A stretch of 64,000 nt of DNA from NCBI GenBank assembly GCA_018241665.1, contig JAFEDK010000030.1:1-64000 (forward strand). The letters are read 5' to 3'. The position numbers were made by a program, and so were the translations under genes. Below, in pieces: positions 1 to 64,000 of the stretch. This DNA comes from Pseudomonadota bacterium. GTDB taxonomy: Bacteria > Pseudomonadota > Gammaproteobacteria > Burkholderiales > Rhodocyclaceae. The notes beneath the pieces are model-generated. The model searched no databases and was not told the origin of the DNA. It saw only the letters and a program-made list of their open reading frames with translations. Within the stretch, counting starts at the first letter, position 1. Each line of letters opens with the position of its first letter.

Positions 1-279
1 GTCAAATTTAAACGCGCGCCGACAGTGTTCGGTGTCTGGGAGCTTAGCGGGCACATGCGCCATGTCCGGTCGTATCGATTGAATCCCTGGGGCACGTGCT
101 CAAGTATCCGTCGAGTGAAAGCTGGCGACGGGGCGGGCTCTTGTGATTCGGGTGGCTCAGGTCAAGGGGCTAGGTCGTGGGTACTTACGGGGTACTGTGC
201 GGGGAATTACCCGCACAGTACCCCGTTGATCTCTGCCGCTATCGGATGACGGCGTTTCAGGCCTTGTACCCGTACAGAT
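1..279. other. Intergenic left edge, no gene recognised
   Basis: No open frame here resembles a protein, and the short frames are GC-biased noise. The only structure seen is the long perfect hairpin at 187-226, which lies just beyond the 3' end of the EF-G-like gene. No promoter could be assigned with confidence. Confidence 0.5.
187..226. terminator. 17-bp perfect hairpin downstream of the EF-G-like gene
   Basis: ACGGGGTACTGTGCGGG at 187-203 is perfectly inverted at 210-226, with a 6-nt loop. It lies about 54 bases past the stop codon of the minus-strand EF-G-like gene. Neither side carries a T-tract, so it is not a canonical rho-independent terminator. It could be a 3' mRNA stabiliser, a factor-assisted terminator or a palindromic repeat. 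A hairpin of the same geometry but different sequence lies at 11190-11231. Confidence 0.45.
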
Positions 280-2331
280 CTACTGTTCTCCGCCGCGCTT
301 GCCGGCGTGTTCGCGGGCGAGGCGTTGCTGAACCTCGGATGGTGCCGGCTCATAGTGGCTGAAAGCCACGCTGCAGCTGCCGTCACCACCGCTGATTGAC
401 TTGAGGCGGGATTCGAAGCCCTCCATCTCGGCCATCGGCACTACGCTGGTGATCTCGGTCCAGCCGGGTTGTGGGCTGTCGGTGCCGGTCACGCGGCCGC
501 GGCGGCCGGACAGCTCGGCGCTGATGCCGCCGAAGTGCTCGTCTGCGACCCGCACGGTGAGCGTCACTAGCGGCTCAAGCACTACCGGGCGGGCGCCCTG
601 GACGGCTTCCTGCACGGCGTGGCGGGCGGCGGTGACGAAGGAGACTTCGTTGGAGTCCACCGTGTGGTGCTTGCCGTCGAAGACCACCACACGGATGTCC
701 TGCAGCGGGAAGCCGCTCAGTACGCCCTCGGTGATGGCCTGACGGACGCCTTTTTCCACTGCGGGCATGAAGTTGCCGGGGATCGTGCCGCCCTTCACTT
801 CGTCGGCGAAGTGCACGCCGGCGCCGCGCTCCAACGCTTCTACGCGCAGCGCGACTTCACCGAACTGGCCGGCGCCGCCGCTCTGCTTCTTGTGGCGGTA
901 GCGGGCTTCCGCCGTGCCTGCGACAGTTTCCCGGTAGGGAATGGCCGGCGGCTTGGTGGTGAGGTTGAGGTTCCAGCGCGCCTTGAGGGTTTCCAGCAGC
1001 GACTTGAGATGCACTTCACCGAGGCCGCGGATCACCGTTTCCTTGGCCTGCAGGTCGTGCTCGACGTTCAGGCACGGGTCCTCGTCGAGGAGTCTGTGCA
1101 GGGCTTCGGATAGCTTCTGCTCGTCGCCGTGCTTCTCGGCGGCCAGGGCCAGGCCGAACACCGGTTGCGGGTAGGCCGGCGGGGCGAGGTGGTAGTGGTC
1201 CTCGTCATGGGCGTCGTGCAGCACCGCGTCCCGGTGGATCTCGTCGATACGCGCTACGGCGCAGATGTCGCCGGGAATGCCGGCCTCTATCTCGACCTGG
1301 TTCTTGCCCTGCACGCGTAGCAGGTGGCCGACCTTGAAAGGCTTGCGGGCATCACCGATGAAGAGTTGAGTGTTCGGCGTGACGGTGCCCTGGTGGATGC
1401 GGAACAGGCCGAGCTTGCCGCGGAAGGGGTCATTGCTGACCTGGAAGACGTGGGCGATGACGTGCTTGCTCGCGTCAGTGCTGACGGACACCGGTGCGGC
1501 GGCCGGCCCTTCTCCCTTCAGGAAGTGCGGCGGGTTGCCTTCAGTGGGGTCGGGCAACAGGCGGCCCATCACATCGAGCAATTCCGTTACGCCGGCACCG
1601 CTGCGTGCCGACGTGAAACACACCGGGATCAGGTGGCCTTCGCGCAAAGCCTGCTCGAATGGGGCGTGGAGCTGTTCCGGCTGCAAGGACTCGCCCTGTT
1701 CGAGGTACTGGGCCATCAACGCTTCATCCACCTCGACGACTTGGTCGACGAGTCGGTCGTGGGCTTCGCGGACGCTGGAGAATGCCGTGGCTGCGTCGTA
1801 GTCAGGCGCGAAGAAGCAGTCGATGACCGCCTCGCCGCCCGGCGCCGGCAGGTTGATCGGCAGGCATTCCTTGCCGAAGCTGGTGCCAATGCGCTCCATC
1901 AATGCACCCAGATCCACGCCCGGCGCGTCGATGCGATTGACGACGAGCATCCGGCACTGGCCGGCGGAGGCTTCCATGACCTTGCGGGTCACGGTCTCGA
2001 CGCCGGCTGCGGCGTTGATCACGACGACGGCGGTTTCCACCGCCGGCAGGGTGGCCAGTGCGCGGCCGAGGAAGTCCGGCAGACCCGGGGTGTCGATGGC
2101 ATTGATCCAGTGCTCGGCCCATTCAAGGTGGGCGACGGCGCTGTTGAGGGAATGGCCGAGGGCCTTTTCCTGGGGATCGTAGTCGCTGACGGTATCGCCG
2201 CGCTCGACCGATCCGGGGCTGCCGGTGGCGCCGGCCGTGGCCAGCAGCTTTTCGAGCAGGGTGGTCTTTCCGCTCCCGGACTGGCCGAGCAGGCTTAGGT
2301 TACGGATATCGCGTACCGAGGTCGGTGTCAT
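280..2331 (-). CDS. Elongation factor G-like translational GTPase (FusA2-type)
   Basis: This 683-aa protein has the full EF-G domain order: GTPase domain (about 1-270), beta-barrel domain II, and domains III-V, including a domain IV stretch 'GGTIPGNFMPAVEKG'. The P-loop is GQSGSGKT (residues 16-23) instead of the GHVDAGKT of canonical EF-G. Switch II is DTPG, and the base-recognition motif reads NRID rather than NKxD. These changes are typical of the EF-G2/FusA2-like paralogues, whose role in elongation or recycling is unclear, so this is probably not the essential fusA. The ATG is preceded by AAGGGAG. It stands alone, with no rpsL/rpsG/tuf neighbours, which supports a non-canonical role. Confidence 0.85.
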   Translation of the reverse strand: MTPTSVRDIRNLSLLGQSGSGKTTLLEKLLATAGATGSPGSVERGDTVSDYDPQEKALGHSLNSAVAHLEWAEHWINAIDTPGLPDFLGRALATLPAVETAVVVINAAAGVETVTRKVMEASAGQCRMLVVNRIDAPGVDLGALMERIGTSFGKECLPINLPAPGGEAVIDCFFAPDYDAATAFSSVREAHDRLVDQVVEVDEALMAQYLEQGESLQPEQLHAPFEQALREGHLIPVCFTSARSGAGVTELLDVMGRLLPDPTEGNPPHFLKGEGPAAAPVSVSTDASKHVIAHVFQVSNDPFRGKLGLFRIHQGTVTPNTQLFIGDARKPFKVGHLLRVQGKNQVEIEAGIPGDICAVARIDEIHRDAVLHDAHDEDHYHLAPPAYPQPVFGLALAAEKHGDEQKLSEALHRLLDEDPCLNVEHDLQAKETVIRGLGEVHLKSLLETLKARWNLNLTTKPPAIPYRETVAGTAEARYRHKKQSGGAGQFGEVALRVEALERGAGVHFADEVKGGTIPGNFMPAVEKGVRQAITEGVLSGFPLQDIRVVVFDGKHHTVDSNEVSFVTAARHAVQEAVQGARPVVLEPLVTLTVRVADEHFGGISAELSGRRGRVTGTDSPQPGWTEITSVVPMAEMEGFESRLKSISGGDGSCSVAFSHYEPAPSEVQQRLAREHAGKRGGEQ

Positions 2332-2435
2332 GAGGCGCTCCCTTGTTGTCTGTCTCGAAAGCTTGAATGCCTAGTTTGATACCAGTATCTGCTTCTGCAA
2401 GGAGCGCGACAACGACTCAGGTCAACAAAGAGGGC

Positions 2436-4163
2436 TCACCATTCGAATCCGCGTCGCATCGTCGTTGGCGGGATGACCTCGGTCAGGCTGGACAGCAGCT
2501 GCGTGACGGCGTGGTCTTCGGTACGGTAGGCGGCGTGGGCGCCGAGGTGGCTCCAGAGCCCGGTGCGCTCCAGCACGTCGATGACCTGCTTCTTGAGGCC
2601 GCAGCAGGCCAGCGTGCGGCCCGATTCTGCCAGTTGACGGTGGACGCGGCGCAGGGCCTCGACGCCGCTGGCGTCCATGTCGTTGATGCCGGCGCAGGAC
2701 AACAGCAGCACCTTGAGGCCAGGATGGTCGCGCTCGACGGCCAGTACCGCGTCTTCGAAGGTGGCGGCGTTGACGAAATGCAGTGGGCCGTCGAAGCGCA
2801 GGATGGTCAGCTGCGGATGGGCCGGCGGCAGGTCGAAGCGCGCGGCGTCGCGCCAGCTGCCGTCCGGGTGACGGCCGAGCACCGCGACGCGGGGCTTCAT
2901 GCTGCGGTAGATCAGCAGCGCCAGAGACAAGATCAGCCCGGACAGGATGCCGATCTCGATGTGGGGGGCGAAGGCCAGCGTGGCGACGAAGCTCACCGTG
3001 CCGGCCAGGCCGTCGTCCCGGTTGGCGCGCCAGGCTTCCTTCAACTGGGCCGGCGACAGCAGCGCGGCGAGGGTCACGAGGATCACCGCAGCCAGCACCG
3101 GTAGCGGAATGTGGGCGATCAGGCCAGGCATGCTGAACAGCGCAGCCAGCACCATCAGTGCGCCGACCACCGAGGCCAGCCCGGTACGTGCGCCGTGGGC
3201 GAGCAGGAAGGCCGAGCGGCCGAAGGAGCCGCTGACCGGGTAGGCTTGGCACACCGACGCGGTGAGCTTGGCGAGGCCCTGGCCGATCAGCTCCTGGTTG
3301 CCGTCCCAGCGCCGCCCGGTGCGCGCCGAGGCGAGCTTGCAGCTCGACATGGCCTCAAGAAAACTTACCAGCGCCAGCACGAAGGCCGATGGCAGCAGGT
3401 CGGTGATCTGCCCCCAGTCCGGGCGCGGTAGCGCGAAGGCGAGGGTTTCCTCTGGCAACAGGCCGACGGCGTGGCCCCCGTTGTCCTCGAAGCCGGTCAG
3501 CCAGGCGACTACGCTGAGGCCGCTGACCACGATCAACACGCCCGGCCAGCGCGGCAGCAGGCGTTTGAGGGTGATCAGCAGCACGACGGCGGCGAGGCCG
3601 AGGGAGGCCGAATGGAGGTGGACGTCGGGCAGGGCTGTCGCCAGGTCCACCACCGCTTCGAAGAAGGGGCGCTGGCCGGCGCTGCGCAGGCCGAGCAAGG
3701 TGGGCAGCTGGGCTACGCAGATGAGCAGCGAGCAGGCGTTGATGAAGCCGTGCAGTACCGGATGGGACAGTAGGTCGGCAAAGTGGGCCAGGCGCAGCGC
3801 GCCGAAAGCCAGTTGCAGCAGTCCGGCCAGCAGTGCCAGTTGGACCGCCAGCACCAAGTAGGTCTCCGAGCCGGGCAGGGCCAGCGGGGCCAGTGAGGTG
3901 GCGGTGAGCAGGCTGGTGAGGGCCACTGGGCCGGTGCTGAGCTGGCCGGACGAGCCGAACAGAGCGCCAACGATGCTCGGCAGCAGCGACGCGTACAGCC
4001 CCACGTAGGGCGGCAGGCCGGCCAGCTGGGCGTAGGCGAGGGCTTGCGGGATCGCCACCAGGGCCACCGTGACGCCGGCCTGCAGGTCGGCCCGCAATCC
4101 GGTGGCGTCCAGTTGGCGGGGCCAGTCGAGGAAAGGGAGCAGGCGGACGAGCAGGGGGGGCAT
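2436..4163 (-). CDS. SulP-family anion transporter with C-terminal STAS domain
   Basis: The 575-aa inner-membrane protein has about 10-12 hydrophobic segments over residues 20-420. It begins with the SulP signature region (ALVAIPQALAYAQLAGLPP) and ends with a cytoplasmic STAS domain (about 450-550, 'LLSCAGINDMDASGVEAL'). SulP proteins move sulfate, bicarbonate or dicarboxylates by proton or sodium symport. The substrate cannot be told from sequence. There is no carbonic anhydrase or sulfate-assimilation gene beside it. It is transcribed toward the EF-G-like gene with a 104-bp gap and diverges from the response regulator at 4403. Confidence 0.88.
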   Translation of the reverse strand: MPPLLVRLLPFLDWPRQLDATGLRADLQAGVTVALVAIPQALAYAQLAGLPPYVGLYASLLPSIVGALFGSSGQLSTGPVALTSLLTATSLAPLALPGSETYLVLAVQLALLAGLLQLAFGALRLAHFADLLSHPVLHGFINACSLLICVAQLPTLLGLRSAGQRPFFEAVVDLATALPDVHLHSASLGLAAVVLLITLKRLLPRWPGVLIVVSGLSVVAWLTGFEDNGGHAVGLLPEETLAFALPRPDWGQITDLLPSAFVLALVSFLEAMSSCKLASARTGRRWDGNQELIGQGLAKLTASVCQAYPVSGSFGRSAFLLAHGARTGLASVVGALMVLAALFSMPGLIAHIPLPVLAAVILVTLAALLSPAQLKEAWRANRDDGLAGTVSFVATLAFAPHIEIGILSGLILSLALLIYRSMKPRVAVLGRHPDGSWRDAARFDLPPAHPQLTILRFDGPLHFVNAATFEDAVLAVERDHPGLKVLLLSCAGINDMDASGVEALRRVHRQLAESGRTLACCGLKKQVIDVLERTGLWSHLGAHAAYRTEDHAVTQLLSSLTEVIPPTTMRRGFEW

Positions 4164-4402
4164 GGGGCCAGATGGCAGTGTTTGGCGGCAGGAGCCGAAA
4201 GTTTAGCCTGCGCCCCTGCCCGCGGCACATTTCACAATCGCGGTGCGGGCGGGATCAAGAAGCTGCACGAAAGGGTCGATAAGCACTGGATAATACTGGA
4301 CTGGAGTGAGCCGGGCCCATTGCCCGCCTGGTTTCGCATAGGTCGGAGACGTATTCGCGTTTCTTCCGATGGTGTCGGTTTCGAGATCAATCCATTCATG
4401 CC

Positions 4403-5535
<1,133 letters not shown>

Positions 5536-5539
<4 letters not shown>

Positions 5540-8500
5540 ACGGGCGCATCGCCCGCGTAGTGCTCATCTACGCGCTGCTCGCCACGGGCTGGGTCCTGTT
5601 CTCCGACAGCCTGGTGAATCTGCTGTTTCCCCAGCCCGAGGAGTTGCTGGTGGTCAGCACCCTGAAGGGCTGGGTCTTCGTGGCCGTGACGTCCTGGGCC
5701 TTGTGGGTCGTGTTGCGCCGTTTCACCGGACACTCGGAACAGCAGGGATCCGGGCGTCTGCGGGCGCTGGCCTGGCTGCTCCACGAGCGCGCCGCGATGC
5801 GTCTGCTGCTGCCCTTCTCCCTGTTCGCGCTGACTGTCGTGGCCATTGGCATCGGCAGTGCGATGCTGACCCTGCGCGAGCGGGAAGAGCAGGAGATCCG
5901 CCGGCTTGAGGCCGTGGCGGATCTGAAGCTCGGGCAGATCTCCTCCTGGCTCGATGAGCGGCGGGCGGATGCCCAGGCGCTGGCAGGGGACCCGAGTTTT
6001 GCCTTGCTGCACGCCCAGTGGTCCAACCCCGACGCCCGGCAGCGCCTGCGCGAACACCTGGAGGGCGTGCGTCGCGCCTATCGATATGGGCGGGTGACGG
6101 TCCTCGACGAGGACGGCCGCACGGTGGTCTCGTCGGGGCCCGCTGCGGAGGTGCCGGACCCTCTGCGCCTGGTCGTGCGCAAGGCGTTGGCTGAAGGGCG
6201 AGTGCTCGACACCAATTTTTATCGGGACGGCAGCGGGGAAAGTGCCCAGGTCCGGCTCGATTTCGTGGCGCCCTTGAAGGTCGGGGAAGGAATGCCACGC
6301 TGGGCCGTCGTCCTCGAGGTGGACCCGCGCGCCTTCCTGTTTGCCTACCTGCAGGGTTGGCCGCTGCCCAGCAGGACTGCCGAAACCCTGCTGCTGCGGC
6401 GCGACGGCGACGTGCTGGTGAATCTCAACCCCTTGCGCCATCAGGAGATCCCCTCTCTTGGCCTGCACCTGCCGTTGAACAGCGCTGCCGTGCTCGGCGT
6501 CCAGGCCGCGCTGCATCCAGAAAACCGGTCGGCGATCATGGGCGCGGTGGACTACCGTGGCCTGCGGGTGGTCGGGGTCGGGCGGCCGGTGCCGGGGACC
6601 GACTGGACCATGGTGGTCAAGGTGGACGAGGACGAGCTTTACGAGGGGGCCCGTCGCCCGATCTGGTGGATTGCGCTGGCCATGGGCTTCGCGCTGTTTG
6701 CCACGGCGGGCGCTGCGCTGCTGCTCTTCCAGCACCGGGAATTGCAGCTCACACGTCAGCGCGAGGAGGCCCAGGGGCGGCAGCTGCGCGCCCTGCAGGT
6801 GCTCGATGCGATCGTCGGTCAGGCGGTGGACGGCATCGTGCTGCTCGATGTGGAAAGTCTCCGTTTCGTGGAGTTCAACGAGGCCGCCTGCCGGGGGCTT
6901 GGCTATACGCGGGAGGCGTTCGCGGCGCTCCGCCTGACCGACATCCAGGTCAATCTGTCGCAACAGGAGATCGCCGCGCGCGTGCAGGACATTGCCGCCC
7001 GCCAGGAGCCGGTGATGTTCGACAGTCGCCAAAAGCGTGCGGATGGCAGCGTGCGCGATGTGGAACTGAGCTACAGCGCACTGGACATCAATGGCCGCCG
7101 TTATCTGGCGGGCATCTGGCGTGACGTCACCGAGAAACGCAAGGCCGCCGAGCTGCTGCTGAAGCTGTCGCTGGCGGTGGAGCAGAGCCTGGCCAGTGTG
7201 ATCATCGTGGATCTGGATGGCCGGATCGAGTACGTGAACAAGGCCTTCCTCGATGGAACGGGCTACACGCTGCACGAGGTCGTCGGCCAGCGGGCGGGCT
7301 TCCTGAAGTCGGGGCTGACGCCGCCGGAAACCTTTGCCGATCTGTGGCGAACCCTGCGGGCCGGCCGGCCGTGGGAGGGCGAGTTCGTCAATCGGCGGCG
7401 CGATGGCGAAATCTGCGTGGAGTTCGCGCGCATCTCGCCGATCGTCCAGGCGGATGGCCGCACCACCCATTATCTGGGAATCCAGGAAGACATCACCGAG
7501 CGCAAGCGGGTTGAGGAAGAACTCGACCGCCACCGGGATCACCTGGAGCAACTGGTGGCGGAACGAACCCATCAGCTCGAGGAAGCCAACCATGTGCTGT
7601 CCGAGCGCTCCGCGGAGCTGGAGGCGGCGCGCCAGGCATCCGACACCGCCAACCGGGCGAAGAGCGCCTTCCTCGCCAACATGAGCCACGAGATCCGCAC
7701 CCCGATGAATGCCATCATCGGTCTGACCCACCTGATGCGCCGCAATGCCGACAACGACGAGGCGCGCATGCGCCTGCAAAAGGTTGGCGACGCGGCCGAC
7801 CACCTGTTGTCCATCATCAACGACATCCTCGACATCTCGAAGATCGAGGCGGGCAAGCTGAGCCTCGATGAGGCCGAGTTCAGCCTTGAGGACGTGGTGC
7901 GCAACGCCTGCGCGCTGGTGGCCGACAAGGCCATCCAGAAGGGGCTCGAAGTGGTGGTGGATACCCACGGCGTGCCGGCCTTGCTGCATGGGGACGCGAC
8001 CCGTCTCGGACAGATGCTCGTCAATTACCTCGGCAACGCGGTCAAGTTCACCGATGCGGGCCGGATCGTGCTGAGGGCGCGCCGTGAGGCGGGGCCCGAT
8101 GACAAGGTATGCCTGCGCTTCGAGGTCATCGACAGCGGTATCGGCATTCAGCCCGATGTGCAGCAGCGGCTTTTCAAGCCCTTCGAGCAGGCCGACGAGT
8201 CGACGACCCGGCGCTTCGGCGGTACCGGGCTGGGCCTGGCGATCGTCGGCCACCTGGCCCGCATGATGGACGGTAACACCGGCGTGGACAGCCAGCCGGG
8301 GCAGGGCAGCCGCTTCTGGTTCACGGCCTGCTTCGGCAAGGCTGACCGCCATGATGGTGTGCCCCTATCCTTGGAAGGTTTGCGCACGCTGGTGGTGGAC
8401 GATCTGGCCGAGGCCGGCGCCATCCTGGCGGACATGCTCCGCATGCTGGGCGCCCGTGTCGAGTGCTGCGACTCGGGGCTGGCGGCGCTGGAGCGTGTGC

Positions 8501-9849
8501 GTCTGGCACAGGAGGCCGGGAGCCCGGTGGACCTGCTGTTCATCGATGCGCTGATGCCGGCGATGGACGGGTATGAAACTGCGCGTCAGGTGGACGATCT
8601 TGCGCTGGCCTCGCCGCCGCGCTGTGTCGTGCTGACCCAGGAAGACGAGAGCGCGCTGCTGGCCGATGGTAGGCACCCGGGCGTCGCGGCCACGCTGGCC
8701 AAGCCCGTCCTGCTGTCCAACCTGCAGCGGGTGCTGGCCGGCCTGGTGGCCTGGCGCCGGCCGCTGATGCCGGCCGACGCCGCGCAGCAGGATGAGGCAC
8801 GGCTGCTGCGTGAGCATGGCGGTGCGCGGGTGCTCGTGGTGGAGGACAGCCGTATCAACCAGGAGGTCACGCTATCGCTGCTGGAGAGCGTCGGCCTGCG
8901 TGCCGACCTGGCGGAGAACGGAGCCCAGGCGGTGGACAAGGCTGCCGGGACCGGTTTCGATCTGATCCTGATGGACATGCAGATGCCCGTCATGGATGGT
9001 ATCGAGGCGACCGAGGCGATCCGGGCCCGTGGGTTGGCGATGCCCATTCTGGCCATGACCGCCAATGCCTTTGGCGAAGACCGGGAGCGCTGCCTGCAGG
9101 CCGGAATGAACGACCACCTGTCGAAGCCCGTCGACCCTGCGGTGCTCTACGCCAAGCTGCTGCAATGGCTGCCGGCGCGCCGCCAGCCGCCGGCGGGGAC
9201 GGCGGAGACCGTCGTGGTGGTAGACCGCGGGGAAGAGGCGAGCGCCGACGAGTCCACGGAAGTACTGGCGAGCCTGGCCGCGGTACCCGGCCTGGATGTG
9301 GCCTATGGCCTCAAGAACCTGCGTGGGCGGATCCCCAATTACCTGCGATTGCTGCATAAATACGCGGCTGGCCACGCCGTCGATGGCGGCAGGATCCGCG
9401 AGGAGTGGGAGGCCGGCAACCAGGGGGAGGCGGCCCGCCTGGCCCATTCCCTGAAGGGGGTGGCCGGCATGATCGGCATCCGCTCGGTGCAGACCCTGGC
9501 GGCCCGCCTCGACTCCGCCTTGCGCGGCGAAGAAGGGGCGGATATCAATGCCTTGCTGGTCGAGCTGGAACACGCCCAGGCCGCGGCCATCGCGGCGGTC
9601 CGCGCCTTGCCCGATCCCCAAGACCAGGCGGCGAGCGGGGCGCGGACGGAGCCGGGCCAGGCCGATGCGCAGATCGCCCGCCTGGACGCGTTGCTGGCCG
9701 AAGACAACGTGGCGGCGGTGCGTGTCGCGCGGGAGGCCGCCGACAGCCTGAAGCCGGCGCTCGGCAGCCTGTGGCCGCGTTTCGAGCGGGAAGTGGCTTC
9801 CTACGATTTCCCGGCAGCCTTGGCGACCCTGCGTTCGCGCAAATCCTGA
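5536..9849 (+). CDS. Large membrane-bound hybrid sensor histidine kinase (Cache-like sensor, 2 PAS, HisKA, HATPase, 2 REC, Hpt)
   Basis: The 1437-aa protein contains, in order: hydrophobic segments near residues 5-55 and 85-110; a periplasmic region (about 115-375) resembling a double-Cache sensor; a TM near 376-398; PAS domains at about 415-535 and 545-655; a coiled coil; HisKA with phospho-His H718 (MSHEIRTPMN); HATPase (about 825-935, 'DSGIGI'); REC1 (D1004, 'LFIDALMPAMDG'); REC2 (D1147, 'LILMDMQMPVMDG'); and a C-terminal Hpt domain (H1304, 'AHSLKGVAG'). This is a complete BarA/ArcB-type phosphorelay. Coupling to the HD-GYP regulator suggests that the Hpt domain passes phosphate to that regulator and so controls c-di-GMP breakdown. 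The signal sensed is unknown. Confidence 0.93.
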
Positions 9850-9919
9850 TTGACCGGTGGCGGGCGTCTGGGGGATGCTCGCCAGCCGACGAAAACCGGC
9901 CCCTGGCCGTGCTCCTGTC

Positions 9920-11134
9920 ATGACGTCTTCCTCCCTCTCCGCCTCCTCGCCTGCCGGCGCCTTCTGGCCGCTGGTGCTCACCGCCTCGGCGGTGCTGATG
10001 ATCACGATGGGCGTGCGCCTGTCCCTCGGCCTCTACGTGTCGCCGATCAATACCTCCACCGGGATGGGCATCGCCGCGATCAGCTTCGCGATGGCGATCG
10101 GGCAGTTCATGTGGGGCGCCTCGCAGCCGGTTTTCGGCGCCTTGGCCGACCGCTACGGTCCGGGCAGCTCGTTGTTCACCGGGGCCGTCATGCTGATCCT
10201 CGGGCTGGTGCTGACGCCTTTCGTCAGCACCGAGTTCGGCCTGGCCGTGACCCTCGGGCTGCTTGTCTCGGCGGGTGCCGGCGCGGGCAGCTTCTCGATC
10301 CTGATCGGTGCGCTGGCGCAGCGCCTGCCGCCGCCGCGGCGCGCCTTCGCGTCGGGTTTCATCAACGCCGGCGGCTCCTTCGGGCAGTTCGTCTTCGCGC
10401 CCCTGTCCCAGTTCCTGATCGCCGGCTTTGGCTGGGTCACGGCCCTTTACGGGCTGGCGGCGATCTGCCTGCTGACGATCCCGCTGTCCTGGCCGCTGCG
10501 CCACAAGGTCGAGCATCCGCCGTCGTCCGCACCCGACCTGGGCCTGCGCCAGCAGCTCAAGGTGGCGCTCGGTGACCGCAGCTACTGGTGCCTGCACGCG
10601 GGCTTCCTGACCTGCGGTTTCCACATCGCCTTCCTGGTCACCCATCTGCCTGGTGCGGTGGACCTGTGCGGCCTGCCGGCCAATGTGTCGGCCCTGTCGC
10701 TGGCCCTGATCGGCCTCGCCAACATCGCCGGCAGCCTGGGGGCGGGCGCCCTCGGCCAGCATTACCGCATGAAGTGGATCCTGACCGTCATGTACGCGTC
10801 GCGGGCGGTGCTGGTCGGGCTCTACCTGCTGGCGCCGAAGACGCCGATGACCTTCTACGCCTTCTCCATCGGCCTCGGCCTGACCTGGCTGGCGACCGTG
10901 CCGCCCACCGCCGGGCTGGTCGGCAAGCTGTTCGGGCTGCGCTACCTGGCCACGCTGTTCGGCCTGACCCTGCTGTCCCACCAGATCGGCGCTTTCTTCG
11001 GGGCCTGGCTGGGCGGGCTGGCGCTGGTGCATTTCGGCAATTACGACTGGATGTGGTATGCCGACATCGTGCTGGCGCTGCTGGCCGCGCTGGTCAATCT
11101 GCCGATCCGCGAACCGGTGCCGGCGCATCGTTGA
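9920..11134 (+). CDS. MFS transporter
   Basis: The 404-aa protein has 12 predicted hydrophobic segments and an MFS loop 2-3 motif ('GALADRYGPGSS'). It resembles CynX/OFA-like MFS members of beta- and gammaproteobacteria. I chose the ATG at 9920 because the sequence before it is low-quality, arginine-rich leader; a GTG at 9857 in the same frame would add 21 residues. The substrate is unknown. The next gene encodes malonyl-CoA decarboxylase on the same strand, which makes a small carboxylate such as malonate a possibility, but no malonyl-CoA synthetase is present to complete that pathway. Confidence 0.82.
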   Translation: MTSSSLSASSPAGAFWPLVLTASAVLMITMGVRLSLGLYVSPINTSTGMGIAAISFAMAIGQFMWGASQPVFGALADRYGPGSSLFTGAVMLILGLVLTPFVSTEFGLAVTLGLLVSAGAGAGSFSILIGALAQRLPPPRRAFASGFINAGGSFGQFVFAPLSQFLIAGFGWVTALYGLAAICLLTIPLSWPLRHKVEHPPSSAPDLGLRQQLKVALGDRSYWCLHAGFLTCGFHIAFLVTHLPGAVDLCGLPANVSALSLALIGLANIAGSLGAGALGQHYRMKWILTVMYASRAVLVGLYLLAPKTPMTFYAFSIGLGLTWLATVPPTAGLVGKLFGLRYLATLFGLTLLSHQIGAFFGAWLGGLALVHFGNYDWMWYADIVLALLAALVNLPIREPVPAHR

Positions 11135-11189
11135 TGCCGTCGGCACGGAACTGACGGCCGCCGGCGCCGGTCATCCTTGAAAGGAGGAT

Positions 11190-11231
11190 CCGGGCCTTGC
11201 CTGCCCACTGGCGTGGGCAGGCAAGGCCCGG
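11190..11231. other. 18-bp perfect hairpin between the MFS and malonyl-CoA decarboxylase genes
   Basis: CCGGGCCTTGCCTGCCCA at 11190-11207 is perfectly inverted at 11214-11231, with a 6-nt loop. It lies 33 bases before the chosen start of the decarboxylase and is not followed by a T-tract. It could act as a terminator for the MFS gene, an attenuator in the decarboxylase leader, or an mRNA stabiliser. Confidence 0.45.
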
Positions 11232-11263
11232 AGGCAAGGATTCGTTCGAGGAAGGAGAGGGCA

Positions 11264-12748
11264 ATGGGATCTGCGGACAATAATGTGACGGACGGCGGCC
11301 GGGGCTTGGGGGCCTCCATGGCGGGGTTGTGGCGTCGCCTGGTGCGGGGCAGGGAAGAGGCGCTGGCGCCGGTACCGCGGGCCGAGGCCGTGCCGGCGCG
11401 CAGTTGGCGGCGTATCGACGAGCTGTTGCAGGCGGCGGCTGGTGACTACGACGGCGAGGCCCGCGCCCGGGAGCGCATGGGGCAGCTGCTGGCCTTCTAC
11501 CTGGCAGCCGGCGATGACGACCGGCGCGCTTTCCTCGCGCGCCTGGAAGCAGACTACGGCCCGGTGGAAGTGGACGTCCGGCGCGCCATCGAGGCCTACA
11601 TGACGGCGGGGGGCTCCGCGGAGCGGGCCCGCGCCGAAGGGCGCCTGAGTGCCAGCCTGGAGTCGCCGCGGCTGCGCATCCTGCGCCAGTTCAACCTGTT
11701 GCCCCACGGCGTGCATGCGTTGGTGGACCTGCGTGCGGATCTGCTGCACCTCGGCGTGGACGCCTGTCCGGGGCTCGACCAGGATCTGCTGCGCCTGTTC
11801 GTCAATTGGTTCGATGCGGGCTTCCTGGAACTGCAGCGGGTCGGCTGGGAGTCGCCGGCGTCGCTGCTCGAAAAGCTGATCCGCTACGAGGCGGTGCATG
11901 AGATCAAGTCGTGGAGCGACCTGCGCAACCGGCTGGATTCCGACCGCCGCTGCTACGCCTTTTTCCACGGTCGCATGCCGGGCGAGCCGCTGATCTTCGT
12001 CGAGGTGGCGCTGGTGCGCGATGTCGCCGACAAGGTCCAGACCCTGCTCGACGAGAGCCAGCCGACCCTCGACCCGGAGGCGGCGACCACCGCGATCTTC
12101 TATTCCATCTCCAATGCGCAGAGCGGCCTGCGCGGCGTGAGCATGGGCGAGTTCCTGATCAAGCGCGTCGTGCAGCAGCTGTTGCAGGAATTCCCGCGCC
12201 TGCGCACGTTTGCCACCCTGTCGCCGGTGCCCGGTTTCAACCGCTGGCTGGACAAGCGCCTGGCCGAACCGGCCTACGTGGAGCGCATCCCGGCTGACGT
12301 CCGCAAGCTGCTGGACGGCACCGGCAAGGCCGGTGTCGCCGCGCTGCTTGATTGCGTTGGTGCCGAGATCGCCGGCAGTCAGCCGCCGTCGGCATCGTTG
12401 CAGGCTTGGCTGAAGGGCGAATGCAGCTACTTCCTGGCCCGGGAGAAGAGCGGCAAGCACCCGCTCGATCCGGTCGGGCGTTTCCACTTCTCCAACGGCG
12501 CCAGCCTCGGCCGCATCAACTGGCTGGGCGACGTGTCGGCGCGGGGCTTGCGCCAGTCCTGCGGGCTGATGGTGAATTATCTCTACAAGCTGAAGGACAT
12601 CGAGGGCAACCACCAGGCCTATGCCCGCGAGGGCACGCTGGCGCTGGCCTTCGACGTGGAGCGGCAGCTCGAGGCGGCCGTCGAGGCGCGCAAGGAGTCA
12701 CGTGCGGGGCGGGCGCCACGGGCCCGCAAGGCGCGCGCCGAGTCTTGA
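11264..12748 (+). CDS. Malonyl-CoA decarboxylase
   Basis: The 494-aa protein matches malonyl-CoA decarboxylase along its whole length: an N-terminal helical domain (about 30-150), then a GNAT-fold catalytic domain with the conserved 'FYSISNAQSGLRGVSMGEF' and 'FATLSPVPGF' segments and a C-terminal HFSNGA motif (FHFSNGASLGRINWLGD). It converts malonyl-CoA to acetyl-CoA and CO2. The ATG at 11264 is chosen because GGAGAGG sits just upstream. A TTG/GTG-type start at 11177 would run through the hairpin at 11190-11231. Known bacterial homologues occur in malonate catabolism or as brakes on malonyl-CoA; no companion synthetase lies here. Confidence 0.93.
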   Translation: MGSADNNVTDGGRGLGASMAGLWRRLVRGREEALAPVPRAEAVPARSWRRIDELLQAAAGDYDGEARARERMGQLLAFYLAAGDDDRRAFLARLEADYGPVEVDVRRAIEAYMTAGGSAERARAEGRLSASLESPRLRILRQFNLLPHGVHALVDLRADLLHLGVDACPGLDQDLLRLFVNWFDAGFLELQRVGWESPASLLEKLIRYEAVHEIKSWSDLRNRLDSDRRCYAFFHGRMPGEPLIFVEVALVRDVADKVQTLLDESQPTLDPEAATTAIFYSISNAQSGLRGVSMGEFLIKRVVQQLLQEFPRLRTFATLSPVPGFNRWLDKRLAEPAYVERIPADVRKLLDGTGKAGVAALLDCVGAEIAGSQPPSASLQAWLKGECSYFLAREKSGKHPLDPVGRFHFSNGASLGRINWLGDVSARGLRQSCGLMVNYLYKLKDIEGNHQAYAREGTLALAFDVERQLEAAVEARKESRAGRAPRARKARAES

Positions 12749-12775
12749 GCGCTGTCTGACTCCGTCGGCCGGGGC

Positions 12776-13900
12776 TCAGCCCCGGTCGCGGAAGGGCAGG
12801 CGCTCCGATAGTTCGTCCAGGTAGGCGTCCACGCCGCCCCGCTCCTGCGCCAGGAAGCGGCCCACCGCGTCGCGGAAGCGTGGGTCGGCGATCCAGTGGG
12901 CGGAGGACGTGCGCACCGGTTCCAGTCCGCGGGACAGCTTGTGCTCACCCTGGGCGCCGCCTTCGAAGCGGGCCAGGCCCTCGCGGATCGCGTAGTCGAT
13001 GGCCTGGTAGTAGCAAGCCTCGAAGTGCAGGCAGGGCACGAATTCGACGGCGCCCCAGTAGCGTCCATAGAGGGCTTCCGCGTCGCGCAGGAAGAAGCTC
13101 GCCGCGATGGGCGTGCCGGCCCGTTCGGCGATCATCAGCACGCAGGCGTCGGCGTTGCGCTGTCCGAGGGCGGTGAAGAAGGCCAGGTTCAGGTAGGGCG
13201 TGGAGGCGTGTTCGGCGTAGGTGCGCCGGTAGCAGGCGTGGAAGAAGGCCCATTCGTCGGCGCCGATCTCCTTGCCGCGCAGGATGCGGAAGTCGATGCC
13301 GGCATCCATTACCTTGCGCCGCTCCTGGCAGATTTTCTTGCGCTTGGGCTGGGCCAGCTGGGCCAGGAAGTCGTCGAAGTCCCGGTAGCCGGCATTGCGC
13401 CAGTGGAACTGCACGCCATGGCGGATTTCCAGCCCGGCTTCCGCCAGCCACGCGCTTTCCTCGTCGGTGGGGAACAGCACATGCAGGGATGAGGCGCCTG
13501 ACGCGCGCACCTCGTTGAGTAGCAGGGCCAGCAGCAGGCGGCGGGCGGCTTCGTCGTGGCCGAGGATGCGCCGGCCCGGCACCGGCGTGAAGGGCACGGC
13601 GGCCAGCCATTTTGGATAGTAATCGAGGCCGTGGCGCTGGTAGGCGTCGGCCCAGGCCCAGTCGAACACGTATTCGCCGTAGGAATGGCTCTTCAGGTAC
13701 AGCGGCATCGCGGCGAGCAGTCGGTCGCCTTCCCACAGGGCCGCGTGGCGTGGCCCCCAGCCGGCGCGGGGCGCCACGCAGGCGCTGTCTTCCAGTGCGG
13801 ACAGGAAGGCATGGGACAGACTGGGTTGATCGCCGGCGAGGGCGTCCCATTGGTCGGCGGGGATTTCGGTGAGGGCTGAATGCAGGCGGAAAGTCGGCAT
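12776..13900 (-). CDS. GNAT/FemAB-like acyltransferase (peptidogalycan-biosynthesis family, DUF482 type)
   Basis: The 374-aa protein belongs to the conserved proteobacterial family annotated as 'GNAT family N-acetyltransferase / peptidogalycan biosynthesis protein'. Markers are 'WGPRHAALWEGDRLLAAMPLYLK' near residue 45 (given here only as recognition of the family), 'KICQERRKV' in the middle and 'ARFEGGAQGEHKLSRG' near the C terminus. The substrate and reaction have not been established for the family to my knowledge. I chose the ATG at 13900, preceded by GGAG; in-frame starts further upstream run antisense into nadE. It diverges from nadE. Confidence 0.8.
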   Translation of the reverse strand: MPTFRLHSALTEIPADQWDALAGDQPSLSHAFLSALEDSACVAPRAGWGPRHAALWEGDRLLAAMPLYLKSHSYGEYVFDWAWADAYQRHGLDYYPKWLAAVPFTPVPGRRILGHDEAARRLLLALLLNEVRASGASSLHVLFPTDEESAWLAEAGLEIRHGVQFHWRNAGYRDFDDFLAQLAQPKRKKICQERRKVMDAGIDFRILRGKEIGADEWAFFHACYRRTYAEHASTPYLNLAFFTALGQRNADACVLMIAERAGTPIAASFFLRDAEALYGRYWGAVEFVPCLHFEACYYQAIDYAIREGLARFEGGAQGEHKLSRGLEPVRTSSAHWIADPRFRDAVGRFLAQERGGVDAYLDELSERLPFRDRG

Positions 13901-14011
13901 GGAAGGCTCCGGAGCGCGTGGCGGCAGCATACAAGCACGGAGCGGGCCTGTGGCCACCGGTGCGGCCGGCGGCGGCGTCGCGATGGCGGCTTCGGGGTAT
14001 AGTGTCGCCCC

Positions 14012-15631
14012 ATGAAAACCCCTCTTTCCGTCGCTGTCGCCCAGCTCAATAGTGTCGTGGGCGACCTCTCCGGCAATGCGCGCCGGATCCTGGATGCGGT
14101 GGCCCGGGCCAAGGCTGCGGGCGCCGACGTGGTGCTGACCCCCGAGCTGGCCCTGTGCGGCTATCCGGCCGAAGACCTGCTGCTGCGGCCGGCCTTCCTC
14201 GAGGCCTGCGCCGACACGCTGGCCGAGCTGGCCGTCGAGGTGCGCGGCATCACCGCGCTGGTCGGTTACCCGGCATTTGCCGACGGCAAGCGCTACAACG
14301 CCGCCGCGGTGATCCAGGACGGCCGTGTCGTCGCCACGTATTTCAAGCACCGCCTGCCCAACTACGAGGTTTTTGACGAAGAGCGCTACTTTGCGGCCGG
14401 AACCGAGGCCTGCGTCTTCGAGCTGAAGGGCGTGAAGGTCGGCGTCAATATCTGCGCCGACGTGTGGGAGTCTGGCGCCGCCGACGTGGCCCGCGGGGCC
14501 GGGGCCGAAGTGCTGCTGGTCCTCAACGCGTCGCCCTTCCACATGAACAAGCAGGCGCTGCGCTACGAGGTGCTGCGCGAGCGCATCGCCGACACCGGCC
14601 TGCCGGTGGTGTATTGCAACCTGGTTGGCGGGCAGGACGAGCTGGTCTTCGACGGGGGCTCCTTTGCCCTCGACCGGGACGGCACGCTGGCCTGGCAAGG
14701 CAAGGTCTTTACGGAAGAACTCCATCTGCTGCAGTTCGCCGATGGCGCCTGGCAGGGCGGCAGCGTGCCGGCGGTGTGCCCGGTCGAGGCCGACGTCTAT
14801 GAGGCGCTGGTCCTCGGCGTGCGCGACTACCTGGGCAAGAACGGCTTCCCCGGCGCGATCATCGGCCTGTCCGGCGGCGTCGATTCGGCGTTGACGCTTG
14901 CGATCGCCGTCGATGCACTGGGCGCCGAGCGCGTCCGCGCGGTGATGATGCCATCGCCCTACACCGCACAGATGAGCCTCGATGATTCCCGCGAGATGAT
15001 CCGCCGCATCGGCGTGCGCTACGACGAGATCGCCATCGAGCCGGCGATGCAGACCTTCGCAACGCTGCTGGCGCCGCAGTTCGCCGGCCTGGCGGCGGAT
15101 ACCACCGAGGAGAACCTGCAGGCGCGGATCCGCGGCATGATCCTGATGGCTCTGTCCAACAAGACCGGCTCCATCGTGCTGACCACCGGCAACAAGAGCG
15201 AGATGGCCACTGGCTACGCCACGCTGTACGGCGACATGGCTGGCGGCTTTGCGGTCATCAAGGACATCTACAAGACCTTCGTCTATCGCCTGTGCGCCTG
15301 GCGCAACGCCCAGCCGGATGGCCCGGTGATCCCCGACAACATCCTGACCCGGCCGCCCTCAGCAGAGCTGAAGCCCGACCAGTGCGACCAGGACTCCCTG
15401 CCGCCCTACGAAGTGCTGGACGCGATCATCGCCGGCTACATGGAAGAGGACCTGTCGCCCCATGAGATCATCGCCCGCGGCTATGCCGAAGCGGAGGTGT
15501 ATCGTGCGGTGGCCATGCTGCGGCGCAATGAATACAAGCGCCGCCAGGCACCGATCGGCATCCGCGTGACCCAGCGCGGCTTCGGCAAGGACTGGCGTTA
15601 TCCCATTACGTCCCGCTATCGCGACGCCTGA
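14012..15631 (+). CDS. nadE: Glutamine-dependent NAD+ synthetase
   Basis: The 539-aa, two-domain enzyme performs the final step of NAD+ synthesis (deamido-NAD+ plus glutamine and ATP). The N-terminal nitrilase-type glutaminase (1-260) has an intact Glu-Lys-Cys triad, E45 (TPELALCGYP), K112 (YFKHRLPNY) and C148 (NICADVWE). The C-terminal ATP-pyrophosphatase domain (about 270-539) has the SGGVDS loop ('GLSGGVDSALTLAIA'). The length is normal for the glutamine-dependent type. A TATAGT box at 13998-14003 lies only 8 nt before the ATG, so the transcript may have a very short leader. Confidence 0.95.
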   Translation: MKTPLSVAVAQLNSVVGDLSGNARRILDAVARAKAAGADVVLTPELALCGYPAEDLLLRPAFLEACADTLAELAVEVRGITALVGYPAFADGKRYNAAAVIQDGRVVATYFKHRLPNYEVFDEERYFAAGTEACVFELKGVKVGVNICADVWESGAADVARGAGAEVLLVLNASPFHMNKQALRYEVLRERIADTGLPVVYCNLVGGQDELVFDGGSFALDRDGTLAWQGKVFTEELHLLQFADGAWQGGSVPAVCPVEADVYEALVLGVRDYLGKNGFPGAIIGLSGGVDSALTLAIAVDALGAERVRAVMMPSPYTAQMSLDDSREMIRRIGVRYDEIAIEPAMQTFATLLAPQFAGLAADTTEENLQARIRGMILMALSNKTGSIVLTTGNKSEMATGYATLYGDMAGGFAVIKDIYKTFVYRLCAWRNAQPDGPVIPDNILTRPPSAELKPDQCDQDSLPPYEVLDAIIAGYMEEDLSPHEIIARGYAEAEVYRAVAMLRRNEYKRRQAPIGIRVTQRGFGKDWRYPITSRYRDA

Positions 15632-15682
15632 GAAGCGGAGATTACCCTCGTGAAGGGCTGCTGCCGCGCTCCGGCTTAACCC

Positions 15683-15749
15683 GTGGGGGCGAATTCATTC
15701 GCCCGCCGTTCGTTGATCGGAGTCCGAGGGCGAATGAATTCGCCCCCAC
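15683..15749. repeat. REPIN-like REP doublet 1 (nadE-glnB gap)
   Basis: Arm one (15683-15704) is a GTGG head followed by GGGCGAATTCATTCGCCC. Arm two (15728-15749) is its exact reverse complement. They are separated by 23 nt. Each arm is itself a small hairpin (GGGCGAA stem around a 4-nt loop) and the two arms can pair over 22 bp. Head-plus-palindrome and inverted doubling match the REP/REPIN class that RAYT (Y1 transposase-like) proteins mobilise; that protein is not in this window. Confidence 0.85.
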
Positions 15750-15763
15750 TTTGGGGTGGCTAG

Positions 15764-16228
<465 letters not shown>

Positions 16229-16239
16229 TCCCCGCAAGG

Positions 16240-16264
16240 CGGTCGGGAACTTTGGTCCCGACCG
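16240..16264 (+). terminator. Weak hairpin between glnB and gltX
   Basis: CGGTCGGGA at 16240-16248 pairs with TCCCGACCG at 16256-16264 across a 7-nt loop, 12 bases after the glnB stop. No T-run follows directly, so termination would be partial at best. Confidence 0.35.
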
Positions 16265-16312
16265 TGCGCTGTGCGTAAAATGCCGGGTTTTAAGCTTTCC
16301 CGGATTGACGTC

Positions 16313-17710
16313 ATGGCTTCTACCGTCCGTACCCGTTTTGCCCCCAGTCCCACCGGCTTCCTGCATATCGGAGGGGCGCGCACGGCGCTGTTCTCGTGGG
16401 CCTTCGCCCGCCGCCATGGCGGCACCTTCGTGCTGCGCATCGAGGACACCGATGTGGCCCGCTCCACCCCCGAGGCGGTGCAGGCGATCCTCGACGGCAT
16501 GAACTGGCTCGGCCTGGAATGGGACGAAGGCCCGTTCTACCAGATGCAGCGCATGGAGCGCTACAAGGCGGTCGTCCAGGAAATGCTGGCTGCCGGCACG
16601 GCCTATCCGTGCTACATGTCCTCCGAAGAGCTCGACGCACTGCGCGAGGCCCAGCGGGCCCGCGGCGAGAAGCCGCGCTACGACGGCCGCTGGCGTCCCG
16701 AAGCGGGCAAGGTGCTGCCCCAGCCGCCGGCCGGCGTAGAGCCGGTGATCCGTTTCCGGAACCCCACTGAAGGCGTCGTGGCCTGGGATGACCTGGTCAA
16801 GGGCCGCATCGAGATCGCCAACGCCGAGATGGACGACCTCATCATCGCCCGTCCGGACGGCACGCCGACCTACAATTTCTGTGTGGTGGTGGACGACTGG
16901 GACATGGGCATCACCCAGGTCATCCGCGGTGACGACCATGTGAACAACACGCCGCGCCAGATCAACATCCTCAAGGCGCTGGGCGCCGAGGTGCCGCAAT
17001 ACGCCCACCTGTCGATGATCCTCGGCGACGACGGCCAGAAGCTGTCCAAGCGCCACGGCGCGGTCAGCGTGACCCAGTATGACGACGACGGCTACCTGCC
17101 GGACGCGGTCATCAACTACCTGGCCCGTCTGGGCTGGAGCCACGGCGACGACGAGATCTTCTCCCGCGCGCAGCTGGTGGAATGGTTCGACCTCGACCAC
17201 ATCACCCCGTCCGCCGCCCAGTTCAACACCGAGAAGCTGAACTGGCTGAACGCCCACTACATCAAGCAGGCCGACAACGCTGCGCTGGCCGCCGACGTGT
17301 CCCGCCGCCTGGCCCGCCGCGAAGTGAATCCGGAAGCCGGCCCGGCGCTGGAGGCAATCATCGCGCTGTACAAGGACCGTGTGAGCACGCTCAACGAGCT
17401 GGCCGACGCTGCCGAACCCTTCTACATCGACCTGCACGTGGCGCCGGAACTGCTGGCCCAGCACCTCACCGATGCTGCCCGTACGGCGCTGGCGACGCTG
17501 CGTGCCAAGCTGGCCGAGGCGACTTGGGAAAAGGCGGCACTGAGCGCCGCGATCAAGGAAACCTGCACCGAGCACGGCATGAAGATGCCCCACGTGGCGA
17601 TCCCGCTGCGCGTGGTGCTGCTCGGCCAGCCGCAGACCCCGTCCATCGACGCGGTGCTGGCGACAATGGGCCGCGAGCTGGTGCTGGCGCGTCTCGACCG
17701 GGCGCTGTAA
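16313..17710 (+). CDS. gltX: Glutamyl-tRNA synthetase
   Basis: The 465-aa class I aminoacyl-tRNA synthetase charges tRNA-Glu. The HIGH-type motif is '[10 protein letters not shown]' (about 16-25) and the KMSKS-type motif is KLSKRHG (about 245). The length is normal. The frame opens at 16271, but I place the start at the ATG at 16313, which begins '[16 protein letters not shown]' and matches family N termini. Codon use is like its neighbours. Confidence 0.95.
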
Positions 17711-17713
17711 GCA

Positions 17714-17742
17714 AGCCTGCAGCCCCGACGGGGCTGCAGGCT
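17714..17742 (+). terminator. Terminator-like hairpin after gltX
   Basis: AGCCTGCAGCCCC (17714-17726) and its exact inverse (17730-17742) form a 13-bp stem with a 3-nt loop, four bases past the gltX stop. The tail CGTTTGT is only weakly T-rich. Confidence 0.6.
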
Positions 17743-17749
17743 CGTTTGT

Positions 17750-17816
17750 GTGGGGGCGAATTCATTCGCCCTCGATCGGTTGAGCAGGCTCCGCGGGCGA
17801 ATGAATTCGCCCCCAC
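17750..17816. repeat. REPIN-like REP doublet 2 (gltX-glycine zipper gap)
   Basis: Arms at 17750-17771 and 17795-17816 are perfect inverted copies of the same 22-bp REP (GTGG head plus palindrome), separated by 23 nt that differ from the other copies. It is inserted directly behind the gltX terminator hairpin. Confidence 0.85.
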
Positions 17817-17835
17817 GGGAGAGCTCTCTGGCGTC

Positions 17836-18672
17836 TCAAAAGTCCGCGCTGCTCCTGCCCGAGGCCCCTTGGGCTGCGCCGACGATCTCGCCGTTGCGGA
17901 CGCGTACCGCGTCGCCGACGCGCCAGCTCGGCGCACTCTGTTCGGTGATCACGCGGCGGGTGCCGTCGTCCATGCGTACCGTGACCTGGTAGTGGCTGAC
18001 GGTGCGGGCGCGGCGCTCGACTTCATTACCGGCGAAGCCGCCGAGCACGGCGCCGCCGATACGCGCGAGCTTCTTGCCGGAGCCTTCGCCGACCTGGTTG
18101 CCGAGTACGCCGCCGAGGATCGCGCCGCCGACGGCGCCGAGGCCGGAGCCTTCGCCCTTCTGCTGGATCGCCTCGACGTTCTCGATCACACCGCATTCGC
18201 GGCAGATGGCAGGCGGCGGGGTTTCGATGACCTTGCGGGCCGGGCCGCTGCTGGCGCCGGCCGGCGGGGGCGCCGGTACCGCGTCGGCCGGCGGCGGATT
18301 GCCGGCCGTGGCCGGCGTCGCGGCGGCGACCGGATGCTTGGTGTGCTCCTTGGCGGGCTTGGAGGCTAGACGCGGGGCTTCGTGGCGCTCGACCTGCTTG
18401 GCCGCTGGTGCGGGCTCGACGGCCTGCGGCTGGACGCTGGCGACCGGCGCGGGTTCGGTGCTCGGGCTTGGGGCAGCGGTCGGCGCGCTGATCGGCGCCG
18501 GCGGGGTGACCGGTGCGCTGGCGACGCTTTCCGGTGCGGTGACCGGCGCGTGGGAGGTGTCGGGCAGCAGGCCGGTCAGCTTGGCGACGCCGGCCAGGCT
18601 CAGCGCGGTGACGGAGGCGGCTGCCACCCACATCATCGGGTGCAGCGGCGTACGTGAAGGACTGGTGCTCAT
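17836..18672 (-). CDS. Glycine-zipper 2TM domain protein (SlyB/17-kDa antigen-like)
   Basis: The 278-aa protein has an N-terminal membrane anchor (about 12-32, 'MMWVAAASVTALSLAGVA'), a long Pro/Ala-rich spacer (about 40-150), and a C-terminal glycine-zipper pair ('GAVGGAILGGVLGNQVGEG' and 'RIGGAVLGGFAGNEVERR'). It ends with a small beta domain ('YQVTVRMDDGTRRVITE'). Such proteins sit in the envelope with the Pro-rich part spanning the periplasm. A specific function is not known. The start is fixed by GAGGAG upstream of the ATG at 18672. It lies tail-first behind mnmC on the same strand. Confidence 0.8.
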   Translation of the reverse strand: MSTSPSRTPLHPMMWVAAASVTALSLAGVAKLTGLLPDTSHAPVTAPESVASAPVTPPAPISAPTAAPSPSTEPAPVASVQPQAVEPAPAAKQVERHEAPRLASKPAKEHTKHPVAAATPATAGNPPPADAVPAPPPAGASSGPARKVIETPPPAICRECGVIENVEAIQQKGEGSGLGAVGGAILGGVLGNQVGEGSGKKLARIGGAVLGGFAGNEVERRARTVSHYQVTVRMDDGTRRVITEQSAPSWRVGDAVRVRNGEIVGAAQGASGRSSADF

Positions 18673-18763
18673 GCGTGTTCTCCTCAATGAATGAGGAGAG
18701 TAACGCCGTGGGCCGGCTGGCGGTGACATCTGCAACCGCCGCTTACAAAAGTCGTGAAAGTCC

Positions 18764-20680
18764 TTACTCGTCGCCACTTGCGCCGGGGCGGGGCGGCTTG
18801 AGCAGGTAGCGGGCCGGGTCGAGGGCGTCCACCAGCTCGCGCTCCAGCGGCAACGGATCGCCGTCGAGCTGGCTGGCCAGTAGCTCGCCGATGAGGCTGG
18901 CCCACACCAGGCCACGGGCACCGAAGCCGGACACGGCAAACAGGCCCGGCTGGCGCGGAATGTCGGTGAGGGGCGTGGTGCGCTCGGCGCGTTCGACGGC
19001 CGGGATGGCGCCGACCATCGGCAGGCGGTCCGGTGAGGCCGGGCGGAAGCCGACGCGGCCGTCGAGCTGGGTGGGGTCGTAGGCGGCCGCGTAGCCGGGC
19101 AGGATGAAGTCCAGCTTGGTGAGGTTTTCCCGGTGCTCGGCCTCGCGCAGCTCGGTGCCGTCGTCGTCGGCCAGGAAGGTCGCGCCAGCGCAGCGCAGAC
19201 CGTCCACTTCCGGGCTCACGTAGCCAAGGCGGCATACCACCACCTTCGGCGGGCTGCCGGCAGCGGCGGGCAGGTGGGAGACCTGGCCACGGGCCGGGCG
19301 TACCGGCAGCGTGGCGGCCTGGGGCAGGGCACGGATGCCGACGCCGTTGGCGAGGATCGCCACCGGGGCTCGGGCGATCTCGGCGCCAGCCGGGTCGAGG
19401 GCGATCCATGCGTCGCCCTGGTGCTCCAGGCGGGCCACTTGTTGCCCGAAGCGGGTTTCGACGGTGGCTCCGGCGGCTGCGAGGTTGGCGGCGCACAGGG
19501 TCGGGGGCTGGATCCAGCCGCCGCTGGGGAACCACCAGCCGCCCAGCTCGACCGGCCAGCCGACGATCTCGCTGGCTTCGTCCTTGCCCACGAAGCGCAG
19601 GTAGTCGGTGGGCGGGGTCTGGGTATCCACGACGGCCTTCTGCTTGCCTTCCTGCTTGGCGTCGCGGGCCAGGTGCAGTACACCGCAGGCCTCCCAGCGC
19701 GGCGCATGGCCGGCTTCGGCCAAGGCATCCAGATGGTGGAGGCCGTACAGGAAGCCGGCGCGGGTGATGCGGGCCAGGCGGTTGTCGTCCAGGCTCGGCA
19801 AGGGGCGGAACACGCCGGCCTTGTTGCCGGAGGCGCCGTGGCCGGGGCCGGGGGCTTCGTCGACGATGGTGATGCGCCAGCCGCGGGCGGCCAGGCGCTC
19901 GGCGATGGATGTGCCGGCCACGCCGGCGCCGATCACCAGTGCGTGGCGGGGCTGGGCGGGCGTCGTGGCGGATGGGGCGTCGGCGAAGTGCCCGCTCAAC
20001 ATCTCCCGCTTGCCGCCGAAGCCGGGGCGTCGTTCCAGCGTGAAGCCGGCGTCCTGCAGCCCGCGGCGCACATGGCCGGTCACCGACCAGGTGGCCAGCG
20101 TCGCGCCGGGTGCTGCCAGGCGGGCGAGTTGGGCATAGACAGCGGGTGACCACAGCTCCGGGTTGTTGGCCGGCGAGAAACCGTCCAGGTAGAAGGCGTC
20201 GGCCTGGGCTTCCAGCTGCGGCAGGGTGGTCAGTGCGTCGCCGAAAATCAGTGTCAGCGTGACGCGCCCGGCGTCCAGGTGGAGGCGGTGGAAGCCCGGC
20301 ACCAGCGGTGGCCAGTGGCGGCGCAGCTCGTCCGCCAGCGGTGCGAGTTCGGGCCAGGCCTTGTGCAGCTCGGCCAGATCGTCGGCCTTGAAGGGGTGTT
20401 TCTCGGTGGAGACGAAATGCAGCTGCGTACAGCGGGCCGGGTTGTTCCGCCACGCGGCCCAGGTCGCCAGGAAGCTGAGCCCGAGGCCAAAGCCGGTCTC
20501 GACGATGGTGAAGCGCTCCCGTCCCTGCCAGCGCTCGGGCAGCGCGTTGCCGGCCAGAAAGACGTGCTGCGCCTGGCCGAGGCCGCCGGCGGTGGTGTGA
20601 TAGACGTCGTCGAAGGTGGGCGAGTAGGGCGTGCCGTCGGCTGCGCGGACGAGTGTGGCGGGGATCAGCGGCGAGTACAT
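18764..20680 (-). CDS. mnmC: Bifunctional tRNA mnm5s2U biosynthesis protein MnmC
   Basis: The 638-aa cytoplasmic enzyme performs the last two steps of 5-methylaminomethyl-2-thiouridine formation at the tRNA wobble position. The N-terminal SAM-dependent methyltransferase (about 1-235) has 'ETGFGLGLSFLATW' and 'LDGFSPANNPELW'. The C-terminal FAD oxidoreductase (about 245-638) has the dinucleotide motif 'VIGAGVAGTSIAERLAARGW' and ends with 'VSGFGARGLVWASLIGELLA'. Both halves look complete. The start at 20680 (MYSPLIPATLVRA) matches the family; the frame extends further up to 20929 without homology. Confidence 0.93.
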   Translation of the reverse strand: MYSPLIPATLVRAADGTPYSPTFDDVYHTTAGGLGQAQHVFLAGNALPERWQGRERFTIVETGFGLGLSFLATWAAWRNNPARCTQLHFVSTEKHPFKADDLAELHKAWPELAPLADELRRHWPPLVPGFHRLHLDAGRVTLTLIFGDALTTLPQLEAQADAFYLDGFSPANNPELWSPAVYAQLARLAAPGATLATWSVTGHVRRGLQDAGFTLERRPGFGGKREMLSGHFADAPSATTPAQPRHALVIGAGVAGTSIAERLAARGWRITIVDEAPGPGHGASGNKAGVFRPLPSLDDNRLARITRAGFLYGLHHLDALAEAGHAPRWEACGVLHLARDAKQEGKQKAVVDTQTPPTDYLRFVGKDEASEIVGWPVELGGWWFPSGGWIQPPTLCAANLAAAGATVETRFGQQVARLEHQGDAWIALDPAGAEIARAPVAILANGVGIRALPQAATLPVRPARGQVSHLPAAAGSPPKVVVCRLGYVSPEVDGLRCAGATFLADDDGTELREAEHRENLTKLDFILPGYAAAYDPTQLDGRVGFRPASPDRLPMVGAIPAVERAERTTPLTDIPRQPGLFAVSGFGARGLVWASLIGELLASQLDGDPLPLERELVDALDPARYLLKPPRPGASGDE

Positions 20681-21004
20681 GAGGCGATGGCTTGCGGGCG
20701 GATTGGGGCGGAACTTTGGCACCGTTCCCGTTTGCTGTCGAATCTTTCGGAGCCATGCCGTGTCACACCCTGCAAGGGCGAAGGTGGCACCTCCTGTGGG
20801 GGGGAGAATGGCAGCTTTTGTTGGTGTTGAGGATGGTATCTCCTGTGGGGGCGAATGAATTCGCCCCCACAGGAAAGCCCCACAGGAAAGCCCCAAGGGG
20901 ATGGCGATGGGGCAGAGATGGGATTTCACCCTTGGCTCCGCGCTGCAGCGTCCATGGCCGGGCTAGAATCCCTGCTTTCGCGAAGACAATACTAAGGACA
21001 TCCG
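20681..21004. other. mnmC-pepN divergent gap with REP remnants
   Basis: These 324 bases hold no gene. They contain the divergent promoter zone for mnmC and pepN, a single self-palindromic REP at 20845-20870, a 13-bp tandem duplication at its edge (20865-20890), and two degenerate look-alikes ('CTCCTGTGGGGG' near 20790 and 20840). A TAGAAT box at 20964-20969 could be the pepN -10. Confidence 0.6.
20845..20870. repeat. Single palindromic REP
   Basis: This is an 11-bp perfect inverted repeat around TGAA, with GTGGGGGCGAA on the left and TTCGCCCCCAC on the right. It carries a GTGG head on both strands, so it looks like two half-REPs fused without the 23-nt spacer. The sequence CCCCACAGGAAAG is repeated twice in tandem at its right edge (20865-20877 and 20878-20890). 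Confidence 0.75.
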
Positions 21005-23695
21005 ATGCGTACCCCCAACGGCTCGCCCATCCGCCGCGAGGCCTATCGGCCGCTCGCCTACGGCGTAGAAACCGTCGACCTGGATTTCGTCCTCGAAGCT
21101 CAGGCCACCCTCGTCACCAACCGCATGCGCTGCGTGCGCAATCCGGATGCCGATGCTGGCCCGATCGTGCTGCTCGGCGACGGCCTGAGCCTGATGTCCG
21201 TGCGCATCGACGGTGCCGAGCCGGCGCCCGGCCAGCTGCGCGAGACCGGGGCCGGCCTGGAGATCGACGTGACGGCGGAAGCCGTCGAGCTGGAGATCGT
21301 CACGCGCATCGACCCGTCGGCCAACCTGACCCTGTCGGGCCTGTACCAGTCGCGGGGCGGCTACTACACCCAGTGTGAGGCCGAGGGTTTCCGCCGCATC
21401 ACCTATTTCCCCGACCGTCCGGACGTGATGGCGCGTTACACCGTGCGCCTGGAGGCCGACGCGGCCCTGTGCCCGGTGCTGCTGTCCAACGGCAACCTGC
21501 TGGAAACCGGCAACCTGCCCAACGGCCGCCACTTCGCCCGCTGGGAAGACCCGTTCCCCAAGCCGTCCTACCTGTTCGCGCTGGTGGCCGCCGACCTGAA
21601 GGCGCTGGAGCGCCGCGTCACCACAATGTCCGGCCGCGAAGTGCTGTTGCAGGTGTGGGTAGAGGCGCGTGACCTGGACCGCGTCGAACACGCGATGGAG
21701 TCGCTGGTCCACTCGATGCGCTGGGACGAGGAGACCTTCGGGCTGGAGCTCGACCTGGACCGTTTCATGATCGTCGCCGTGTCCGACTTCAACATGGGCG
21801 CGATGGAGAACAAGGGCCTCAACATCTTCAACACCAAGTACGTTTTGGCCAACCCGCAGAGCGGCACCGACGTGGATTACGAGAACGTGGAGAGCGTCGT
21901 CGCCCACGAGTACTTCCACAACTGGACCGGCAACCGGGTGACCTGTCGCGACTGGTTCCAGCTGACGCTGAAGGAAGGCCTCACGGTCTTCCGCGACCAG
22001 CAGTTCTCGGCGGACATGCTGGCCCGCGCTTCCGACTCCCCCGCGGCAGCGGCCTCGGCCCGCGCGGTGACGCGCATCGCCAACGTGCGTGTGCTGCGCA
22101 GCGCCCAGTTCCCGGAGGATGCCGGCCCGATGGCCCATCCGATCCGCCCGGACAGCTACCAGGAGATCAACAACTTCTACACCGCTACGGTGTATGAGAA
22201 GGGCTCCGAAGTCATCCGCATGCTGCATACCCTGCTCGGCAGGGAGGGCTTCCGCAACGGCATGGACCTGTACTTCTCCTACCACGACGGTCAGGCGGTG
22301 ACCTGCGATGACTTCGTCGGCTGCATGGCGGAGGCCAACGGCGCGGACCTGGACCTCTTCATGCGCTGGTACAGCCAGGCCGGCACGCCGCGCCTGAAGG
22401 CCGAAGGCGTCTTCGATGCGGCCGACGGCAGTTACACGCTGACCCTCAGCCAGCGCACGCCGCCGACGCCGGGCCAGGCGGACAAGCTGCCGTTGCATAT
22501 CCCGGTGGCCATCGGCCTGATCGACGCGGATGGCAAGGATCTGCCGCTTAAGCTGGAGGGCGAGGCCCGCGCCGGCGACACCACGCGCATCCTCGAACTG
22601 AAGGAGGCCAGCAAGAGCTGGCGCTTCACCGGTCTCGCCGCCGAGCCGGTGCCGTCGATCCTGCGCGGTTTCTCGGCGCCGGTAATCCTCGAGCTCGACG
22701 AGGACGATGCGCGCCTGGCCTTCCGCATGGCCCACGACAGCGATCCCTTCAACCGCTGGGACGCCGCCCAGCGCTACATGGAACGGGTGATTCTGGCTTT
22801 GGCTGCGGATGCCGCCGCCGGCCGCAAGCTGGAAGTGCCGCAGGCCTTCGGCCACGCCTTCCGGGCGCTGCTGGTCAATGAAGCCCTCGACCCGGCCTTC
22901 CTCGCCGAGATCCTCGCGCTGCCGGCCGAAGCCTATCTGCTGGAGCGCATGCCGCAGGCTGACCCGGCGCCGCTGCGCGCCGCGCTGATGCACCTGATGC
23001 GCGAGTTGGGCCACGCAATGCAGGCCGATTTCCTCGACCGCTACCTCGACCTGGAAGTGGACGGCGACTATCGCTACCACCCGGCGGATGCCGGCAAGCG
23101 CGCGCTGCGCAACCTGTGCCTGCGCTACCTGACTGCCTGGGGAGGCGCGACGGCCATCGATCTGGCGAAGAAGCAGTTCGAGCACGCCGGCAACATGACC
23201 GAGCGCTACGGTGCACTGGCCGCGCTGGTGCAGAGTGACGCCCCGGCGCGCTTCGACGCGCTGGCCGCCTTCCACGAGCAGTACAAGGACGATGCGCTTG
23301 TCCTCGACAAGTGGTTCCTGCTGCAGGCCAGCGCCTGGCGCTGGTCCGACGCGGCGCCGGCCACCCTCGAACAGGTGCGCGAGTTGATGAGCAACCCGGC
23401 TTTCAGCCTGTCCAACCCCAACAAGGTGTATTCGCTGCTGGGAGGCTACTTCCGCGCCAACGCGGCGGAGTTCCACCGGCCCGACGGCGCCGGCTACGCC
23501 TTCTGGGTCGAGCAGGTGAAGGCGCTGAACAAGAGCAACCCGCAGGTCGCGGCGCGCATGGCGCGGGCGCTGGAAGGCTGGCGCAAGTTCACGCCGGAGA
23601 TCCAGGGACGCATCCGTGCGGCTTTCGAGGTGCTGGCCCAGGAAGAGGGGCTGTCGGCCGACGTCGCGGAGATCGTCGACAAGGCGCTGGGCTGA
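21005..23695 (+). CDS. pepN: Aminopeptidase N (alanyl aminopeptidase, M1 family)
   Basis: The 896-aa zinc metallopeptidase removes N-terminal residues from peptides in the cytoplasm. The substrate-recognition motif GAMEN is present ('NMGAMENKGLN', about 263). The zinc site is HEYFH at 301-305, with the third ligand in 'LKEGLTVFRDQQFSAD' 19 residues further on. The length and domain layout match E. coli PepN. It is convergent with the glycosyltransferase at 23754. Confidence 0.95.
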   Translation: MRTPNGSPIRREAYRPLAYGVETVDLDFVLEAQATLVTNRMRCVRNPDADAGPIVLLGDGLSLMSVRIDGAEPAPGQLRETGAGLEIDVTAEAVELEIVTRIDPSANLTLSGLYQSRGGYYTQCEAEGFRRITYFPDRPDVMARYTVRLEADAALCPVLLSNGNLLETGNLPNGRHFARWEDPFPKPSYLFALVAADLKALERRVTTMSGREVLLQVWVEARDLDRVEHAMESLVHSMRWDEETFGLELDLDRFMIVAVSDFNMGAMENKGLNIFNTKYVLANPQSGTDVDYENVESVVAHEYFHNWTGNRVTCRDWFQLTLKEGLTVFRDQQFSADMLARASDSPAAAASARAVTRIANVRVLRSAQFPEDAGPMAHPIRPDSYQEINNFYTATVYEKGSEVIRMLHTLLGREGFRNGMDLYFSYHDGQAVTCDDFVGCMAEANGADLDLFMRWYSQAGTPRLKAEGVFDAADGSYTLTLSQRTPPTPGQADKLPLHIPVAIGLIDADGKDLPLKLEGEARAGDTTRILELKEASKSWRFTGLAAEPVPSILRGFSAPVILELDEDDARLAFRMAHDSDPFNRWDAAQRYMERVILALAADAAAGRKLEVPQAFGHAFRALLVNEALDPAFLAEILALPAEAYLLERMPQADPAPLRAALMHLMRELGHAMQADFLDRYLDLEVDGDYRYHPADAGKRALRNLCLRYLTAWGGATAIDLAKKQFEHAGNMTERYGALAALVQSDAPARFDALAAFHEQYKDDALVLDKWFLLQASAWRWSDAAPATLEQVRELMSNPAFSLSNPNKVYSLLGGYFRANAAEFHRPDGAGYAFWVEQVKALNKSNPQVAARMARALEGWRKFTPEIQGRIRAAFEVLAQEEGLSADVAEIVDKALG

Positions 23696-23753
23696 GTTGC
23701 AGCCTGCCGCGGGCCGCGCGTCATGACGCCTGCCCGCGGTGCGCTCCCGGGTA

Positions 23754-25349
23754 TTATCGCGGCGGTCTGTCGTCCGTGTTGCCGACCCGGGCGGCGCAGG
23801 ACTGATCGAGGAGCCGGATCCGCAGCGGGGCGGGTTTGATGGCCTGGTCGGTAAAGCTGACCTGACGGTCAATGGCCGCCGGCAGGTGCTTACGCAGCCG
23901 CGCCACCGCGGCGACGATCCCGCGGGTTACCGGGGTGCCGGTGCCGTACATTTCATCGACGGCGCTCAGACAGGGCTGCATGGCGGCATTGAGCGGTGCC
24001 GGCGGCGTGCCGGAATACTCGGGCCAGGCTGGGTGGTCGGTGACGTAAATTTGCCCCGCTTTGCCCAGCAGTTCCGGCTTGTGCTGGAAATCGTCGATCT
24101 TCACCAGGTTGTGCGCATAGGGCTTGCCGGCGAGCCTGTCCCATTCGTTGAGATTGGCTGCCTGGGTTCCGCCCAGCACGAGTGCGTCCGGGTGGGTGCG
24201 TGCAAAGCCGAGGACATTGCCGTTCGCTTCGCCATGAAGCAGGCGGGTATGGGCTTCGATACCGGCCAGCGTGATGCCGCCGGCGGCCACTACCAGGAAG
24301 ACCGGAATGGCCAGTCGCAGGCTCAGCCTGGCCAGCCCGAGGCCGGCCAGGGCAGCGATGGGGGCGGCGAACATCAGCGCGTAATTGACCTGTTTCGGGA
24401 TGAGCCGCAAGGGCGATACCGAATAGATGAAGAGGGAAAACGCGCCGATCAGCGCGACGGCCCAGAGTGCGAGGAAGCGTCCCGCGCGCGGATTGGCGCG
24501 TTCGCGCAGGGCCACGGCGAGGCCCGGGATGGCCAGCAGGGGCACCAGCCAGAACGCGCGCCCATCCCTGAACATCAGTCTCAGGTAGTAGCCGGCGCTA
24601 TGGTCTCCCCAGGGCGAGGCGTTCTGCACGAAGTTGGTTTCGATGTTCCTGCGGCCGGCATTGAGGTAGTAGAGCGCATCGCCATAAGCCCACTGGAAAA
24701 CCAGCAGGTTGGGGATGGTGGCCAGCACGACGCCGAGGAGCAGCCAGAGCAGCTGGCGGTAGCGGGGCAGGTGGAAGAGGGCCAGGCCGCACAGCACGAG
24801 GCCGAACACCGCCGTGGGTTCCGGCTTGATCCAGCCGGCGAATCCGCAGGCCAGGCCGGAAATGACCAGGGCGGCAGTGCCGCCGCCGCGCAGCGCATGC
24901 CAGAGCGCCAGGATCGATGTGGTGAGCATCAGGGCGTACGGCGGGTCGGCCCACAGGGAGGTAGCCAGATTGATGTGCAGCGGCATGACGCTCAGCATCA
25001 GGGCGGCAAAGACGCCGGCCCGGAGGCCGAAGCTGCGGGCCATGAAGAGGAAGACGAGGGCGATCTCGCCGAGGGAGGAGAGCAGGCCCCACAGGGAGAC
25101 GGTGCCGGCACTGGCACCGAAGAGGGTGATCAGGCCGGCGACCGGTAGCGTCATCCCGAGGCGCAGGGCGCCGATGTACGAGGTTTCAGGCCATTGGCCG
25201 AGGGAGGCCATCAGGCCCCGCAGGGAGTAGGTGATGTCGTCCGAACCGGTGAAGCCGATGAACATGGCCAGACGCAGGGCCAGAGCCAGGGCCAGGATGG
25301 ACGCGAGATAGGGCCAGCCTCGCGGCGCGGGAGTGGTTTGAGTCGGCAT
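23754..25349 (-). CDS. Multi-TM GT-C glycosyltransferase (ArnT/PMT-like, GT39 type)
   Basis: The 531-aa integral membrane protein has about 11-12 hydrophobic segments up to residue 370 and a C-terminal soluble region. Right after TM1 it has the acidic motif 'GFTGSDDITYSLRG', the usual catalytic position in GT-C transferases that use polyprenyl-phosphate sugars in the periplasm. It is the last gene of the five-gene operon that starts at 28696. Inference: it moves the sugar that the upstream genes make and flip onto a glycan, lipid or protein. Acceptor and sugar are unknown. Confidence 0.8.
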   Translation of the reverse strand: MPTQTTPAPRGWPYLASILALALALRLAMFIGFTGSDDITYSLRGLMASLGQWPETSYIGALRLGMTLPVAGLITLFGASAGTVSLWGLLSSLGEIALVFLFMARSFGLRAGVFAALMLSVMPLHINLATSLWADPPYALMLTTSILALWHALRGGGTAALVISGLACGFAGWIKPEPTAVFGLVLCGLALFHLPRYRQLLWLLLGVVLATIPNLLVFQWAYGDALYYLNAGRRNIETNFVQNASPWGDHSAGYYLRLMFRDGRAFWLVPLLAIPGLAVALRERANPRAGRFLALWAVALIGAFSLFIYSVSPLRLIPKQVNYALMFAAPIAALAGLGLARLSLRLAIPVFLVVAAGGITLAGIEAHTRLLHGEANGNVLGFARTHPDALVLGGTQAANLNEWDRLAGKPYAHNLVKIDDFQHKPELLGKAGQIYVTDHPAWPEYSGTPPAPLNAAMQPCLSAVDEMYGTGTPVTRGIVAAVARLRKHLPAAIDRQVSFTDQAIKPAPLRIRLLDQSCAARVGNTDDRPPR

Positions 25350-25402
25350 CGGCTAAGGCGCGGTTGGTTGCCCTCGTCGGACGGAGGGAAAGGCGGGGAG
25401 GA

Positions 25403-26530
25403 TCAGAGAGTGGACAGCACCTTCTGGATGACTTCAACCTGGAACTCTTCCAGTCCGATCCACAGGGGAAGGCGAACCAGCCGGTCGGAAATGTCCGTGG
25501 TGACCGGCAGTTCCCCGTGGGGGCGTCCGAAGCGCTGTCCTGCGGGGGCGCTGTGCAGCGGGATGTAGTGGAAGACGCTGTTGATCCCGGCTTTCTTGAG
25601 CCCGTCGATGAAGGCCGTCCGGGTGCTCAGGTCGGGCAGCAGGATGTAGTACATGTGGGCGTTGTGCTGGCAATGGGCCGGGACAACGGGGCGGCGGATC
25701 TTGCCGGCCTTTTCCGCCTCGGCCAGCCACTGGTGATAGGTGTTCCAGATGGCCAGACGTTGCCGGGTGATGCTGTCGGCTTCCTCGATCTGGGCGGCCA
25801 GAAAGGCGGCGATGATTTCGCCGGGCAGGTAGGAGGAGCCGATGTCGACCCAGGTGTATTTATCCACTTGCCCGCGGAAGAACTGGGAGCGGTTGGTGCC
25901 TTTCTCCCGGATGATCTCCGCCCGCTCCGCGAAGTGGGGCGTGTTGGCCAGCAGGGCGCCACCTTCGCCGGAGATGATGTTCTTGGTTTCGTGGAAGGAC
26001 AGGGCGCCCATGTGGCCGATGGAGCCCAGCGGGCGGCCCTTGTAGTGGGCCATGACCGCCTGGGCGGCGTCTTCGATGACGAGCAGCTTGTGCTTGTTGG
26101 CGATCGCCATGATGGCGTCCATCTCGCAGCCCACTCCGGCGTAGTGCACCGGCACGATGGCCTTGGTGCGTTCGGTGATGGCGGCTTCGATCAGGCTCTC
26201 GTCGATGTTCAGGGTGTCGGGCCGCACGTCCACGAAAACCGGCACCGCCCCCCTCAGGGTGAAGGCATTGGCCGTCGAGACGAAGGTGTAGGAGGGCATG
26301 ATCACCTCGTCGCCGGGCTGGATGTCCGCCAGGATGGCTGACATCTCGAGTGCCGCGGTGCACGAGTGGGTGAGCAGGGCGCGTCCGGCCCCCGTCCTTG
26401 CTTCCAGCCAGCGGGAGCAGCGTTTGGTGAACTCCCCGTCGCCGGCCAGATGACCGTTGGCGTGGGCCTGGGCGATGTTCCAGAGTTCCTTGCCGGTCAT
26501 GTAAGGCTTGTTGAATGGGATATTCATCAT
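25403..26530 (-). CDS. wecE: dTDP-4-amino-4,6-dideoxygalactose transaminase (WecE/RffA type)
   Basis: The 375-aa PLP-dependent sugar aminotransferase of the DegT/DnrJ/EryC1/StrS family carries the catalytic lysine in 'SFHETKNIISGEGGAL' (about residue 181). It begins 'IPFNKPYMTGKEL', as WecE proteins do. The known WecE reaction converts dTDP-4-keto-6-deoxy-glucose to dTDP-4-amino-4,6-dideoxy-galactose with glutamate. The acetyltransferase two genes upstream resembles WecD, the next enzyme of that pathway, which supports the assignment. The dTDP-glucose dehydratase (rffG/rmlB) is not in the window. Confidence 0.88.
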   Translation of the reverse strand: MMNIPFNKPYMTGKELWNIAQAHANGHLAGDGEFTKRCSRWLEARTGAGRALLTHSCTAALEMSAILADIQPGDEVIMPSYTFVSTANAFTLRGAVPVFVDVRPDTLNIDESLIEAAITERTKAIVPVHYAGVGCEMDAIMAIANKHKLLVIEDAAQAVMAHYKGRPLGSIGHMGALSFHETKNIISGEGGALLANTPHFAERAEIIREKGTNRSQFFRGQVDKYTWVDIGSSYLPGEIIAAFLAAQIEEADSITRQRLAIWNTYHQWLAEAEKAGKIRRPVVPAHCQHNAHMYYILLPDLSTRTAFIDGLKKAGINSVFHYIPLHSAPAGQRFGRPHGELPVTTDISDRLVRLPLWIGLEEFQVEVIQKVLSTL

Positions 26531-26533
26531 CTT

Positions 26534-26944
26534 CTAGGACTCCTGGGCTGGCGACGGGCTGGGGTGACGGAACACCCAGAATTTCTGGAGGAGGAACAGC
26601 AGGGCGGCGATGCAGAGAATCATCACACCCTGGACGATCTGGTGGGGCAGGCCGAATTGGTCAACCAGCAGCAGCAGGGCCGCGAGGTTCACGCCGTAGC
26701 CGATGCCATAGCTGGCGCAGTAGCGGAAAAAGGCCGTGCCGTGCTCGCCCCGGTGGCCGAAGGACCAGCGTTTGTTGAAAAAGAAGGTCTGGATGACACC
26801 GATGGCGTACAGCAGGCTCATGGCCAGCTTTGCGCCCAGGCCGAAGGAGGTCAGTGCCAGGTAGGCCATGTAGAGGACGGCATTGGAAACCAGGCCGACG
26901 GTGCCGTAACGGAGCAACTGGTTCAGGGTGCTGCGGTCGCTCAT
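26534..26944 (-). CDS. GtrA-family membrane protein (polyprenyl-phosphate-sugar flippase)
   Basis: The 136-aa protein has four TM segments ('GTVGLVSNAVLYMAYLALT', 'AMSLLYAIGVIQTFFF', 'GIGYGVNLAALLLLV', 'GVMILCIAALLFLLQKFWVF') and the GtrA hallmark 'FNKRWSF'. GtrA proteins are thought to flip undecaprenyl-phosphate-linked monosaccharides to the periplasm. The ATG at 26944 overlaps the stop of the acetyltransferase gene by four bases, and wecE starts three bases after its stop. Confidence 0.88.
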   Translation of the reverse strand: MSDRSTLNQLLRYGTVGLVSNAVLYMAYLALTSFGLGAKLAMSLLYAIGVIQTFFFNKRWSFGHRGEHGTAFFRYCASYGIGYGVNLAALLLLVDQFGLPHQIVQGVMILCIAALLFLLQKFWVFRHPSPSPAQES

Positions 26945-27735
26945 CTGGGCCTGACCCAGTGGAAAGTGGTCAGCGGCGGTGGGAAGTGGAAGCCGAGCCT
27001 GGCGTACAGGTTGAGCACCCGGTGATTGCGGGCCACGATGCAGGTCTGGATGCGCTGGCTCCCCCGCTGGCGGGCGTGGGCGATCATTGTCTCCCAGCTG
27101 CGCCGCCCGTAGCCCTGGCCTTGGGCGGCAGGGGCGACGGCGGTGAGGTGCCAGTAACAAGTGCCGTCCGCCTGTTCTTCTGTGATGAAGAAGGCGACGA
27201 TCCGGCCGCCGTCACTGATGGCATGCAGCCGCTGGCTGGGGTGGGCAAGACTGCTGCGGACCCAGTTCTGGTAGCGGATGTCACCAAGCTTCGACGAAAG
27301 GCGCGGGTCCATGTGGAAGCGCTCGTTTCCGAAGGCGCTGCCGGCGATGTCCAGAATGGCCGGCAGGTCGGCCTCGGTCGCCGCATGCACCTCGAGGGTC
27401 GCCGGGTGGGGGGCTTCGGCGGAGAGCGCCAGTTCCGGCTGGTAGGCCATCTCGATGAAGCGGAAGCCGATGTCCTCCAGCAGAAAGGATTCGTTCAGCC
27501 GATCGTGGGAGAGCCGGCAACTGGCGAGGCAGGCGCCGCTGCGTTGCAGGGCGTCGACGAAGGGGCCGATGTCGGTGCGAGCTTCACTGCCGTGGAGGGC
27601 CATCGTCTGGATCTGCAAGACCGGGGCCCCGAACAGTTTCGAGTCCCACGGGGCTTCGGCCCAGGCCAGTTCGAGGTTGTCAGTGTCGATGCGTCCATTC
27701 AATGGCGTCGTCGTGTCGAGGGGCTTATCCGGCAT
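26941..27735 (-). CDS. GNAT acetyltransferase, WecD-like (TDP-fucosamine N-acetyltransferase type)
   Basis: In the 264-aa protein an N-terminal WecD-like domain ('APWDSKLFGAPVLQI', about 28-42) is followed by a C-terminal GNAT domain (about 115-260) with the acetyl-CoA loop 'APAAQGQGYGRRSWE'. The segment 'SAFGNERFHMDPRLSSK' resembles the WecD substrate region. Expected reaction: acetylation of dTDP-4-amino-4,6-dideoxy-galactose to the Fuc4NAc donor. It overlaps the upstream GT2 gene by 11 bases and the GtrA gene by 4. Another acyl group is possible. Confidence 0.8.
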   Translation of the reverse strand: MPDKPLDTTTPLNGRIDTDNLELAWAEAPWDSKLFGAPVLQIQTMALHGSEARTDIGPFVDALQRSGACLASCRLSHDRLNESFLLEDIGFRFIEMAYQPELALSAEAPHPATLEVHAATEADLPAILDIAGSAFGNERFHMDPRLSSKLGDIRYQNWVRSSLAHPSQRLHAISDGGRIVAFFITEEQADGTCYWHLTAVAPAAQGQGYGRRSWETMIAHARQRGSQRIQTCIVARNHRVLNLYARLGFHFPPPLTTFHWVRPR

Positions 27736-28696
27736 GGGTCGATTCCGGCTGGACGGTCGTGGCGATGGGGGCGGTCTCGGCCAGCGTCGTATAGGGCGGG
27801 CGCTCCATGGAGCGGAAGTGCATGCGCGCCAGGTATTCCCCGAAAATGCCCATGGCGAAGAGCTGGACGCCGGAGAAGATGGCGATGATGGAGGCCAGGA
27901 AGGTGAAGCCCGGTACCGTGCTGCCGAAGATGAGGTAGCGGCCGACCACGTAGCTCAAGACCAGCAGGCCCAGGCTGCCGAAGAACAGGCCGAGCATGCT
28001 GGCAATCTGCAGGGGCAGCACGGAGAAGCCGGTCATCATGTTGATGGCGTGATTGATGAGCTTCTTCAGGCTGTATCCCGAGTCGCCGACCAGGCGGTCG
28101 TCCTGGCGGACGAAGACCGAGGAGAAACGGGTCGTGCCCCAGGTCAGCAGCACGTCGATATTGACCGAAGGGCTGCGGTAGTTCTCGAAGGCGGTGCGCA
28201 GCCGCGTGTGAAAGACCCGGAAGGCGCTGACCTTGCTGGCGGATTCCACGCCCATGGCGCCCTGCAGGGCCAGCTTGGTGACGCGGGAAGCCATGTCGCG
28301 GAAGAAACCATGGGTTTCCTTGGCCGGCGAGCCATAGACCACGTCATAGCCTTCCTCCAGCCTGGACAGCAGTTTGTGGATCTCTTCGGGAGGATTCTGG
28401 AGGTCGTCGTCGATGGTGACGATCACGTTTCCCCTGGCGGCCCGGATGCCGCACAGCAAGGCGTTGTGCTGGCCGTAGTTGCGGCCGAGCTTGATGCCGC
28501 GCACCCGGCTGTCCTTGGCGGCAAGGGCCTGGATGACGTCCCAGGTGTTGTCGCCGCCGCAGTCTTCCACCAGCAGGATCTCAAACCAGTCGGCGAGCGG
28601 TGTGAGCGCAGCCGTCAGGCGTCGGTGCAGTTCCGGGAGCATCTCCTGAGAGCGATAACAGGGAACGACGACGGACAGGCTGGTGGGCACGGGCAA
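27725..28696 (-). CDS. GT2 glycosyltransferase, polyprenyl-phosphate sugar synthase type (ArnC/GtrB/DPM-like)
   Basis: The 323-aa protein has an N-terminal GT-A domain (about 1-230, 'SVVVPCYRSQEMLPELH', acidic motif 'IDDDLQNPPEEI'). Two C-terminal TM segments follow (about 235-260 and 268-295). This is the fold of ArnC, GtrB and dolichyl-phosphate-mannose synthases, which load one nucleotide-activated sugar onto undecaprenyl phosphate. It is the first gene of the minus-strand operon GT2, WecD-like, GtrA, WecE, GT-C. Confidence 0.87.
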   Translation of the reverse strand: MPVPTSLSVVVPCYRSQEMLPELHRRLTAALTPLADWFEILLVEDCGGDNTWDVIQALAAKDSRVRGIKLGRNYGQHNALLCGIRAARGNVIVTIDDDLQNPPEEIHKLLSRLEEGYDVVYGSPAKETHGFFRDMASRVTKLALQGAMGVESASKVSAFRVFHTRLRTAFENYRSPSVNIDVLLTWGTTRFSSVFVRQDDRLVGDSGYSLKKLINHAINMMTGFSVLPLQIASMLGLFFGSLGLLVLSYVVGRYLIFGSTVPGFTFLASIIAIFSGVQLFAMGIFGEYLARMHFRSMERPPYTTLAETAPIATTVQPESTHAG

Positions 28697-29006
28697 CCTC
28701 GGAAGTGGTCTCTCCGTCCCTCTGGGGCGAGTGCTTGCCCTCGAGGGGGATTGACTTGTCTAGTTCAGATGCATTTTTGTCGGCGCAAAATAGCATATGA
28801 AGTGGAATCCCGGTGCGGAGTAGTTGTCACGTAGTGCCAGATGAGGCTGATTGGCGCGCTACTCCGGGGGCGGCAAGGATGACGCAAACCTCCCCCGGCC
28901 GGCTGAACCGGGGCGGCTGGGGCTTGGTCGAAGTGCGTAGGCGAATGGGGCTGCCCACCAAGGATGGGCTTCCACCGGCTTGAGCGCGGTGGGGGCGGAT
29001 TCAGGG
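28697..29006. other. Gap upstream of the glycan operon
   Basis: About 310 bases without a gene. Going toward the operon, it should carry the operon promoter on the minus strand, in the less GC-rich part around 28750-28800. No confident -35/-10 pair was found. A degenerate REP arm (GGGGCGAGTGCTTGCCC) lies at 28724-28740, and a truncated arm beginning GTGGGGGCGGATTCA lies near 28989. Confidence 0.4.
28724..28740. repeat. Degenerate REP arm
   Basis: GGGGCGAGTGCTTGCCC keeps the GGGCGA/TGCCC stem of the REP arms found elsewhere in the window but with a different centre. It lies just upstream of the GT2 start codon. It is probably an old or divergent REP subfamily member, related to the variant at 32387. 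Confidence 0.4.
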
Positions 29007-29810
29007 CTACTTGACGGTCGTCGCCGACATGCTGGCGAACTCCAGCACGAGGGTGGCCAGGGCGTCGGACTCTGCTTCGATCTCCGCCGCCAGGGTGGCC
29101 TGTTTCTCGGCGATCCATTGCGGGTCTTCGAGATCGTCGGCCCAGCAGAACGGGGCCTGGCTGTGCATGCGGGTCAGGCGCTTGCGGCGGATGTCGAGGA
29201 GGTTGCGCAGGCGGACGGCTGCAGAGGGCGGAAAGGGGCGCGGGCTGCTGCTCATTTCCCGCTCGATGAAGGGCGCGAGTGCGTCGAGCAGGTCGGCGTC
29301 CATGTCTCGGTAGGCGTCATCCACCTTGCCCCAGTAGCGCTCGGCGAGTGCTTCATCGGGGCGGATCTCGGGGTGCAGGTGACGTGCCAGCCGGCGCCAG
29401 GCGGAACGGCAGCGGGTGACCCGGGCCGGATCGAGGGGCGGGCGGCCGCCCGGATGGCGCTGGCTGTCGGCCAGCACACGGGTGTGGTCGGCTTCCAGCG
29501 CCTGCCAGGCCAGCACTTCGGAGGCCACTGCCCGTTCGATGGCGGCCAGTGCCAGGCTGCTCAGCGGTTCGCCGCGGCGCAGGCGGGCCTGGCCGAGTTC
29601 AACACGGCTGCGGTAGGCCCGGTGCTCGACTTTCAGGCCCAGCAGGCGGACTTCCAGTTCGCCGAGGCTGGCCTGGTAGCGGGCCAGCAGGTAGGGGCGC
29701 TCGAAGCGCTCGAGCCATTCGACGGCTTCGAGGGTATCGGCAAGGGCGCCGGCCAGTGCATCGGCGTCGGCGGATTCTGGATGGGGAACGGAATTGCGGT
29801 CGGCAGACAT
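29007..29810 (-). CDS. J-domain-like protein with HPE motif, function unknown
   Basis: The 267-aa charged, helical protein has no signal peptide and no TM. The central segment 'RSAWRRLARHLHPEIRPDE' followed by 'YWGKVDDAYRDMD' looks like helices II-III of a J domain, but with HPE in place of the HPD that stimulates Hsp70. An N-terminal coiled-coil region (about 35-115) precedes it. If it is a J protein, it is probably inactive toward DnaK or uses a relaxed motif. The start at 29810 begins 'MSADRNSVPHPES'. It diverges from the DedA gene. Confidence 0.6.
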   Translation of the reverse strand: MSADRNSVPHPESADADALAGALADTLEAVEWLERFERPYLLARYQASLGELEVRLLGLKVEHRAYRSRVELGQARLRRGEPLSSLALAAIERAVASEVLAWQALEADHTRVLADSQRHPGGRPPLDPARVTRCRSAWRRLARHLHPEIRPDEALAERYWGKVDDAYRDMDADLLDALAPFIEREMSSSPRPFPPSAAVRLRNLLDIRRKRLTRMHSQAPFCWADDLEDPQWIAEKQATLAAEIEAESDALATLVLEFASMSATTVK

Positions 29811-29939
29811 GGCAAGGCTCCGGATGCAGTGGCTCGGCACGCATGACGCAGTGCCGCACAGACATCCAGAATTATGCACCTGTACGCGTGCTTCGGCGCG
29901 CTCCGGTATCATAGCGAACCTTCTTTTTGCGGTGCGGCA

Positions 29940-30590
29940 ATGGAACTCATTACAGCCTTCATCGACATCGTCCTGCATCTGGATGTCCATCTGGCAGACC
30001 TGGCGAACAACTATGGCACCTGGATCTACGCGATCCTGTTCCTGATCATCTTCTGCGAGACCGGGCTGGTGATCTTCCCTTTCCTGCCCGGTGACTCCCT
30101 GCTCTTCGTGGCGGGCGCGCTGGCCGCCACCGGCGGCATGGATATCGGCGTGCTGTGCGGCGTGCTGCTGGCCGCCGCGGTGCTGGGCGACAACACCAAC
30201 TACTGGATCGGGCACACCATCGGGCCCAAGGTGTTCCGCTGGGAGAATTCCCGTCTGTTCAACCGCCAGGCCTTCGACAAGACCCACGCCTACTTCGAGT
30301 CCCATGGCGGCAAGACCATCATCATTGCCCGCTTCCTGCCGCTGCTGCGCACCTTCGCGCCCTTCGTGGCTGGCGTGGCGCGCATGACCTATCCGCGTTT
30401 CGTGGCCCTCGACTTCCTCGGCGGCGCGATCTGGATCTTCTCGCTGACCCTGCTCGGCTACGGCTTCGGCAACCTGCCGGCGGTCAAGAACAACCTGTCG
30501 GCGGTAATCCTTGGCATCATCGCCATCTCGCTGCTGCCGGTCTTCATCGGCTGGTTGCGCGGCCGTTCGGCGGCGCGGGCGGCGGGCTGA
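29940..30590 (+). CDS. DedA-family inner-membrane protein
   Basis: The 216-aa protein carries the DedA/VTT features: 'FCETGLVIFPFLPGDSLLF' near the N terminus, and 'GKTIIIARFLPLLRTFAPF' with the conserved R-x-x-P-x-x-R type core. DedA proteins are implicated in undecaprenyl-phosphate or phospholipid recycling and in membrane homeostasis. I chose the ATG at 29940, since the in-frame extension to 29874 has no family similarity. purN follows after nine bases. Confidence 0.9.
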   Translation: MELITAFIDIVLHLDVHLADLANNYGTWIYAILFLIIFCETGLVIFPFLPGDSLLFVAGALAATGGMDIGVLCGVLLAAAVLGDNTNYWIGHTIGPKVFRWENSRLFNRQAFDKTHAYFESHGGKTIIIARFLPLLRTFAPFVAGVARMTYPRFVALDFLGGAIWIFSLTLLGYGFGNLPAVKNNLSAVILGIIAISLLPVFIGWLRGRSAARAAG

Positions 30591-30599
30591 GGACACCCC

Positions 30600-31247
30600 A
30601 TGCAGAAAAATATCGTCATCCTGATTTCCGGTCGCGGCAGCAACATGGAGGCCATCGTTGCCGCCGCGATTCCCGGCGCCCGCATCGCCGGCGTGATTTC
30701 CAACCGGCCCGACGCGGCCGGCCTGGACTTCGCTGCAGAGCGAAGCATCCCGACGCGGGTCGTCGACCACAAGGCCTACCCGAACCGGGAGGCCTTCGAT
30801 GCCGCGCTGGCCGAGGCCATCGACGCCCTGGCGCCCGATCTGGTTGTGCTGGCGGGTTTCATGCGCGTGCTTACCGATGCCTTCGTGAGCCGTTACAGCG
30901 GTCGCCTGCTCAACATCCATCCGAGCCTGCTGCCGTCCTTCCCGGGCCTGCACACTCACCGGCGGGCGCTGGAGACCGGCGTGCGCGTGCACGGCACCAC
31001 CGTCCATTTCGTGACGCCGACCCTCGACTGCGGCCCCATCGTGGTCCAGGCCGTGGTGCCGGTATTGCCCGGTGATGACGAGGCGACGCTGGCCGCCCGC
31101 GTGCTGGTGCAGGAGCACCGCATCTACCCTCAGGCGGTGCGCTGGTTCGTCGAAGGGCGCCTGAGCTTCGATGCCGAGGAGCGCGTCCGCGTCCGTGACG
31201 AACTGGCCGGCCCTACCGGCTGGACGGTGCCGCCGGTCGAGGCCTGA
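30600..31247 (+). CDS. purN: Phosphoribosylglycinamide formyltransferase
   Basis: The 215-aa enzyme of step 3 of purine synthesis transfers formyl from 10-formyl-THF to GAR. The phosphate loop is 'SGRGSNMEA' (about 10-18), the catalytic N/H pair is in 'LLNIHPSLLPSFPG' (about 104-117) and the catalytic Asp is in 'TPTLDCGPIV'. The length is typical. It is tightly spaced between dedA and the DUF3108 gene. Confidence 0.94.
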   Translation: MQKNIVILISGRGSNMEAIVAAAIPGARIAGVISNRPDAAGLDFAAERSIPTRVVDHKAYPNREAFDAALAEAIDALAPDLVVLAGFMRVLTDAFVSRYSGRLLNIHPSLLPSFPGLHTHRRALETGVRVHGTTVHFVTPTLDCGPIVVQAVVPVLPGDDEATLAARVLVQEHRIYPQAVRWFVEGRLSFDAEERVRVRDELAGPTGWTVPPVEA

Positions 31248-31254
31248 GCCGTCG

Positions 31255-32325
31255 ATGAGCGTGTTCCGCCGGGCAGGTACGACCCTCGCCGTCGCGATCG
31301 GTGTATCGCTGTTGGTCCATGGGATCGTCCTGGTCGGCCCAGCCTGGCGCCTGCCGTCCGAGCAAGCCAGCGTGCTGCCGCCGCTGGACGCGCGTCTGGC
31401 GCCACTGCCGAAACCGAGTTTGCGGGAGGGCAAGCAGCCCGCCGCAGCTCGCAAGCCGGTGCCGCGTCGCAGCCCCGCGCCGCATCGGGCGGTGGCGGAG
31501 AGTGGGGCCGCGATGGAGGCGGTGCCCGTGCCGGGGCCGAGCCAAGGGTCGGCCGATGCCGGTCCGGAGTCGCCGCCAGCTACCGCGGCAGCCGGCGTGG
31601 CCGATGCCCCGGCCACCGCGCCACCGACGGATCTTGCCAGTGCGCAGACGCCCGCGGCGGGCTACGGTGATGGCTGGATCAAGTCCGGCCGGGTCCAGTA
31701 CAACGTGATCCGCGGCGAGCGCAACTTCATCATTGGCCGCACCACCCACGCGTGGACCCACGACAAGGACCACTATTCGATGGAGACGGTGGTCGAGACC
31801 GCCGGCCTCATCGGGCTGCTGCGGCCGTTCCGGATGATCCAGCACAGCGAGGGACGCATCGGCCCCAACGGCCTGCTGCCGGATCGCTTCACCGTCGAGC
31901 GTGACGGGCAGTTGAAGGAGAAGGCCGACTTCGACTGGGCGGCCGGCAAGGTGGCGTTGACGGCCGGCGAGCGGCGGCGGGAGTTCCCGCTGGCCGAGGG
32001 CGACCAGGACGTGCTGACCCTGATGCATGATCTGGCCCTGCGCCCGGAGGGCTTCAGCCGGGCCGAGCTGCTGGTGGTGACAGGCAAGAGCGCGGTGCGC
32101 TCGGTGATCCAGAATCTCGGCCTCGAGGAGCTCGACATTCCCGCCGGCAAGGTGTCCGCCTATCATCTGGGCAGCACCGGCCACCGCGGCGAGCTGAAGA
32201 TCGACATCTGGCTGGCCCGCGACTACGCCAACCTGCCGGTTCGCCTGAAGATCACCGACAAGAACGGTGACGTACTCGACCAGGTTGCCACCGGCGTCGA
32301 CCTCGGCACACACACCCCGCAGTAA
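31255..32325 (+). CDS. DUF3108-domain exported protein
   Basis: The 356-aa protein starts seven bases after purN. It has an N-terminal signal anchor ('TTLAVAIGVSLLVHGIVLVG', about 8-27), then a Pro/Ala-rich linker (to about 135), then a DUF3108 domain (about 140-350) predicted to be a periplasmic beta-rich fold. The TonB-like layout of one TM plus a Pro-rich spacer is visible, but the C terminus is DUF3108, not TonB. Homologues commonly sit beside purN in betaproteobacteria. Function unknown. Confidence 0.78.
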   Translation: MSVFRRAGTTLAVAIGVSLLVHGIVLVGPAWRLPSEQASVLPPLDARLAPLPKPSLREGKQPAAARKPVPRRSPAPHRAVAESGAAMEAVPVPGPSQGSADAGPESPPATAAAGVADAPATAPPTDLASAQTPAAGYGDGWIKSGRVQYNVIRGERNFIIGRTTHAWTHDKDHYSMETVVETAGLIGLLRPFRMIQHSEGRIGPNGLLPDRFTVERDGQLKEKADFDWAAGKVALTAGERRREFPLAEGDQDVLTLMHDLALRPEGFSRAELLVVTGKSAVRSVIQNLGLEELDIPAGKVSAYHLGSTGHRGELKIDIWLARDYANLPVRLKITDKNGDVLDQVATGVDLGTHTPQ

Positions 32326-32386
32326 AATCGCGGGCAAATCCAATAAATAATTCGGGGCCGCTTCGCCGGCCCCGGTCCGCTCCATT

Positions 32387-32408
32387 GGGCGAGCATGCTC
32401 GCCCCCAC
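32387..32408. repeat. Variant REP arm
   Basis: GGGCGAGCATGCTCGCCC followed by CCAC keeps the head and outer stem of the REP arm, but the central AATGAATT is replaced by GAGCATGCTC, giving a longer perfect stem. It lies between the DUF3108 and RsmB-like genes, next to a GC hairpin near 32354-32375. Confidence 0.6.
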
Positions 32409-32429
32409 AAGCAAGAGTAACGAATTCCC

Positions 32430-33689
32430 ATGACCATCACCCCCGCCCAGATCCAGTCCGCCAGCCAGGCCCTGCGCACCGTGCTGCGCTTCGAATACCC
32501 CGCCGATTCGGTGCTGTCCCGCTATTTCAAGGACCTGCGCGAACTGGGCGCGCGGGACCGGGCCTTCGTTGCCGAGGCGGTCTATGGCGTGCTGCGCCGC
32601 AAGCGCTCCCTCGAACGCCTGTGTGGCCCGGAGGCCTCCACCCGCCAGCTGATCCTGGCCTGGCTGGCCCGCGTCGAAGGCACCACCCTGCGCCAGCTCG
32701 GCGAGGGCCTGCACGGCCGCGACATCGACTACTTCACCGAGATCAAGGGCCGTGACGCCGGCGAGATGAGCCTGGCCGAGTCCACCGATCTGCCCGACTG
32801 GCTGGCCGAGCGCCTGCTTGCCACCCTGAGCCCCGAGCAGGTCGTCGCCCTGGCCCAGAGCCTCAACCGCCCGGCGCCGCTGGACCTGCGTGCCAACACC
32901 CTGAAGATCGAACGCGATGCGCTGGTTGAGCGCCTCAAGGCCGACGGCATCGCCTGCGCGCCGGGGCGCTATTCCCCCGCCGCGGTGCGCCTGGAGGGCA
33001 AGCCGGCGCTGCAGAAGCATCCGCTGTTCCTCGACGGCAGCTTCGAGGTGCAGGACGAGGGCAGCCAGTTGCTCGGTTTCCTGCTGCAGCCCAAGCGCGG
33101 CGAGATGGTCGTGGACTTCTGTGCCGGTGCCGGCGGCAAGACCCTGCTGCTCGGCGCGCTGATGCGCAACACCGGCCGCCTGTACGCCTTCGACGTGTCC
33201 GACAAGCGCCTGTCCAAGCTCAAGCCGCGGATGGCCCGCTCCGGTCTGTCCAACGTCCATCCGGTGGTCATCGCCAGCGAGAACGATCCGCGCGTCAAGC
33301 GCCTGGCCGGCAAGATCGACCGGGTGCTGGTGGATGCACCGTGCAGCGGCCTCGGCACCCTGCGCCGCAACCCCGACCTGAAGTGGCGCCAGAGCCCCGA
33401 GGCGCTGGCCGAGCTGACCGCCAAGCAGGCCGCCATCCTGGCCAGCGCGGCGCGCCTGGTGAAGCCGGGCGGCCGTCTGGTGTACGCCACCTGCAGCCTG
33501 CTGCCGGAGGAGAACGAAGCCATCGTCGCCGCCTTCCTGGACGCCAACGAAGGCTTCGCGGCGCTCAACGCGCAGGAAGTGCTGGCCAAGCAGGGCGTCG
33601 CCATCGAGTGCGGCGAACAGCTGCACCTGACCCCGCAGACCCACGACACCGACGGCTTCTTCGCCGCGGTGCTGGAGCGCAAGGCCTGA
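32430..33689 (+). CDS. RsmB/NOP2-family RNA (cytosine-5) methyltransferase
   Basis: In the 419-aa protein an N-terminal NusB-like region (about 1-140) precedes a SAM-dependent methyltransferase domain. The SAM loop is 'DFCAGAGGKTLLLGA', and the two catalytic cysteines are in 'DAPCSGLGTLRRNPDLKW' and 'YATCSLLPEENE'. It probably methylates 16S rRNA C967 or another RNA cytosine. Many betaproteobacteria also carry an rsmB beside fmt/def, so this could be a paralogue. Its TGA overlaps the next ATG (TGATG). Confidence 0.88.
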   Translation: MTITPAQIQSASQALRTVLRFEYPADSVLSRYFKDLRELGARDRAFVAEAVYGVLRRKRSLERLCGPEASTRQLILAWLARVEGTTLRQLGEGLHGRDIDYFTEIKGRDAGEMSLAESTDLPDWLAERLLATLSPEQVVALAQSLNRPAPLDLRANTLKIERDALVERLKADGIACAPGRYSPAAVRLEGKPALQKHPLFLDGSFEVQDEGSQLLGFLLQPKRGEMVVDFCAGAGGKTLLLGALMRNTGRLYAFDVSDKRLSKLKPRMARSGLSNVHPVVIASENDPRVKRLAGKIDRVLVDAPCSGLGTLRRNPDLKWRQSPEALAELTAKQAAILASAARLVKPGGRLVYATCSLLPEENEAIVAAFLDANEGFAALNAQEVLAKQGVAIECGEQLHLTPQTHDTDGFFAAVLERKA

Positions 33690-34315
33690 TGCCGCTCCGC
33701 CTGCTGCTGGCGGGCCTGGTGCTGCTGTGTGCGGTGCAGGCCCGTGCCCTCGAGCGGGATCCGTCCACGACGGTGAGTGCCAAGGGCAAGGTGGAGATCG
33801 CTTTCTCGCCCTGGAACGATCCGGAAGCGGTACTGCTGAAAGCGATTGGCGAAGCCAGGGAACGCATTCTGGTCCAAGCCTATCTATTCACCAGCAAGCC
33901 GCTGGCCCGCGCGCTGATCGACGCCCATGGGCGCGGCGTGAAGGTCGAGGTGATGCTGGATGCCGAGATGAACCGGCCGGCCTCGCCGAGCGTGCTGCCC
34001 ACCCTGCTGGCCGCCGGCATCCCGGTGGCGGTGGAGACCCGTTACAACATCGCCCACAACAAGGTGATGATCTTCGACCCGGATTCGCCGCGCGCCGCGC
34101 TGGCCACCGGGTCCTACAACTTCACCCGGGCGGCCAGACTGTCTAACGCGGAGAACCTGCTGGTGCTGCGCGGCAATCCGGCGCTGGTCCGCGTCTATGC
34201 CGACAACTGGCAGCGCCAGCGCGCGGAGGCCCAGCTGGTGCGCAGCCTGGACGATCTGCCCGAACGCAAGAGGAGAGAGAGTGGAAGAGAATCAGATCGC
34301 GCACCTGCTGACTGA
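33689..34315 (+). CDS. Secreted phospholipase D-like nuclease
   Basis: The 208-aa protein has a signal peptide ('LLLAGLVLLCAVQARA', about 5-20) and one PLD/HKD motif, 'AHNKVMIFDPD' with a following 'ATGSYNFTRAA'. One HKD per chain and this size match the Nuc-type endonucleases, which work as dimers in the periplasm. A role in lipid hydrolysis cannot be excluded. It starts on the stop of the methyltransferase gene, and its last 35 bases overlap the MscS gene start. Confidence 0.85.
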   Translation: MPLRLLLAGLVLLCAVQARALERDPSTTVSAKGKVEIAFSPWNDPEAVLLKAIGEARERILVQAYLFTSKPLARALIDAHGRGVKVEVMLDAEMNRPASPSVLPTLLAAGIPVAVETRYNIAHNKVMIFDPDSPRAALATGSYNFTRAARLSNAENLLVLRGNPALVRVYADNWQRQRAEAQLVRSLDDLPERKRRESGRESDRAPAD

Positions 34316-35579
34316 CCTGTGGGACGACCTGCAGCAGCCCACCGTGTTCTGGCAGGTGGGCGTGCTGGTCCTGTGCCTGGCGCTGGCCGGGCTGATCACG
34401 CGGCAGATCCGCGTGTTCCTGCACAACCGCCTCAAGGCTAATCCGCAGCTGCGCCGTGGCGCCGGCGAGGAAAGCCTGCGCCGGGTGATCTTCCCGGTCA
34501 CTGCGCTGGGCGTGGTGCTGGTCGCCCGCATCATTCTCAGCAACTGGCAGCACGTTAATCTCTTCCGCCTGGCGGTGCCCTTGCTGCTGGCGATGGCGGC
34601 GATCCGCCTGACCGTGCATGCGATCAAGCGGGCCTTCCCGCAGGCCGGTTGGCTGGCGGCCTTCGAAAAGTTCTTCGCCTTCGCTGCCTGGATCATCGTC
34701 GCGCTGCACATCAGCGGCGTGTTGCCGACCGTCATCGACGGGCTGGAGCAGATCGACTTCACGATCGGCAAGGCCAGGCTCAACCTGTGGATGCTGCTGC
34801 AGGGGGCGCTGACGGTGCTGCTGACGGTGCTGGCCGCCCTGTGGCTGGGCGGCGTCATCGAGACGCGGCTGATGAACACCGAGGGGCTGGACTCCAACCT
34901 CAAGCTGGTCTTCGCGCGCCTGGTGAAGGCGGTGCTGATCGTGCTGGCGGTGGCCATCGGCCTGCCGCTGGTGGGCATCGACCTCACCGCGCTGTCGGTG
35001 TTCGGCGGGGCGCTCGGCGTCGGCCTCGGCTTCGGCATGCAGAAGATCGCCGCCAACTACGTGTCGGGCTTCATCCTGCTGCTGGACCGCTCGATCCGCC
35101 TCGGCAACCTGATCTCGGTCGGCAACGAGCGCGGCGTGGTCAGCCAGATCACCACCCGCTACACGGTGCTGAAGGGCATGACCGGCATCGAGTCCATCGT
35201 GCCGAACGAGACCCTGGTCGGTTCGGTGGTGCAGAACGAGACCTTCACCGATCCGAAGGTGCGCATCGCACTGCCGATCCAGGTCAGCTACACCAGCGAC
35301 CTGGAAAAGGCGATGGCCATCCTCGTAGAGGCCGCCAGGCTCCAGCCGCGGGTGATGGACGATCCGGGGCCGGGCGCCTTCGTGGAGTCTTTCGCCGACA
35401 GTGGCATCAACCTGCAGCTTGGTTTCTGGATCAAGGACCCGCACGAAGGCACCCTGGGCATCCGCTCGGCGATCAACCTGGAGGTGTGGCGGCGCTTCCG
35501 CGAGGAGGGCATCGAGATCCCCTTTCCGCAACGGGAAGTGCGTCTGCTCAACCCCGTAGTCCCGCAGGCCAGCGTATAA
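34281..35579 (+). CDS. MscS-family mechanosensitive ion channel
   Basis: The 432-aa protein has four to five TM segments in the first 220 residues. The MscS pore helix and beta domain follow ('FGGALGVGLGFGMQKIAAN', 'LLLDRSIRLGNLISVG', 'IVPNETLVGSVVQNETF'), then a C-terminal alpha/beta vestibule domain. It releases osmolytes under hypo-osmotic stress. I place the start at a GTG with AGGAGAG upstream, which gives 'VEENQIAHLLTDLWDD'. The frame is open back to 34197, but that part is antisense-like noise inside the PLD gene. Confidence 0.88.
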   Translation: MEENQIAHLLTDLWDDLQQPTVFWQVGVLVLCLALAGLITRQIRVFLHNRLKANPQLRRGAGEESLRRVIFPVTALGVVLVARIILSNWQHVNLFRLAVPLLLAMAAIRLTVHAIKRAFPQAGWLAAFEKFFAFAAWIIVALHISGVLPTVIDGLEQIDFTIGKARLNLWMLLQGALTVLLTVLAALWLGGVIETRLMNTEGLDSNLKLVFARLVKAVLIVLAVAIGLPLVGIDLTALSVFGGALGVGLGFGMQKIAANYVSGFILLLDRSIRLGNLISVGNERGVVSQITTRYTVLKGMTGIESIVPNETLVGSVVQNETFTDPKVRIALPIQVSYTSDLEKAMAILVEAARLQPRVMDDPGPGAFVESFADSGINLQLGFWIKDPHEGTLGIRSAINLEVWRRFREEGIEIPFPQREVRLLNPVVPQASV

Positions 35580-35622
35580 GCCGCCACAGAGAGCGGTGGC
35601 CAAGCATATTTCAGTGTTGCTG

Positions 35623-35646
35623 AAAAGCCCCTCCTGGGGCTTTTTT
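35623..35646 (+). terminator. Rho-independent terminator after the MscS gene
   Basis: AAAAGCCCC (35623-35631) and GGGGCTTTT (35636-35644) form a 9-bp stem with a TCCT loop, followed by more T residues. This is the clearest intrinsic terminator in the window and ends the methyltransferase-PLD-MscS unit. Confidence 0.9.
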
Positions 35647-35668
35647 GCCTTTTGGCTTCGCTTTCACC

Positions 35669-35697
35669 TTGGTTTGGTATAGGGACTCGACTAGAAT
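35669..35697 (+). promoter_or_regulatory. Possible sigma-70 promoter of the desaturase gene
   Basis: TTGGTT at 35669-35674 and TAGAAT at 35692-35697 are 17 bp apart, and the ATG follows 34 bases later. The -35 match is weak and the -10 is good. Confidence 0.45.
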
Positions 35698-35731
35698 CGG
35701 CGCACTACCCAACGAAGGATCGTAGCCCTCG

Positions 35732-36904
35732 ATGTTCTCCGGACTGTTCGATTTACCTTGGTGGGGCTACGTAGCCGTCACCCTCGCACTGACCCACGTC
35801 ACCATCGCTGCGGTGACGATCTTCCTGCACCGCCACCAGGCGCACCGTTCTCTTGAGCTGCACGCGCTGCCGTCCCTGTTCTTCCGCTTCTGGCTGTGGC
35901 TGACCACCGGCATGGTGACCAAGGAGTGGGCGGCGATCCACCGCAAGCACCACGCCAAGTGCGAGACCGCCGAAGACCCCCATAGCCCGCAGATCCACGG
36001 CATCAACAAGGTGTTGTGGACCGGCGTGCTGCTGTACGTGAAGGAGTCCCGCAACCCGGAAACCATGGCCCGCTACGGCCACGGTACGCCTGACGACTGG
36101 ATCGAGCGCAAGCTGTTCTCGGCCTGCCCGAAGACCGGCATCTTCATCATGCTCGGCATCGACATCGCGCTGTTCGGCGTGTGGCCCGGCGTACTGATGT
36201 GGGGCGTGCAGATGCTCTGGATCCCGTTCTGGGCAGCTGGCGTCATCAATGGCCTGGGGCACTTCTGGGGCTACCGCAACTACAACTGCGCGGATGCCTC
36301 CACCAATCTGCTGCCCTGGGGCATCCTGATCGGTGGCGAGGAACTGCACAACAACCACCACAGCTTCGCCACCTCGGCCAAGCTGTCGGCGCGTTGGTAC
36401 GAGTTCGACATCGGCTGGATGTATATCCGCATGCTCGAGATCCTTGGTCTGGCCCGCGTCAAGAAGACCATCCCGACGCCGCGCTTCGGCGCCGCCAAGG
36501 CGCTGGCCGACTTCGATACGCTGCAGGCCATCATCACCTGCCGCTACGACGTGATGACCCGCTACGTGAAGTCCCTGAAGGCCATCGCCCAGGAAGAGTT
36601 CGCCGCCCTCAAAGCCCAGTCCGGCGGCACGCTGAAGGTCAGGGAGCTGCGCCGTTGGCTGGCCGCCGAAGATGGCCAGCTGTGCGCCGACGAACGCAAG
36701 CGCCTGGCGTCCCTGCTGCAGGGCAATGCCCGCCTGCAGACGGTCGTCGCGATGCGTGAGGAACTGACCGCCCTGTGGGCGCGCTCCTCGGCCAGCCACG
36801 AGCAGCTGTTGCAGCAACTGCAGGACTGGATCGCCCGCGCTGAGCAGAGCGGCATCCAGCAGCTGGAGGAGTTCTCCCGCCGCCTGCGCCGCTACGCGGT
36901 CTGA
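35732..36904 (+). CDS. Membrane fatty-acid desaturase (DesA-like)
   Basis: The 390-aa protein has the three histidine boxes of acyl-CoA/acyl-lipid desaturases: HRHQAHR (about 33-39), HRKHH (about 70-74) and HNNHH (about 207-211), with hydrophobic segments between them. It introduces a cis double bond, usually delta-9, into membrane acyl chains. The C-terminal 150 residues are helical and charged, as in the beta- and gammaproteobacterial members. It stands alone between two terminators. Confidence 0.9.
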
Positions 36905-36922
36905 TCCCCGTCCCGACCCTTG

Positions 36923-36947
36923 CAAGCCCGCCCGTGAGGCGGGCTTG
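36923..36947 (+). terminator. Terminator hairpin after the desaturase gene
   Basis: CAAGCCCGCC (36923-36932) pairs with GGCGGGCTTG (36938-36947), followed by TCGTTTCT. It lies 19 bases past the desaturase stop. Confidence 0.7.
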
Positions 36948-36965
36948 TCGTTTCTCGAGCGAGCC

Positions 36966-37601
36966 GTGTCCAAGCTGATCCTCTTCAACAAACCTTTCGG
37001 CGTGCTGTGCCAGTTCACCGGCGAAGCCGGCAAGCAGACCCTGGCCGAGTTCATTCCGGTGCCCGGCGTCTATGCGGCCGGCCGCCTGGATGCGGACAGC
37101 GAAGGCCTGCTCGTGCTGACCGACGATGGCGGCTTGCAGAAGCGCATCGCCGATCCGCAGCACAAGCTGCCCAAGACCTATCTGGTGCAGGTGGAGGGCG
37201 TGCCCGACGAGGCGGCGCTGGCCCGCCTGCGTGCCGGCGTGGACCTGGGTGATTTCGTCACCAAGCCCTGCGAGGCGCGCCTGGTGGAGGAGCCGGGCTG
37301 GTTGTGGCCGCGCAATCCGCCGATCCGCGAGCGAAAATCGATTCCGACCAGCTGGGTCGAGATCGTGCTGCGCGAGGGCAAGAACCGCCAGGTGCGGCGG
37401 ATGACCGCCAAGGTCGGTTTTCCGACGCTGCGCCTGATCCGCGAGCGCATCGGCGACTGGTCGCTGGCCGACCTGGTACCGGGAGAATGGCGGCAGGCGC
37501 CGGTGCCGGCGAGCCTGCGGAGCCGGCTCCCGGCTGCTGCGCATGTGGCGACGCGGCCGGGCAAGCCTGGTCAACCGCGCCGTAGGCCCCGCGTTGCTTG
37601 A
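36966..37601 (+). CDS. rluE: 23S rRNA pseudouridine synthase, RluE type
   Basis: The 211-aa protein of the RsuA/RluE family lacks an S4 domain. The catalytic Asp is in '[16 protein letters not shown]' (about 37-52), and the family motifs 'KTYLVQVEG' and '[20 protein letters not shown]' are present. E. coli RluE modifies U2457. I place the start at GTG 36966 ('[16 protein letters not shown]' follows); an in-frame TTG at 36945 would start inside the terminator hairpin. Confidence 0.88.
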
Positions 37602-37611
37602 CTGTAAATCT

Positions 37612-37679
37612 GTGAGGGCGAATTGGTTCGCCCTCGAGTCGTTTGAATGACCGCCACGGGCGAATGAATCCGCCCCAAC
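37612..37679. repeat. Degenerate REPIN-like doublet 3 (rluE-DUF192 gap)
   Basis: Arm one (37612-37633) and arm two (37658-37679) are diverged copies of the 22-bp REP arm, with changes such as AATTGGTT in place of AATTCATT, separated by 24 nt. The arms no longer pair perfectly. This is the most decayed doublet in the window and so probably the oldest. Confidence 0.75.
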
Positions 37680-37703
37680 AGTAACTTTCTTCCTGTCGTT
37701 GCC

Positions 37704-38159
37704 ATGGCCCTGATCCGTTTTTCCCAGTTGTCCGTCGCCGTCGTCGCGCTGTCGGCCCTCGCCGCCCACGCCGCCGGTGAGATGCCGCTCACCGAACTGT
37801 CGGTCGGCATGTACCGCATCGAGGCCGAGGCGGCCATCAACCAGGAGGACCGCATGCGCGGCCTGATGCAGCGCAAGAGCATGCCGCAGAACCACGGCAT
37901 GCTCTTCGCGTTCACCGAGTCCCAGCGCCACTGCATGTGGATGAAGAACACCCTGCTGCCGCTGTCGGTGGCCTTCATGGACGAGCAGGGGCGCATCCTC
38001 AACATCGAGGACATGCAGCCGCAGACCGAGAACAACCACTGCGCCGCCGGGCCGGCACGCTTCGCGCTGGAGATGAACCTGGGCTGGTTCAAGCAGAAGG
38101 GGATTGCGCCGGGGGCGACGATCAACGGCGTGGCCCGGCTGGCCGGGGCGGCACGCTGA
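37704..38159 (+). CDS. DUF192 family exported protein
   Basis: The 151-aa protein has a signal peptide ending near 'SALAAHAAG' (about residue 25), then a DUF192 domain ('RMRGLMQRKSMPQNHGMLF', 'CMWMKNTLLPLSVAFMD', 'GPARFALEMNLGWF'). The family is widespread and small; function unknown. The complete domain makes the call firm, though the biological role is open. Confidence 0.87.
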   Translation: MALIRFSQLSVAVVALSALAAHAAGEMPLTELSVGMYRIEAEAAINQEDRMRGLMQRKSMPQNHGMLFAFTESQRHCMWMKNTLLPLSVAFMDEQGRILNIEDMQPQTENNHCAAGPARFALEMNLGWFKQKGIAPGATINGVARLAGAAR

Positions 38160-38197
38160 GCGTCTGAGGGGACGGATGGAGGCGGGCGTGGTGGGAT

Positions 38198-38299
38198 GGG
38201 CGAATGAATTCGCCCCTACAGAAAGACACCGCCTGGGGGGAGGTACAGCCCGCGCGTCATCACCGGGCTTGCATTGCGTGGGGGCGAATTCATTCGCCC
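38198..38299. repeat. Outward-facing REP pair
   Basis: A REP arm at 38198-38219 reads, on the minus strand, GTAG plus GGGCGAATTCATTCGCCC. A second at 38278-38299 reads, on the plus strand, GTGG plus the same palindrome. Their order is reversed relative to the doublets elsewhere, and the gap is 58 nt. GTAG is the classical REP head, so both head variants occur. Confidence 0.75.
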
Positions 38300-38342
38300 A
38301 GCGCAGCCTGAACCTGGCTTCCGTTGCGGAGGGGCAGACGAG

Positions 38343-38365
38343 AAGGGCGCCTTGCGGCGCCCTTT
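38343..38365 (-). terminator. Terminator hairpin after transaldolase
   Basis: AAGGGCGCC (38343-38351) and GGCGCCCTT (38356-38364) form a 9-bp stem with a 4-nt loop, 22 bases past the tal stop on the minus strand. Both flanks are weakly T/A-rich, so it may work in both directions. Confidence 0.65.
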
Positions 38366-38386
38366 GTCATTGGAGCGGGTGAAGGC

Positions 38387-39466
38387 TCAGGCCGTCAGTT
38401 CGAGCAGCTTGCCGAAGGCCGTGGCGAACTGGGCGAGGCCGTCCTGTTGCAGGCGCTCGCCGAGGACTTCCAGGTCCAGGCCGAGGGCGGCCAGGGCGGC
38501 GATGTGGGCGGTGGCACCGTCCACATCCTCGGTGATGGTGCCGGCACGGACCTGGCCGTGGTCGGCGAAGGCGGCCAGGGTGGCGTCGGGCAGGGTGTTG
38601 ACGGTTTCCGCGCCGATCAGCGGCTCGACGTACATCAGGTCGGAATAGGCCGCGTTCTTTGTGCCGGTGCTGGCCCACAGCATGCTCTGCGGGCGGGCGC
38701 CCTTGGCCGCCAGCGCGGCGAAGCCCGCGCCGTGGAAGCGCGCCAGGTAGCGCTGGTAGGCCTGGCGGGCCAGTGCCACACCGGCCTTGCCGCGCAGCGC
38801 GAGGGCCGCCTCGCTGCCGATCTCTTCGAGCTGCTTGTCGATCAGGCTGTCCCAGCGGGACAGGAAGACGCTGGCCACCGAGCGCACGCGGGACACGTCA
38901 CCGCCGGCAGCGGCGAGCTTCTCGAGGCCGCGCTGGTAGGCGCCAGCCACCGCATCCACATGGCTCAGCGAGAACATCAGCGTCACGTTGATGCTGACGC
39001 CTTCGCCGGTCAGGGTTTCGATGGCGCGCACGCCGGCCGCGGTGGCGGGGATCTTGACCAGCAGGTTGTCGCGGGCGACGGCGGTGCGCAGGCGGCGGGC
39101 CGCGGCGACGGTGCCGGCCTCGTCGTCGGCCAGCGCAGGGGAGACTTCCAGGCTCACGTAGCCGGCATCGCCCCGGCTGGCGTCGAAGACCGGGCGGATC
39201 AGGTCGCAGGCGCGCTGCACGTCCTCGATCACCAGGCGCTCGTAGCGTTGCTCGGCCGACAGGTTCTCGCCGTTCAGCGCATCCAGCGCGGGGCGGTAGT
39301 CGTGGCCGTCGGCGATGGCTTTGTGGAAGATCGCCGGATTGGTGGTCACGCCGGCCACGCCATTTTCGATGTGGCGGGCGAGCAGGCCTTCGTTGATCAG
39401 GGCGCGGGACAGGTTGTCCAGCCAGACTTGCTGGCCGGCGGCACGGGCGGCTTGAATCGGATTCAT
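38387..39466 (-). CDS. tal: Transaldolase
   Basis: The 359-aa pentose-phosphate enzyme has the Schiff-base lysine in 'NLLVKIPATAAGVRAIETL' and the family start 'QVWLDNLSRALINEG'. 'GVTTNPAIFHKAI' and 'SVASVFLSRWD' are also typical of the longer transaldolase class found in actinobacteria, cyanobacteria and betaproteobacteria. I chose ATG 39466; the frame runs on to 39607 without similarity. It lies 73 bases downstream of gspN on the same strand and could receive read-through from the gsp operon. Confidence 0.93.
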   Translation of the reverse strand: MNPIQAARAAGQQVWLDNLSRALINEGLLARHIENGVAGVTTNPAIFHKAIADGHDYRPALDALNGENLSAEQRYERLVIEDVQRACDLIRPVFDASRGDAGYVSLEVSPALADDEAGTVAAARRLRTAVARDNLLVKIPATAAGVRAIETLTGEGVSINVTLMFSLSHVDAVAGAYQRGLEKLAAAGGDVSRVRSVASVFLSRWDSLIDKQLEEIGSEAALALRGKAGVALARQAYQRYLARFHGAGFAALAAKGARPQSMLWASTGTKNAAYSDLMYVEPLIGAETVNTLPDATLAAFADHGQVRAGTITEDVDGATAHIAALAALGLDLEVLGERLQQDGLAQFATAFGKLLELTA

Positions 39467-39539
39467 GGATGCGGGCTTCGGCGTGGCGGTGGTTCGGAAT
39501 GATTCCGCCATTCTGGCGGAATCCCGTGGCAGAGGAAAG

Positions 39540-40292
39540 TCAGCGCGGCGGCCAGTGGATCTCGAAATGCCCGGGCTGGGAAGTGGGGCGGGCCGCGCCG
39601 CCGGCAATGGCGGGCAGGCGGTTGAGGAATTCCGGTTCGCCGCTCAGCGTGCCGTCGAAGCGCGGCATCTGGCCCGGGGCCGCCTCGCCGTTGCCGTTGG
39701 CGAGCACGTCGCCGGCAAGGGTCTGCAGGGTGTAGCGGACCAGGCCGTCGTGGGCATTCAGGCGGATCTCGTAATCACCGAACCGGCGGCCGGGGAACAG
39801 CGCGCTGCGTGCGCCGCGCCACAGCAGGCGGGCCTCGCCGGCGCAGCGCCCGTCGGGCGGACAGTGCCAGGCTGGCGCTTCGACGGTCAGGTCGCCCTGC
39901 CAGCCGGCACGGGCGGCCGGGTGGGGGAGGGGGCCGAGGGCTGCGTCGGCGGGGGCGTGCAGGCTGAAGCCGCTTATGTCGAGGCCGCGCAGGCCGGCTT
40001 CGACGTGGCCGACGGGGACGCCGCTGCTGGCCAGCGACCAAGCGGCGCCGCCGCGGCCGAGGGCGCTGGCGTCGAAGTCCCAGCTCAGCGGCAGCCAGGG
40101 CTTCAGGCTGCGTCCGTTGGCATCCCGGCTGGCCAGCACGCCATGGCCCTGCCACAGGCTGCCTTCGGCCTGCTGCAGGCGCAGGCCGTCCTGGGTCAGG
40201 CGGGCCACCAGCAGGTCGATGAGGCTGGCTGGTGCCCTGGCAATCAGCAGGATCAGGGTCAGCAGTGCAAAGACGATCAGTTTGCGCAGCAT
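39540..40292 (-). CDS. gspN: Type II secretion system protein N
   Basis: The 250-aa inner-membrane protein has one N-terminal TM (about 3-20) and a periplasmic domain with the GspN signature ('LIDLLVARLTQDGLRLQQAEGS' region and 'LSWDFDASAL'). GspN is an accessory part found in only some T2SS. It is the last gene of the gsp operon, three bases after gspM. Confidence 0.88.
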   Translation of the reverse strand: MLRKLIVFALLTLILLIARAPASLIDLLVARLTQDGLRLQQAEGSLWQGHGVLASRDANGRSLKPWLPLSWDFDASALGRGGAAWSLASSGVPVGHVEAGLRGLDISGFSLHAPADAALGPLPHPAARAGWQGDLTVEAPAWHCPPDGRCAGEARLLWRGARSALFPGRRFGDYEIRLNAHDGLVRYTLQTLAGDVLANGNGEAAPGQMPRFDGTLSGEPEFLNRLPAIAGGAARPTSQPGHFEIHWPPR

Positions 40293-40295
40293 GCT

Positions 40296-40805
40296 TCAGG
40301 GAGCGGCCGGCCCGGCGAGCACCGCGTCGATGCTGGCCTGCGCGCCTTGTTGCTGGATTTCCATGCGCAGGATGCGCAGGCCCTGGTCGCGCTGGACGGC
40401 GGCGAGCCAGGCAACGAGCTCGTCGAAGGGCGCCTGGCCCTTCACGTGCAGGCCTTCGCCACCAGCCTGCACCGCGAGGCCGAGGCCGCGGCTCTTGGCG
40501 GCCGCCAGGGCGGCGTCGAGCAGGGCTGGGCCGGTGGGGGCCTGCAGCGCCGCCTGACTGCGCAGGCCGGCGATTTCGGTGGCGGATTCCTGGACCTGCT
40601 CCAGCTGGGCAGCACTGCGCGGCAGGCTGCGGTCGAGGCGGGTACGTTCGTGGCGGGCCCAGTCGATCAGGCTGACGGTCGTGCCGACGGCGACGACCGC
40701 GCCGGCGATCAGCACGAGACGGCGCTCCCGCGGGCTGATGCCCTGCCACGCAGTGGCGAGGCGGGTGATGGGGCCGACGCCGCCGGCGGGTTTGGTGGTG
40801 CTCAT
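40296..40805 (-). CDS. gspM: Type II secretion system protein M
   Basis: The 169-aa protein has one TM (about 29-47, 'RRLVLIAGAVVAVGTTVSLI') after a short cytoplasmic tail containing 'SPRERRLV'. A periplasmic ferredoxin-like domain follows. It partners GspL in the inner-membrane assembly platform. It overlaps gspL by four bases. Confidence 0.88.
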   Translation of the reverse strand: MSTTKPAGGVGPITRLATAWQGISPRERRLVLIAGAVVAVGTTVSLIDWARHERTRLDRSLPRSAAQLEQVQESATEIAGLRSQAALQAPTGPALLDAALAAAKSRGLGLAVQAGGEGLHVKGQAPFDELVAWLAAVQRDQGLRILRMEIQQQGAQASIDAVLAGPAAP

Positions 40806-42016
40806 TGCAGGTTCTCCCGGCGCAGCAGCAGATGGGGGGCGTTGCCGTCCTGGCGCAGGTCGGCGAGCAGGCCGCGGCTGGCGAGCAGGCCGACCACCGC
40901 TTCGGCACGGGCGGCCGCGCCGCCGCCGAGGGTCAGGTCGAGGCGGCCGTCCTCGTAGCGCAGCGCGACGATGCCGGCCGCCGCGTCGGTGCCGAGGGCT
41001 TCGGCGGCCTGGGCCAGCAGGGCCAGCGCGTCGTCGTCCCGCAGCAGACCGTGGCGCGCCCGTTCCTGGTTCAGCTGCTGGCGCATCTGGGCCGCCGGCG
41101 CGACCACCGGGGCGTTGGGGAAACTCGTGCGGTAGATGCGTTCGATGCGTCCCTCGATGTCGCTGAGCTGGTGCTTCATCCAGAGCACCTCACCCACGTT
41201 GGCGGCCAGCCACAGGGTCAGGGCGCCGCCGGCGACGGCCAGTGCAGGTCGAAGGCCGAGCCAGGCGCCCCCGCGGGTGCGCGGGGCAAACTCGCCGTGC
41301 AGCAGGTTGGCAGCCTTGCGGTCGGCCCCCTGCCACCACAGGTAGGGGGCGGCAGGCTGGACGGGGATGCCGGTCTCGGCCTGGAGCCGGGCCGGTTCCG
41401 GCCCCGCGGCGCCGCTGGCCAGGTGGACGTCGATACGGGCCGGGGCGGTGTTGGCGGCGCGGGCATTGCCGGCCTGCTGGGCCAGCAGCGGGGCCAGGAT
41501 GTCCACATCGAGGGCCAGGCCGGCGTTGGGGGCGGTGCGCAGGATGGCGCCGTCGGTGGCCAGGCTCAGCTGCCAGCTCTCCGGGTCGGCGGGGGCGGTC
41601 TGCAGTTCGGCGAGCACGCGCTGGGGCTGCCGGCCGATGGCAGCGAGCTGGGCCACCACCAGCCGCAGGCGTTCACGGGCGACCACCAGCACGCCGGCCA
41701 GGTCGCGTTCCCCATCGTCGGCGGGGCGGCGGTGGCTGACGGTGAGGTGCTGGCTGTCCGGATCCTTCAGCAGCCGGTCTTCCAGCGCGTAGGCCAGCAG
41801 GCGCGGCAGGTCGCGGCGGGTGGCGCGCGGCAGCGGTACTTCGAGCCACAGGCACTGGGGGCCGCTGAGGATGACTTCGCATGCGTCGGCGGCCGGCCAG
41901 TGGCGGGGCTCGCTGCGGCCTTCGGAGAGCGGCTGGCCATCCGGGCCGAGGAGCGCCCAGAGGCAGTCCGGCCGGGTCGGCCAGTGCTCGTCGATGGCGA
42001 GGATGAGACGGGTCAT
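40802..42016 (-). CDS. gspL: Type II secretion system protein L
   Basis: The 404-aa protein has an actin-like cytoplasmic domain (about 1-240, 'LWLEVPLPRATRRDLPRLL'). A single TM (about 255-275, 'LRPALAVAGGALTLWLAANV') and a periplasmic domain follow. It links the GspE ATPase to the inner-membrane platform. The start at 42016 makes an ATGA overlap with the gspK stop; a start five codons upstream is possible but breaks that pattern. Confidence 0.9.
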   Translation of the reverse strand: MTRLILAIDEHWPTRPDCLWALLGPDGQPLSEGRSEPRHWPAADACEVILSGPQCLWLEVPLPRATRRDLPRLLAYALEDRLLKDPDSQHLTVSHRRPADDGERDLAGVLVVARERLRLVVAQLAAIGRQPQRVLAELQTAPADPESWQLSLATDGAILRTAPNAGLALDVDILAPLLAQQAGNARAANTAPARIDVHLASGAAGPEPARLQAETGIPVQPAAPYLWWQGADRKAANLLHGEFAPRTRGGAWLGLRPALAVAGGALTLWLAANVGEVLWMKHQLSDIEGRIERIYRTSFPNAPVVAPAAQMRQQLNQERARHGLLRDDDALALLAQAAEALGTDAAAGIVALRYEDGRLDLTLGGGAAARAEAVVGLLASRGLLADLRQDGNAPHLLLRRENLQ

Positions 42017-42981
42017 AGCAGTTTCTGCCAAACGATGGTGGGCCAGTTCTGGCTGCGGTCCAAAAGGACCTCCATGCGGACCATGGAGACGCCGAAGCGG
42101 GCGCGGCCAGTGGCGAGGAAATGCCGGCTGGTGGTGGCCAGCCGGGCGGTGTCGGGGTTGAGGTCCTGGGACGGCAGGCGGGCCTGGAAATCCGGCAGGT
42201 CCTTGAACCAGGCGCGGCCGCGCTGGACGATCAGCACGCGCGCTGCGTCGAGGCTGAGGCCGGGAATCGCGGCGGCAAGCACTTCCGCCGGCGCGGTATT
42301 GACGTTGATCTTGCTGTCACCGGGCAGGGCCGCCACGAAAGGGGTCAAGCGGGCCACCAGGTCGGGCGTGAAGCCGCGCACCTGGGTCAGCTCGCTGACC
42401 GCCAGCAGCGGGCCGTTGGCCGGCCGGCGTGCCGGTGTCTGGGCTTCGTACCAGGAGGACTCGGCACCGCCGGGCAGGCGTGGGGTGTCGTCGGCGTCGA
42501 GCCAGTCGAGCAGGGCTGACGCGAGGTTGAGGGCATCGCCCTCGCCGACACCGACAATGGCCAGCAGGCGGCGGAATTGCTCGACTTCGAACAGATTGGC
42601 GCCATCCAGCTGGACCAGGTTGTTGAGGTTGATGCGTCCGGACAGGTCTTGTAGTTCGCCGCTGACCTCGCCTTCCTCCACCGGCGTTGGTGGCACCTTG
42701 ACGGCCCAGCTCTCGCCGAGGTGGTCCACCTGGGTGGTGCGGGCATCCTCGGCCAGCACGTTGCGCGCCCAGTCCACCGCGCCACGGGCCAACAGGCGGG
42801 CCTGGGCCTGGTCGTGGCGGCCCATCACCTGGTCCATCGCCACGCCCAGGTCGCCGACCGCGGCGGCGGCGATGCTGGCGACCAGGGCCACCGTGAGCAG
42901 GGCGAGGATCACCGCCGCGCCGCGCTGATGGCCGGGCCGGCGGGGGAGGCCGAAAACGGAGGAGAAGGGGCGGCGGCTCAT
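42013..42981 (-). CDS. gspK: Type II secretion system minor pseudopilin K
   Basis: The 322-aa protein is the largest minor pseudopilin and forms the tip complex with GspI and GspJ. The leader ends in 'RPGHQRGAAVILALLTVAL', so cleavage would be at G/A, as is usual for GspK. The inserted helical domain and 'INVNTAPAEVLAAAIPG' are typical. The ATG at 42981 shares one base with the gspJ stop. Confidence 0.92.
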   Translation of the reverse strand: MSRRPFSSVFGLPRRPGHQRGAAVILALLTVALVASIAAAAVGDLGVAMDQVMGRHDQAQARLLARGAVDWARNVLAEDARTTQVDHLGESWAVKVPPTPVEEGEVSGELQDLSGRINLNNLVQLDGANLFEVEQFRRLLAIVGVGEGDALNLASALLDWLDADDTPRLPGGAESSWYEAQTPARRPANGPLLAVSELTQVRGFTPDLVARLTPFVAALPGDSKINVNTAPAEVLAAAIPGLSLDAARVLIVQRGRAWFKDLPDFQARLPSQDLNPDTARLATTSRHFLATGRARFGVSMVRMEVLLDRSQNWPTIVWQKLL

Positions 42982-43724
42982 CAGCGGAGGGCGATCATGC
43001 GGGTGATGGTGCCCACATCGGGCAGATCGAGCTCGAGGATCACCGCATCCGGCAGCGGCGCGCGGCGGTCTCCCGGTGGCCAGGCGTCGAGGCGGTTGTT
43101 GTTGTACAGAAAGCGCCAGCGCAGGTCGCGGATGTTGTCGAGGAGGGGGACGACCACGGGCTCGCCGAGGGGCTCGCGGCCACTCCAGCGCAGCCATTCG
43201 AGGCGCCCGTCCACCAGGCGGAAACCGACCCGGCGCACGCCGCGGCTGTCGTCGAGGCGCAGGAACTGGAACTCCGGGCCACCGCCGTTGGCGGCGCGGC
43301 CGAGGAGCATGGCTGGCGTGCTGGTGCTGGCGGACAGCGTCGGCGGGGTGCCGGGCGAGCCCCGCTGATCGCCGGGGGCGACGGCCTGCAGCAGGTCGGT
43401 GTCGATGCGCTGCATGCCGCGGCCAATGGCGCGCCAGCGTTCGAAACTGGCTTCCAGGCGATCGCGGCTGGTGGCGACTTCGGCCAGCGCGCGGTAGGAC
43501 AGCACGCCGAGGATCGCGAAGATCGCCAGCGCCACCATCAGCTCGATGAGGGTCAGTCCGCCTTGGAGCCGTGGGGTAGGCAGGCCCTGTGTCTGGCTCT
43601 GTGTCTGGCTCTGTGGGGGCGAATTCATTCGCCCGACGCGGGTGGCCCCGTGCACGCGGGCGAATGAATTCGCCCCCACAGAGGAAGCCCCCACAGAGGA
43701 AGGGATGGCGTACAAGGGCCTCAT
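42981..43724 (-). CDS. gspJ: Type II secretion system minor pseudopilin J, leader extended by a REPIN
   Basis: The prepilin site is 'RLQGG/LTLIELMVALAIF', followed by the usual GspJ body ('FQFLRLDDSRGVRRVGFR'). The first ATG (43724) makes the same ATGA overlap with the gspI stop as other genes of this operon, giving 247 aa. However, it puts a 56-residue leader before the cleavage site, because a 67-bp REPIN (43613-43679) lies inside the leader in frame and encodes 'VGANSFA' and 'GRMNSPP'. The REPIN also supplies an internal ATG at 43628, giving 215 aa with a 24-residue leader. A GspJ leader is normally short, so either re-initiation at 43628 or an unusually long leader must be tolerated. Confidence 0.85.
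   Translation of the reverse strand: MRPLYAIPSSVGASSVGANSFARVHGATRVGRMNSPPQSQTQSQTQGLPTPRLQGGLTLIELMVALAIFAILGVLSYRALAEVATSRDRLEASFERWRAIGRGMQRIDTDLLQAVAPGDQRGSPGTPPTLSASTSTPAMLLGRAANGGGPEFQFLRLDDSRGVRRVGFRLVDGRLEWLRWSGREPLGEPVVVPLLDNIRDLRWRFLYNNNRLDAWPPGDRRAPLPDAVILELDLPDVGTITRMIALR
43591..43614. repeat. 12-bp tandem duplication at the REPIN edge in gspJ
   Basis: GTCTGGCTCTGT occurs twice head to tail (43591-43602 and 43603-43614), abutting the left arm of the REPIN. In the gspJ frame it encodes the repeated SQTQ of the leader. Confidence 0.8.
43613..43679. repeat. REPIN-like REP doublet 4, inside the gspJ leader
   Basis: Perfect 22-bp inverted arms at 43613-43634 and 43658-43679, 23-nt spacer. 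On the coding (minus) strand the arm nearer the gene body reads ATG AAT TCG CCC CCA, creating the internal start at 43628. Tandem duplications flank both sides (43591-43614 and 43673-43702). Confidence 0.88.
43673..43702. repeat. 15-bp tandem duplication at the REPIN edge
   Basis: CCCCCACAGAGGAAG occurs twice head to tail (43673-43687 and 43688-43702). The first copy includes the outer end of the REPIN arm, so the duplication happened after or during insertion. Confidence 0.8.
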
Positions 43725-44107
43725 CGCAGGGGCCTCGCGAGGTAGCCGCTCAGGCGGGCGATGGCGTGTTGGTCCGATGCTTCCGAGAAAACGCTGACGT
43801 CCACCCGGCGGAACAGGGGGTTGGCGGTGTTCTTCACCTCTTCACGCCAGCGGTAGTTGCGGCCGGCCTGCTCGGCGCTGCCTTCATTGCTGCCGGCGTT
43901 GGGCCAGGCCTGGGTGGCGCGCAGTTCGGCCAGGCGGTTCTCGGCGATCCAGTCGCCGATGAGGCGTTCGCGCAGTTCGGCGGAGGACTGTGCGGTGACG
44001 CCCATCGCGCGGAAGGCGGCGGTCAGCGCAATGGCCAGGATGGCCAGAGCGACGAGGGTTTCGAGCAGCGTGAAGCCGCCAGCCCGGCGGGCGCCGGCAC
44101 AGCTCAT
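43721..44107 (-). CDS. gspI: Type II secretion system minor pseudopilin I
   Basis: The 128-aa protein has a short leader and a perfect prepilin site, 'MSCAGARRAGG/FTLLETL', with the E at +5, then a hydrophobic helix ('ALAILAIALTAAFRAMG'). The C-terminal body is typical of GspI. It overlaps gspH and gspJ by four bases each. Its normal leader of 11 residues contrasts with the extended leaders of its neighbours gspH and gspJ. Confidence 0.92.
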   Translation of the reverse strand: MSCAGARRAGGFTLLETLVALAILAIALTAAFRAMGVTAQSSAELRERLIGDWIAENRLAELRATQAWPNAGSNEGSAEQAGRNYRWREEVKNTANPLFRRVDVSVFSEASDQHAIARLSGYLARPLR

Positions 44108-44694
44108 GAGCTGCGGCCCGGCAGGGCCAGGCTCACGTCGCCGTTGGCTTTGCCAATCAGGCGTGCCTCGCCGCTCGGGGTGGCGACGCGCAGTTCGTAT
44201 TCGGGCGCCTGGGTGCCGAACTGCAGGCGCGGCGCGGCGGCTTCCGGCTGGCCGTCGATGCGCAGCCCGGACCAGTACAGGCCGCCGGGCAGGGTCTTTT
44301 CGGTGAATACCGGCGGATCGTTGAGGGGGCGCCAGTTGTCGTCCGGGTCGAGGGCCGAGAAGCGGTAGCCGTCGGGCAGGAATTCGATGACGATCGGCCG
44401 GCCGCGGACCGCCGCCCGGTCGGCGGTGGCTTCCAGCACGAGGCGCAGGCGTCGCAAGGCCTGGTCGGCATCCCGGCCGCGCAGACTGTCGAGGCCGAGG
44501 CTGATGCCGGTGGCCATCACGCCCATGATGACCAGCACCACCATTACTTCGATGAGGGTGAAGCCGGTGGCGTGGCCTCTCCGGGGATGCTCCTGTGGGG
44601 GCGAATTCATTCGCCCGCAGTCGCTGAACGACGCGACCGGGCGAATGAATTCGCCCCCACGGGGGGGGGCCAGGGTGGCGGAAGCTGTCGTCAC
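44104..44694 (-). CDS. gspH: Type II secretion system minor pseudopilin H, leader extended by a REPIN
   Basis: The prepilin site is 'RRGHATG/FTLIEVMVVLVIMG', followed by a GspH body ('GRPIVIEFLPDGYRFSAL'). The GTG at 44694 overlaps the gspG stop (GTGA), the pattern expected for this operon, and gives 196 aa with a 44-residue leader. A REPIN (44595-44660) sits in frame inside that leader, encoding 'GGEFIRP' and 'GRMNSPP'. The REPIN supplies an internal ATG at 44610, giving 168 aa with a 16-residue leader closer to family norms. No Shine-Dalgarno precedes 44610. Which start is used cannot be told from sequence. Confidence 0.85.
   Translation of the reverse strand: MTTASATLAPPRGGEFIRPVASFSDCGRMNSPPQEHPRRGHATGFTLIEVMVVLVIMGVMATGISLGLDSLRGRDADQALRRLRLVLEATADRAAVRGRPIVIEFLPDGYRFSALDPDDNWRPLNDPPVFTEKTLPGGLYWSGLRIDGQPEAAAPRLQFGTQAPEYELRVATPSGEARLIGKANGDVSLALPGRSS
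44595..44660. repeat. REPIN-like REP doublet 5, inside the gspH leader
   Basis: Perfect 22-bp inverted arms at 44595-44616 and 44639-44660, 22-nt spacer. As in gspJ, the arm nearer the gene body gives ATG AAT TCG CCC CCA CAG on the coding strand. A run of nine or more G lies at its upstream edge (about 44660-44670). Confidence 0.88.
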
Positions 44695-45119
44695 AGATTC
44701 CAGGAGCCGATGTCCGCGTCGAAACCCTCGCCGCCGGAGACACCGTCGGCACCGAAGCTCATCACGTCCACTTCACCTTTCAGGCCGGGGATCACGTACT
44801 GGTAGGGCTTGCCCCAAGGGTCCATCGGCAGCTTGTCGAGATAGGCCTTCCAGTTGTCCGGCACCGGCGCTGCGCTCGGCTTGGCGACGAGGGCCTGCAG
44901 GCCTTGCTCGGCGCTGGGATAGCGACGGTTGTCGAGCTTGTAGAGCTTGAGGGCCTGCATGATCGCCGAGATGTCCTGCTTGGCGGCGACCACGCGGGCT
45001 TCGTCGGGGCGGCTCATGACCTTCGGCACCACCAGTGCGGCGAGCACGCCGAGGATGACGATGACGACCATCACTTCGATAAGGGTGAAGCCGCGGCTGC
45101 GGCGGAGGCGATTGAGCAT
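44691..45119 (-). CDS. gspG: Type II secretion system major pseudopilin G
   Basis: The 142-aa major subunit of the pseudopilus has leader 'MLNRLRRSRG' and a mature N terminus 'FTLIEVMVVIVILGVLAALVVP' (hydrophobic helix; cleavage after G10). It has the GspG calcium-site region 'DPWGKPYQYVIPG' and 'SFGADGVSGGEGFDADI'. The leader is normal, with no repeat insertion. Confidence 0.95.
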   Translation of the reverse strand: MLNRLRRSRGFTLIEVMVVIVILGVLAALVVPKVMSRPDEARVVAAKQDISAIMQALKLYKLDNRRYPSAEQGLQALVAKPSAAPVPDNWKAYLDKLPMDPWGKPYQYVIPGLKGEVDVMSFGADGVSGGEGFDADIGSWNL

Positions 45120-45129
45120 CGGTACGTCC

Positions 45130-46335
45130 TTATTTCATCAGGGTGTTGATTTCGATGATCGGCTGCATCACCGCCATCACGATGAGCAGTACGAAGCCGC
45201 CCATCAGCAGCAGCAGGATCGGTTCCAGCAAGGCGGTGAGGGTGGCGGTGCGGTTCTCGAGTTCGGCCTGCTGCAGGCGGGCGGCGCGGTCGAGGAGCTC
45301 GTCGATGCGGCCGGTGGCTTCGCCGTTGGCCAGCATGTGGATCAAGAGCGGCGGGAACTGGCGGCTGGCGCCCAGCGCGCGGGACAGGGGCTGGCCCTCG
45401 CGGACGCGCTCGGCGGCGACGCCCACCGCGTCGGCCAGCGGCAGGCGGCTGATCACCTGGCGGCCGGCGTCCAGCGCGGCGAGCAGCGGCACGCCGCTGC
45501 CGGCTAGGATCGACAGGGTGCTGGCGAAACGGGTCGCGTCGAGGGTCCGCAGATGGCGGCCGAGCACGGGCAGGCGCAGCAGCCAGGCGTCCCAGCGGCG
45601 CTTGACGGTGGTGTCGCGCAGCGCGCCGCGGCCGGCGAGGATGGCACCGATGATGGCCAGGATCATCAGCCAGCCCCATTCGCGCAGCACGGCGCTGACG
45701 ACGATCAGGCTGCGGGTGAGCAGCGGCAGCGCCTGCTTGCTTTGCTGGAAGACGGACACCACCTGGGGGACCACGTAGGTCATCAGGCCGATGATGACCA
45801 TCAGCGCCACGCTGGCGACAATGGCCGGGTAGAGCAGGGCCTGCAGGGTCTTGGTGCGCAGCGCGTTGCTGCGGTCCAGGTAGTCGGCCAGCTCGGTCAT
45901 CACCTTGGCCAGCTCGCCGGATTTCTCGCCGGCCGCCACCGACGCGCGGTAGAGCGTCGAGAAGGCCTGCGGGAAGCGGTCCAGCGCGGCGCGCAGGCTG
46001 TAGCCGGCGAGGATCTCGGAGCGCACGCCGGCCAGCAGCTGGCGCGTGGTCTCGGTTTCGGCCTGCTCGATGAGGGCCGCCAGCGCCTGTTCGACGGTCA
46101 GGCCGGAGGCCAGCAACGTGGCCCACTGGCGGGTCAGCAGGGTGAGGTCGGCGTCCTTCAGCTTGCGTCGTGCGACCTTGGCGCCGCCGCTCCCCTGGGC
46201 CACCGAGGCGACTTCCAGCGGAAACAGGCCGCGCTCGCGCAGCAGGCCGCGGGCGGCCTTGCCGGTGTCGGCTTCGAGGACGCCGGCTGACTCTTTGCCG
46301 GCGGCGTCGAGGGCGCGGTAGCGGAAAGCGGTCAT
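45130..46335 (-). CDS. gspF: Type II secretion system inner-membrane protein F
   Basis: The 401-aa protein has two tandem T2SSF domains (about 70-190 and 270-395), each followed by hydrophobic segments. '[15 protein letters not shown]' and '[16 protein letters not shown]' are matching first-helix motifs of the two repeats. It is the polytopic platform protein that couples GspE to pseudopilus assembly. Confidence 0.94.
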
Positions 46336-47798
46336 TCGCGGGTCACGCGGAGCAGCTCTTCGGCCGAGGTCTGGCCGTCGGCGAGCAGGCGCAGGCCGTC
46401 GTCGCGCAGGCTGCGGGTGCCGTGGGCGAGGGCGTGGGCACGCAGCGCGGCTTCGTCGGCGCTGGTGTGGATGAGGCGCTGGAAGGCGTCGTCCACGACG
46501 ATCAGCTCATAGATGCCGCTGCGCCCCGAGTAGCCGGTGCGCGAGCATTCCGGGCAGCCGGGGGCGTGCCACAGCTGGGCCGGCGCATGGGCGCCGAGCA
46601 GGTCGCGGTCGGCTGCAGCGGTTGGTGCCGGTGTGCGGCACACCGGGCACAGCTTGCGTACCAGGCGCTGGGCCAGCACGCCGCGCAACGTGGACGCCAG
46701 CAGGAAGGGCTCGACGCCCATGTCCACCAGGCGGGTGACCGCCGAGGCGGCGTCGTTGGTGTGCAGGGTGGCGAGCACCAGGTGGCCGGTGAGGCTGGCC
46801 TGCACGGCGATCTGGGCGGTTTCCAGGTCGCGGATCTCGCCGATCATGATGACGTCCGGGTCCTGCCGGAGGATCGCCCGCAGGGCCCGCGCGAAGCTGA
46901 GGTCGATGCGGCTGTTGACCTGGATCTGGCCGACGCCGGGCAGGTCGTACTCGACCGGGTCCTCGACGGTGACGATGTTGAGGCTGTGGGCGTCCATGCT
47001 CTGCAGCGCCGCGTACAGCGTGGTGCTCTTGCCGGAGCCGGTGGGGCCGGTGACGAGCAGGATGCCGTGAGGTTCGGCGAGCAGCCTGGCGAAGGGATCG
47101 ACGGTGTCGGCGGCCATGCCGAGGCTGTCGAGGCTGCGCTGGCCGTTGCCCTTGTCAAGCAGGCGCAGCACGATGCGTTCGCCGTGGGTGGTGGGCAGTG
47201 TGGATACCCGCACGTCTACCTGGCGGCCGGCCAGGCGCAGCGCGATGCGGCCGTCCTGGGGCAGGCGCTTCTCGGCGATGTCGAGGCTGGCCATGATCTT
47301 GATCCGCGAGGCCATCGCGGCGTGCAGCGCGCGGTGCGGCTGGGCCACGTCCACCAGTACACCGTCGCGGCGGAAGCGCACCACCGAGTGGCGCTCGTAG
47401 GGCTCGATGTGGATGTCGCTGGCGGCCTGGCGCACGGCCTGGGTCAGCAGCGCGTTGATCATGCGGATGATCGGCGCGTCGTCCTGGGTTTCCAGCAGGT
47501 CTTCGACGGCCGGCAGTTCGGTCATCAGCTGGGTCAGGTCCACCTCCTGGCCGACGTCGGCGACCACCTCGGCAGCGTTGTCGTCGGCGCCGGAATAGGC
47601 CTCGGCGAGGCGGGCCTCGAAGCCGGCGCGGGGCAGGGTCTCGATGCGCAGCGGCACGCCGAGGCTGCGACGCACTTCGCCGAGGGCGGCCAGGTCGGCG
47701 CCTTCGCGCAGGATCAGGTCGGCGTGCTCGCCACCGTGGGCGGCGACGAGGATGCCGTGGGCCTTGGCGAAGGCATAGGGCAGCGACGGGGCGCTCAT
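46332..47798 (-). CDS. gspE: Type II secretion system ATPase E
   Basis: The 488-aa cytoplasmic hexameric ATPase has Walker A '[12 protein letters not shown]', Asp box '[16 protein letters not shown]', His box '[15 protein letters not shown]', and a C-terminal zinc-binding segment with CPVC and CPEC pairs ('KLCPVCRTP', '[11 protein letters not shown]'). The N-terminal domain that binds GspL is present. The length is normal. Confidence 0.95.
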
Positions 47799-50005
47799 GG
47801 GGCCGGCGGCGTGGTCGGGGCCGGTGCGGTGGCGGCGGCCGGTTCGGGGATGCGGTAGAAGGGCACGGTGGGTGCCGGGCTGCCCGGCGGCGGCAGCTCG
47901 GGGGCGCTCGGCTCGTTGCGCATCAGCGCCTCGGTGCGGTCGATGGCGCGCTGCTGGCCGATGACGTAGTTGTAGCGGTCGGACGACAGGTTCTGGATGC
48001 TGGCTGCGTCGCGCAGGATCACCGGGCGCAGGAAGACGATCAGGTTGGTCTTGCCGCGGCTGCGGGTGTTGTAGCGGAACAGGCCGCCCACGTAGGGCAG
48101 GTCGCCGAGCACGGGCACTTTCTCGACGCCGCCGTTGTAGGTGTCTTCCACCAGGCCGCCGAGGGCGATGACGGCGCCGTCGTCCACCAGCACGGTGGAT
48201 TCGATGGAGCGCTTGGTGGTGGACGGGCCGTTGGTGGCGGTGGCGGTGGTGTCGATGATCGCCGAGGCTTCCTGGTAGATCTGCAGGCGCACGGTGCCGC
48301 CTTCGGAGATCTGCGGCTTGACCTTCAGCGTGAGGCCGACGTCCTTGCGCTCGACGGTGGTGAAGGGGTTGGTGGTGGTGCCGCCGGTGGTGGCGTAGGA
48401 GCCGGTGACGAAGGGCACGTTGCGGCCGACGACGATCTTGGCTTCCTCGTTGTCGAGGGTCACCAGGTTGGGCGTGGACAGGATGTTGGCCTTGGTGTCC
48501 GACTCAAGGAAGCGCGCCAGCATGTTGAGGTTGGCGATCTCCTTGCCGCCGACGGTGACCGTGCCGCCGCCGAGGACCAGGTTGAGGCCGTTGCCGGGCA
48601 GCGTGGTGGACGAGCTGGAGGCCAGCCCGGCGGCGAGGTTGAGGATGTTGTTGCCGCTGGAGCTGAAGCTGGTGCCGCCATACACGCTGGTCGAGCCGAT
48701 CTTGCCGGCCTGCCACTGGATGCCGATTTCGGCCGCCTTCTCGGTGCTGACCTCGGTGATCAGGGCTTCCACGTAAACCTGGGCGCGGCGCTTGTCGAGC
48801 TGGTCGATGACCTTGCGGATGTTGTTGTAGATGGCGTCCGGCGCGGTGATGATCAGCGAGTTGGTCATCGGGTCGGCCTGGATGAAGCCGTTGCCGGTGC
48901 CACTGTTGTTCGTGCTGCTGTTGCTGAAGGACGGCGTCGTGCCCATCGTGCTGGTGCTCGAGCCGCTCGTGGTGGCGCTGCCGGTCGTGCCGGTGGTGTT
49001 CGCGGTCGGGGCGAAACTGCTGCCCTGGCTGCTGGTGCCGGTCCCGGTGGTGGAGCCGGCTTCGCCGGACACCACCGCGCGCAGGGTCTGGGCGACCTTA
49101 ACGGCTTCGGCATTCCGCAGGTACACCACGTGGATGTTGCCGGCCGCGCCGGGCTGATCCAGGTTGGCCACCAGCTGGCGAACGGCGTTGATCTTGGACG
49201 GGTTGTCGGAGCGGATCAGCAGGCTGTTGGTGCGCGGGTCGCCGATCACGGTGACGCGCTGGCTGGCGTCGCCGCCGGTGCCCGGTGCAGTGGCAGCAAT
49301 GCCGCTGGCGCCGTCGTTGAGCAGGCGGGTGACGGTCTGGGCCAGGTCGAGAGCAGAGGCGTGCTTGAGCGGCATCACGCGCATGTCGCCCTGGGGCACG
49401 TCGATGGATTCGATGATCTGCGCGATGCGGCCGATGTTCTCGGCGTAGTCGGTGACCACCAGCGAATTGTTGCCGGGATAGGCGGTGACGGTGTTGTTCG
49501 GCGATACCAGCGGGCGGATCACCGGCACCAGCTGGGCGGCCGATTCGTTCTTCAGGTTGAAGACCTGGGTGGTCAGGCGGTCGCCGCCGCCGGCGCCGTT
49601 GCCCTTGCCGACCGGCACCGCGTGCAGCTTGGCGTCGGCTTCCGGCACGATCTTGGTGACGCCCTGGCCCTCGACTGCCGCGTAGCCCTGCAGGCGCAGC
49701 GCCGACAGCAGGATCGAGTAGGTCAGGTGGCGGGCCACCGGGCGCGCGGTGACGATGTTGAGGGTGCCCTTGACGCGCGGATCGACGATGAAATTGCGCC
49801 CGGAGATCTTGGAGATGGCCTGGATCACCGCGCCGATGTCGGCATTCACGAAGTTGAGGGACACCGGCTCGCCATTGGCGGCAGTGCCGTTGTCGGCAGC
49901 GAAGGCCAGCGGTGCCGGCAGGGCCAGGGTCGTGGCGACGGTGGAGGCGAGGCAGGCGGCGAGAACGCGCCGGGTGACCCCGGGGCGACGGCGGGCTGAT
50001 TTCAT
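47795..50005 (-). CDS. gspD: Type II secretion system secretin D
   Basis: The 736-aa outer-membrane channel has a signal peptide (about 1-36, ending 'LPAPLAFA'). N0-N3 domains follow ('[19 protein letters not shown]', '[19 protein letters not shown]'), with a long Gly/Ser/Thr-rich insert in N3 (about 310-370). The secretin core is '[11 protein letters not shown]' and '[19 protein letters not shown]'. The C terminus is Pro-rich. It overlaps gspC by four bases. Confidence 0.95.
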
Positions 50006-50625
50006 TGGTTGCTGACAGGTTGCGCCGGGAGGCCGGCGGGATAAGGTGCTTGCCCCGACGCGTCGCTGCCGATGATGGCTGGTGTCGGGGATGGGGACGG
50101 GAAGATCGCCGGGGTGCCGGGCATCGGCTGCGCGGGGTTGGCGTCACTGCCCGTCGCGGCGCCGCGGTCGACGAGCTTGATGGTCTGGCGGGCGCCACCC
50201 GAGGTCAGCTCGATGCTGTCCCGGCCGATGGCCGTCAGGGTGACGCCGGGCTGGATCTCCTGGCCTTCGACGACGCCCTGCTGGGCGCCGCCGTCGATGG
50301 CGATGATGGCCCAGCCGGGGCGGCCGTTGCCGCCGGTTACCACGGCCTGCAGGGTGTAGCGGCCGGGCTGTGCGACGACGACGCCCGGACCGCTGTCGGA
50401 CTGGCCCATCAGGTGGCGGCTGGCGATGGCCTGGGCAGCGGCCTGCGGGTCGGCGATGGTGATGATGGGGAGGGCCGGCGGACGTGGTGCGCTGAAGCGC
50501 CAGAACAGGTCTGCCGCCACCCAGGCGGACAGGGCCAGCGCGACACCCCAGGCGAGCGGGGTGACGAAGCGGGCGGCGCGCGGCCAGGGCAGGCGAGACA
50601 GGTCGAAGCGTTCGGACAGGTTCAT
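50002..50625 (-). CDS. gspC: Type II secretion system protein C
   Basis: The 207-aa protein has one TM (about 19-42, 'FVTPLAWGVALALSAWVAADL'), then the homology region that binds the secretin ('IASRHLMGQ', 'LQAVVTGGNGRPGWAIIAI'). The C terminus is Pro/Ala-rich and has no PDZ domain, so it is a short GspC. It is the first gene of the 12-gene gsp operon. Confidence 0.9.
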   Translation of the reverse strand: MNLSERFDLSRLPWPRAARFVTPLAWGVALALSAWVAADLFWRFSAPRPPALPIITIADPQAAAQAIASRHLMGQSDSGPGVVVAQPGRYTLQAVVTGGNGRPGWAIIAIDGGAQQGVVEGQEIQPGVTLTAIGRDSIELTSGGARQTIKLVDRGAATGSDANPAQPMPGTPAIFPSPSPTPAIIGSDASGQAPYPAGLPAQPVSNQ

Positions 50626-50651
50626 CGGGTGCGTCGCACAAAAGACCGACA

Positions 50652-50680
50652 ATCTTAGCCGGCCTCTGTTACGGGATAAA
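50652..50680 (-). promoter_or_regulatory. Possible sigma-70 promoter of the gsp operon
   Basis: On the minus strand TTTATC (50680-50675) and TAAGAT (50657-50652) are 17 bp apart, 27 bases before the gspC ATG. The -35 match is weak. Confidence 0.35.
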
Positions 50681-50738
50681 GCACCGCGATGACGCAGGGC
50701 TGAGATCCACGCCGATCGCAGGCCCCGGCAGGGAGGGA

Positions 50739-51590
50739 TTACGCGGATATGCCGACGGTGAGGGATGCGGAATAGCCGTTGCTCACCGAGCCGCTGATCG
50801 ATGCCATCTGGAGGCTGTAGCCGTCGCTGAAGACGTTGTCGGTGGCGAGGCTGATGGCGTTGAGGTTGCTGGCGCTGCTCTCGTAGCCGCTGGTGGCATA
50901 CACCTCCTGGCAGGTGGCGGTCGGAAAGGTCAGCTGGGAGGTCTTGAGCTTGTTGCCGTAGGCGCTGGCCTTGGCGAGGCTCGGGTAGATCTCGAAATGG
51001 ATGTGGGGGACGCGCCCGAGGTAGCAGCCGGGGAAGATGGTCAGGAAAGTGACCTTGCCGTTGCTGTCGGTTTCCTGCACGCCGCGCAGGTAGTTTTCGC
51101 CGGTGATGCCGGTGCTGTAGAGGGAGTACAGGCCGTCGCGGGTGCAGTGCCACAGGTAGATCGCGTAGCCGGCCAGGTTGGCGCAGCTGCCGGCGGTGTT
51201 GACCAGCTGCAGCGTCAGGGTGAGCGGAATGCCTGCCGCCACGCCGCTGGCGCCGGCGATGCTGGAGCGGATGTCGCTGCGCACGATGCCCGACAGGCTG
51301 AGCGCGTTGGCGACGCCGTTGCTGTTGTAGTTGGAGCCGTCACCAGGGTAAGGGCCGGCAGTCTCTTCGGGGATCACTGAACAACTGCTCACGGTGCTCG
51401 TCGAGGTGCTGCTGGACCCGGTGGAGACGGCGATGCTGCCGAAGCTGGCGGAGCCGCCGCCGCCGCAGCCGACCAGCGGCAGCGGCGCGATGGCGCCGGC
51501 CAGAAGCCAGCGCAGGCTGCGGCGGCGGTCGGTGTTGGCCTTGAACAGGGTTTCGAGGTCGTGGATGAGGTGGTGGTCGTGCTTTTCCAT
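50739..51590 (-). CDS. Exported intradiol ring-cleavage dioxygenase-like lipoprotein
   Basis: The 283-aa protein has a twin-arginine-like stretch ('DRRRSLRWLLAGAIAPLPL') leading to a lipobox 'LVGC' (C42), then a Ser/Thr-rich linker, then an intradiol dioxygenase-like fold. The candidate Fe(III) ligands are present: a Tyr in 'DGLYSLYSTG' (about 155-158), Y190 in 'FPGCYLGRVPHIHFE', and H196/H198. The short PGCY-xx-R-xPHIHF loop is that of the extracellular intradiol-like subfamily, whose substrates are mostly unknown. It sits upstream of gspC on the same strand with a 113-bp gap, which makes it a candidate T2SS substrate or a linked gene. Confidence 0.82.
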   Translation of the reverse strand: MEKHDHHLIHDLETLFKANTDRRRSLRWLLAGAIAPLPLVGCGGGGSASFGSIAVSTGSSSTSTSTVSSCSVIPEETAGPYPGDGSNYNSNGVANALSLSGIVRSDIRSSIAGASGVAAGIPLTLTLQLVNTAGSCANLAGYAIYLWHCTRDGLYSLYSTGITGENYLRGVQETDSNGKVTFLTIFPGCYLGRVPHIHFEIYPSLAKASAYGNKLKTSQLTFPTATCQEVYATSGYESSASNLNAISLATDNVFSDGYSLQMASISGSVSNGYSASLTVGISA

Positions 51591-51707
51591 GGTTCGCTCC
51601 GCGCTGGGGAAGGGTTTCCGGCTGGGCCGGGTCGCAGCGGAGTGTAGGAAGAGCGGCCGTTAAGGCCTGTTGCGGCAGGGTAAAAACGGGTTAAGGCAAA
51701 ATGGGCA

Positions 51708-52460
51708 TCAAGGCGGCGCGTGACCGCGCGGGGCGGCGGTCAGGGCGTCCGACCAGCCGAGCACATCCAGCAGCGTGGCGAATTCGCCCTCGGGCGCCGC
51801 GAGCAGGTCGAGGGGCTGGCCAGTATGAGGGTGCGTCAGCTGCAGGCGCGTGCACGCCAGAAACATGCGATGGCAGTTGAACAGCTGCTGGAAGAGCCGG
51901 TTGTGACGGCCCTTGCCGAAGGTCGAGTCACCGATGATGGGATGGGCGATGTGCTTCAGGTGGCGGCGGATCTGGTGGCGCCGGCCGGTGTGCGGTGTCA
52001 GTTCGAGCAGCGCGTAGCGGCTGGTCGGGTAGCGGTCCACCTGGTGCGGCAGTTCGCAGACGGCCAGGCGGCGGAAATCGGTGACGGCCGGTTGGGCTTC
52101 ATCCGAACTCTGCTTGCCGACCCATTCCTTGTCGTCGCGGCGGCGCGACAGCGGGTGGTCGATGCGTCCGCTTTCCGGCGGATGGCCGCGCACGACGGCC
52201 AGGTAGGTCTTGAGGACCTGCTGGCTCTCGAACTGGGTGCCGAGGGCGCGGGCGGTGTCCCTGTCCAGCGCGAACAGCAGCACGCCGGAGGTGCCGCGGT
52301 CGAGGCGGTGGGCAGGATGCACGTGGCGGCCGAGCTGGTCGCGGAGCAACTGCACGGCGAAGCGGGTTTCGTGACGGTCCAGTTCGCTACGGTGGACCAG
52401 CAGCCCGGCGGGCTTGTGGATGGCGACGAGGTGTTCGTCCTGAAAGAGGATGGGCAGCAT
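51708..52460 (-). CDS. truC: tRNA pseudouridine synthase TruC-like
   Basis: The 250-aa RluA-family enzyme without an S4 domain starts 'MLPILFQDEHLVAIHKPAGL', with catalytic Asp in 'HRLDRGTSGVLLFALDRD' (about 54). 'GRRHQIRRHLKHIAHPIIGD' is the family's C-terminal motif. TruC makes pseudouridine 65 in tRNA-Ile1 and tRNA-Asp in E. coli. The frame extends upstream through the REPIN at 52525, but the start at 52460 matches the family. Confidence 0.87.
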   Translation of the reverse strand: MLPILFQDEHLVAIHKPAGLLVHRSELDRHETRFAVQLLRDQLGRHVHPAHRLDRGTSGVLLFALDRDTARALGTQFESQQVLKTYLAVVRGHPPESGRIDHPLSRRRDDKEWVGKQSSDEAQPAVTDFRRLAVCELPHQVDRYPTSRYALLELTPHTGRRHQIRRHLKHIAHPIIGDSTFGKGRHNRLFQQLFNCHRMFLACTRLQLTHPHTGQPLDLLAAPEGEFATLLDVLGWSDALTAAPRGHAPP

Positions 52461-52524
52461 CGGGCGATGGTAGCCCAGGGAGGCGCCGCGGCGGTGGCGA
52501 ATAAAGGCGCATCCGCCATTTCCA

Positions 52525-52591
52525 GTGGGGGCGAATTCATTCGCCCTCCGAGCTAGAACAACCGACCGAGGGCGAATGAATTCGCCCCCAC
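52525..52591. repeat. REPIN-like REP doublet 6 (truC-LRV gap)
   Basis: Perfect 22-bp inverted arms at 52525-52546 and 52570-52591, 23-nt spacer. It separates the distal end of the nif operon (52612) from truC, and may act as its 3' boundary, since no classical terminator is visible there. Confidence 0.85.
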
Positions 52592-52611
52592 GGATGCTGG
52601 TGTCGGGGGCT

Positions 52612-53370
52612 TCAGCCGACGTGCTGTTCGCCGCGCGCGAGGCGTTCGCGGATGGCCTGCAGGACTTCTTCGTCGGGCTCGGTGTCGAGCAGCGTGGCGA
52701 GGGCATCGACGGGAGCATGGGCGACGGCGGCGAGGCGTACCGACCAGTCGGGATCAGCCAGCATCTTGGCGGCATCCGGCGGCAGCATGCGCCCGGCGGC
52801 GATGCGGCGGACCTCAGCCTCGCTGTCGTCGGCATAACAGCTCAGGGCGAAGGCGGGCAGGCGGCTGGCGACGGCCTTGCGGACTTCCCGCTCGGGATCG
52901 TGGATCAACGGGCGCAGCAGACCGTGGGAGACCTTGCGGACGGCGAACATGCGTACCAGGTAGTCGATGTCCTTGAGTGCCCATTCGAGCTGTTCGGCGG
53001 GCAGGCGTTGCACGGCGATTGCACGCACGTCCCGGTCCGGATCGTGGATCAGCTCGGGCAGGCGTTCGTCGGGGATGCGGCCGGCGACGACGCGGCGCAC
53101 GACTTCATCGGTGTCGTGCATCAGGTGGTCGATCGTCTCCAGCGGCGCGTAGCGGGCGGCGATGGCACGGCGCTCCCAGAAGTCGTCACCCAGGTAGGCC
53201 TCGGCTTCGCCGGGGTTGGCGCGGAAGAAGCGGTCGATCTGACGGCCGCTCATGGCCACCACGCAGCGGTCGCCGGGGGTGCATTGGCCGGCGGCGAGGA
53301 GATCGGCGTGGTGGCAGCCGGCACAGTCGGCCGCCACCACGCGCAGGCCGTGGGCGCCCCTGTCAGTCAT
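52612..53370 (-). CDS. 4Fe-4S-binding leucine-rich repeat variant (LRV) protein, nif-associated
   Basis: The 252-aa protein has an N-terminal cysteine cluster 'CAGCHHADLLAAGQC' plus 'GDRCV' (about 18-40) able to bind one [4Fe-4S] cluster. About eight LRV/HEAT-like helical repeats of roughly 24 residues follow ('DEVVRRVVAGRIPDERLPEL', 'REVRKAVASRLPAFALSC'). This matches the LRV protein first described from the Azotobacter vinelandii nif region, whose function remains unknown. It is the last gene of the nif operon and overlaps the preceding gene by eight bases. Confidence 0.87.
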   Translation of the reverse strand: MTDRGAHGLRVVAADCAGCHHADLLAAGQCTPGDRCVVAMSGRQIDRFFRANPGEAEAYLGDDFWERRAIAARYAPLETIDHLMHDTDEVVRRVVAGRIPDERLPELIHDPDRDVRAIAVQRLPAEQLEWALKDIDYLVRMFAVRKVSHGLLRPLIHDPEREVRKAVASRLPAFALSCYADDSEAEVRRIAAGRMLPPDAAKMLADPDWSVRLAAVAHAPVDALATLLDTEPDEEVLQAIRERLARGEQHVG

Positions 53371-53671
53371 CGTCGCCGGACAGCAGGGTGAACACGATGC
53401 CGCAGCCGCGATCCTCGTTGGTGGTGAGGGACACGCAGTGCTCGGTGGCATCCAGCAGGTACATGGCGACGCCGTCGTGTTGGAGCCAGGTCGGCATGCG
53501 GGCCGGGATGTCGTCCTCGTTGCAGATCAGCAGGCGCAGGCCGGGGTGCTCGACGCGCATGACGGCGAGCATTTCGGTGGAGCCGTTGTGGGCCTTGATC
53601 CGGCCGGCCAGCTCGCGGGCCAGCTCGGGGGTGATCTGCGGGCGCGGGGGCAGGGCGTTGGGGGCGTTCAT
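53363..53671 (-). CDS. Small conserved nif-cluster protein, function unknown
   Basis: The 102-aa cytoplasmic protein starts 'MNAPNALPPRPQITPELA'. It has no signal, no TM and only scattered cysteines ('LLICNEDD', 'TEHCVSLTTNEDRGCGIVF'). It overlaps nafY and the LRV gene by a few bases, so it is surely translated within the nif operon. It may belong to a DUF6129-like family seen in nif clusters of beta- and gammaproteobacteria, but I could not confirm that. Confidence 0.7.
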   Translation of the reverse strand: MNAPNALPPRPQITPELARELAGRIKAHNGSTEMLAVMRVEHPGLRLLICNEDDIPARMPTWLQHDGVAMYLLDATEHCVSLTTNEDRGCGIVFTLLSGDDD

Positions 53672-54387
53672 GATTCGGCCTCCTCCACCTCGGTGTCCTC
53701 GGCAAAGCGGGCCAGGGATGCCGGCTCCACGCCCATCACGCGGGCCAGCCAGGGCGGCGGGGCGAGCATGGCGGTCTGCAGCTTGGCGAGGGCGTTGGCC
53801 ACCGGGCCGCCCGCCGGCCACTTGACCGGGTGCACGCCGGCGCGCACGACCTTGGCCGCCGCGGGGCCGCCGATGGATTGCACATAGACCAGCTGGCAGT
53901 CGGCGATCAGCGCCGAGCGGGCGACGTTCTTGTCCTCTTCGGCGTCGGCCTCGGCGGTGCCGCGGACGGCCACCAGGCGGCTGTCGGTGGTGCTGACCTG
54001 GTAGATCAGGAAGCGCTGGCAGGAGCCGAAGTGACCGTCGGTCAGCTCGCCATTGTTGGAGGCCATCGCGACGCGCAGGCTGTTGGGCAGATCGCCGTCG
54101 GCGTAGGGTTGCGGCTTGGGCAGGCCGTCATCGACGCCTTCGCCCCACAGGAGGCGTACGGCGCGCTTGATGGCTTCCTTGTCGATGGTGGTCTTGCCGT
54201 CTTCGCCGGCCAGCCACAGGTTCAGGTCGGCGACGGTGACGCCGCCGAGCTTGTCGGCGGTGAGGGGCAGGCCGAGCCGTTCGGAGACCACGCCAATGAA
54301 GCCGCGCAGGTCGAGTTCGGGGATTTCGCGGACTGCCAGGGCGAGTCGCAGGGCGATCTCGCGGGTGAGGGGGGCGGTTTCACTCAT
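53668..54387 (-). CDS. nafY: Nitrogenase accessory factor Y (FeMo-co binding, NafY/NifY type)
   Basis: In the 239-aa protein an N-terminal helical domain (about 1-90), of the kind that docks on apo-dinitrogenase, is followed by a NifB/NifX/NafY FeMo-co-binding domain (about 100-215). The conserved cofactor-ligand region is 'TDGHFGSCQRFLIYQV', with His at 119, close to the His reported as ligand in Azotobacter NafY (about 121). The position after nifT is the same as nifY in the Azotobacter nifHDKTY order. AAGGAG precedes the ATG. Confidence 0.88.
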   Translation of the reverse strand: MSETAPLTREIALRLALAVREIPELDLRGFIGVVSERLGLPLTADKLGGVTVADLNLWLAGEDGKTTIDKEAIKRAVRLLWGEGVDDGLPKPQPYADGDLPNSLRVAMASNNGELTDGHFGSCQRFLIYQVSTTDSRLVAVRGTAEADAEEDKNVARSALIADCQLVYVQSIGGPAAAKVVRAGVHPVKWPAGGPVANALAKLQTAMLAPPPWLARVMGVEPASLARFAEDTEVEEAES

Positions 54388-54425
54388 GCTTGCGCTCCTT
54401 GGGCTGGAGGTCGTGCCGGTCCTGC

Positions 54426-54623
54426 TCAGGGCGTGGGCACGATACAGCCGTCAGTCGGACACACCGAGACGCACTGGGGCTCGTCGAAATGCCCCTCGCA
54501 CTCGGTGCAGCTGTCCTGGTTGATCAGGACCGTGCCGCCCGACGCCTGGATCGAATGGGTCGGGCAGACGGTTTCGCAGTCGGCGCAGAAGACACACAGG
54601 GCTTGTCTGATCTCCATGGCCAT
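54426..54623 (-). CDS. 2[4Fe-4S] ferredoxin, nif-associated
   Basis: The 65-aa protein has two cluster-binding motifs, 'CVFCADCETVCP' and, with the long insert typical of nif/alvin-type ferredoxins, 'CTECEGHFDEPQCVSVCP'. It is likely an electron carrier for nitrogenase or for cofactor assembly. The start could be 54623 or the second ATG two codons later; the ribosome-binding site is weak for both. It lies between nifT and nafY. Confidence 0.9.
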   Translation of the reverse strand: MAMEIRQALCVFCADCETVCPTHSIQASGGTVLINQDSCTECEGHFDEPQCVSVCPTDGCIVPTP

Positions 54624-54663
54624 GGCTGCGTAGTCCGTGCTGGGAGGTTCCGGTCGGGCGAGA

Positions 54664-54891
54664 TCAGTCGTCCTCGCCGCCCATCCGCTTGGCCTTGACC
54701 GTGATCGGCAGGCGCGGCTGGGTTTCGAGGGGGTCGAAGTACCAGCGGCTGCCGTCCTTCAGGACGAGCTCGCCGCCCCAGCGCTCGGGGGTGTCGAATT
54801 CGAGGGAGACGATGTCGTCTTCCAGGTCTTTCTTGGGGAGGTAGAACGACAACGCACCGTTGTCGCCGCGCCGGATCATGATGTTCGCCAT
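54664..54891 (-). CDS. nifT: Nitrogen fixation protein NifT/FixU
   Basis: The 75-aa small protein has the family's conserved frame: 'MIRRGDNGALSFYLPKKDLE', then 'WGGELVLKDGSRWYFDP'. It is typically placed right after nifK. Its role is not settled. AAGGAG stands before the ATG. Confidence 0.93.
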   Translation of the reverse strand: MANIMIRRGDNGALSFYLPKKDLEDDIVSLEFDTPERWGGELVLKDGSRWYFDPLETQPRLPITVKAKRMGGEDD

Positions 54892-54918
54892 ATCGGTGTA
54901 CTCCTTCTGTTCGTGCCG

Positions 54919-54946
54919 AAGCCCCCCGTCCGGGGACGGGGGGCTT
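54919..54946 (-). other. Strong hairpin between nifK and nifT
   Basis: AAGCCCCCCGTC and GACGGGGGGCTT form a 12-bp GC-rich stem with a 4-nt loop, 14 bases after the nifK stop. No T-tract follows on the minus strand. It probably stabilises the nifHDK message end and lowers expression of the distal genes. Confidence 0.6.
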
Positions 54947-54959
54947 GCGGGGATGCCGA

Positions 54960-56528
54960 TTAACGAACCAGGTCGTGGTTGTAGTCGGTGGTACCCATGC
55001 CGCGGGTTTCTTCGTCGAGACGCTCCATCACCGCATTCACCAGGGTGGTGAGCATGTACATGGCACCTTCGTAGCCGAGGGTGGTCATGCGATGCAGGTG
55101 GTGACGGTCGAAGATCGGGAAGCCGAGGCGGATCACCGGAACTTCGAACTCCTTGCCCTTGTGCAGGGTGTCGCGCTGGATGTACTTGGCGTAGGAGTTG
55201 CCGATCAGGAAGTCAGGCTTGTCGGTGAAGACCAGGCTGCGCATGTGCCACAGGTCGCAGCCGGGGTAGGCCTTGCCGTGGATGCCGTACGGCGAGCTGG
55301 CGAGCAGCTTGTCGATGGCCTTGGCCCACTTCTTCGAGCCGTTGTTGGACAGGATGTGGGTCGGCTCGGCACCGCATTCCATCAGGAACTTGGTCAGGCC
55401 CAGGGTGAAGTCCGGATCGCCATACAGCGCGAACTTCTTGCCGTGCAGCCAGGTGTGGGAGTCGCCCATCATGTCCACCAGGCGGCCGCGCTCCAGCTCG
55501 AGGCTGGCGGGGATCGGCTTGCCGGTGACTTCCGAGATCTTCATCAGGAATTCGTCGGTCCAGTCCAGGCCCATCGGGATGTTGAGCTTGGGGACGTCGT
55601 GCTTCCAGGTGTTCTCGACGAACTTCTTGGTCTTTTCCAGCTGCATCGGCTGGAGCAGAACCGTGGTGATGGCGTTCGGCGCGGTCTTGACCTCGTCGAT
55701 GGTGGTGCCGCCTTCATACATGCGGAACTTGCCGTCGGACGGGGTATCGAGCACTTCGGTGGGGTCGGACAGCAGCGTCGCGTCGACACCCATTTCACCC
55801 ATCATGCGCTTGATGACACGATAGTTACCGAGGTAGGTCTCGAAGCCCGGCACGAAGTTCACCTTCTGGCTGGAGCCGACAACCTTGCCTTCCATGGCGT
55901 TGAGGGTGAAGTAGCGCGCGATGCCTTCGAACATGTTGTCCCAGCCGGTGGTGTGGCTACCGACGAAGGACGGGGTGTGTGCGAAGGGGACCGGGTATTC
56001 CTGTTCCAGGTGGCCTTCCTTCTTGGCGTTGTTGATGAACGCGTTGAGGTCGTCACCGATCACCTCGGCCATGCAGGTGGTGGACACGGCGATCATGGTC
56101 GGCTTGTAGATCGCCTTGGCGTTGGCGAGACCGTCGAACATGTTCTTCTGGCCACCGAACACGGCTGCATCTTCCGTCATGGAGTCGGACACGCAGGAGA
56201 CCGGCTCGCGGAAATGACGGTTGAAGTAGGTGCGGAAGTAGGCCACGCAGCCTTGCGAGCCATGGACGTAGGGCATCGTCTTTTCGAAGCCCAGCGCGCA
56301 CAGCACGGCGCCGAGGGGTTGGCAGGCCTTGGCGGGGTTGACCGTCAGGGCTTCGCGCTTGAAGTTGAGTTCCTGGTACTCGGCGGTGGTGGACCACTGG
56401 AAGGCTTCGTCAACCTTGGAGGTTTCGTGACCTTCTTCGTAGTCTTCCTTCTTCCGCTTCAGGACGTCCTTGTACTCGTCGTTGCGGAACAGGGGATAGC
56501 ACGGCTTGATGTCGTCGACTTCTTGCAT
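54960..56528 (-). CDS. nifK: Nitrogenase MoFe protein beta chain
   Basis: The 522-aa protein has P-cluster cysteines at C69 (AKACQPLGA), C94 (GSQGCVAYF) and C152 (STTCMAEVIGDD). The N-terminal extension 'CYPLFRNDEYKDVLKRKK' is typical of the longer, Azotobacter-type beta chains. It pairs with NifD to form the N2-reducing component. GGGAGA stands ahead of the ATG, 142 bases behind nifD. Confidence 0.97.
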   Translation of the reverse strand: MQEVDDIKPCYPLFRNDEYKDVLKRKKEDYEEGHETSKVDEAFQWSTTAEYQELNFKREALTVNPAKACQPLGAVLCALGFEKTMPYVHGSQGCVAYFRTYFNRHFREPVSCVSDSMTEDAAVFGGQKNMFDGLANAKAIYKPTMIAVSTTCMAEVIGDDLNAFINNAKKEGHLEQEYPVPFAHTPSFVGSHTTGWDNMFEGIARYFTLNAMEGKVVGSSQKVNFVPGFETYLGNYRVIKRMMGEMGVDATLLSDPTEVLDTPSDGKFRMYEGGTTIDEVKTAPNAITTVLLQPMQLEKTKKFVENTWKHDVPKLNIPMGLDWTDEFLMKISEVTGKPIPASLELERGRLVDMMGDSHTWLHGKKFALYGDPDFTLGLTKFLMECGAEPTHILSNNGSKKWAKAIDKLLASSPYGIHGKAYPGCDLWHMRSLVFTDKPDFLIGNSYAKYIQRDTLHKGKEFEVPVIRLGFPIFDRHHLHRMTTLGYEGAMYMLTTLVNAVMERLDEETRGMGTTDYNHDLVR

Positions 56529-56670
56529 TTCTCGTCTCCCAGCCCGGCCGCCAATCTGCGGACCCAGGCAACAGGTCGGAAAGGTGGGTGGCGACAGGGG
56601 TCGTCACCCGCATGGGGCTTGCGTCGCCCCGCCGCGAGGGCAGGGCCGATGCAACAGACTCGCTAGGGAA

Positions 56671-58143
56671 TCAGGCGGCGGCAGCCAGCGGGGCTGCGTC
56701 GTCGTTCTTCTTCCACGGCGGGGTCTGCGTCTTCCAGCAGGGGTTGTTCAGGGTCATGTCCATGTCACGGGCGAAGATCGCGAAACCGTCGTAACCGTGG
56801 TAGGGGCCCGAGTAATCCCAGGAGTGCATCTGACGGAAGGGGATGCCCATCTTCTGGAAGATGAACTTTTCCTTGATGCCGGAGCCGACGAGGTCGGGCT
56901 TGACCTTCTTGACGAACTCTTCGAATTCGAAGCCGGTGACGTCGTCGTAGAGCAGGGTCGCGTTGCCCATTTCCTTGACGGTGCGCTCGTAGTCGTCGTT
57001 GTGGGCGAATTCGTAGCCGGTGCCGACCACTTCCATGCCCAGGTCTTCGTACGCGCCGATCACGTGACGGGGGCGCAGGCCGCCCACGTACAGCATGACC
57101 TTCTTGCCTTCGAGGCGCGGACGGTACTTGGCGATGACGGCGTCCATCATGGCCTTGTACTTGGCGATCACGCGCTCGGCGCCTTCTTTGATGGTGTCAT
57201 CGAAGTAGGTGGCGATCTTGCGCAGGGATTCCTCGACCTTGGTCGGGCCGAAGAAGTTGTACTCGACCCAGGGAATCCCGTACTTCTCTTCCATGTGACG
57301 GCTGATGTAGTTCATCGAGCGGTAGCAGTGGAGGAGGTTCAGCTTGACCTTCGGGGTGTTCTCCATTTCGGCCAGGGTGCCGTCGCCGGACCACTGGGCG
57401 ACCACGCGCAGGCCCATTTCCTCGAGGAGGATACGGGACGACCAGGCGTCACCACCGATGTTGTAGTCGCCGATGATCGCCACGTCGTACGGGGTGGAGG
57501 CGAATTCCTTGGCGTCACGGTTGCCGATCACCCAGTCACGGATCGCGTCGTTGGCGATGTGGTGGCCGAGGGACTGGGAAACACCGCGGAAGCCTTCGCA
57601 GCGCACCGGCACGACGGTCTTGCCGAACTTGGCGGTAGCCTTCTTGGAAACGGCTTCGATGTCGTCGCCGATCAGGCCGATCGGGCACTCGGACTGCACG
57701 GAGATGCCCTTGTTCAGCGGGAACAGTTCTTCGATTTCGTCGATCAGCTTGGCCAGCTTTTTGTCGCCGCCGAAGACGATGTCGCGTTCCTGGAAGTCGG
57801 AGGTGAAGTTCATTTCACCGAAGGCGTTGATCCCGGTGACACCGACGTAGTAGTTGCGACGACCGGCACGGGAGTACTGGCCGCAGCCGACGGGGCCGTG
57901 GGAGATGTGGATCATGTCCTTGATCGGACCCCACACCACGCCCTTGGAACCGGCATAGGCACAGCCGCGGATGGTCATCACGCCGGGCAGGGACTTGCGG
58001 TTGGAGGTGATGCACTTCTTGGCATTGGCCTCGTGATCGTTCACCGCGAGGTGCTTCGTACGATCCTTCTTGGCCTTTTCGGGGTAAACCTCCAGCACCT
58101 CCTGGATGAGGGCTTCGGTTTCTTCACGCGTAAGCGCAGCCAT
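56671..58143 (-). CDS. nifD: Nitrogenase MoFe protein alpha chain
   Basis: The 490-aa protein has P-cluster cysteines at C61 (IRGCAYAG), C87 (GPVGCGQY) and C153 ([11 protein letters not shown]). The FeMo-co ligands are C273 ('[10 protein letters not shown]') and H440 ('[12 protein letters not shown]'). All are intact, and the residues are those of Mo-nitrogenase, not V- or Fe-only types. AAGGAG precedes the ATG. Confidence 0.97.
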
Positions 58144-58201
58144 GGTGTTGCTCCTTTTGCGTCCCGCTAATCTGCGGCGACGAAATCAGGTTGGCGGAGA
58201 A

Positions 58202-58227
58202 GGTGCCGGCCGGGCGCAGCCGGCACC
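58202..58227 (-). other. Hairpin between nifH and nifD
   Basis: GGTGCCGGC (58202-58210) and GCCGGCACC (58219-58227) form a 9-bp stem with an 8-nt loop, 23 bases after the nifH stop. It is probably the mRNA-stabilising or processing hairpin that gives excess nifH transcript in many diazotrophs. Confidence 0.6.
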
Positions 58228-58249
58228 AAGGTACGGCGTAGCGCGCTGA

Positions 58250-59164
<915 letters not shown>

Positions 59165-59189
59165 CTATGCCTCGTGTGACTACTTAATC

Positions 59190-59204
59190 GCAAGCGCTGT
59201 GCCA
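59190..59204 (-). promoter_or_regulatory. Sigma-54 -24/-12 promoter of nifH
   Basis: On the minus strand TGGCACAGCGCTTGC is an exact match to TGGCAC-N5-TTGC. The expected start site is about 12 bases downstream (near 59178), giving a leader of about 50 nt before the nifH ATG. Confidence 0.95.
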
Positions 59205-59221
59205 CGTCCGAATTGTTTGTT

Positions 59222-59234
59222 CAAGTTGTTGAAT
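59222..59234 (-). promoter_or_regulatory. IHF-like site upstream of nifH
   Basis: On the minus strand ATTCAACAACTTG fits WATCAANNNNTTR with one mismatch. It sits in an AT-rich block between the NifA UAS and the sigma-54 promoter, where IHF would bend the DNA. Confidence 0.5.
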
Positions 59235-59266
59235 TTATTTGTTTAAATTGTTTTTGTGGGGTGGCT

Positions 59267-59289
59267 TTGTCGCGTGTGGGATGCGACAA
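59267..59289. promoter_or_regulatory. Dyad TTGTCGC-N9-GCGACAA in the nifH-draT gap
   Basis: A perfect 7-bp inverted repeat about one to two helical turns from the NifA UAS. Its half-sites TTGTCG/CGACAA are the same as in the proximal-type UAS of nifQ (60248-60265) but with a wider gap (TGT-N15-ACA). The regulator is unknown. Confidence 0.4.
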
Positions 59290-59301
59290 GACCCTACGCT
59301 T

Positions 59302-59317
59302 TGTAGGGAGTTTCACA
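59302..59317. promoter_or_regulatory. NifA upstream activator sequence for nifH
   Basis: TGTAGGGAGTTTCACA is an exact TGT-N10-ACA, about 100 bp upstream of the -24 element, the usual UAS distance. It overlaps a small dyad CCCTAC/GTAGGG (59292-59308). Confidence 0.85.
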
Positions 59318-59364
59318 GCTTGGGTGATGTCGTCGGAGTGAAAGGGGCGGAGGAGGTGCCAGCC

Positions 59365-60192
59365 TTGCCGCGGGGCGCGCGTCTGCCGATCAACCGCTGC
59401 AACCTGCCTGCGGCGATCATCGGCGGCCTGACCTACCAGCAGAATCCGGCGCCGCTGGTCATCGATGGGGTGTGGGAGTTGCACCGCGGCCTTTTCGAGA
59501 TGCTCGACGCGTTGCCCGAGGTGGCGCAGCGGGCCGCGCGTTTCGTTGACTACATGGTGGTGAGCTTTCGCCTGGAGGCGCTGGAGGAGGTTGGCTTCAA
59601 TCCGGGCTTCGGGCGCCTGGCGCCGTGTCGCAACCGGGCTGCACGTACGAACAGCAATTACCAGCGCGTGGTGCGCGGCTGGGCTTTCGATGCGGACGGC
59701 CGGGAGGCGGCGGTGCTGAAGGGCTGGGTGGAGTCGCGCTTCGGGCTGACGCCGCGCTACCACCGGGGCTCGCTGGCCGACACCGGCAGCAATGCTTACT
59801 GGGGCTACCTGGAGGCGCGGTCGGCCGGGCTGTATGGCACCAACGCCCTCGAGGCCCAACTCGACCTTCTATATACCTATACGCAGTACGAGCTGCACCG
59901 GCCGGATCCGGACCGCACGCACCTGACCCTGTTCCGTGGCGTGAACAAGCTCGACGCCCACGAGCGGGTTGCCGGGCAGGGGCGCGCCGACAGCATCTAC
60001 CTGCTCAACAACCTCAATTCCTTCTCCACGTCCCGCGAGCGGGCCAGCGAGTTCGGCGACTACATCCTGCAAGCCGAAGTGCCGCTGACCAAGATCTTCT
60101 TCTACAACCACCTGCTGCCCGGCATGTTGAAGGGCGAGGACGAGTTCGCGGTGATCGGCGGCCTTTACGCGGTACAGGTCACCACCTTCTAG
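59365..60192 (+). CDS. draT: NAD+-dinitrogen-reductase ADP-D-ribosyltransferase
   Basis: This enzyme switches off nitrogenase by transferring ADP-ribose from NAD+ to NifH R101 in response to ammonium or energy loss. 'INRCNLPAAIIGGLTYQQNP' and 'LVIDGVWELHRGLFEMLD' at the N terminus, and 'TLFRGVNKLDAHE' and 'LLNNLNSFSTSRERASEFGD' further on, are characteristic. I favour the TTG at 59365 because GGAGGAGGT lies at ideal spacing and the resulting 275 aa equals the usual DraT length. A GTG at 59356 or 59338 is possible. The frame opens at 59239, but that start would put the NifA UAS inside the coding region. draG, its antagonist, is not adjacent. Confidence 0.9.
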   Translation: MPRGARLPINRCNLPAAIIGGLTYQQNPAPLVIDGVWELHRGLFEMLDALPEVAQRAARFVDYMVVSFRLEALEEVGFNPGFGRLAPCRNRAARTNSNYQRVVRGWAFDADGREAAVLKGWVESRFGLTPRYHRGSLADTGSNAYWGYLEARSAGLYGTNALEAQLDLLYTYTQYELHRPDPDRTHLTLFRGVNKLDAHERVAGQGRADSIYLLNNLNSFSTSRERASEFGDYILQAEVPLTKIFFYNHLLPGMLKGEDEFAVIGGLYAVQVTTF

Positions 60193-60248
60193 TCTTCTCC
60201 TGTGTTTCTCCCGCGGGGCAATCCCCACAGGGGCCGTCCTTTAGGGCT

Positions 60249-60264
60249 TGTCGTGAATGCGACA
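60249..60264. promoter_or_regulatory. NifA UAS (distal) for nifQ
   Basis: TGTCGTGAATGCGACA is an exact TGT-N10-ACA and highly symmetric (CTTGTCG...CGACAA on both sides). It lies 106 bp upstream of the nifQ -24 element. Confidence 0.8.
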
Positions 60265-60293
60265 ACTGGCGGGAAGCCTGCGCGAAGGCGCTT

Positions 60294-60309
60294 TGTATTG
60301 CAGCCGACA
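60294..60309. promoter_or_regulatory. NifA UAS (proximal) for nifQ
   Basis: TGTATTGCAGCCGACA, a second exact TGT-N10-ACA, is centred 45 bp from the distal UAS and about 61 bp upstream of the -24 element. Confidence 0.75.
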
Positions 60310-60369
60310 AACGGTTTGCAGGCCGCGCGGGGCACGGCATTGGCGGGGTAGGGGGCGTTCCCGGTGGCA

Positions 60370-60384
60370 TGGCACGGGCTTTGC
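60370..60384 (+). promoter_or_regulatory. Sigma-54 -24/-12 promoter of nifQ
   Basis: TGGCACGGGCTTTGC is an exact TGGCAC-N5-TTGC, 41 bases upstream of the nifQ ATG. It shows that nifQ (and probably the SIR2-like gene) is its own NifA-dependent unit rather than a simple continuation of draT. Confidence 0.95.
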
Positions 60385-60425
60385 GTGAAGCTTGGCATTC
60401 GAGGTCAATCTTTTCGGAGGCCATC

Positions 60426-61052
60426 ATGGCGAGCCCTGCCAACCTGAACCTGCAACTCCTCGCTGCAGCCGGCGACCCGTCCGACGTGACCACCATCGCG
60501 CTGGCCGGCGTGATCGCTGGTGCGGCACTGCGCCCAGCCGAGTATTCGGCGCCGATCGCCGGCCTGGGGGTGGAGGAATTCGCCTGGTTGCTGGAGAGCG
60601 AATTCCCTTACCTGGAGTGGAACACCCACCTGGCCCTGCGCGCGCAGCAGAAGTCGGCGCCGCGCCCCTCCAATTCCCTCGACGAGTTTTCCGACCTGCT
60701 GGCCCTGCTGTGGGACCACCGCGCCGAGGACGACACGCGCAGCCTGTGGCTGGCCTGTGCGGTGTCCACCGCCTGCATGTCGGCCAACCACCTGTGGCAG
60801 GACATGGGCCTGCCGTCCCGCCACATGCTCGGCGAGGTGCTGCAGAGCCACTTCCCGGTCCTGCACGGTCTCAACAGCGGCGACATGAAGTGGAAGAAGT
60901 TCTTCTACAAGCAGCTGTGCGACCGGGCCGAGGTGCATGCCTGCCGGGCGCCGAGCTGCACGGTGTGCAATGACCGCCCGACCTGCTTCGGCCCCGAGGA
61001 CGGGCTGCCGCTGGCGGCCTTTGCGCCGGCAGCGATGGCGATGCATGCCTGA
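60426..61052 (+). CDS. nifQ: Molybdenum donor protein NifQ
   Basis: The 208-aa protein has a helical body and the C-terminal cysteine signature C-x4-C-x2-C-x5-C ('CRAPSCTVCNDRPTC', about 180-195) that holds a Mo-Fe-S cluster and passes Mo to NifEN/NifH for FeMo-co. The preceding 'KWKKFFYKQLCDRAEVHAC' is conserved in the family. The start at 60426 follows GGAGG. It lies between draT and the SIR2-like gene under its own sigma-54 promoter. Confidence 0.93.
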   Translation: MASPANLNLQLLAAAGDPSDVTTIALAGVIAGAALRPAEYSAPIAGLGVEEFAWLLESEFPYLEWNTHLALRAQQKSAPRPSNSLDEFSDLLALLWDHRAEDDTRSLWLACAVSTACMSANHLWQDMGLPSRHMLGEVLQSHFPVLHGLNSGDMKWKKFFYKQLCDRAEVHACRAPSCTVCNDRPTCFGPEDGLPLAAFAPAAMAMHA

Positions 61053-61163
61053 TTTACGTCCGAACCGGTTTTTCCGCCCGCCGGCTGCCGAATGCAGCCG
61101 GCGCGGCGGCAGTTGCAATTCCAGCGTTTGCCCTCCTTCTTCTCCATCCCCACGGAGTCATCC

Positions 61164-62024
61164 ATGAGTCAGATCATTCCCGCCGATCTCCTGGCCAGCC
61201 TGCATGCGGGCCTCGCTTCCGGCGACATCGTTCCCTACCTGGGCGCCGGCGCGCTCTCGCACGTTACCCACAAGGTCTCCGGCAAGCCGATCCCGGCCGA
61301 CAGCAACAGCCTCATCCTGGCCATGAACAACGGCCAGCCGATGGCGCCGCGGCTGATGTACGAATTCCCGCGGGCGGCGATGAACGTCGAGCTCAAGCGC
61401 GGCCGCGCGGCGGTGAACAAGTTCCTGATCGCCACCTACGGCTCGGACGAATGGACCGACTCGGCCTTCCACGGCTGGCTGGCTGGCTTCAACCCCGACT
61501 ACGTGATCGATATCAACCGGGACACCCAGCTGCAGCGCCTGTGGTCGAAGACGCCGCACATCCTGGTGGTGGGCATCGCCCGCATGGCCGGCACGGCCTT
61601 CCGCTACCGGTTGTATCAGCATGACGGCGAGAAGTACGCCGAAGTCAGCAACGAAGGCGTGGACAGCTCGCTGCCGGTGCTCTTCAAGCCGATGGGCACG
61701 CCGTGGCCGCAGCCGGACTTCATCGCCTCCGATGCCGACTACGTGGATTACATCACCGAGCTGATGGGCGGCTTCTCCATCCCCCCCTTCCTCAAGGCCC
61801 GCCGTGCCGGCAAGCGCTACCTGTTCCTCGGTCTGCGTCTCAATCGCGACACCGAGCGGATGGTGATGAGCGACATCATCTACGACTGTGCCACCGGCCC
61901 GACGGCCTGGGCACTGATCGAGGAGCCCACTGCGAAGGAGCGCCGTTTCTGTGCGCGCCTCGGCATCGAGATCATCGAGGCGCCGATCTCGGCCCTCTAC
62001 GGCGAGGCGCTGGCCGCTGCCTGA
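61164..62024 (+). CDS. SIR2-like domain protein in the nif cluster
   Basis: The 286-aa soluble protein has the N-terminal 'DIVPYLGAGALSHV', which resembles the NAD-binding GAG-S loop of SIR2 folds. 'NPDYVIDINRDTQLQRLW' matches the 'TTNYD' position of SIR2-like (SIR2_2 type) proteins. No zinc-binding cysteine pairs are visible, so it is not a classical sirtuin deacetylase. It is 111 bases downstream of nifQ with no terminator between, and so probably under NifA control. A link to NAD+ or ADP-ribose metabolism, for example with DraT, is conceivable but unproven. Confidence 0.75.
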   Translation: MSQIIPADLLASLHAGLASGDIVPYLGAGALSHVTHKVSGKPIPADSNSLILAMNNGQPMAPRLMYEFPRAAMNVELKRGRAAVNKFLIATYGSDEWTDSAFHGWLAGFNPDYVIDINRDTQLQRLWSKTPHILVVGIARMAGTAFRYRLYQHDGEKYAEVSNEGVDSSLPVLFKPMGTPWPQPDFIASDADYVDYITELMGGFSIPPFLKARRAGKRYLFLGLRLNRDTERMVMSDIIYDCATGPTAWALIEEPTAKERRFCARLGIEIIEAPISALYGEALAAA

Positions 62025-62094
62025 TCCGGGCGGGCAGGGCGGCTGTCCGGCCGTCCTGCCGAACCAATGATCGTGGACCGGGTCAGTCCACGAT

Positions 62095-64000
62095 ATGCAA
62101 AATACCCAGACCCCCTCCATCGATGCGCTGCTGGCATATGTCCGTGCGGTGCTCCCGGACCACCGCCAGAACCAGCGCGACCTGCGCAAGCTGGCCGCCC
62201 ACTTGCGGGCATTGCTGATCGCCCATGACCTGCCCGACCGCATGGATGCCTGGCGGGCGCTCAATGCCTGGTTGGCAGGTGGTTCCCTGTGGAACGACGT
62301 CTATATCGATTCCGCTGATGTTCATGGTTCCGCAACCCAGCGTTTCGCGGTATTGATGGACGTGCTGGCGGCTCATCCGGAGCTTGCCGCAGAGCTGCGC
62401 CGCGCCATTCGTCAGATCCTCGACGAGACCGACGGGGCCAACCTGTTCGGCGAAGTGGGCATCCCCAGCGACCGGGGTTTCCTGTCCGAATTCGGCGACC
62501 GCCTGACCACGCGGCTGATCCCGTCGCCACGGGACGACCACGACCTGGGCCACCTGATGAGCCGCAGCTATACGCGGACGCGGGATCTGACGCTGGTCCG
62601 CGGGCTGCAGCCGTCGTCCTTCCAGCGCCTGGTGGATCTGCTGTTTCCAGCCGGAGAGCCGGCGATGACGGCGGCGCTGGAGCGGGCCATGGCCGATGGC
62701 TTCCGCCTGCTGCTGGCGCGGGTCCAGGGGCAGGGCTTGTCCCAGAAGCTACGCACCCGCAGCCAGCCGGGGCCGGTGGCTGGCTCGCCGTTTCGGCGCC
62801 TGGGCGACTGCGGCGAGAACCTGCTGTGCGCGTGGGAGCAGGGGCGCCTGTCCACGCCGTTGCTGGAGGCGTGGGAGGCCGGCGTGGCGGCTTGCCGCGA
62901 CGAGATGCATGTGATCTCCACGCGCCTCGAAGCGGAAGGCATCAGCGTGGACATCGTCTATGGCCTCGATGTGCTGGAGCGTTGCCTGGCCCGCCTGGAG
63001 GCCATCGTCGCGGTGATGCAGGCCGGGCGCGACAGTCCGGCGCCGGCGCTGGCCTTGTTGCAGCAACTGGCCTTTGCCGCCCACGAGAGCACCAGCCTGT
63101 GGCACGTGGTGCGCAGCAACCTGCGCCGCCTGCAGCGGCGCATCGTGGACCGGGCCGGCGAGACCGGCGAGCACTACATCGCCGAGACCCAGAAGGACTA
63201 CCGCCACATCTGGGTGGCGGCGGCCGGGGGCGGTTTGCTCACAGTGGCCACCGCGGCGATGAAGATGGCGATTGCCGGCGCCGGTCTGGCCCTGTTCCTG
63301 GAGGGGTTGGGTTCCGGCCTCAACTACGCGCTCAGTTTCCTGCTGCTGCAGGCGCTCGGCCTGATGCTGGCCACCAAGCAGCCGGCGATGACCGCGGCGA
63401 CCTTCGCGGCGATCATCCGCGACAGCAAGGGCGAGGCGCGTCTGGAGCGCATCGTCGATTACGCCGCCTGCATCTGTCGGTCGCAGCTGGCGGCCACCAT
63501 CGCCAACGTGGTGGTGGTGGCCTGCGGTGCCTACGCCTTCGACGCGGCCTGGCAGTGGGCCAGTGGCCATTCCTACCTGAGCCGGGCCGAAGCGGATTAC
63601 GTGTTCCACGCGCTGAGCCCGGTGGACAGCGGCACGGTGTTCTACGCCGCGCTGACCGGCTGCATCCTGTACTTGGCAGCGCTAGTCGGCGGCTGGGTGG
63701 ATAACTGGGCGGTCTATCACCGCCTGCCGCAGGCGATTGCCGAGCACCGCCTCGGCCATCGCTTCGGCCGTCTGCGCATGATCCGCCTGGCCGGCGTGGT
63801 GTCGCGCAACATGTCCGGCTGGGCCACCAATATCTCGCTGGGCCTGATGCTCGGCATGACCCCGGTGCTGGGGCGCTTCTTCGGCTTGCCGCTGGATGTG
63901 CGCCACGTGACGCTGAACTCCGGCATCCTCAGCCTCGCCACGTCGGCGCTGGACGTGGAGCTCAGCACCGGCCTGCTGTCCCTGGCGATCGCCGGGGTGG
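62095..64000 (+). CDS. Gcr-type 'site-specific recombinase' family membrane protein, 3' truncated by the window
   Basis: At least 635 codons are open to the edge. There is an N-terminal helical soluble region (about 1-390), then several hydrophobic segments ('WVAAAGGGLLTVATAAMKMA', 'GLNYALSFLLLQALGLMLATKQP', 'TIANVVVVACGAYAFDA'). 'LATKQPAMTAATFAAIIRD' is the family signature. The family name derives from Neisseria gcr, yet the multi-TM layout does not look like a DNA recombinase. The start at 62095 begins 'MQNTQTPSIDALLAYVRAVL'. It follows the SIR2-like gene by 70 bases but is probably unrelated to nitrogen fixation. Confidence 0.75.
   Translation, partial: MQNTQTPSIDALLAYVRAVLPDHRQNQRDLRKLAAHLRALLIAHDLPDRMDAWRALNAWLAGGSLWNDVYIDSADVHGSATQRFAVLMDVLAAHPELAAELRRAIRQILDETDGANLFGEVGIPSDRGFLSEFGDRLTTRLIPSPRDDHDLGHLMSRSYTRTRDLTLVRGLQPSSFQRLVDLLFPAGEPAMTAALERAMADGFRLLLARVQGQGLSQKLRTRSQPGPVAGSPFRRLGDCGENLLCAWEQGRLSTPLLEAWEAGVAACRDEMHVISTRLEAEGISVDIVYGLDVLERCLARLEAIVAVMQAGRDSPAPALALLQQLAFAAHESTSLWHVVRSNLRRLQRRIVDRAGETGEHYIAETQKDYRHIWVAAAGGGLLTVATAAMKMAIAGAGLALFLEGLGSGLNYALSFLLLQALGLMLATKQPAMTAATFAAIIRDSKGEARLERIVDYAACICRSQLAATIANVVVVACGAYAFDAAWQWASGHSYLSRAEADYVFHALSPVDSGTVFYAALTGCILYLAALVGGWVDNWAVYHRLPQAIAEHRLGHRFGRLRMIRLAGVVSRNMSGWATNISLGLMLGMTPVLGRFFGLPLDVRHVTLNSGILSLATSALDVELSTGLLSLAIAGV

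Follow-up and report, generated by a model that had tools for sequence, protein, structure and literature searches.

A REPIN within the leader of the type II secretion gene gspJ of a Zoogloea genome, probably read in frame and removed with the leader

The gspJ gene, which encodes the minor pseudopilin J of a type II secretion system (T2SS), carries a REPIN in frame within its predicted leader, and a second REPIN lies in the leader of gspH in the same operon. The genome belongs to Zoogloea as judged by its relatives. We favor, at a probability of about 0.58, the reading that translation of gspJ uses the ancestral start, that the REPIN is read in frame, that the resulting extension is cleaved, and that the insertions persist since the leader is disposable.

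The REPIN in the Leader of gspJ

The T2SS operon is located on the minus strand of the window (the whole stretch of DNA that was analyzed, 64,000 nucleotides). The gspG, gspI, and gspJ genes were recognized by Pfam, the remaining genes were read from the open reading frames, and all frames from gspG to gspK are open. GspJ was assigned by its T2SSJ domain and by the position of its gene after gspI in the operon. Its N-terminus shows the elements of a class III (prepilin) signal peptide, namely a glycine before the cleavage site, a hydrophobic stretch and a glutamate at position +5, with the predicted cleavage between G and LTLIELMVALAIF. The REPIN is located between ATG43724 and this site, and the frame of gspJ remains open down to position 42981. 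The element consists of GTGG, an 18-bp REP, a 23-bp spacer, the inverted REP and CCAC, and both REP arms are perfect. Up to the glycine before LTLIE, the leader comprises 56 residues if counted from ATG43724 and 24 residues from the ATG43628 that the REP supplies. An earlier, sequence-only reading had placed the element at the positions given in Table 1, described the overlap of the gspJ ATG with the gspI stop codon (ATGA), given both leader lengths and found the same MNSPP start encoded by the REP arm of gspH and gspJ; the parts of the element and the translations bear out these statements. As a further feature of gspH, a C9 run (minus-strand reading, window positions 44661-44669) is present between its GTG and its REPIN; a change in the length of this run would break the frame from the GTG, not that from the REP ATG.

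Table 1. Positions in the window of gspJ, its neighbors and the parts of their leaders.
Feature	Positions	Strand	Remarks
gspJ, T2SS minor pseudopilin J	42981..43724	-	247 codons from the ATG overlapping the gspI stop; Pfam T2SSJ 65.2 bits, N_methyl 32.8 bits
Predicted prepilin cleavage site, Gly-Leu before LTLIELMV	43554..43559	-	N_methyl match
12-bp unit, about 2.4 copies, REP end plus flank	43587..43615	.	Period 12, run 17; translated QSQTQSQTQ
REPIN in the gspJ leader	43613..43679	.	67 bp
REP arm, 3' arm in gspJ sense	43617..43634	.	Contains ATG43628
REP-supplied in-frame ATG of gspJ	43626..43628	-	Inside a predicted hairpin stem
REP arm, 5' arm in gspJ sense	43658..43675	.	Translated VGANSFA
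15-bp unit, two copies, REP end plus flank	43672..43702	.	Period 15, run 16
Probable gspJ start, ATG within the ATGA shared with the gspI stop	43722..43724	-	Kept in 22 of 22 genomes compared
gspI	43721..44107	-	Short leader; Pfam T2SSI 101.4 bits
gspH, from the GTG overlapping the gspG stop	44104..44694	-	44-residue leader; N_methyl is the only Pfam match, identity rests on operon position
REPIN in the gspH leader	44595..44660	.	66-bp variant
REP-supplied in-frame ATG of gspH	44608..44610	-	Leader of 16 residues from ATG44610

The REP Family of the Genome

The REPIN in gspJ is not a product of chance, because 15 sites of the window match the REP core with at most three mismatches (30 matches when both strands are counted, versus 0.18 expected) and this 5.43-Mb genome contains 649 exact copies of the 18-bp core. 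The core is present 163 times in the sister genome G006, the nearest relative by GspJ identity among the genomes compared; each of the 21 other genomes searched contains at most 23 exact copies, and 10 of these 21 contain none. Exact REPINs number 224 in this genome, 36 in G006 and seven in all other genomes together. The fixed spacing of the inverted pair, which forms a hairpin, is seen in 120 of 136 sampled exact REPINs with a 59-bp core (67 bp with the tags), and six of the 136 are 66 bp long, the gspH copy among them. The family is mainly extragenic (221 of 235 sampled REP clusters are intergenic), and the single Y1_Tnp match of the genome, the candidate RAYT gene, has the same REPs on both sides. 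At 318 REP ends, the reverse complement of the outer tetranucleotide was CCAC in 256 cases, CTAC in 43 and another sequence in 19, i.e., the outer tag is mostly GTGG with a minority of GTAG. According to the passages covered of PMC3733652, GTGG is a variant within the GTAG superfamily of REPs. An inverted REP pair with a spacer, hundreds of copies located mostly between genes, and a Y1-type transposase gene flanked by REPs are likewise the hallmarks of the REPIN/RAYT system in the passages covered of Bertels and Rainey (2011; PMC3116915).

Start Codons of gspJ and gspH

The in-frame start codons of gspJ are ATG43724, TTG43715, GTG43694, GTG43679, GTG43655, and ATG43628, followed only by a CTG; those of gspH are GTG44694, CTG44673, and ATG44610. 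Between the REP ATG (43628 in gspJ, 44610 in gspH) and the cleavage site, no in-frame ATG, GTG, or TTG was found. Therefore, at least the 3' end of the REPIN is translated if GspJ is made, and the same holds for GspH. Real starts downstream of the REPIN, the objection that the sequence-only reading had raised against itself, are thus ruled out in both genes as far as ATG, GTG, and TTG are concerned; a CTG start is possible, though rare.

The best surviving rival, which we regard as unlikely, states that the REPIN replaced the start, that GspJ and GspH begin at the REP ATG with leaders of 24 and 16 residues, and that the REPIN is mostly an intercistronic spacer. The REP ATG is in frame in gspJ, in gspH and in the single REP of the gspH gene of another Zoogloea genome (G003), and the leaders would then be of ordinary length. 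A crude composition-based (hexamer) gene caller selected the REP ATG of gspH in each of three runs (864 kb, 1.66 Mb, and 2.46 Mb) and that of gspJ in the 864-kb run, with ATG43724 being preferred in the runs with 1.66 and 2.46 Mb. However, the REP ATG is situated within a very stable predicted stem and has no Shine-Dalgarno sequence obvious to the eye. Moreover, this rival has no need of an open upstream frame, yet the upstream frames are open through the REPIN in both genes, with length changes that are frame-neutral: the usual REPIN length of 67 bp shifts a frame, the gspH copy belongs to the few of 66 bp, and both end duplications in gspJ (15 bp and 12 bp) are multiples of three, although so are the units of 21 of the 52 arrays of the same survey. 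In predicted RNA folds, ATG43628 is paired within the long stem of a hairpin, whether the minimum-energy or the centroid structure is considered, whereas ATG43724 is unpaired in the centroid; in the minimum-energy structure it also pairs, within a local hairpin. This modeled difference argues weakly for the upstream start. A GAGGC motif about 10 nt 5' of the gspJ ATG is present in only nine of 22 genomes, including that of the window and its three nearest relatives.

The predicted 56-residue leader of GspJ exceeds the range of 6-26 residues given for prepilin leaders in the passages covered of one review (PMC4471445), whereas those of PMC10191384 describe leader length as variable and very long in some pilins.

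Comparison Across the Genus

A gspJ match was found in 22 of 23 genomes, that of the window included, and these 22 genomes, one per species, constituted the comparison set. In total, 37 loci were collected; the counts for the genus use 21 of them, and the other 16 are from outside the genus and served for reading of the leaders only. All 22 genomes have the ATGA overlap with an ATG start. Between the gspI stop and the gspJ cleavage site, 20 loci have 17-50 nt, one locus, in which no REP core was seen, has 83 nt, and the present locus has 164 nt. The gspJ leaders of the remaining 21 genomes showed no REP, so that the gspJ insertion was seen in this genome only. The corresponding distances are 17-32 nt for gspI in 22 of 22 genomes and 38-62 nt for gspK in the 21 measured; the short leaders attributed to these two genes in the sequence-only reading are therefore found across the genus. 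For gspH, the distances vary from 32 to 143 nt (20 measured), and the gspH leaders of several species bear repeats of three types: G003 has a single REP with its ATG in frame, G009 a REPIN from a different family (core present 15 times in that genome at no more than one mismatch), and G005 and G018 share a third repeat (its 21-mer in 12 and five copies, respectively, at no more than one mismatch). Long gspH leaders with another repeat thus occur in other Zoogloea, and in Z. ramigera NBRC 15342 the sole ATG, GTG, or TTG found is a GTG giving 49 residues.

This distribution bears on the suggestion of the sequence-only reading that the start hairpins are selected. In its explicit form, the hairpins would be selected regulators that tune the stoichiometry of gspI and gspJ via attenuation, RNA stability or translational coupling. 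The predicted hairpins within the operon are indeed strong (z -6.87 and -6.85), but a REPIN is a hairpin at any location, the gspJ element was seen in one of 22 genomes and the gspH elements belong to different families or are missing, so that we consider such a role very improbable.

The sister genome G006 has no REPIN in either gspJ or gspH. At the position of the REPIN in its gspH, the outermost bases of both REPIN ends appear, by eye, to be joined. This junction may be an excision scar; REPIN excisions are reported in the passages covered of PMC3116915.

Lineage-specific nonsynonymous/synonymous codon changes amounted to 5/21 in gspJ here versus 4/18 in G006, and to 2/14 in gspH here versus 3/11 in G006. 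In these sequence comparisons, selection on the mature parts of both proteins does not appear relaxed, but an insertion of recent date would have left no such trace in any case. That the insertions are recent, deleterious and transient and harm secretion would agree with the perfect REP arms and with a gspJ copy seen in this genome only, but is highly unlikely in view of the open frames, which extend from gspG to gspK, and of the lack of surplus nonsynonymous changes, little as the latter would reveal of a recent event.

REPs in Other Genes

Our own gene calls on 2.46 Mb (45% of the genome) yielded 1965 genes and 235 REP clusters (cores with at most two mismatches). Besides the intergenic clusters, six were located at a called 5' end, four at a 3' end and four internally. 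The six 5'-end cases are gspH, gspJ, an SLT_2 transglycosylase (C51:315958), an outer-membrane efflux protein (C18:165351), a cupin (C51:311532) and an open reading frame at C22:66844. The last 0.8 Mb, with 80 REP clusters, contributed no new 5'-end case.

The SLT_2 transglycosylase (L142 14690-16036, C51) contains an in-frame REP in what appears by eye to be the n-region of a Sec signal peptide, and within its first 60 codons a TTG at residue 41 is the only later start. In G006 (L306), a REP is found at the equivalent position with an ATG 3' of it; no clear REP was seen in G013 and G014. The TolC-like efflux protein (L220 5398-6663, C18; L315-L318) contains an in-frame REPIN in an apparent Sec leader, again judged by eye. 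G006 carries a degenerate REPIN in frame at the same position, and G013 and G014 contain what by eye are REP-like remnants. All four genomes share an upstream ATG preceded by GGGAG, and in G014 it is the sole start within 60 codons, apart from a TTG located four residues ahead of the matched stretch.

As cases in which translation of an N-terminal REP is fully forced, the four genes other than gspH and gspJ were rejected: the efflux gene has ATG codons just 3' of the REPIN, the G006 copy of the transglycosylase gene has an ATG after the REP, the cupin gene has in-frame GTG codons after the REP ATG, and C22:66844 has its own ATG 13 residues past the called start. Probable antisense frames (C10:1388-5020, C51:311579 on the plus strand, C18:164856 on the minus strand, and C17:72764) were dropped by eye, C17:72764 still being counted among the four internal clusters. 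A general affinity of REPs for prepilin genes was likewise rejected, as among the 17 readable of 18 N_methyl matches a REP within 400 nt upstream was found for gspH and gspJ only. Cleaved leaders account for four of five N-terminal REP cases (C22:66844 excluded) versus a crude signal-like background of 600 of 1926 genes, which suggests an enrichment, two of the four being gspH and gspJ themselves.

Outside the group of 5'-end cases, a frame of 719 residues (L159 5407-7563; C10:245407-247566) has two ABC_tran stretches with four in-frame REPs, arranged as two REPIN-like pairs, between them.

Tandem Arrays at REPIN Ends

One short tandem array flanks the gspJ REPIN on each side (Table 1). Of 318 outer ends belonging to paired REPs, 55 carry such arrays, versus one of 318 control sites 200 bp further out. 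Their periods range from 6 to 18, with 37 of 55 at 13-15 bp, and 49 of 55 units include a CCAC tag; usually the unit is composed of the REP terminus with this tag plus a few flank bases, further examples being C18:165350 and C3:134418. Singlet REPs have arrays at five of 41 tag ends versus one of 41 inner ends. In G006 the count was four of 72 ends versus one of 72 control sites, and in G003 and G008 together it was zero of eight ends. No account of arrays at REP ends was found in the passages covered of a few papers, the nearest parallel there being a 23-nt minisatellite within a MITE of Porphyromonas gingivalis (PMC4596501). The arrays suggest that some reaction takes place at REP tags, of which the same passages gave no description.

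Discussion

In the favored reading, a REPIN, presumably mobilized by the Y1_Tnp transposase acting as RAYT, would have inserted into a short gspJ leader and another into that of gspH. Translation would still proceed from the ancestral start, probably coupled to the upstream stop codon, and would pass in frame across the REPIN together with the duplications at its ends. The prepilin peptidase would then cut off the whole 56-residue extension at Gly-56 and leave the mature pseudopilin unchanged. The insertions in gspH and gspJ are tolerated probably because the leader is normally cut off before use; they would be neutral, and kept in a disposable leader without having a job of their own. Leader tolerance had been the other suggestion of the sequence-only reading, and of the two it is the one that gained support, from the open frames, from the absence of an ATG, GTG, or TTG between the REP ATG and the cleavage site in either gene, from the lack of excess nonsynonymous change relative to G006 and from two apparent Sec leaders that also contain in-frame REPs.

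Compared with the REPIN/RAYT system in the passages covered of PMC3116915, the present case differs in that two copies are located in the leaders of next-but-one genes of one operon and that short tandem arrays border many copies. Translated REPs and REP dimers, with the GTGG variant of the GTAG tag, resemble the intragenic GTAG/CGTC REPs of PMC3733652, which were described as translated in proteins, those of Thauera included. The passages covered of that paper suspect many or most N-terminal cases to be misannotated starts; here, in contrast, no ATG, GTG, or TTG separates the REPIN ATG from the cleavage site. Rickettsia palindromic elements and MITE fusions (PMC2229807) are also palindromic mobile elements in frame in protein genes and include YPO1552, in which a MITE partly forms a predicted signal peptide. 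As far as the passages covered of that source go, those elements belong to other families, and in the present case an existing prepilin leader is lengthened instead of a new one being made with the help of the element. The YPO1552 case was the nearest parallel found, and no report of REPs in export leaders was met in the passages covered of a few papers; a literature search for Zoogloea together with REPIN gave nothing. In-frame REPs in proteins are thus already known, and it is their retention in export leaders that looks new.

Export leaders may, more tentatively and with the odds against it, be a safe harbor for REPINs in general, where these would be translated in frame and retained as species diverge, and where arrays growing at their ends would further lengthen the leaders in a steady remodeling of the disposable ends of exported proteins.

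If the favored reading is true, these genes would indicate to what extent prepilin and Sec leaders can be stretched without loss, and would provide a natural test of start choice between an upstream frame and a REP-supplied ATG. N-terminal REPs could then not be dismissed as simple misannotation of starts.
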